Source: a virus
Virus record (IMG/VR): IMGVR_UViG_3300025133_000757
Span: 1 to 20,164 of that record
DNA length: 20,164 nucleotides
Reading direction: 5' to 3' (one strand)
In this document: positions 1-20,164 of the stretch, in pieces
How positions within the stretch are numbered: position 1 is the first letter of the stretch
Layout: every line of letters starts with the position of its first letter
Made by a program: the position numbers and the translations under genes
Notes under the pieces: generated by a model
Seen by the model: only the letters and a program-made list of their open reading frames with translations
What the model was told of the DNA's origin: nothing
Database searches by the model: none

Positions 1-1
1 G

Positions 2-247
2 TCGCTGGTTCCCTATATTATCGACGCGGTGCAGTGGGTCGAGAAGTGTTTTACCAGTGGAAAGGGGAAACAGAAGCAGGATGCGGCAATTCAGCTCATT
101 TTAAGTATGCTTCATATTTCCCAACAGGTCACACAGAAGGAACTCTTAGCCAGTGCGTCGGTGGAGAGTTGTGCCAGAAAAGTCATTGACGCGGTCGTCG
201 CTCTTGAAAATGCCATTAAGGAGTTTGACAAGAACAAGAGTGGCTAA
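2..247 (+). CDS. Small phage protein, N-terminus cut off by window edge
   Basis: The reading frame is open to the left edge, so the true start is probably outside the window; a GTG at 29 is the first internal start candidate and has no clear ribosome binding site. The visible 81 residues look soluble and mostly helical, with no membrane segment. The overall look (a segment like IIDAVQWVEK, then KGKQKQDAA, then a C-terminal helix ending in acidic and basic residues) resembles small proteins often encoded just before phage holin and endolysin genes. It ends 2 nt before the holin-like gene and is probably cotranscribed with it. I cannot assign a function. Confidence 0.6.
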   Translation, partial: SLVPYIIDAVQWVEKCFTSGKGKQKQDAAIQLILSMLHISQQVTQKELLASASVESCARKVIDAVVALENAIKEFDKNKSG

Positions 248-249
248 TC

Positions 250-480
250 ATGTCTACGGAAATCCAACAACTCATGGCACGGATGGACCGCCATGATGCC
301 AAGCTGGATCAGTTGTCAAGTTCAGTCAATCGCCTGAGCGCGAAGGTCGCCGTCCTAGCCGACCGAGATGATCGTGCGATGGAGTCCAAAAACACGCTGC
401 TTCGCTATGCAGCCATTATTGGGGGATTGGTAAGCGCGGTGGTCAGTGCCTTGGTCACCAGCTTCCGGGAGGGATCGTGA
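250..480 (+). CDS. Holin-like small membrane protein
   Basis: This 76-aa protein has a helical, probably coiled-coil N-terminal half (about residues 1-45, with heptad-like Leu/Val spacing) and one hydrophobic segment near the C-terminus (about 52-70, AAIIGGLVSAVVSALV), followed by a short charged tail. That arrangement matches XhlA-type and other single-TM lysis accessory proteins or holins, which open or prime the inner membrane so the endolysin can reach the cell wall. Its stop overlaps the start of the GH108 endolysin by 4 nt (GTGA), which supports translational coupling in a lysis cassette. The holin role rests on topology and position, not on a family-specific motif. Confidence 0.6.
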   Translation: MSTEIQQLMARMDRHDAKLDQLSSSVNRLSAKVAVLADRDDRAMESKNTLLRYAAIIGGLVSAVVSALVTSFREGS

Positions 481-1019
481 ATGTTGATACGATACTGGCA
501 GACATCCTGCAACGTGAGGGATGGCCTGCTTACACGGACGATTCGAGAGATCGCGGCGGTCCCACAAAGGGTGGGATTACCATGCGAACCTTGGAAGCCT
601 GGCGCGGTCGTCGGTGTACACGCAAGGAACTCCGGACGCTCGGAGAAGACGAGGCGCTTCGGATTCTAAAGCGCCGCTATGTCGAAGCGAACGGGATCAA
701 TCGTCTGGATCAGCTTCCCATCCAGGGGCAACTGGTGGACAATGCAGTCCTCTCTGGCCCCTATATTGCGATTCAGGACCTCCAGAAAGCCTTGGGAACA
801 GTTACAGTGGACGGTATCTGTGGCCCCAAAACAACCCGTGCCTGTGTGGACGCAGCAGATGATTTGCCAGTCCGACTGGCGGTCATTCGAGCATTGCGTC
901 TAGCGCGGCATGTGACCAAAAACCCTGATCAACTCTGTTATCTGAATGGTTGGCTGAGTCGAGCCTTGAGTTTTGCCCATGCGACCAAAACACCCCTGTC
1001 AGGTCTGTCAGAGCATTAA
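477..1019 (+). CDS. Endolysin, GH108 N-acetylmuramidase with C-terminal peptidoglycan-binding domain
   Basis: This 180-aa protein begins with the GH108 signature: catalytic Glu14 in REGWPAY, then the D-x-GGPT-x-GGIT block at residues 25-35. GH108 enzymes cut the N-acetylmuramic acid to N-acetylglucosamine bond of peptidoglycan. Residues of about 85-165 fit the PG_binding_3 domain that usually follows it (ALGTVTVDGICGPKT). Full length is typical for the family. The start is GTG, chosen because GGGAGG lies 4-5 nt upstream and the codon overlaps the stop of the holin-like gene. There is no signal peptide, so release should depend on the preceding membrane protein. The canonical EGG is EGW here, a mild deviation. 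Confidence 0.88.
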   Translation: MNVDTILADILQREGWPAYTDDSRDRGGPTKGGITMRTLEAWRGRRCTRKELRTLGEDEALRILKRRYVEANGINRLDQLPIQGQLVDNAVLSGPYIAIQDLQKALGTVTVDGICGPKTTRACVDAADDLPVRLAVIRALRLARHVTKNPDQLCYLNGWLSRALSFAHATKTPLSGLSEH

Positions 1020-2124
1020 GCGCAATCCCGTCAATATGGTCACAAACCGAGACGCGAGAAGCTGTCTCCAATGTTACCGTGAACGGATTGGAATTTCGTC
1101 GGTCGCCCGACCGCAAAGTACCTGTGTCTGCGGTCAGCCGAAAAGCCATACGGCGAAGGTCTGTATGCAGTGCTACAAGAAGCGTGGCACCACACCGGAA
1201 ACCCAGGAAGCTATTAAGAAGCTGATTCGTGAACCGCTGACCTCCTTCGAGGAAGCGTGGGCCTTGTGGCAAAAGACCATTGGCATGTGCAAGAACCGCT
1301 ATCAAGGTCCCGCAAAGTCTGTTCCCAAGAAAGACCGACAGCGGATTCTGGTGATTCCCGATCTCCATGTTCCCTTCGAGGAGCCAGAGATGGTGGCTGC
1401 GATGATTGCCAGAGAAGCGGAACAGACCGATGTGGCGATTCAGATCGGGGATTTATCTGATAGCTATGCCCTCTCGCGCTTCGCCAAGTATGAGCCGGTG
1501 TCGTTTGCCTATGAGTGGGCGAAAGTCACACTCATGATGCAAACGCTCTCGGAGTCGTTTCCCGTGGTGAAGATTATCGTCGGGAATCATGACGCGAGAC
1601 TCAGGAAGGCATTGGCATCACAACTCACGCCCGATATGCTGGATGCGGTCACGACTATGACGGGAGGAACACTCTGCCCCATCACAGCCTTGGCAAAGAA
1701 GTTTCCCAATGTCGAAATTGCGAGTCATCAGGTGCCGAATACCAATCACGAAGTGGATTGGCTAATGACGCATGGGGATTGTTTACTTGCTCATCCTGAG
1801 AAATTTTCGAGAGTGCCGGGAGCCGCGGTCAGGGCATACGAGGACTGGATATTAGATAATGCCAATGCGATGGGCATTGACGGGATTCGGCTCTTTATTA
1901 TGGGGCATACGCATCAGCTATCCTTCTTCCCGTTTCGTGCGGGAAGCCTCCTTGTAGAGTGTGGAGCCTTGTGTAAATCGGCCTCCTACCAGTCGAGTCC
2001 AAGGCTAGGCGGTAGACCCCAACGTAGGGGGTGGGTGACGTTTGAACAGGTTAAAGGCGTCACCGATCTGAACTCCGTCAAGCTGCACTGGCTCGACGTG
2101 GAGGACGGCCCGTGGAACTCATAA
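979..2124 (+). CDS. Calcineurin-like metallophosphoesterase with N-terminal zinc ribbons
   Basis: With the ATG at 979 the product is 381 aa; an in-frame TTG at 973 is an alternative, and neither has a strong ribosome binding site. Residues 1-70 hold cysteine pairs that can form two zinc ribbons (CQVC with CLQC, then CVC with CMQC). The C-terminal part shows all metallophosphoesterase motifs in order: D-x-H (IPDLH, D128 and H130), GDLSD (D158), GNHD (203-204), H265 in MTHGD, and GHTH (309-312). These residues bind two metals and hydrolyse phosphomono- or diesters. The gene overlaps the endolysin by 41 nt. Phage relatives act as phosphatases or nucleic-acid processing enzymes; the substrate here is unknown, though the zinc ribbons suggest nucleic-acid contact. 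Confidence 0.85.
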   Translation: MRPKHPCQVCQSIKRNPVNMVTNRDARSCLQCYRERIGISSVARPQSTCVCGQPKSHTAKVCMQCYKKRGTTPETQEAIKKLIREPLTSFEEAWALWQKTIGMCKNRYQGPAKSVPKKDRQRILVIPDLHVPFEEPEMVAAMIAREAEQTDVAIQIGDLSDSYALSRFAKYEPVSFAYEWAKVTLMMQTLSESFPVVKIIVGNHDARLRKALASQLTPDMLDAVTTMTGGTLCPITALAKKFPNVEIASHQVPNTNHEVDWLMTHGDCLLAHPEKFSRVPGAAVRAYEDWILDNANAMGIDGIRLFIMGHTHQLSFFPFRAGSLLVECGALCKSASYQSSPRLGGRPQRRGWVTFEQVKGVTDLNSVKLHWLDVEDGPWNS

Positions 2125-2534
2125 GACCGCACGTCTTCCTCCCGCAATGGCAAAAGTCTGACGGTGATTGCAGTGTGGCAAGTCTTTCGATGGCCACAGG
2201 AATTCCCTATCACACCATTGCCGAGACAGCGAGGAAGGTAGGCCTGAAGAAAGTTATTCAGTCCGGCATGTGGCTCACCGAGATGGAGAAGCTGGTCAAC
2301 GGTCTGACTCCGCCGATTCAGATGCGCGTGGTATCACCGGAACGTGCGCTCGACGAAGGCTATGGACTCGTTGTGGTAAAATTCCTTCGCACTAAAGAGT
2401 ATCACTCACTCGCAGTATGGCATGGGCTGGTCTGCGACCCTCTTAATAGCCTGCTGTGGGAATCCGATGTCTATATTAAGAATAATTATCAACGCACAAA
2501 ATATCAAAACGGGATTTTGCTTTTTCACTCATAG
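2112..2534 (+). CDS. C39-like papain-fold cysteine peptidase or related protein
   Basis: This 140-aa protein carries the pattern of the peptidase C39-like fold: SDGDCSVASLSMATG with candidate catalytic Cys20, His98 in KEYHSLAVWHG, and Asp109 in CDPLN. The domain is complete, without a signal peptide or membrane segment. The start is GTG, supported by GGAGGA about 7 nt upstream inside the end of the metallophosphoesterase gene, which it overlaps by 13 nt. Phages often carry such stand-alone C39-like proteins with no proven role; suggested roles include processing of phage or host proteins. Catalytic activity is inferred from the Cys-His-Asp set only. Confidence 0.65.
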   Translation: MELIRPHVFLPQWQKSDGDCSVASLSMATGIPYHTIAETARKVGLKKVIQSGMWLTEMEKLVNGLTPPIQMRVVSPERALDEGYGLVVVKFLRTKEYHSLAVWHGLVCDPLNSLLWESDVYIKNNYQRTKYQNGILLFHS

Positions 2535-2570
2535 AAAATTTAAAAATCCAAAATTTTAATTTTTCCTCTA
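2534..2570 (+). repeat. AT-rich intergenic repeat, copy A
   Basis: A 37-bp AT-rich element fills the gap between the C39-like gene and the next ribosome binding site. It matches the copy at 9200-9236 at 34 of 37 positions and shares the core AAATTTTAATTTTT with copies near 7456 and 11573. All copies have the same orientation. Confidence 0.7.
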
Positions 2571-2585
2571 AGGGAGCCGGGTTGT

Positions 2586-2927
2586 ATGTCTAAAGTAGTC
2601 TTCGAGAGTGGGGCTAGTCGTTCGGAGTATGCACTACCATATCATCAGATTCCTTCCTCGGCGCTCAGGCGATTAGGGCAGCGCTATCAATTAGGTATGG
2701 AAAAACATGGAAACCAAAACTGGCTCAAAGGGGGACGAGATCCAGCATACATGGTGCAAGTGTATGACCATGTGTTCGAGCACCTATTGCGCTACCGGGA
2801 GAACCGGCAAGACGGAGACGATGATCTGGGGGCCTGTCTCTGGGGCCTCTGTGCGTTGATTGAATTTGAATCCCGGGGACAGTTAACACCAGACATGTTG
2901 AAGCTTCCTGATGTGGATACTGAGTAG
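2586..2927 (+). CDS. dATP/dGTP diphosphohydrolase-like protein (DUF5664, MazZ-like)
   Basis: This 113-aa protein matches the layout of the dATP/dGTP diphosphohydrolase N-terminal family (DUF5664). It has a helix with G-x-x-K/HG before NWLKGG (residues 41-50), then DHVFEHLLRYR (61-71), then the acidic cluster DDDLGACLWGLCALIEFE (78-95), which would provide metal ligands of an all-alpha NTP pyrophosphohydrolase. Family members cut dNTPs to dNMP and pyrophosphate, and MazZ-type members supply precursors in 2-aminoadenine phages. No PurZ-like adenylosuccinate synthetase is in this window, so a link to modified DNA is open; plain nucleotide-pool control is as likely. GGGAG lies upstream of the ATG. 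Confidence 0.7.
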   Translation: MSKVVFESGASRSEYALPYHQIPSSALRRLGQRYQLGMEKHGNQNWLKGGRDPAYMVQVYDHVFEHLLRYRENRQDGDDDLGACLWGLCALIEFESRGQLTPDMLKLPDVDTE

Positions 2928-3156
2928 GACGTTTCTGCGGGCGTTCGGCATTGTCTGCTGTACGAGTGCGAACGTGGTCTTCCTGTCACGGGGTGCGTTG
3001 GGCTATGCGTTTGTCACGGGCTTCCTGATTAGCTATCTCTGGTGGCACAACGCAAAAACGGCGGCCCACGCTGATGGTCGGTGGACCGCCGTAATCTTCG
3101 GACTGGGTGCAGCGACTGGCACCGTGGTTGGGGCCAGCCTTGCGCGACTACTCTAG
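2911..3156 (+). CDS. Small membrane protein of unknown function
   Basis: This 81-aa protein has hydrophobic segments at about residues 10-24 (AFGIVCCTSANVVFL), 28-45 (ALGYAFVTGFLISYLWW) and 60-80 (AVIFGLGAATGTVVGASLARLL), so two or three membrane spans are expected. It overlaps the DUF5664 gene by 17 nt and has only a weak ribosome binding site, consistent with translational coupling. Its stop shares the palindrome CTAG with the stop of the opposing DUF736-like gene. No terminator hairpin is visible at this convergent junction. A second holin or superinfection-exclusion protein are possibilities, but nothing in the sequence decides between them. Confidence 0.55.
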   Translation: MWILSRTFLRAFGIVCCTSANVVFLSRGALGYAFVTGFLISYLWWHNAKTAAHADGRWTAVIFGLGAATGTVVGASLARLL

Positions 3157-3416
3157 AACGGAGGGTCTTTATCTTCCGGTGTTGTATCCCGAAGAACCTG
3201 TTTGCTGTGAGCATCTCGCTTGGCTGCCCACTCGTCGACCTCAGGCTCATTACTCGACATGAGGTTGTAGTCAGGGTCATTCTGCTTGTCTTTGTAGCTG
3301 TTCGGCAGCATGACAAACTTTTGCTTCATGCCGTTAATGGTCACCTCTCCAGTGCCTTTGCTTCGAGCGTCTTCTCTGGGCTTCCAAAACGCCCCTACTT
3401 TTCGTAATTTTTCCAT
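3153..3416 (-). CDS. DUF736-like small protein
   Basis: This 87-aa protein starts with LRKVGAFWKPRED, followed by GEVTINGMKQKFVMLPNS and NDPDYNL. That is the strand pattern of DUF736-like, RPA/SSB-like small beta proteins found in phages and plasmids (an IGAFW-type start and a PDY motif). The second half is charged and probably disordered, ending KDPPF. The start has a good AGGAGAA site 7 nt upstream. It is the last gene of the minus-strand early operon, next to two nuclease genes, so a DNA-metabolism role is plausible. The family assignment is a pattern match only. Confidence 0.5.
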   Translation of the reverse strand: MEKLRKVGAFWKPREDARSKGTGEVTINGMKQKFVMLPNSYKDKQNDPDYNLMSSNEPEVDEWAAKRDAHSKQVLRDTTPEDKDPPF

Positions 3417-3418
3417 AC

Positions 3419-3736
3419 TTACTTTCTCCTATGTATGCTTCCACTGTCCTCCATCTTTCGTCGTGCCTGACGCAAGATGTCTATGACATCGCTCCGAGTG
3501 CGTACTACATATACCGGAGGCCCATGCCAAGCCTTATGCCACGTTGTCTGCAGGGCATTTAATTTATCTGTAGGGGCCGCTTTGACCTCTACTAAAAGAT
3601 TTTGTTTGCCGTCAATTCCTACCAGTAGGTCCGGGACACCTTTTCCGACCGTGTGCAATGATTGTACACTGCATCCACATCTTTTGAGTGCCTGCATAAT
3701 GTCCTGCTGGTTAGCGTCTACCTTAGCTCGTCTCAT
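3419..3736 (-). CDS. VRR-NUC type nuclease
   Basis: This 105-aa protein has the PD-(D/E)XK core of the VRR-NUC family: GKGVPDLLVGIDGKQNLLVEVKA with Asp36, Glu50 and Lys52, then a Gln63-containing helix (LNALQTTWHKAW) and the strand PVYVVRT. VRR-NUC proteins are structure-specific DNA nucleases, and phage versions of this size are often called Holliday-junction-resolvase-like. It overlaps the HNH gene by 14 nt and lies in the recombination block, where it could resolve branched intermediates. The upstream ribosome binding site is weak, so coupled translation is likely. Confidence 0.8.
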   Translation of the reverse strand: MRRAKVDANQQDIMQALKRCGCSVQSLHTVGKGVPDLLVGIDGKQNLLVEVKAAPTDKLNALQTTWHKAWHGPPVYVVRTRSDVIDILRQARRKMEDSGSIHRRK

Positions 3737-4070
3737 GTTTTGTAAAGTCTGCTCGATGCTGGATCTCTAGGGGGCCATTAGCGCCTAGACTTTTATTTGT
3801 TGGGGCTGGCACCATGTCAAACTTTCTGGCGTGGAGATCGGCGTGACACGCCGCACAGACTCCCACACAGTTGTGTGTAGAATCATCGCCGCCGGCGCTC
3901 CTAAATACGATGTGATGCAGGTGCTCTGGAGGCCGTTCTTGACAGACCCGACAGCAAGTATCCCGAATAAACACATCGCGCCGTACAGAGGCTCTGAGCG
4001 CCTGTAATTCACGTTTCTGGCGGGCCTTACGAGTCGCCCGACGCTCGGGTTTGGGAAAGCGTAGTTTCAC
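3723..4070 (-). CDS. HNH endonuclease
   Basis: This 115-aa protein has a basic N-terminus (residues 1-35) and then a zinc-stabilised HNH domain: CRVC (Cys40, Cys43), LHHI (His52-His53), HNCVGVCAACH (Asn67, Cys72, Cys75) and His80. Cys40, Cys43, Cys72 and Cys75 can bind structural zinc, while His53, Asn67 and His80 form the nicking site. Its position between the replication gene and the VRR-NUC gene, with 4-nt and 14-nt overlaps, indicates a resident phage nuclease and not a homing intruder. It is far from the terminase, so a packaging role (as for terminase-linked HNH proteins) is less likely but not excluded. Confidence 0.8.
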   Translation of the reverse strand: MKLRFPKPERRATRKARQKRELQALRASVRRDVFIRDTCCRVCQERPPEHLHHIVFRSAGGDDSTHNCVGVCAACHADLHARKFDMVPAPTNKSLGANGPLEIQHRADFTKHETS

Positions 4071-4537
4071 TTCGTCCGTCCCTGAGAAAATTCGAGTGCG
4101 CGAACTCTTTTAGCCGCGAGAATTGGGTTCGTCATTTGACAGTCACAACGAGACACCGAGGACACCATCAGTCCTGAGGCTTTGTCGAGGCGGTCTTTAT
4201 TGTAGCGCCACGAGGTGTCTTCACAATACTTACAATAATAGGACGCCCTTTGGCCATCCGCTGTGCGCTCTGGCAGTAGCGCTTTCGCTGTTTGAGACAG
4301 TTGGTTTTTACGGTCTAGCTGGCTGGCCCGTTCGGCCCACTCCCCGACAGTGGGTAAAAACTTTTGTCCGTGTTCCGAGAGGAATTGTCGACCGGCCTGC
4401 TCGACATATTCGATAGCATAAGATGTAAGGCCTTTAAAGTAAATCCCGACGCCCATGAGTTGCTCTTCACGTGGCACAAGGCCTACGAGCATTTCCGTGT
4501 AGATGCGTTTGAAACGTTCCTTGTCGGTATTAATCAT
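4067..4537 (-). CDS. Replication-associated Cys4 protein
   Basis: This 156-aa protein is predicted helical for its first 95 residues and then has a C-x2-C...C-x-C set (Cys102, Cys105, Cys131, Cys133) that can bind one zinc. It sits directly downstream of the DUF1376-type replication gene with a 4-nt ATGA-type overlap. The acidic and basic helical N-terminus (FKRIYTEMLVGLVPREEQL, then LPTVGEWAERASQL) resembles small phage proteins that partner initiator or helicase-loader proteins. There is no Walker motif, so it is not itself a DnaC-like ATPase. The role is inferred from neighbourhood. Confidence 0.55.
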   Translation of the reverse strand: MINTDKERFKRIYTEMLVGLVPREEQLMGVGIYFKGLTSYAIEYVEQAGRQFLSEHGQKFLPTVGEWAERASQLDRKNQLSQTAKALLPERTADGQRASYYCKYCEDTSWRYNKDRLDKASGLMVSSVSRCDCQMTNPILAAKRVRALEFSQGRTK

Positions 4538-5328
4538 TGGTTGTCTCCGACGAGCGCAAGGTTGCTTGCTTGAATTTTTGCCAGACGTCCGTTAGGTCGA
4601 ACCGGACGCACCGTGATAGTTGACACTGCTTGTGTAGGTTGAGGTGTTTCGCTTTTTTCATACCACTTCTGCATGGTGTTTTCTGATTCGATAATCCAGT
4701 CGAAGTTGGCTGTCCAGCCACGCTTGCTCATCCCGCGACACCAGTCCTGTGTATTGAGATATGCAAAGACTTGTTGCCATGTTTTCAGGTCGGGAAATTC
4801 ACGTAACCGTGCGCGTAATTTTACGGTTCGCTTCTCGGTCAGCTTCCGCACTTGGGGAATTGGCAAGGTCATGGTGTTGTTCCATAAATCCACAATAGCT
4901 TGAGGCTGTACTGTGAGAATAGTTTGTTTAGATTTAGTACTAGTACTAGATTCTAGAGCTATAGGGTCGCTATGGCGTGGCCATCGCGCTCTGGCGCCGG
5001 CAGCGCCTCGTTCCCTTTGTTTTTGACGGTACTCTAGTTGATTTTGGCGTTCAACTTCCAGACGAGGATTACGCAACAAACCATTTTCTTCCACAAATTT
5101 ATTCCGCAATACGTCCCAGATTGCCCGAAACTCACGCTTGGTAATTCCACCAAGAATTTTCCGTAGGCTTTCTTCCTGAGAGGGAACCGCATCATGGTCC
5201 CACTGCCAGCACAACAATCGAATATAGGCGCCAACCTGCTGGTTGGTCATCGTGATACAGCTTGCTAAAAACGAGGAACAGTAGAGTTGAAAACTTGGAC
5301 TACGACGTAGGGGTTTTTTTTGACTCAC
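4534..5328 (-). CDS. DUF1376 (YdaU-like) replication protein
   Basis: The product is 264 aa from a GTG at 5328. I chose this start because AGGAGG lies 5 nt upstream and the DUF1376 domain begins at once (PSFQLYCSSFLAS, then MTNQQVGAYIRLLCWQW). The domain covers about residues 8-105 with a winged-helix character, followed by a basic RQKQRERGAAGARARWP segment. A Ser/Thr-rich linker (about 117-130) leads to a second helical domain (about 135-215). Phage proteins of this layout are thought to act as replication initiators or loaders, and the Cys4 protein follows with an overlap. The ribosome binding site lies inside the upstream 66-aa gene and is a 13-nt perfect complement of a putative antisense RNA at 7348-7450. 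The linker DNA holds a promoter-like element. Confidence 0.72.
   Translation of the reverse strand: MSQKKPLRRSPSFQLYCSSFLASCITMTNQQVGAYIRLLCWQWDHDAVPSQEESLRKILGGITKREFRAIWDVLRNKFVEENGLLRNPRLEVERQNQLEYRQKQRERGAAGARARWPRHSDPIALESSTSTKSKQTILTVQPQAIVDLWNNTMTLPIPQVRKLTEKRTVKLRARLREFPDLKTWQQVFAYLNTQDWCRGMSKRGWTANFDWIIESENTMQKWYEKSETPQPTQAVSTITVRPVRPNGRLAKIQASNLALVGDNQ
4931..4987 (-). promoter_or_regulatory. Promoter-like element inside the replication gene linker
   Basis: Read on the minus strand, this stretch contains GCGACCCTATAGCT (4957-4970), followed by a CTAG/TAC-rich tail with TAGTACTAG. The same 14-mer and a similar tail occur at 11657-11697 on the plus strand, upstream of the packaging operon; 20 of 23 positions around the core agree. 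GG-x-GAC-x-CTATAG is reminiscent of SP6/T7-type phage RNA polymerase promoters. It would fire toward the Cys4, HNH and VRR-NUC genes. Function is inferred. Confidence 0.4.
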
Positions 5329-5500
5329 GGGGCCTCCTAAATGTATACAGGTCCGGATTAGCGCGACGTCCATACACATACATGACGTTATCAATGTCGG
5401 CAGACCGCCAGTTTCGGTCCGCATGAAAACGGGACACCGCCAGCACTAGCCGGTGTCCCCACTGCTTCACACACGTGCGAAGTATTGTTGTTATGCTCAT
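5300..5500 (-). CDS. Small protein of unknown function
   Basis: I place the start at the ATG at 5500, which overlaps the stop of the NinB-like gene by 4 nt (ATGA); a longer in-frame version starting at 5554 would lie wholly inside that gene and is less likely. The product is 66 aa, basic (WGHRLVLAVSRFHADRNWR, then YGRRANPDLYTFRRPRESKK), with no membrane segment or cysteine pair. Its end overlaps the GTG start of the DUF1376 gene by 29 nt, so the two are probably translationally coupled. I do not recognise the family. Basic character and location suggest DNA or protein binding in replication. Confidence 0.55.
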   Translation of the reverse strand: MSITTILRTCVKQWGHRLVLAVSRFHADRNWRSADIDNVMYVYGRRANPDLYTFRRPRESKKTPTS

Positions 5501-5973
5501 CCCATCGGCTTGTTGTTGTTCAAGCCGTTCCAATCCCGGTTGTTCCGCAACCACCGGTTGGGCGTTTCACAACTAACATTTAAAAACTCAGCCGCAAACA
5601 CCCGCACCTCTTCAGTATAATCGAAGAAATCTGAGGGAGGAAGCGACCGCGTACTCACCGGAACCTGTTGCTCTTCAACCTGTCCAGTGTCTTTGTTCGC
5701 AAACACCATGGGACGGCTTAAGAAGCGACTCTTAAACCACGCATGAGCATCCAACGCTGTCATGCCAGTAGCATCCGCGACACGCTCCAAGATGCTCCAG
5801 TAATAGCTGTTCTGTTGGCTCGACCGACAGACCTCAGCTTTTTCTACGCTTACCACAACATCACCGTCAGCCATGTCGTGCAGGCTATCCACAAACGCCT
5901 GTCGATTACGTAGCTGCAGGCTTCCAGATTTTAAAAAGCCTGTTGCGGTTTTCTTACTCGGCTGCTTTGCCAT
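5497..5973 (-). CDS. NinB-like recombination protein
   Basis: This 158-aa protein has the pattern of the phage NinB-like family: a strand VVVSVEKAEVCRSSQQNSYYW (Arg-Ser-x-x-Gln-Asn is the hallmark), a helix with H-x-WFKSRFL, and a C-terminal PPSDFFDYTEEVRVFAAEFLNV helix. NinB (Orf) of lambda is a recombination mediator that helps load the annealing protein onto SSB-coated single-stranded DNA. The start at 5973 is chosen over an in-frame ATG at 6009 because GGAGG lies 4 nt upstream; it overlaps the YqaJ gene by 20 nt. The position next to exonuclease and ERF genes fits a mediator role. Homology to NinB proper needs a profile search. Confidence 0.65.
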   Translation of the reverse strand: MAKQPSKKTATGFLKSGSLQLRNRQAFVDSLHDMADGDVVVSVEKAEVCRSSQQNSYYWSILERVADATGMTALDAHAWFKSRFLSRPMVFANKDTGQVEEQQVPVSTRSLPPSDFFDYTEEVRVFAAEFLNVSCETPNRWLRNNRDWNGLNNNKPMG

Positions 5974-6625
5974 CAAGCCTCCACTGCTTAATTTCTTCAA
6001 CCGACTCACGCACGGAATTTAGGAATGCGTGCACCTCTACTGCATACTCGTCCAGTTTTAATTCCTCCGCCGTGAACCGCTGAATAAAAATCTGGGCATT
6101 TTCTGGGAGCGATGGACGAAAGGCCACGTAGTCTATCCACTTACGTTCTGTGGTCCATAAATTATGGCGCAGTTGCGCCATCACTGACCGCGGCGCTTCC
6201 CGCGTGCGAAGCACCTCAAGGTGATTATGTGGTGCCATGCACTTGACTTCAACTAATCCCTCTTCCCCAACAAGACCATCAGGGCTACACCCTATCCACG
6301 CTAGGGAGCGATGTGAAATGTAACCAACAGGCGTCACACGCTGTAGCGTGGTGGCTTCATAACAACTAATTGCGTTAGCTTCTTGGTCAATGCCATGCTG
6401 CATGTCGGGCGTCAGGATGGTGCTTTTTTCTGACACCCCAGAGATGCGCTCTTCTGCGATTTCTGCGATTAAGCGCTGACGTGTTTTAGAAACGCCACCC
6501 TTTTTCTTTGGCTGGGTGAGCATCTCCTGCGCCCGGGAGCCGGTAAGGCTCCCGACCCGCAGCGCAAACCACTCGTCGGTTCGCTGTGGTGTGTCATACA
6601 CCATTCCTAGCGCAAGGCCCGTCAT
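5954..6625 (-). CDS. YqaJ-type viral recombinase exonuclease (lambda Exo family)
   Basis: This 223-aa protein has the complete YqaJ/lambda-exonuclease order: R-x-x-x-W (RTDEWFALRVGSLTGS, residues 15-30), a Glu-containing helix (HGIDQEANAISCYE, Glu82), CSPDGLVG (Asp116) and GLVEVKC (Glu126, Lys128). The last two form the PD-(D/E)XK metal site, and a Gln-containing helix follows (MAQLRHNLW). The enzyme degrades one strand of double-stranded DNA 5' to 3' to expose single strands for annealing. It overlaps the ERF gene by 4 nt, so exonuclease and annealing protein form a classical two-component recombination pair like lambda Exo/Beta. Confidence 0.9.
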   Translation of the reverse strand: MTGLALGMVYDTPQRTDEWFALRVGSLTGSRAQEMLTQPKKKGGVSKTRQRLIAEIAEERISGVSEKSTILTPDMQHGIDQEANAISCYEATTLQRVTPVGYISHRSLAWIGCSPDGLVGEEGLVEVKCMAPHNHLEVLRTREAPRSVMAQLRHNLWTTERKWIDYVAFRPSLPENAQIFIQRFTAEELKLDEYAVEVHAFLNSVRESVEEIKQWRLDGKAAE

Positions 6626-7293
6626 TTTTTCACCTGCGCTATCTTGGCAGAGGCCTTTTTCTTTTCAGGACCTGCAACCAATTTAGTCACCTGATCAATC
6701 ATCGCTCTCACGTCTTTCGAGGTGTCTTTCCACATGTACCTTTTGGTTTCCTTGTCGAGCTTCTGAATATCGTTTAGCACATGCGCGACACCCTCCGCTT
6801 TATACTCACGCAACAGAAGCTTTACCAGAGCGTCGTAGCCATCTGGTTTCGCTACACCGTAGTCGTGAAACTGGGCGTCATCATCTTCGCTCAGGGAGGC
6901 GAGTCCCAGCAGCGCTTGCAATGACAAACGCTTCATATAGGTAATCACCGCCAGCACTTTCTGGGCTTGCTCACTTTCGGGTCTCATCGTCATAGTGCTC
7001 GACATCCACTCCCCACTCCCGGCGTGGAAAAACATGGTTTGCACAGAGACAAAGTTAAAGCTCTCCTCGCCATGTTTATAGAGTCGACCGGCGCTCTGCA
7101 TCATTAAGATGCCGGCCTTAAGGAGCGGTTGCGAAGACACCCGCAAGATTTCCTGTAACGGAATAAACTTACTGTTCCAATGCGGGTTCTTTGCTTCCAC
7201 TAATGTAAAACTGCTATGTAAAATCTCCTTTCTCGCTTCAATAAGCGCTGCGGTAATATTTTTAATTCCCTCTGAAAAAGACATTTCTACCAT
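6622..7293 (-). CDS. ERF-family single-strand annealing protein
   Basis: This 223-aa protein fits the ERF superfamily (P22 Erf). The N-terminal helix LIEARKEI is followed by NPHWNSKFIPLQEILRVSSQPLLKAGI (about residues 36-62; N-x-x-x-x-SKF-x-x-L is the family signature), then MQSAG, then the ITYMKRLSLQALLGLASLSEDDDAQ segment (about 118-142) matching the family's YxKRY-x-LxxLLGI-x-x-x-DDDG block. The C-terminal 70 residues are charged and variable, as is usual. ERF proteins form rings that anneal complementary single strands. The start has AGGAGAG 5 nt upstream. A 170-bp gap to the HTH gene holds the putative plus-strand RNA. Confidence 0.87.
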   Translation of the reverse strand: MVEMSFSEGIKNITAALIEARKEILHSSFTLVEAKNPHWNSKFIPLQEILRVSSQPLLKAGILMMQSAGRLYKHGEESFNFVSVQTMFFHAGSGEWMSSTMTMRPESEQAQKVLAVITYMKRLSLQALLGLASLSEDDDAQFHDYGVAKPDGYDALVKLLLREYKAEGVAHVLNDIQKLDKETKRYMWKDTSKDVRAMIDQVTKLVAGPEKKKASAKIAQVKK

Positions 7294-7311
7294 GGTTACT
7301 CTCCTTATTAG

Positions 7312-7341
7312 TTGACGCTTACTTTACAAACACGGTACACT
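7312..7341 (+). promoter_or_regulatory. Sigma70-like promoter for the putative antisense RNA
   Basis: TTGACG (7312-7317) and TACACT (7336-7341) are separated by 18 bp, matching a sigma70-type promoter at 5 of 6 and 4 of 6 positions, on the strand opposite to the flanking genes. Transcription would start near 7348. No plus-strand ORF follows, but a terminator lies 100 bp downstream. Confidence 0.55.
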
Positions 7342-7350
7342 GAAAATCAT
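7324..7350 (-). CDS. Possible 8-codon leader peptide upstream of ERF
   Basis: On the minus strand AGGAGA lies 5 nt before an ATG opening an 8-codon frame (MIFSVPCL, stop TAA) that ends 31 nt upstream of the ERF start. It could be a leader peptide. The same bases form the first hairpin of the putative plus-strand RNA, so the AGGAGA may only be the complement of that RNA's UUCUCCU loop. This is a weak call. Confidence 0.2.
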   Translation of the reverse strand: MIFSVPCL

Positions 7351-7450
7351 TTATTTCTCCTATAAATGACGTTGACGTAGCAGCGGGACTGCTTGAGTAC
7401 TGGGCCTCCTAAATCATTCCAGTTACCCACCTCAGGCAGTCCCTTTTTTT
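7348..7450 (+). ncRNA. Putative antisense regulatory RNA with two anti-Shine-Dalgarno loops
   Basis: A transcript from the promoter at 7312-7341 to the terminator T-run would be about 100 nt and contain no gene. The first hairpin (7347-7354 with 7362-7369, 8 bp) has the loop TTCTCCT. The second is a long hairpin with an outer 13-bp stem (7385-7397 with 7431-7443, one G-U), an inner ACTGG/CCAGT stem (7399-7403 with 7419-7423) and a 15-nt loop holding CCTCCT. GGGCCTCCTAAAT (7402-7414) is the exact complement of the mRNA segment at 5330-5342 that contains the AGGAGG of the DUF1376 replication gene. The layout fits a trans-acting RNA that blocks translation starts. Structure and complementarity are seen in the sequence; expression and function are inferred. 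Confidence 0.55.
7385..7450 (+). terminator. Rho-independent terminator ending the putative RNA
   Basis: GGGACTGCTTGAG pairs with CTCAGGCAGTCCC over 13 bp (one G-U), followed at once by seven T on the plus strand. On the minus strand there is no T-run after the hairpin, so it is oriented against the flanking genes. The loop is long and contains a nested 5-bp stem. Confidence 0.7.
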
Positions 7451-7455
7451 AATCT

Positions 7456-7480
7456 CCCAAATTTTAATTTTCAACCTCAG
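7456..7480 (+). repeat. AT-rich intergenic repeat, copy C
   Basis: CCAAATTTTAATTTT followed by a CAACCTCAGG tail matches the core and tail of copies at 2534, 9200 and 11573 in the same orientation. It begins 5 nt after the T-run of the RNA terminator and supplies the stop codon of the HTH gene. Confidence 0.5.
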
Positions 7481-7691
7481 GGTCTTGCGTTCTAGTTACA
7501 AAGTCTCCAATGGAACACTGCAGTGCACGGGCAATCGCCATAGAAGTGTTCAGCGACTGCACGCCATGAAAGAACCGCCAGACACGCTGGTAGTTTAGGT
7601 TAGCTTCGCGTGCGAGGGCGGCCTGATTTAATCCTCGGGCCACCATAAGGTCCTTTACTTGCTCAAGGTCTACAACGATGTGTATGGCCAT
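7464..7691 (-). CDS. Cro/CI-type helix-turn-helix regulator
   Basis: This 75-aa protein is essentially one HTH_3/XRE domain: helix 1 at about residues 8-19, the HTH GLNQAALAREANLNYQRVWRF at about 20-40, and helices 4-5 at about 49-66 (TSMAIARALQCSIGDFV). Proteins this short act as Cro-like repressors or antirepressors by binding palindromic operators as dimers. The start follows GGAGG by 7 nt, and the gene begins right after the stop of the 149-aa gene. Candidate targets are the GTGAA-N4-TTCAC palindromes near 11360 and 11419, but no sequence proof links them. The absence of a visible second divergent repressor means it need not be a lysogeny switch. Confidence 0.82.
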   Translation of the reverse strand: MAIHIVVDLEQVKDLMVARGLNQAALAREANLNYQRVWRFFHGVQSLNTSMAIARALQCSIGDFVTRTQDPEVEN

Positions 7692-8141
7692 TTAACTTTC
7701 CTCCGTGGTCTCTCGGAGTTTATCGTTCCACTCCTGCTCATGAATGTTGCAGCAGGGTTCTTTGCACCCGCCAAGGTTTTGTATCTCTCCCTCGAACGTG
7801 GTCTTCCAGTGGTCAAGCTCACTGTGCAGTGCGCCACAAGCGCTAGCGAGTGACACTAGCTGGTTGTGATACTGGTGGAACACATCACGCACTGCAATCT
7901 GCGCATCTTTGAACGCATCCTCTACTGAATTATCCTCAAAATTTTTCATCATATAGAGGCAGCGTTTTTCTTTTTTGTAATACCTCTTGAGTGCGTCATC
8001 GGTGTCAAGCTTGGCAGCTTTCCACAAGGCGTAAGTTTCCGACTCGGTCGGAGGAACTTCAAGCGCTGATAACTCGTCGACGTCCTGAGAAAACTCACTG
8101 ACCCTCTGAGTCACATTGATCCATTTACTCTCTTCAGTCAT
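7692..8141 (-). CDS. Acidic protein of unknown function
   Basis: This 149-aa acidic protein is predicted mostly helical, with a likely coiled coil in the middle (about residues 60-115) and a cysteine-rich C-terminal patch (GGCKEPCCNIHEQEW). I do not recognise a family. The start follows AGGAGA by 8 nt, and immediately upstream of that site stands a long hairpin with a T-run (8158-8230), so expression may be attenuated. It is followed directly by the HTH gene on the same strand, so the pair is probably cotranscribed as an early regulatory operon. Confidence 0.55.
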   Translation of the reverse strand: MTEESKWINVTQRVSEFSQDVDELSALEVPPTESETYALWKAAKLDTDDALKRYYKKEKRCLYMMKNFEDNSVEDAFKDAQIAVRDVFHQYHNQLVSLASACGALHSELDHWKTTFEGEIQNLGGCKEPCCNIHEQEWNDKLRETTEES

Positions 8142-8157
8142 AACCTATCTCTCCTAG

Positions 8158-8230
8158 AAAAAGGGAGACCCCCCACTCTGACGAAAGGCGGCAATTGAAA
8201 GAAGTTACCACGCTTTGTGAGAGGTCTCCC
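8158..8230 (-). terminator. Long terminator-like hairpin abutting a ribosome binding site
   Basis: On the minus strand GGGAGACC (8230-8223) pairs with GGTCTCCC (8170-8163), and further imperfect pairing is possible inside (CTCT with AGAG, then ACAAAGCGTGG with CCGCCTTTCGT). TTTTT follows, and 2 nt later the AGGAGA of the 149-aa gene begins. It could be an attenuator in the leader of that gene, or the end of a short RNA. Confidence 0.5.
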
Positions 8231-8302
8231 ATGACACATACTCCGACATTTTATCTCAAAAACAACCACGCCTTAAAAACTTTATAAAAGGGCCAACAAG
8301 GC

Positions 8303-8337
8303 AAAAAAAACCCCGCCGGGATTACTCCCAACGGGGT
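8303..8337 (-). terminator. Rho-independent terminator of the DUF932 gene
   Basis: On the minus strand ACCCCGTTGGGA pairs with TCCCGGCGGGGT through a GTAA loop (12 pairs, two of them G-U), followed by TTTTTTTT. It lies 23 nt after the DUF932 stop codon. Confidence 0.85.
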
Positions 8338-8360
8338 GGTCGAACGGCCTGTGAGGGCCT

Positions 8361-9143
8361 TTAGGCGGCGCTTTGGCCGACAAGGTTGGCGAAGTGTGCA
8401 CCGACCCTTGTGGCGGCCTCAAATCGCGCTGCCGGCTGCTTGAGACTCTTAATCGCTCGGGTGCAGGCATTGTTCAGGCCCCACAGCGAGCGTGGTTGAC
8501 AGTCCTCGTGGTCCTTAGAGGGAGACAGGTAGAGCCGTCCTGTTTCCTGCAGGAGTACCTTGGGCAGGACTCCCTTGTTGAAGACTTCAAACAGCAGCGC
8601 TTTCGCATTCTCACCCGAGAGACCGTAGTCTTTCATGTAGAGAATATTGCGCTGGAAGTTTGGCGTGCGCTTGAGGAATCTTTGCACGCCGTTTCGCAAC
8701 AAGCCGTCCAACTGTTGGTCCGACTCATAGGAGCCGTTCCAGAATGTGGACTTCCGACGCAGCACAAACTCGTCTCCTGACATGCACAGGTTGTCGCAGA
8801 CAAAGACGGTCACGCCCACTACCATCCGAATACCCAACGAGCTATCAGTCGAGCTTCGGAACCCCAAGGTGCTCTGGACATCCAACGCCTGACGTCCTTT
8901 CATCGTGCCATCACCGGTCACCTGCATGGTACCAAACACGCGAGTACCGTGCCGAGCAATGCCAAGCTCCTGCTTGACAATCTTGAGCCCCACGCCGTTA
9001 ATTTGTTCCACTAAGCGTTCGACCAATACGCGATGTGGGATGGGCCAGTGTCGACTGCCTCGCTGCGCTGGCAATGGGAGATTCCACAAGTCCTGCATCG
9101 TTACACGTGAACTTCCTGCTTCGTGCATCATCAATCCGTCCAT
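8361..9143 (-). CDS. DUF932 domain protein
   Basis: This 260-aa protein matches the DUF932 (phage/plasmid-like TIGR03299) family: GFRSSTDSSLGIRMVVGVTVFVCDNLCMSGD (about residues 94-123), which corresponds to the family's LRNSHD...G..VFVCDNL..SG signature, then a KST motif and a helical C-terminal half. The family is common on plasmids and phages; its function is not established. The start is supported by AGGAGA 8 nt upstream. The gene stands alone between a long AT-rich leader region and its own strong terminator, so it appears to be an independently controlled early gene. Length is slightly short compared with many relatives. Confidence 0.8.
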   Translation of the reverse strand: MDGLMMHEAGSSRVTMQDLWNLPLPAQRGSRHWPIPHRVLVERLVEQINGVGLKIVKQELGIARHGTRVFGTMQVTGDGTMKGRQALDVQSTLGFRSSTDSSLGIRMVVGVTVFVCDNLCMSGDEFVLRRKSTFWNGSYESDQQLDGLLRNGVQRFLKRTPNFQRNILYMKDYGLSGENAKALLFEVFNKGVLPKVLLQETGRLYLSPSKDHEDCQPRSLWGLNNACTRAIKSLKQPAARFEAATRVGAHFANLVGQSAA

Positions 9144-9199
9144 GTCATTTTCTCCTAATAGTCAGAATTACCAATTTAATCCTGACGAAATCGTTTTAT

Positions 9200-9236
9200 G
9201 AAAATTTGAAAATCCAAAATTTTAATTTTTACCCTA
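9200..9236 (+). repeat. AT-rich intergenic repeat, copy B
   Basis: This 37-bp element is identical to copy A (2534-2570) at 34 of 37 positions. It lies in the divergent region upstream of the DUF932 gene. Confidence 0.7.
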
Positions 9237-9272
9237 GCGACAAGAAAAGAACACCGCCTTCCCCCCCATGGC

Positions 9273-9331
9273 CATCACTACAACTGTCATGATAGGCGTC
9301 CTGGTCATCATCATCACAACTGCAGTGATAG
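9273..9331. promoter_or_regulatory. Pair of operator-like dyad sites
   Basis: Two related sites, CATCAC-(9 nt)-CATGATAG at 9273-9295 and CATCAC-(7 nt)-GTGATAG at 9312-9331, both contain AACTG in the centre and have ATCAC/GTGAT-type dyad symmetry. A shortened version, CATCACCATGATAG, occurs at 11255-11268 upstream of the other early operon. They may be binding sites for a phage regulator. Confidence 0.4.
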
Positions 9332-9469
9332 CAATAGAGAATTATTTATTGTTGAATTTTATTTTTAGCAGATAGCAACCAGACAGTGTCAACATATAAA
9401 ATAAATAGAACAACAATTGTTATTCGTTTGTTGTTGTTGTGTTGTGTTGTTGTTTTTGTTTTGTTGTTT

Positions 9470-9484
9470 TTGTAGAGCTCACTA
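9470..9484 (+). repeat. 15-bp element TTGTAGAGCTCACTA, left copy
   Basis: The exact reverse complement is at 11266-11280. Each copy lies just upstream of an inward-facing gene (ATG at 9552 and ATG at 11231), so the element probably marks co-regulated promoters. It has no target-site duplication that would suggest a transposon end. Confidence 0.55.
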
Positions 9485-9488
9485 GTTG

Positions 9489-9518
9489 TTGTTGTTGTTT
9501 TTATTTTTTCAATAATGT
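9489..9518 (+). promoter_or_regulatory. Weak promoter candidate for the cysteine-rich gene
   Basis: TTGTTG (9489-9494) and TAATGT (9513-9518) are spaced by 18 bp and lie 34 bp before the ATG. The tract is so T/G-rich that chance matches are easy, so this is only a candidate. The 15-bp element ends 4 bp upstream of the -35. Confidence 0.25.
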
Positions 9519-9551
9519 TTTTTGTTTTTGTTTTTTATAGGAGCGTAAAAA

Positions 9552-10397
9552 ATGCATACACGTATTCGCTGGTCTAGAAATGATGATAGCCCGGCTGCTG
9601 CCATTGTCGTGGCTAAGTCTGGTGACCGTAAGCTAGGTAGTACGCCCGGATGTGCTGCCGTTCATTTGTCGCAGTGGTCATGCCCGGTCACGTGCTCACT
9701 CTTACCAACCATAGAAAAAATGCGGACCGAGTTTGGATCTGTTTATAAAAAAGTAAAAGCCGTCTGTTATGCAAACAGTAATAAAACACGTCAACGATTT
9801 ACAACACATAGACTCAACAGTAGTAAAGAACGCAACCCGGTAAGCATTGCTCGAGAAGCCGCTCGAAAAATCTTACAGCTAGCACATAGCAAAAGTATGA
9901 AGCGCAAGCTGCGTTTGTCTGTTGTTGGAGACGCACGCACGAGACAAGCCGCACGCATTTATTCTAAGGCTGCCAGTGAGTATCAACGCCTCACAAATAA
10001 AAACGCATACAGCTACACACACAGTTTACAAACACATCGCAGCGACTGGCATGACGTCTCCGTACTTGCTTCAATCAGTTGTGTGAACCCGGATGGAACA
10101 ACACGCACACAGACCGAAATACAAAACGATATAAACAGTTTTCGTCGACGTGGCTATCAGAAGTTTTCTGTTGTCATTCCACACACACACAACACAACAC
10201 ACACATACGATGATGTATTGACCGGATTAAAATTGATTGCCTGTCGCTATCAATTTCAACCACGCACGAACACATCAAAGCCGCTCAAACGTGTGACGTG
10301 TGATCACTGTGACTTATGCTTAGAGACATGCTTAGAACGGGCTCAAATCGATGGTGTGGCGTTTCAATTGGATGATGCTGGTAAGGTACCTGTTTAG
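9552..10397 (+). CDS. Cysteine-rich phage protein of unknown function (DUF7227-like)
   Basis: This 281-aa protein has an N-terminal cluster (Cys34, Cys44, Cys48 in SCPVTC, Cys72 in VCYAN) and a C-terminal cluster TCDHCDLCLETC (Cys250, 253, 256, 260). The middle has RLSVVGDART, YSYTHS, DVSVLASI and FSVVIP strands. This order (G-x-TG-type strand, CP-x-TC, CYA, R-x-x-VVGD, TH, then a terminal CxxCxxC) resembles a phage family of unknown function found in many actinobacterial and other phages. The cysteines could hold a metal or Fe-S centre. The coding sequence is unusually rich in ACA/CAC codons, unlike the structural genes. The start has AGGAGC 9 nt upstream, and a terminator follows the stop. 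Confidence 0.6.
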   Translation: MHTRIRWSRNDDSPAAAIVVAKSGDRKLGSTPGCAAVHLSQWSCPVTCSLLPTIEKMRTEFGSVYKKVKAVCYANSNKTRQRFTTHRLNSSKERNPVSIAREAARKILQLAHSKSMKRKLRLSVVGDARTRQAARIYSKAASEYQRLTNKNAYSYTHSLQTHRSDWHDVSVLASISCVNPDGTTRTQTEIQNDINSFRRRGYQKFSVVIPHTHNTTHTYDDVLTGLKLIACRYQFQPRTNTSKPLKRVTCDHCDLCLETCLERAQIDGVAFQLDDAGKVPV

Positions 10398-10426
10398 CGT
10401 TTAAACTTTTTCTAGAGCCCTGAAAA

Positions 10427-10461
10427 ATGCCGCGAGTAAAACACACTCGCGGTATTTTTTT
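10427..10461 (+). terminator. Rho-independent terminator, plus strand
   Basis: ATGCCGCGAGT pairs with ACTCGCGGTAT (11 pairs, one G-U) around an AAAACAC loop, followed by seven T. It ends the cysteine-rich gene, 30 nt after its stop. Confidence 0.88.
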
Positions 10462-10467
10462 GTACAC

Positions 10468-10500
10468 AAAAAAAGGCCCGGTACTTTTCAGTACCGGGCC
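10468..10500 (-). terminator. Rho-independent terminator, minus strand
   Basis: GGCCCGGTAC pairs perfectly with GTACCGGGCC (10 bp) around a 6-nt loop, followed on the minus strand by TTTTTTT. It ends the 156-aa gene and stands back to back with the plus-strand terminator 6 nt away. Confidence 0.9.
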
Positions 10501-10518
10501 ACACATCACACAACGCAG

Positions 10519-10989
10519 TTACTTGTTGTCATACCATGCGGTACTTAACATCTCACTGTATTTAATCATGCTACTTGGTTTGGTGTACTCGCTGCGGTAT
10601 TGCTCATCAATGGCAGCCGTTCTATGCGTGTCTCCATCTCTAATTTCTGGATACAGGTCACGCTTGTTTTTTAATTCCACTGTCACGAAGATCGGCACCT
10701 TGTAATGATCAACTGAGACAGTGCGTTTGTAAGTACGAATGCTGCGGTACCCGTTGGTATAGTTGTGTGTGTATCGTGGCGCTTCCAAACTTATAAACAC
10801 GTTACGCAGTAACGATGTTGGCCGTACTAATTCACCGTACTGTTGGCCGTACGAATTAACAAATTGCCGCTTGAATGATTTAATCGTTTCATTCTTTACG
10901 ACAAGCGCCTTGCGCTTACCTAACCACTCCAACATTTTTTCGTACCGTGTTTTTTTCACTTCGTTTTGAACGATGTTTGTATATGCCAT
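10519..10989 (-). CDS. Protein of unknown function
   Basis: This 156-aa basic protein shows no membrane segment or cysteine motif. The N-terminal half is helical and lysine-rich (VKKTRYEKMLEWLGKRKALVV), and the middle is rich in Tyr, Thr and Arg (RYTHNYTNGYRSIRTYKRT), followed by VPIFVTVELKNKRDLYPEIRDGD. I do not recognise a family. It lies 17 nt downstream of the 74-aa gene on the same strand and ends in a strong terminator, so the two form a small operon. Base composition is AT-rich with Thr/Tyr codons like the facing cysteine-rich gene, suggesting the three belong to one accessory block. Confidence 0.55.
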   Translation of the reverse strand: MAYTNIVQNEVKKTRYEKMLEWLGKRKALVVKNETIKSFKRQFVNSYGQQYGELVRPTSLLRNVFISLEAPRYTHNYTNGYRSIRTYKRTVSVDHYKVPIFVTVELKNKRDLYPEIRDGDTHRTAAIDEQYRSEYTKPSSMIKYSEMLSTAWYDNK

Positions 10990-11006
10990 TTCAATTTACC
11001 TCTTAC

Positions 11007-11231
11007 CTATGAACGAGTTGACGTATGAGCGTTTTTTGTTTTCTTGTCTGTAAGCTTTACATTCTCTACAACAAACCATGCAAAGCCGGAGCCGCTAACA
11101 GGTGTGACACGTAATTGATCACGCCCGTAGCTTGATCTACCGTCCGTAATTGTGACGTCGATAGATAAGCCGTTCAATGTGACGGCTGCTGTTTTGTTTT
11201 GCTGCAGCCGTAACAATTCGCTGTTCAACAT
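11007..11231 (-). CDS. Small protein of unknown function
   Basis: This 74-aa protein looks like a small beta-rich domain: LNGLSIDVTITDGRSSYGRDQLRVTPV, then GFAWFVVENVKLTD. It is basic at the end and has no cysteine or membrane segment. AAAGGAAC lies about 6 nt before the ATG. Its 5' region contains the 15-bp element shared with the facing gene, two GTGAA-N4-TTCAC palindromes and two TTGACA boxes, which suggests tight control. No family is recognised; a small nucleic-acid-binding or inhibitor protein is conceivable. Confidence 0.5.
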   Translation of the reverse strand: MLNSELLRLQQNKTAAVTLNGLSIDVTITDGRSSYGRDQLRVTPVSGSGFAWFVVENVKLTDKKTKNAHTSTRS

Positions 11232-11265
11232 GCTGTTCCTTTCATGAGCTCTACCATCACCATGA

Positions 11266-11280
11266 TAGTGAGCTCTACAA
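11266..11280 (-). repeat. 15-bp element TTGTAGAGCTCACTA, right copy
   Basis: On the minus strand this is identical to 9470-9484. It ends 35 nt upstream of the 74-aa gene. A truncated second copy (GGTAGAGCTCA) follows at 11257-11247, separated by the ATCATGGTGAT dyad. Confidence 0.55.
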
Positions 11281-11359
11281 GTCTACCTGTTGGCGCCCAT
11301 ACCCGGTAAATGGATGACGCACGCGACTAGCACACATGACTAGAGCTTGTCAAATTATG

Positions 11360-11377
11360 TTGTGAATTGTTTCACAA
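11360..11377. promoter_or_regulatory. Palindromic operator-like site 1
   Basis: TTGTGAA-TTGT-TTCACAA is a perfect 7-bp inverted repeat with a 4-bp spacer. A minus-strand TTGACA lies 6 bp further along (11353-11348). The size suits a dimeric HTH repressor. Confidence 0.5.
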
Positions 11378-11418
11378 GTGAGAACAAATGTCTGGCAGGC
11401 TGTCAAGTTAAATCGTGG

Positions 11419-11436
11419 TCGTGAATCGTTTCACAA
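11419..11436. promoter_or_regulatory. Palindromic operator-like site 2
   Basis: TCGTGAA-TCGT-TTCACAA repeats site 1 with one arm mismatch, 59 bp away. A second minus-strand TTGACA lies at 11406-11401. Two operator plus TTGACA units in tandem suggest repressor-controlled promoters for the 74-aa/156-aa operon, although the -10 boxes are poor. Confidence 0.45.
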
Positions 11437-11470
11437 AGTTTTAGAGGATTTCCCAATTCAAAAACAAAAA

Positions 11471-11508
11471 AGGGATCGGAAGCGCTCTCATTCCCATTCC
11501 CGGTCCCT
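11471..11508 (-). terminator. Terminator-like hairpin on the minus strand
   Basis: AGGGACCGG pairs with CCGATCCCT (one mismatch) around a roughly 20-nt loop and is followed on the minus strand by TTTTTTGTTTT. No minus-strand gene precedes it, so it may stop antisense transcription or end a short RNA starting near 11600-11700. Confidence 0.4.
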
Positions 11509-11572
11509 GTGGCCACATACAAAATCTGAAAATTTTGGAAAATTTTAACCCAAAAAATTGCAAATTTGGTGC

Positions 11573-11600
11573 ATGGAAATTTTAATTTTTTCCATAGGGA
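11573..11600 (+). repeat. AT-rich intergenic repeat, copy D
   Basis: The core AAATTTTAATTTTT and the CCATAGGG tail match copies A-C. Here the core sits inside an inverted repeat ATGGAAA...TTTCCAT (11573-11595), and degenerate AAAATTTT units extend upstream to about 11520. Confidence 0.5.
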
Positions 11601-11651
11601 AACCAAGAAAGGAAAAAACAAAGGGAAAATGGCGTGGGTGGGATAGCGGTG

Positions 11652-11697
11652 CGATGGCGACCCTATAGCTTTAGTACTAGAGTTTAGATCTAGATAG
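11652..11697 (+). promoter_or_regulatory. Promoter-like element upstream of the packaging operon
   Basis: GCGACCCTATAGCT at 11657-11670, followed by TTTAGTACTAG and TAGATCTAGA, is shared with 4957-4970 on the minus strand. The core resembles SP6/T7-type promoters (GG-x-GAC-x-CTATAG). It lies 69 bp before the first late gene and points toward it. No polymerase gene is in the window, so this is a hypothesis. Confidence 0.42.
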
Positions 11698-11712
11698 TAC
11701 ATTTGTATGTAC
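11697..11712. promoter_or_regulatory. GTACAT-N4-ATGTAC palindrome
   Basis: A perfect 6-bp inverted repeat with a 4-bp spacer lies between the promoter-like element and the first packaging-operon gene, where an operator would sit. Confidence 0.35.
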
Positions 11713-11738
11713 AGGGGGAAATCAACTATAGTAGGCAC

Positions 11739-12065
11739 ATGCCGATACGACCACGGAAAGTCACCCATCCCATTGGATCGTGCGATGATGAGGTCTGGGT
11801 AGCCGAAGGGTTAGATGACGCGCTGCTAGGCTATGGAGAGCAGGCGGGGAAGACGGTGGCGGTCTACAACCGTGAGAAGTGTTTGGAGATTTTTATGGAG
11901 CGGGACGGGATGAGTCGGGAGGACGCCGACGAACGCATGAGCTACAGCGTCGCGGGAACCTATCTTCCCGGACAGATACCGATCTTTCTGGATCTGTTTC
12001 ACGCCACCAAAACCGAATTTGCGACACAGGAACACGACAGCCGAAGACCGGCGGGGTGGGCATGA
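11739..12065 (+). CDS. Small conserved-looking phage protein of unknown function
   Basis: This is a 108-aa protein from the ATG at 11739; a TTG at 11703 would add 12 residues but lacks support, and the ribosome binding site is weak in either case. Visible blocks are VWVAEGLDDALLGYGEQAG, AVYNREKCLEIFMERDGMSREDADERMSYSVAGTYLPGQIPIFL. This GLDDALLG...VYD...C...GMS-x-x-EA...N-x-x-G-x-Y-x-G-x-x-TPI pattern is seen in many phage and archaeal small proteins of unknown function. It heads the packaging operon and overlaps the next gene by 4 nt (ATGA). Confidence 0.65.
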   Translation: MPIRPRKVTHPIGSCDDEVWVAEGLDDALLGYGEQAGKTVAVYNREKCLEIFMERDGMSREDADERMSYSVAGTYLPGQIPIFLDLFHATKTEFATQEHDSRRPAGWA

Positions 12066-12187
12066 TCCAGAAGGTGCAGCCGGTACTGGAGAACACGTTT
12101 GAGTGGCACCCCACATGGGAAGGGTTCCTGATTACGGTGGCGATCTGGCTGGCCTGTTTTTTCGGACTGGAGTGGCTCCGTGACTAG
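12062..12187 (+). CDS. 41-aa single-span membrane protein
   Basis: The ATG overlaps the preceding stop (ATGA). The protein has a polar N-terminus (MIQKVQPVLENTFEWHP) and one hydrophobic segment (FLITVAIWLACFFGLEWL), ending RD. It is the first of four tiny overlapping membrane-protein genes before the terminase. Function is unknown. Confidence 0.5.
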   Translation: MIQKVQPVLENTFEWHPTWEGFLITVAIWLACFFGLEWLRD

Positions 12188-12398
12188 CTGGTGGACGAAT
12201 CCGAACGATCTGCGGTATCGCGTAGTCGAAATGGGGAGCAAGGCGCTGCCGATTGTCCTGCTCTATGTGATGACCAGCGGCGTCAGCCAATGGCACACCA
12301 ACAGCGTCTTCGACGGCAATGAAATCCAGAATATTCTGCAGGGGATTCCCGTCATTGGCGGGGGGTATGCCCTGATGAAGTGGTGGAAGATTGTTTAA
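12180..12398 (+). CDS. 72-aa small membrane protein
   Basis: The GTG start overlaps the preceding gene by 8 nt. Hydrophobic segments lie at about residues 20-38 (KALPIVLLYVMTSGVSQW) and 52-68 (LQGIPVIGGGYALMKWW), giving one or two membrane spans. The size and topology could fit a small holin-like or pore-associated protein, but the lysis cassette already has a candidate. Function is unknown. Confidence 0.5.
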   Translation: MTSWWTNPNDLRYRVVEMGSKALPIVLLYVMTSGVSQWHTNSVFDGNEIQNILQGIPVIGGGYALMKWWKIV

Positions 12399-12535
12399 TG
12401 GAGTGGATGAGTTGGCTGGCCCTCGCGGATATCATTGTTTTGATTCTGGTCATGGGCCTCCATGCGTCGATGCGGCGCGATGGGACCTACTGGTGGAATC
12501 CCCCCACGACAGACTGGAGAGACTCGGATGGGTAA
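12398..12535 (+). CDS. 45-aa single-span membrane protein
   Basis: The ATG overlaps the preceding stop by one base (TAATG), a termination-reinitiation arrangement. The product MEWMSWLALADIIVLILVMG is an N-terminal membrane segment, followed by a short tail with RRDGTYWWNPPTTDWRDSDG that is rich in Trp and Asp. Function is unknown. Confidence 0.45.
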   Translation: MEWMSWLALADIIVLILVMGLHASMRRDGTYWWNPPTTDWRDSDG

Positions 12536-12671
12536 GCTGGAGGCACCGGATCTGGTGGCGGTGGGCTGTGCCTGCCTCTTGCTCGGCTGCGTCATCGGGC
12601 TGGTCGTCTTTAACTATGCGTTTCCCTGTCCCGTGGATATGACGCCGGAGTATCTCAGCAACCATGGATGA
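12528..12671 (+). CDS. 47-aa single-span membrane protein
   Basis: The ATG at 12528 overlaps the preceding gene by 8 nt. The protein has one hydrophobic segment (LVAVGCACLLLGCVIGLVVF, about residues 8-27) and a short polar C-terminus (CPVDMTPEYLSNHG). It overlaps the terminase small subunit start by 8 nt. Three cysteines lie in or near the membrane segment. Function is unknown. Confidence 0.45.
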   Translation: MGKLEAPDLVAVGCACLLLGCVIGLVVFNYAFPCPVDMTPEYLSNHG

Positions 12672-13200
12672 CGCACGGCGGTGTACGGCGAAAAGCACAC
12701 GGTCCAAACAGCGCTGTAAAAAAGCGGCGATTCTTGGCGGGACGGTCTGTCGGACCCATGGCGGGGCGGCCCCGCAAGTCAAACGGAAAGCCTTGGAACG
12801 GCTCGAAGATCTGATTGATCCCGACCGGGCGCTCCGCGAAGCGGCGACACTGGCCTATTCCAATATTCAGGACCTACTGGATGACGAAGGGAAAGTGCGT
12901 CCGATAAAAGAATGGCCGCGTGAACTCGCGGCGGCAGTGAGTTCGATTGATATTACCAAGAAAAATCTGACGGCTGGCGATGGGCAGCAGGAAGACGTGG
13001 TGCGGATTCGCTTGTGGGATAAGCCCTCCAATCTGACCCTGCTGTTTAAGCATCTCAACCTCCTGACCGAACGCCTCCACCTCTCGGCGGATAAGGAAAT
13101 TCTGGATCGATTGATGTCGGCACGACAGCGGCTGACCGATCAACCCGCGATTGAGGTGGAAATCGTGCCTGAGGAGAAGGAGCGTGCCTTATCCTCCTGA
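12664..13200 (+). CDS. Terminase small subunit (putative)
   Basis: This 178-aa protein starts with a cysteine-histidine segment, RCTAKSTRSKQRCKKAAILGGTVCRTHGGAAPQV (residues 6-39). It is typical of phage terminase small subunits that carry an N-terminal CxA...C...C-x2-HGG motif, and the HGG-A-PQV box is especially characteristic. A helical region (about 40-165) follows and would oligomerise and contact DNA. Small subunits recognise the packaging site and hand DNA to the large subunit, which lies 238 nt downstream. The assignment rests on this motif and on position. Confidence 0.75.
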   Translation: MDDARRCTAKSTRSKQRCKKAAILGGTVCRTHGGAAPQVKRKALERLEDLIDPDRALREAATLAYSNIQDLLDDEGKVRPIKEWPRELAAAVSSIDITKKNLTAGDGQQEDVVRIRLWDKPSNLTLLFKHLNLLTERLHLSADKEILDRLMSARQRLTDQPAIEVEIVPEEKERALSS

Positions 13201-13441
13201 TGGACAAGCCTATCGCCGTCTGGCGCAGGCGGTCCTGTTATCGGCAGTACGCGATGCTGAGTTATGGAACGACGTTCACCTTCGCGGGACGTGTCTGGAC
13301 CCCACCCCTACACGACGGATGGACCTTGCTCGGCAGTTTCTCGTTACCGAAGAAGAATGTGGAGGTTGGTGTCAACTGGCCGGCCTCGATGCCACCGCCT
13401 TTATTGAACGCATGAAAGCCCAACTCGGAGTCGAGTCGTGA
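13184..13441 (+). CDS. Small protein between terminase subunits
   Basis: This is an 85-aa protein from a GTG at 13184, chosen because AGGAG precedes it by about 7 nt; a longer frame exists upstream inside the terminase small gene but is less likely. The sequence AYRRLAQAVLLSAVRDAELW, then ARQFLVTEEECGGWCQLAGLDATAFIERMKAQL, is helical with paired cysteines (C-x3-C). Small proteins with a similar layout (W/C-x-x-AGLD near the C-terminus) are frequent next to phage terminase genes. It overlaps both neighbours (17 nt and 4 nt). Its role is unknown, possibly in DNA packaging. Confidence 0.6.
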   Translation: MPYPPDGQAYRRLAQAVLLSAVRDAELWNDVHLRGTCLDPTPTRRMDLARQFLVTEEECGGWCQLAGLDATAFIERMKAQLGVES

Positions 13442-14931
13442 AACAGTCCGCACAGGAAGCGCTCGCGGAGGAAGTCGCCAAGTGCTATCACGATCCCCTG
13501 CGGTTTGTGCAGATGATGTATCCGTGGGGAGAACCGGGCTTTCTCCAGCCCTATGACGGCCCTGATGTCTGGCAGCGTGAGTTTCTCCAGCATCTCGGTC
13601 AATCCGTCCGCAACAATAAGTTTACTGGACAGCAGCCCGTTCCCCCGATTCGGATGGGGGTCAGTTCGGGTCACGGGATTGGCAAATCGACGATGGTCGC
13701 GTGGATTGTCAACTGGATTATGTCCACTCGTCCCCATGCCAAAGGCACGATTACCGCGAACACCTTTACACAGTTGCGGGATAAAAGCTGGGCGTCGATT
13801 CAGCGCTGGACGAAGCTCTGTCTGACCCGCGACTGGTTTACCGTCACCAGCGACCGGATGTATCACACCAATTACAAGGATTCATGGTTCTGTTCCGCCC
13901 AAAGCTGCAAGGAAGAAAACTCCGAAGCGTTTTCGGGCCAGCACGCGGCAGATTCCACGTCGTTCTACATCGTGGACGAAAGTTCCGCCGTGCCAGACAA
14001 GATTTTTGAGGTTGCGGAAGGGGGCCTGACAGACGGCGAACCGATGATTTTTGTCTTTGGCAACCCGACCCGTTCGACCGGCGCCTTTCACCGGATCTGC
14101 TTTGGCTCACTCCGCAAGCGGTGGTATAGCGTCATGATTGACAGTCGGGAATGTCGCTTTACGAATAAAATTCAACTGCAGGAGTGGGCCGACGATTATG
14201 GAGAAGATTCCGACTTCTATCGGGTTCGGGTGCGTGGTCTGCCTCCAGCCGCCTCGGATCTGCAATTTATTGGGAGTGATCTCGTCTATGACGCCCAAAA
14301 GCGTGAGGCGCTCAGTTTGCGCGATGAACCGCTCGTCTGTGGACTGGATGTCGCACGTGGCGGGGAGGATCATTCCGTCTTTCGCTTTCGCTGTGGGCAG
14401 GATGCGAGAAGTATCGCGCCGATTCGTCTGGCCGGAGGAGAAACCCGCGACACGATGCGGCTTGTCACGCTTGCCGCCGATGTACTTGACCGGGATTTTG
14501 ATGGCAAACGGATCGGCACCATGTTCGTGGATGGTACCGGCATTGGAGGCCCGATTGTCGACCGCCTGCGCCAACTCGGACACAAGAATGTGGTCGAAGT
14601 GCAGTTTGGTGCAAAAAGTCCTTCGACAAAGTTCGCAAATATGCGAAGTTATATGTGGGGGAAGTGTCGGGATTGGTTGGCACGCGGCGCGATTGATAAA
14701 ACACCGCGTCTGGAATACGATTTGACCGGTCCCGGCTACAAACATAACGGCAAAGATCAAGTGATTTTGGAATCTAAAGAGCAGATGAAAGGGCGTGGCA
14801 TTGATTCGCCGGATGACGGCGATGCGTTGGCGCTGACGTTTGCGGCGTCTACCGTTCTTCGGAGTATTCCCTTTATTAATCGGAAGTCTGATCCGACAAA
14901 AGGATGGCGACGAAGCTGGATGAGTCGATAA
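13438..14931 (+). CDS. terL: Terminase large subunit
   Basis: This 497-aa protein has the full packaging-motor set. The ATPase domain has Walker A GHGIGKST (residues 79-86), a TANTFTQLRDKSW segment and Walker B FYIVDES (176-182) with the catalytic Glu181. A FVFGNPT coupling motif lies near 205-211. The C-terminal RNase H-like nuclease has Asp304 in CGLDVARGGEDHS, Asp365 in FVDGTGIGG, and Asp459, Asp460 and Asp462 in SPDDGDALALTF. It packages DNA into the prohead through the portal encoded immediately downstream, and cuts it. Length and motif order are normal for the family. Confidence 0.95.
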   Translation: MKQSAQEALAEEVAKCYHDPLRFVQMMYPWGEPGFLQPYDGPDVWQREFLQHLGQSVRNNKFTGQQPVPPIRMGVSSGHGIGKSTMVAWIVNWIMSTRPHAKGTITANTFTQLRDKSWASIQRWTKLCLTRDWFTVTSDRMYHTNYKDSWFCSAQSCKEENSEAFSGQHAADSTSFYIVDESSAVPDKIFEVAEGGLTDGEPMIFVFGNPTRSTGAFHRICFGSLRKRWYSVMIDSRECRFTNKIQLQEWADDYGEDSDFYRVRVRGLPPAASDLQFIGSDLVYDAQKREALSLRDEPLVCGLDVARGGEDHSVFRFRCGQDARSIAPIRLAGGETRDTMRLVTLAADVLDRDFDGKRIGTMFVDGTGIGGPIVDRLRQLGHKNVVEVQFGAKSPSTKFANMRSYMWGKCRDWLARGAIDKTPRLEYDLTGPGYKHNGKDQVILESKEQMKGRGIDSPDDGDALALTFAASTVLRSIPFINRKSDPTKGWRRSWMSR

Positions 14932-14934
14932 GCT

Positions 14935-17238
14935 ATGGCGAAACAATCAAGTGGAGCACAGAAATTTTTAAATACGGCACTGGAACGGTGGCGGAGTTGT
15001 GATACCGCGGAATCCGAACAGCGCGATGAGGGCGAAAAGGATCTCCGTTTCCTAAATCTCGAACAATGGGACCCACAGGACGAACGAGATCGGGATGATC
15101 GCCCCACACTAGTGATCGACCAGATCGGGGAGCCGTTTCGGCAACTATTAAGCCGTCAAAAGGCTGCCAAACCAAGTATTCTTGCCGTCCCAGTCGATTC
15201 AGGAGCCGATATTGATACGGCGGAGGTCTATCAGGGCCTCATTCGCCATATTGAGAACAAGGGACACGCCAAAACAGCCCGAGACGAAGCGTTTAAGTCG
15301 GCAGTCTCTGTCGGTTTCGGCTATTACCGCATTGTGACCGAATATGAGAACGAAGGGGATACGACCGCGCCGATGGATTCCATGTTTGATCAATCCATCA
15401 AGTATCAGGCCATTGAAAACCCGATGTCCGTCTTTCGAGACCCCTCCTGTCCGCTCCATGCACCGGAACAGTGCCGGTTTGTCTTTATTGTCGAAGATAT
15501 GCCGAAATCGGAGTTTGAACGACGCTATCCACACGCTGCCGCGACACACGCTGATGCGTTTCAGTCAACTGGACTCGAAATGCCGGAATGGTATCCGGAA
15601 AATTCGGTGCGCGTAGCCGATTACTTCTACACGGAAACTACCAAGGGGCCAGAAGTAGCGCTTGTCCGGCTAGGTGATAAATCAGAATTTACAGTCTGGG
15701 CTGATCAAATTCCTGAAGGAGTCGAAGTCATTCAACGTCGTCGTCTGATGAAGCGCACGGTGAAACTGGCAAAAATTAGTGGTGCGGACATTTTAGAGGG
15801 CAACGGAAGCAAAACTGCGGGGCGTGATTGGCCCGGAATGTTCATTCCGGTGATCCCCATGTGGGGAGAATCGCTGGTGGTGGGCGGAAAGCGCACCTTG
15901 CGCGGGATTGTGCGTGCGGCACGTGATCCCCAACGCATGTATAACTACCAGTGCTCCGAACTCGTCTATGAATTAGCCTTGAGTCCCAAATCCAAAGTGC
16001 TGGCTCCCGTAGAAGCCATTGAGGGTCTTGAAGATATGTGGAAAGAGGCTGCTCGACTTCCTTTTCCTGCATTGCTGAGTAAAGCCTTTGATGCCGAAGG
16101 GCGCCCATTGCCCACCCCGCAAGTGGCCCAATTTACCGATCCGAACAAGATTCAGGCGCTGGTTGTGGCTATTAACCAGCATAAGTCCGATCTGCGGACC
16201 ACCACCGGCTGGTATGACGCCACCGACCCGAATCGAAGCGGGGCCGACCAGAGTGGTCGGGCGATTCTCGCTCGGAAAGAAGCCCAATTTGAAGGCACGG
16301 CAAGCTATCAGGATAACTTTGGACAGTCGTTGATTTACGAGGGGATGATTCTACTCGATTTGATTCCCAAGATTTACCATCGTCCGGGACGGGTGTTACG
16401 ACTCGCTGGCCTTGAAGACGATAGTCAGTCAGAGATGGCCACACTTGGAGACCGTTATGTGGGAGAAAAAGGTGTGCAGCGTTTATATGATTGGGGCGTG
16501 GGTCGTTACGATGTTGCGGTGACCGTAGGTGCAAGCTATACCACCAGACGTCAGGAAGCGGCGGCATGGCAACTCGACCTCATGAAAGTCCTTCCGCCGG
16601 AAATGGCCGCGTCGATGGCACCCATTGCCGTCAAGAATATTGACGGACCGGGCAATCAGGAGATCTCGAAACGCTTGAATCAGACCTTGCCACCAGAATT
16701 ACAAGGAGATAAGGATCAGGAACAACAACCGATTCCTCCGGAAGTACAGCAACAGATGCAGCAGGCGAAGCAAATGATTCAGCAATTAACGCAGCGTGTG
16801 ACAGAACTCAGTGGATCAATTGAAATGGATCAGGTGAAGGCTGAAAAGGATCTGACGCGCACACGAGAATCAGACGAAACCAAGGAACGCATTGCACGCA
16901 TACAGGCTGAGACTGACATTGCACGCACGCGGATGGAGTTGATCAAGGAACTAATGAAAGTGGACGCCGCAGGGGCAAACCTGATGGCGCAGGAAGAAAC
17001 CAAGCGTCTTGTCCACTTAGCCGATTTGGAAGTAGCTCTTGACGTCCCTCCCAAGGGGGACGCTTCACCTCCACCTCCGGGACCACCCGGTATGGGAGGA
17101 CCACCACCCGGTATGGGCGGACCACCACCGGGAATGATGCCTCCGGGACCTCCTTCGGGACCTCCTCCGGGACCTACAATGCCCGATGAAAATGCTCCCA
17201 TGATGCCACCGGGACCTCCGGGTCCTCCTCTTATCTAG
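14935..17238 (+). CDS. P22-like portal protein
   Basis: This 767-aa protein resembles the P22-type portal family. Its opening RWRSCDTAESEQRDEGEKDLRFLN...QWDPQDERDRDDRPTLVIDQI is followed by AVSVGFGYYRIV, AIENPMSVFRDPSC, IPMWGESLVV and LRGIVRAARDPQRMYNYQCS. These are the wing, stem and crown parts of the dodecameric ring through which DNA enters and leaves. The tail after about residue 590 is unusual: a Gln/Glu-rich coiled coil (about 600-690) and a Gly-Pro-rich, collagen-like tail of about 60 residues with MGGPPPG and PPGPPSGPPPGP repeats. The gene starts 3 nt after the terminase stop. Confidence 0.9.
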   Translation: MAKQSSGAQKFLNTALERWRSCDTAESEQRDEGEKDLRFLNLEQWDPQDERDRDDRPTLVIDQIGEPFRQLLSRQKAAKPSILAVPVDSGADIDTAEVYQGLIRHIENKGHAKTARDEAFKSAVSVGFGYYRIVTEYENEGDTTAPMDSMFDQSIKYQAIENPMSVFRDPSCPLHAPEQCRFVFIVEDMPKSEFERRYPHAAATHADAFQSTGLEMPEWYPENSVRVADYFYTETTKGPEVALVRLGDKSEFTVWADQIPEGVEVIQRRRLMKRTVKLAKISGADILEGNGSKTAGRDWPGMFIPVIPMWGESLVVGGKRTLRGIVRAARDPQRMYNYQCSELVYELALSPKSKVLAPVEAIEGLEDMWKEAARLPFPALLSKAFDAEGRPLPTPQVAQFTDPNKIQALVVAINQHKSDLRTTTGWYDATDPNRSGADQSGRAILARKEAQFEGTASYQDNFGQSLIYEGMILLDLIPKIYHRPGRVLRLAGLEDDSQSEMATLGDRYVGEKGVQRLYDWGVGRYDVAVTVGASYTTRRQEAAAWQLDLMKVLPPEMAASMAPIAVKNIDGPGNQEISKRLNQTLPPELQGDKDQEQQPIPPEVQQQMQQAKQMIQQLTQRVTELSGSIEMDQVKAEKDLTRTRESDETKERIARIQAETDIARTRMELIKELMKVDAAGANLMAQEETKRLVHLADLEVALDVPPKGDASPPPPGPPGMGGPPPGMGGPPPGMMPPGPPSGPPPGPTMPDENAPMMPPGPPGPPLI

Positions 17239-17247
17239 GAAAAAGTA

Positions 17248-17400
17248 ATGCCTCTAAAAAAAGGTTCGGGCAAAAAAGCGGTGAGTAGTAACATTCGGAT
17301 ATTACGAGGTGAAGGGTATAAACCAAAACAGGCGATTGCCATTGCGATGAGTAAGGCAGGCAAATCGCGGAAACCGTCCAAACGGAGGACGCATGCCTAA
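17248..17400 (+). CDS. 50-aa basic protein
   Basis: The product MPLKKGSGKKAVSSNIRILR is followed by GEGYKPKQAIAIAMSKAGKSRKPSKRRTHA. It is strongly basic and belongs by look to a widespread small phage family with the pattern K-G-x-S-x-x-x-x-S-x-N-I-x-x-L-x-x-x-G-x-x-x-x-Q-A-x-A-I-A. The ATG is preceded by AGGAAAA, 9 nt downstream of the portal stop. The role is unknown; basic charge fits DNA or capsid binding. Confidence 0.7.
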   Translation: MPLKKGSGKKAVSSNIRILRGEGYKPKQAIAIAMSKAGKSRKPSKRRTHA

Positions 17401-17449
17401 TAAGAAGAAACCACGACCGTCAAAAAAACCGCCAAAGATGCGGTATTAA
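17393..17449 (+). CDS. 18-aa basic microprotein (possible)
   Basis: An ATG at 17393, preceded by a perfect GGAGG with 5-nt spacing, opens an 18-codon frame with product MPNKKKPRPSKKPPKMRY. It overlaps the 50-aa gene by 8 nt. The good ribosome binding site and the gap-filling position argue that it is translated. The Lys/Pro-rich composition is like other tiny phage capsid-region proteins. Confidence 0.45.
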   Translation: MPNKKKPRPSKKPPKMRY

Positions 17450-17458
17450 GGATGTTAC

Positions 17459-18319
17459 ATGGCACAGTATGATTTTGGGTGGTCAGGATCACCATGGAGG
17501 AATCGTCCGATGTCCACGGAAATCGGGGATGCCGGCGATCCATTTCGAGACGAGGGTCCTAGAATGCGAGACAGGCCTGCCGCATTCAATATTAGTCAGG
17601 GGCCTGTGAGACCGCAATCAACCCGTACTTCTGGTTTCAAACCATTGCTCCAACCACTAAAGCCAGCAACCGCCGCGGTGCAACCACCAACAGCGTTACC
17701 ACCAACAGCGCCCATCGGGCAGATGCCCTCACCTCAGTGGGCAAACCCCCCTGATGTCAATGACAATAGAACCACTACAATGCCAGCAAGGACAGAACCC
17801 GCTATGGTGCCGGGGTGGAGTCAAATTCCTGCTGCTCGGACGACACCCAAGGAGATTCCTGCTGCTCGGACGACACCCAAGGAGTTTTTTGTCGGGCGTG
17901 TAGAGACAGCAGCACCATCATTGCAGAATCTGTTTATGGGCCGAGGCGATCCCGTTGCTCCGATACCACCAGCACGGCAGTTTCCACGGTCAACCGAGGC
18001 GATTGGCGATCAGGGTGACCCGATACTTCCTGCGTCAAACAGGGGGCGCCCTAATCAATATTGGGGGACCAAAGGAACCCCAAGTTGGTCTTATTCAGAC
18101 GGACCATTAGCCAATATTGACGTTCCGGCATATAGTGGTCAGTCGGCTTCACAATACCTCAAACTCCTTAACTCTCTTGGATTAGGGAGCTTCTATCGCG
18201 GACAAGGTCATGGTCCGGTACCTGATCCATCGGTGAGATACACTCCGCCATGGCCCTTCAATGAGAACGAAGAAGCCTACAATAGAGCACGGCAAGCCTA
18301 CAATAGACGACAATACTAA
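17459..18319 (+). CDS. Proline-rich protein of unknown function
   Basis: This 286-aa protein is low in hydrophobic residues and rich in Pro, Thr, Ala and Gly, so it is probably largely disordered in the first 190 residues. It contains three related short motifs of the GD-x-GDP type (EIGDAGDPF, MGRGDPVAP, IGDQGDPIL) and a perfect in-frame duplication of a 10-residue unit (IPAARTTPKE). The C-terminal part has Tyr-rich segments (YSGQSASQYLKLLNSLGLGSFYRGQG). It lies downstream of the portal, where scaffold, head-decoration or minor structural proteins are usual. I do not recognise a family. Confidence 0.6.
   Translation: MAQYDFGWSGSPWRNRPMSTEIGDAGDPFRDEGPRMRDRPAAFNISQGPVRPQSTRTSGFKPLLQPLKPATAAVQPPTALPPTAPIGQMPSPQWANPPDVNDNRTTTMPARTEPAMVPGWSQIPAARTTPKEIPAARTTPKEFFVGRVETAAPSLQNLFMGRGDPVAPIPPARQFPRSTEAIGDQGDPILPASNRGRPNQYWGTKGTPSWSYSDGPLANIDVPAYSGQSASQYLKLLNSLGLGSFYRGQGHGPVPDPSVRYTPPWPFNENEEAYNRARQAYNRRQY
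17825..17884 (+). repeat. Perfect 30-bp tandem duplication
   Basis: Two identical 30-bp units (17825-17854 and 17855-17884) encode two copies of IPAARTTPKE in frame. Their exact identity suggests a recent slippage event. Confidence 0.95.
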
Positions 18320-18334
18320 TTCTTACGGTGCGCT

Positions 18335-18832
18335 ATGGCCCAAAAAACACAAGACGAGACCACTAAATTACGTCAGGAATTTACTAATTACCGAGCTAAT
18401 CGTCGCAATGTGTCTAGCGATCAGAATATTCCTCTCAAGCCAAAGATGCACCCTTTAAGAGAGCGTCGGCCCGGAGAATCTCAAGAGCAATATGAATATC
18501 GTCAAAATCGAAGAGAATACACAGAAGAGACATTGGGCTATGTACCGACAGAAAAGATCTACGACGATGAGATGGAAAGGTCGCGTCTGAAGGATCAAGA
18601 GCCCAGAGGACCACGCTCGCTCGGTGAACGTCTTGCCCCACTCAGTATGCTGCTCGGCTCCGATCTGAATATGCCGAAACCGCCGGGGATGCCAGCAGGA
18701 TTTCCGGGACAGGAAAGTCTGCCGTCCATTGCTCCGCCACAAGGATGGATGGATCAAGGGAAGCAGCAGGAGCCACACCCAGATCCCGACCCGGACCCCT
18801 TTGACGATCCCTCGTTATGGAGGAACGTGTGA
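18335..18832 (+). CDS. Charged, proline-rich protein of unknown function
   Basis: This 165-aa protein has a highly charged N-terminal half with an Arg/Glu/Tyr-rich region (RRPGESQEQYEYRQNRREYTE), then a Pro/Met/Gly-rich stretch (MPKPPGMPAGFPGQE) and an acidic DP-repeat tail (HPDPDPDPFDDPSLW). It is probably mostly disordered. It ends by overlapping the next gene (GTGTGAG) by 4 nt. Its location among portal-region genes suggests a structural or assembly accessory role, but no family is recognised. Confidence 0.55.
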   Translation: MAQKTQDETTKLRQEFTNYRANRRNVSSDQNIPLKPKMHPLRERRPGESQEQYEYRQNRREYTEETLGYVPTEKIYDDEMERSRLKDQEPRGPRSLGERLAPLSMLLGSDLNMPKPPGMPAGFPGQESLPSIAPPQGWMDQGKQQEPHPDPDPDPFDDPSLWRNV

Positions 18833-20164
18833 GTCCGGCGTTGGCACCAAAGCGGTCGAGAGAATCCGACGTTCCCGTGGATGCTGCAACACTCCTCGGG
18901 TTATTAAACAAGGTGGCGAGCTTCCCATCTTTTAGGACCGAGATTCTTCCCAAATTAGCAGATCTTTTCGGCATGGAGCAGCCTCAGGGACCATGGTCGC
19001 AGCCCAGATTTAAAGTAAAAAATATTCCTCAGCGGGCGCCGGAGAGTGGCGTGACGGTTGGCGATATATACACGGATGAGGAGCTACGTAGCGTGGTCCC
19101 AGAGCTAGAAGCGATTCATCAGATGCCGGGAATCATCGCGCTTAACCCGGGAACTCCGGGGGGGGATACCCCAGAATCGCGTCTCAAAACGGTAGCGTAT
19201 GCGCGTGAATTGAACAACCAGCGTCGTCTTCGATATGGCCGGGTGACCCCAGAAGAATTAAGCAGCCAATCGAGTGCGGTACGTCCGGACCCCACTCCGG
19301 GGAAGCGTGCGACCAACGCCATGTTAAATATGTTGTATGGTTCCACCCCCGAAGAACAGGCGATTGACTATATTCCGGGTGTGGGGAAGGCTATAAACCT
19401 TTTCGGTAAAGTAGGGATGAGAGGCATTGAACAGGCTCTCTTGCTTGTTCCACTGGGTGCAAGGAAACGGCTTAGGAAGTTTTTTCTTACAAGTGAAAAT
19501 GCCGCGATGCCGATTCGGCAGAGCAGGATGGCCGGCACGGGAGAGCAGCTTGGTCGCACTGCTGGGAATACGACCGTTGTGCAAGATTGGGAAGCTCCGG
19601 ATGCGATGAGAGGTTTTGTTCAGTCAACGAGTAAGCCAACTGCCAGATTGCAAGCTATGGAACATGCACGTCGCGGGAAGCAGAGTAGTGGATCGTTCAT
19701 TACGGACCTCGAAAGCCTAACCCCAGAGGGGGAACAGGGTGAACCGATAGTGCAAGCGGTTGGATGGCTTGAGCGGAGATATCCACGAATTGCGAATCAC
19801 TTTAGAGAAATTCAAGTGAAACCGGGAATATCGATGGAAGGCGGCGCGCAGGCAACCGTGTATCACCCATTCACTCGTTCCGCAAGAACTCAATTTGCTA
19901 GAGGTGTCGAGCGTCCGTACGACCCACTTACAGGGGTAGAAGTCACGGACAAACCAGAGATGATTCTGGAAGGCGTAGAGATGTATCGCAGAAGGCACGG
20001 ACTGTCTTCTACAGAACCTTATGGTATATTCCGATACGGAAAAGATCGTGGTCCTATCTTTGATAAGGCCGGTAACGTCACCGGTCTCGGTGATCCCACG
20101 TATGGCTTTCCACCTCGTTCCGCAGCTAAACCTCGGCCATTTCTTGAGATGGCACTCCAAGATA
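18829..20164 (+). CDS. Large protein of unknown function, C-terminus beyond window
   Basis: A GTG at 18829 with GGAGG 7 nt upstream opens a frame without stops to the right edge (445 codons visible). The N-terminal 60 residues are helical (VDAATLLGLLNKVASF), followed by proline-rich linker-like sequence and a segment with GSTPEEQAIDYIPGVGKAINLFGKVGMRGIEQALLLVP that may be membrane-active or buried. Later parts include FITDLESLTPEGEQGEP, VQAVGWLERRYPRIANHF and a Tyr/Gly-rich end. The gene lies downstream of the portal and could encode a large virion-associated or polyvalent protein. I do not recognise the family. Confidence 0.6.
   Translation, partial: MSPALAPKRSRESDVPVDAATLLGLLNKVASFPSFRTEILPKLADLFGMEQPQGPWSQPRFKVKNIPQRAPESGVTVGDIYTDEELRSVVPELEAIHQMPGIIALNPGTPGGDTPESRLKTVAYARELNNQRRLRYGRVTPEELSSQSSAVRPDPTPGKRATNAMLNMLYGSTPEEQAIDYIPGVGKAINLFGKVGMRGIEQALLLVPLGARKRLRKFFLTSENAAMPIRQSRMAGTGEQLGRTAGNTTVVQDWEAPDAMRGFVQSTSKPTARLQAMEHARRGKQSSGSFITDLESLTPEGEQGEPIVQAVGWLERRYPRIANHFREIQVKPGISMEGGAQATVYHPFTRSARTQFARGVERPYDPLTGVEVTDKPEMILEGVEMYRRRHGLSSTEPYGIFRYGKDRGPIFDKAGNVTGLGDPTYGFPPRSAAKPRPFLEMALQD

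Follow-up and report, generated by a model that had tools for sequence, protein, structure and literature searches.

A candidate antisense RNA gene opposite the early operon of an uncultured phage, found again with a different sequence in a diverged lineage, may act on early-gene start sites

The window analyzed here, the whole 20,164-base stretch of an IMG/VR virus record (class linear) from an uncultured phage that we call W, carries on the strand opposite its early operon a promoter-terminator unit that probably specifies a real small antisense RNA. A unit of the same architecture and different sequence occupies the matching place in a distant relative, and in view of this recurrence the unit of W is probably an early-gene brake and not a chance match. 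The explanation that we prefer, with a probability of about 0.48, is that the unit is a phage antisense RNA gene whose anti-Shine-Dalgarno loops would cover ribosome binding sites of the early and replication-module genes of its own phage and so lower their translation. Repression of early-gene start sites is thus the leading hypothesis, with cis pairing of the kind known for OOP RNA as a close rival. We also put forward, tentatively, a more specific proposal: the sequence of the antisense gene would change between lineages at a constant position and with a constant architecture, and its terminator loop would be adjusted each time to the ribosome binding sites of the early and replication genes of the phage in question, so that a single RNA encoded within the operon would act in trans as a brake on other, distant genes of that operon.

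The early operon of W lies on the minus strand and reads, in order of transcription, DUF932-like, unknown, HTH, a gap (7463-7294), ERF, YqaJ, NinB, a 66-aa ORF, DUF1376/O-like, unknown, and HNH, with gene starts picked by hand from open reading frames and Shine-Dalgarno-like sequence. The gap is flanked upstream by the HTH (Cro/C1-type) gene (7464-7691, minus strand; Pfam PF13443, E 5.2e-08) and downstream by the ERF-family annealing gene (6622-7293, minus strand; Pfam PF04404, E 4.7e-16), which adjoins the antisense unit. The DUF1376/O-like replication initiation gene (4534-5328, minus strand; Pfam PF07120, E 6.9e-07; PHROG replication initiation, E 1.7e-16) has a GTG start, and its ribosome binding site is embedded in the 3' coding end of the small upstream 66-aa ORF (5300-5500), a relative of which is present in the second lineage. 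Between the DUF932-like gene and the gene at 8141-7692, two strong terminator-like hairpins of -34 and -21 kcal/mol (8162-8230 and 8310-8336, minus strand) have the orientation of the early operon; early transcripts begun farther upstream could arrive at HTH, ERF and DUF1376 only through read-through or antitermination.

The unit begins with a plus-strand promoter, TTGACG-18-TACACT (7312-7341), which matches the consensus at 9/12 positions and whose -35 box begins 19 nt from the ERF start codon. Taken alone this promoter is at chance level (4 found compared with 2.8 +/- 1.8 expected). A scan for promoter plus terminator returned the unit as the sole one in the window, where shuffling predicts 0.09 per 20 kb and 2 of 200 shuffles contained one with a stem energy of -20 or below. 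The predicted RNA of about 100 nt (7348-7450, plus strand), its 5' end inferred from the -10 box as in lineage 2, has a fold z-score of -5.35, none of 200 shuffles being equally stable, and ends 13 nt short of the HTH stop codon, which starts at 7464. Its first element is a 5' hairpin, CATTTAT-TTCTCCT-ATAAATG (7348-7368, plus strand), whose loop complements AGGAGA-type Shine-Dalgarno sites; in a comparison of start sites this loop matched those of early genes more closely than those of late genes, a fit to Shine-Dalgarno sites that is partly automatic because the loop is antisense to a local one. The terminator (7385-7450, plus strand; -27.6 kcal/mol) consists of a hairpin at 7385-7443 with a 13-bp stem containing one U.G pair, an inner stem and a long loop, followed by T7 at 7444-7450, and is the strongest plus-strand terminator-like site of the window scan, one minus-strand site scoring higher. 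The 15-nt loop closed by ACTGG/CCAGT that had been described earlier is a possible alternative (ACUGG/CCAGU); however, the minimum-free-energy form has an inner stem UGGG/CCCA and a 21-nt loop. The loop contains the anti-Shine-Dalgarno element GGGCCTCCTAAAT (7402-7414, plus strand), the exact complement of the DUF1376 ribosome binding site; its GGG is partly paired in both inner-stem forms, and CCUCCUAAAU is free. Both loops of W thus carry CU-rich anti-Shine-Dalgarno motifs, UUCUCCU in the 5' hairpin and CCUCCU in the terminator.

The second lineage (loci L047, L048, L049 and L058) was reached through portal relatives, records G001, G002 and G003. The gap sequences of G002, G003 and L058 are near-identical and that of G001 is about 95% identical to them, and these records were therefore counted as one lineage, so that only two independent lineages, W and lineage 2, carry the unit. 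The recurrence in lineage 2 is the strongest evidence for it. The early operons have in common NinB, DUF1376 (42-44% identity), the gene that follows it (about 60%) and HNH (67-68%), the downstream replication genes being 42-68% identical to those of W at the protein level; the lineage 2 ERF differs from that of W (29% identity). One further gene of W (9552-10397) lies on the plus strand, opposite the early operon, whereas its lineage 2 relative (about 33% identity) is on the early-operon strand. The ERF-adjacent gap of lineage 2 does not align with the gap of W, which might have meant that relatives had lost the hairpin unit; this was rejected, since a terminator scan reveals an antisense terminator of -23 kcal/mol at the matching position. 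Both lineages place the unit on the antisense strand just upstream of ERF, with TTGACG, an 18-nt spacer, a small 5' hairpin and a terminator with a 13-bp stem and a long loop holding an anti-Shine-Dalgarno core (CCUCCU in W, CCUCCC in lineage 2, where the terminator loop is the only site of the motif), and the -35 box stands 19 nt from the ERF start codon in W and 20 nt in lineage 2. The lineage 2 promoter, TTGACG-18-TATAAT, matches at 11/12 positions and is the best in its 9-10 kb, where 0.08 are expected at 11/12 or better. Shuffles of L048 yielded 0.045 units per 10.5 kb, and 0/200 had a stem energy of -20 or below. The predicted lineage 2 RNA is about 72 nt, and its terminator arm extends over the 3' end of the gene before it, for which no PHROG family match was found. 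Across all loci scanned for promoter plus terminator, an ERF-adjacent unit occurred only in W and in the lineage 2 records.

This recurrence bears on two accounts in which no functional RNA is involved. Were chance to explain everything, a terminator, a promoter-like match and a 13-mer would each have arisen at random and fallen together, as the frequency of 13-mer repeats in 20 kb might encourage one to think; since a second lineage has the complete unit at the matching place, this is the least probable account of all. Alternatively, the hairpin could be a guard whose only task is to keep plus-strand transcription out of the early operon, such as transcripts that run on from the convergent genes ending near 3156; the promoter match would then be accidental. 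The strength and one-directional nature of the hairpin and the chance-level promoter of W agree with such a role, but it does not account for the 11/12 promoter at the matching place in lineage 2 or for the spacer and ERF distance common to both lineages, and termination does not need a long anti-Shine-Dalgarno loop. We regard it as improbable.

The direction of the wobble pairs indicates which strand folds. The non-Watson-Crick pairs of the stems, one U.G in W and two G.U in lineage 2 when read on the antisense strand, all become A.C on the mRNA strand, and because this is so in both lineages the antisense RNA is taken to be the folding strand. The U-run is likewise found at the antisense side only, and the only differences between the gaps of L047 and L049, a 2-nt indel that shifts the reading frame and changes close to it, fall within the loop of the 5' hairpin. 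Together, these three features support a predicted antisense RNA. The same indel led to rejection of a small sense-strand ORF in lineage 2, whose frame it shifts. The hairpin might instead serve in the early mRNA, in regulation or processing, and expose a Shine-Dalgarno-like loop. In keeping with this, the mRNA strand of both lineages has such a sequence (AGGAGG in W, GGGAGG in lineage 2) that is not followed by a start codon, and W also has a Shine-Dalgarno sequence and ATG with an 8-codon frame. Against it stand the A.C mismatches, the lack of a U-run on the mRNA side, a frame that is not kept between L047 and L049, and a fold z-score of -1.99 compared with -5.35 for the antisense strand (the folded stretches differ in length). 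This sense-strand role seems to us more improbable still than the guard terminator, and both fit the evidence less well than an antisense RNA. The 8-codon frame itself (MIFSVPCL; 7345-7319, minus strand) is preceded by a good Shine-Dalgarno sequence (AGGAG), lies immediately before the ERF ribosome binding site and is possibly a leader peptide or a gene remnant. The earlier note's description of a complete small-RNA unit opposite the early operon agrees with our analysis in all coordinates and sequences and is well supported by the diverged unit and the wobble direction. That note had also named an outcome that would speak against it, relatives keeping the protein genes and losing both hairpin and complementarity; lineage 2 does not show that outcome, since it retains the hairpin unit in another sequence, with a loop that suits that lineage's own early starts.

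The perfect 13-nt complementarity between the terminator loop and the DUF1376 ribosome binding site, on which the same note had centered, is confirmed. GGGCCTCCTAAAT occurs on the plus strand at both 7402-7414 and 5330-5342, so a plus-strand RNA from the first site complements the minus-strand DUF1376 mRNA at the second, where the candidate target is ATTTAGGAGGCCC (5330-5342, minus strand), the DUF1376 ribosome binding site and at the same time part of the coding end of the 66-aa ORF. The match extends to 15/16 (ACxGGGCCTCCTAAAT), reaching the GT of the GTG start. A chance 13-mer somewhere in 20 kb had been called not rare, and this is borne out by about 3 direct and 6 inverted 13-mer repeats per shuffled window. 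A 13-nt complement to any of 29 starts is another matter, arising in 0/5000 loop shuffles and 4/5000 whole-RNA shuffles, and with CCUCCU fixed the observed pairing energy of W was reached in 3/3000. Interaction energies were computed with a simple ungapped model permitting one mismatch. Prediction against the tested starts, which had been proposed as a check, gave DUF1376 as the best trans site (duplex -24, net -10.7 kcal/mol; next best -7.5), but a cis site scores higher (net -12.6), and the net value of -10.7 kcal/mol, after accessibility costs, was equaled against some start by 7/160 shuffles and by 6/158 other window segments (about 4%). The match between the W loop and DUF1376 is thus better than shuffling gives, yet its net energy after structure costs is unexceptional, and the match is suggestive and not decisive. 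A chance 13-mer as the account of the whole unit is rejected by the recurrence in the second lineage; for DUF1376 as the specific target it is possible.

The lineage 2 loop, UUUGGUUCCUCCCUU, can form 12 contiguous pairs, one of them G.U, at the ribosome binding site of g2549 and again at that of the gene after DUF1376, and 10-11 contiguous pairs at those of g1129, g848 and g555. The lineage 2 DUF1376 site matches its own loop weakly (GAAGGGAG, net -1.7). With the core held fixed, the loop fit of lineage 2 is only at p ~0.02-0.05, with a count of 164/3000 for complementarity beyond the core. When the loops were swapped, the W loop scored -22.8 at home and at best -14.4 in L047, whereas the lineage 2 loop scored -21.8, -18.9 and -17.3 at home and at best -9.8 against the early starts of W; it also fits one late gene of W (-16.9). 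Each loop therefore fits the early starts of its own genome better than those of the other. Judged from these comparisons, a loop aimed at the early starts of its own phage would suit both lineages, whereas a loop aimed at DUF1376 would suit W alone. The proposal of a trans-acting brake on replication through the DUF1376 ribosome binding site is accordingly kept as suggested: its 13-nt match is better than shuffling gives, but the net energy is ordinary and the lineage 2 DUF1376 matches weakly. If the trans model is right, the target would be better put as the starts of the early and replication module generally.

The nearest comparison in layout is the OOP RNA of phage lambda, likewise a short RNA with a promoter and terminator of its own (pO-oop-tO); it runs against the early/replication operon from a position between a regulator gene and the gene that follows (PMC5869508). 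OOP is 77 nt long (PMC12197685), compared with the lengths of about 100 and about 72 nt predicted here. It differs in overlapping the coding end of cII by 52 bases and acting in cis with RNase III, whereas the loop complementarity of W points to other genes. Of the OOP-type traits, an own promoter and intrinsic terminator opposite an early/replication operon are present as sequence features in both lineages; overlap with the coding 3' end of a cII-like regulator is absent in W, where the RNA ends at 7450 and the HTH stop begins at 7464. Inspection by eye of 7290-7350 and of the lineage 2 promoter showed no LexA site (CTGT-N8-ACAG), and no Rfam family, including c4 (RF01695), reached its gathering score. 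The P22 sar and P1/P7 c4 RNAs are also phage antisense RNAs that block translation starts, c4 having complementary loop sequences around the ant ribosome binding site (PMC12197685). They differ in serving immunity (ant). Sar covers the ribosome binding site of the gene that it lies against, and c4 is on the same transcript as its target. In loop use the unit resembles LhrC of Listeria and the UCCC-loop small RNAs RNAIII, RsaE, SprD and FsrA, in which CU-rich anti-Shine-Dalgarno motifs in the 5' hairpin loop and the terminator loop pair with Shine-Dalgarno sites (PMC4132741); such motifs in loops, including the terminator loop, are present here, but those RNAs are bacterial and not antisense to an operon that they would regulate, and LhrC is multicopy. 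PreS (LPR1) and VpdS are phage-made trans-acting small RNAs bearing on replication, although PreS acts on host dnaN and is Hfq-dependent, and neither is described as aimed at its phage's own replication gene (PMC12197685). Given the missing cII-like coding overlap, we count the unit as a member of neither group: its layout resembles that of OOP, and its use of loops that of LhrC.

Since cis pairing is unavoidable if the RNA is made, and a cis site is the best-scoring of the tested starts, an OOP-like effect is a close rival to repression of early starts in trans. A real RNA would then act only on the complementary mRNA between the upstream gene and ERF, by double-strand cleavage or transcriptional interference, and the anti-Shine-Dalgarno loop would start cis loop-loop pairing or be a by-product of lying opposite a Shine-Dalgarno-like sequence. 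Complementarity that is complete by construction, the pO-oop-tO-like arrangement, the terminator arm of lineage 2 reaching into the upstream gene and the ordinary net energy of trans pairing all favor it. It leaves unexplained the fit of each lineage's loop to starts at other places in the same genome, and why no start codon follows the Shine-Dalgarno-like sequence opposite the loop. Action solely in cis seems to us somewhat unlikely.

For repression of early starts, the preferred reading, the following course can be proposed. A sigma-70-type promoter beside the ERF ribosome binding site would drive transcription opposite to that of the early operon; its product, about 100 nt long and ending at the strong intrinsic terminator that both lineages possess, would expose anti-Shine-Dalgarno loops, chiefly the terminator loop. 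By covering ribosome binding sites in the early and replication-module genes of their own phage, these loops may then damp translation, the putative targets being DUF1376 in W (13 nt, extending to the start codon) and, in lineage 2, several of the first early genes together with the gene after DUF1376 (10-12 nt). The RNA could also pair perfectly in cis with passing early mRNA, which may add cleavage. The purpose would presumably be to restrain replication, either while templates multiply or when early expression gives way to late. While the units, their place and their strand are directly observed, we infer transcription, loop binding and the fall in expression. Antisense RNAs of the OOP, sar and c4 types are known from few model phages, and a unit in uncultured phages that keeps its place while its sequence changes suggests that architecture (promoter, terminator, synteny and wobble direction) can reveal such RNAs where sequence and Rfam searches fail. 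If the fit between loops and ribosome binding sites is true, early genes of these phages would be under a simple brake that acts after transcription and tracks changes in Shine-Dalgarno spelling between lineages.

Searches of viral contigs with ERF, HTH and the exact loop DNA found no close relatives of W; the gene after DUF1376 recovered lineage 2 only, and the lineage 2 ERF only those same records. Genome contigs searched with the gene after DUF1376 and portal gave none, and a DNA search of phage records gave no match. No promoter-terminator unit lies next to the annealing gene at the YqaJ/ERF genes of nine phage-record loci and the other viral-contig loci. Two loci, L053 and L068, have one unit each, not beside ERF; that of L068 (MW202713.1, 3664-3577, minus strand) is opposite the early genes of another podovirus, about 1.7 kb ahead of its annealing gene, with a hairpin of -24.9 kcal/mol and a loop without the anti-Shine-Dalgarno core. 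Elsewhere in the window, a tandem repeat with a 30-nt period (17825-17884) is found within the reading frame 17459-18319. An AT-rich motif, AAATTTNAAAATCCAAAATTTTAATTTTT, has intergenic copies, all in plus orientation, near-complete at 2535-2562 and 9201-9235 and partial at 7447-7477 and 11571-11595; one partial copy is located directly behind the antisense terminator, and the motif could be an operator or another regulatory site.
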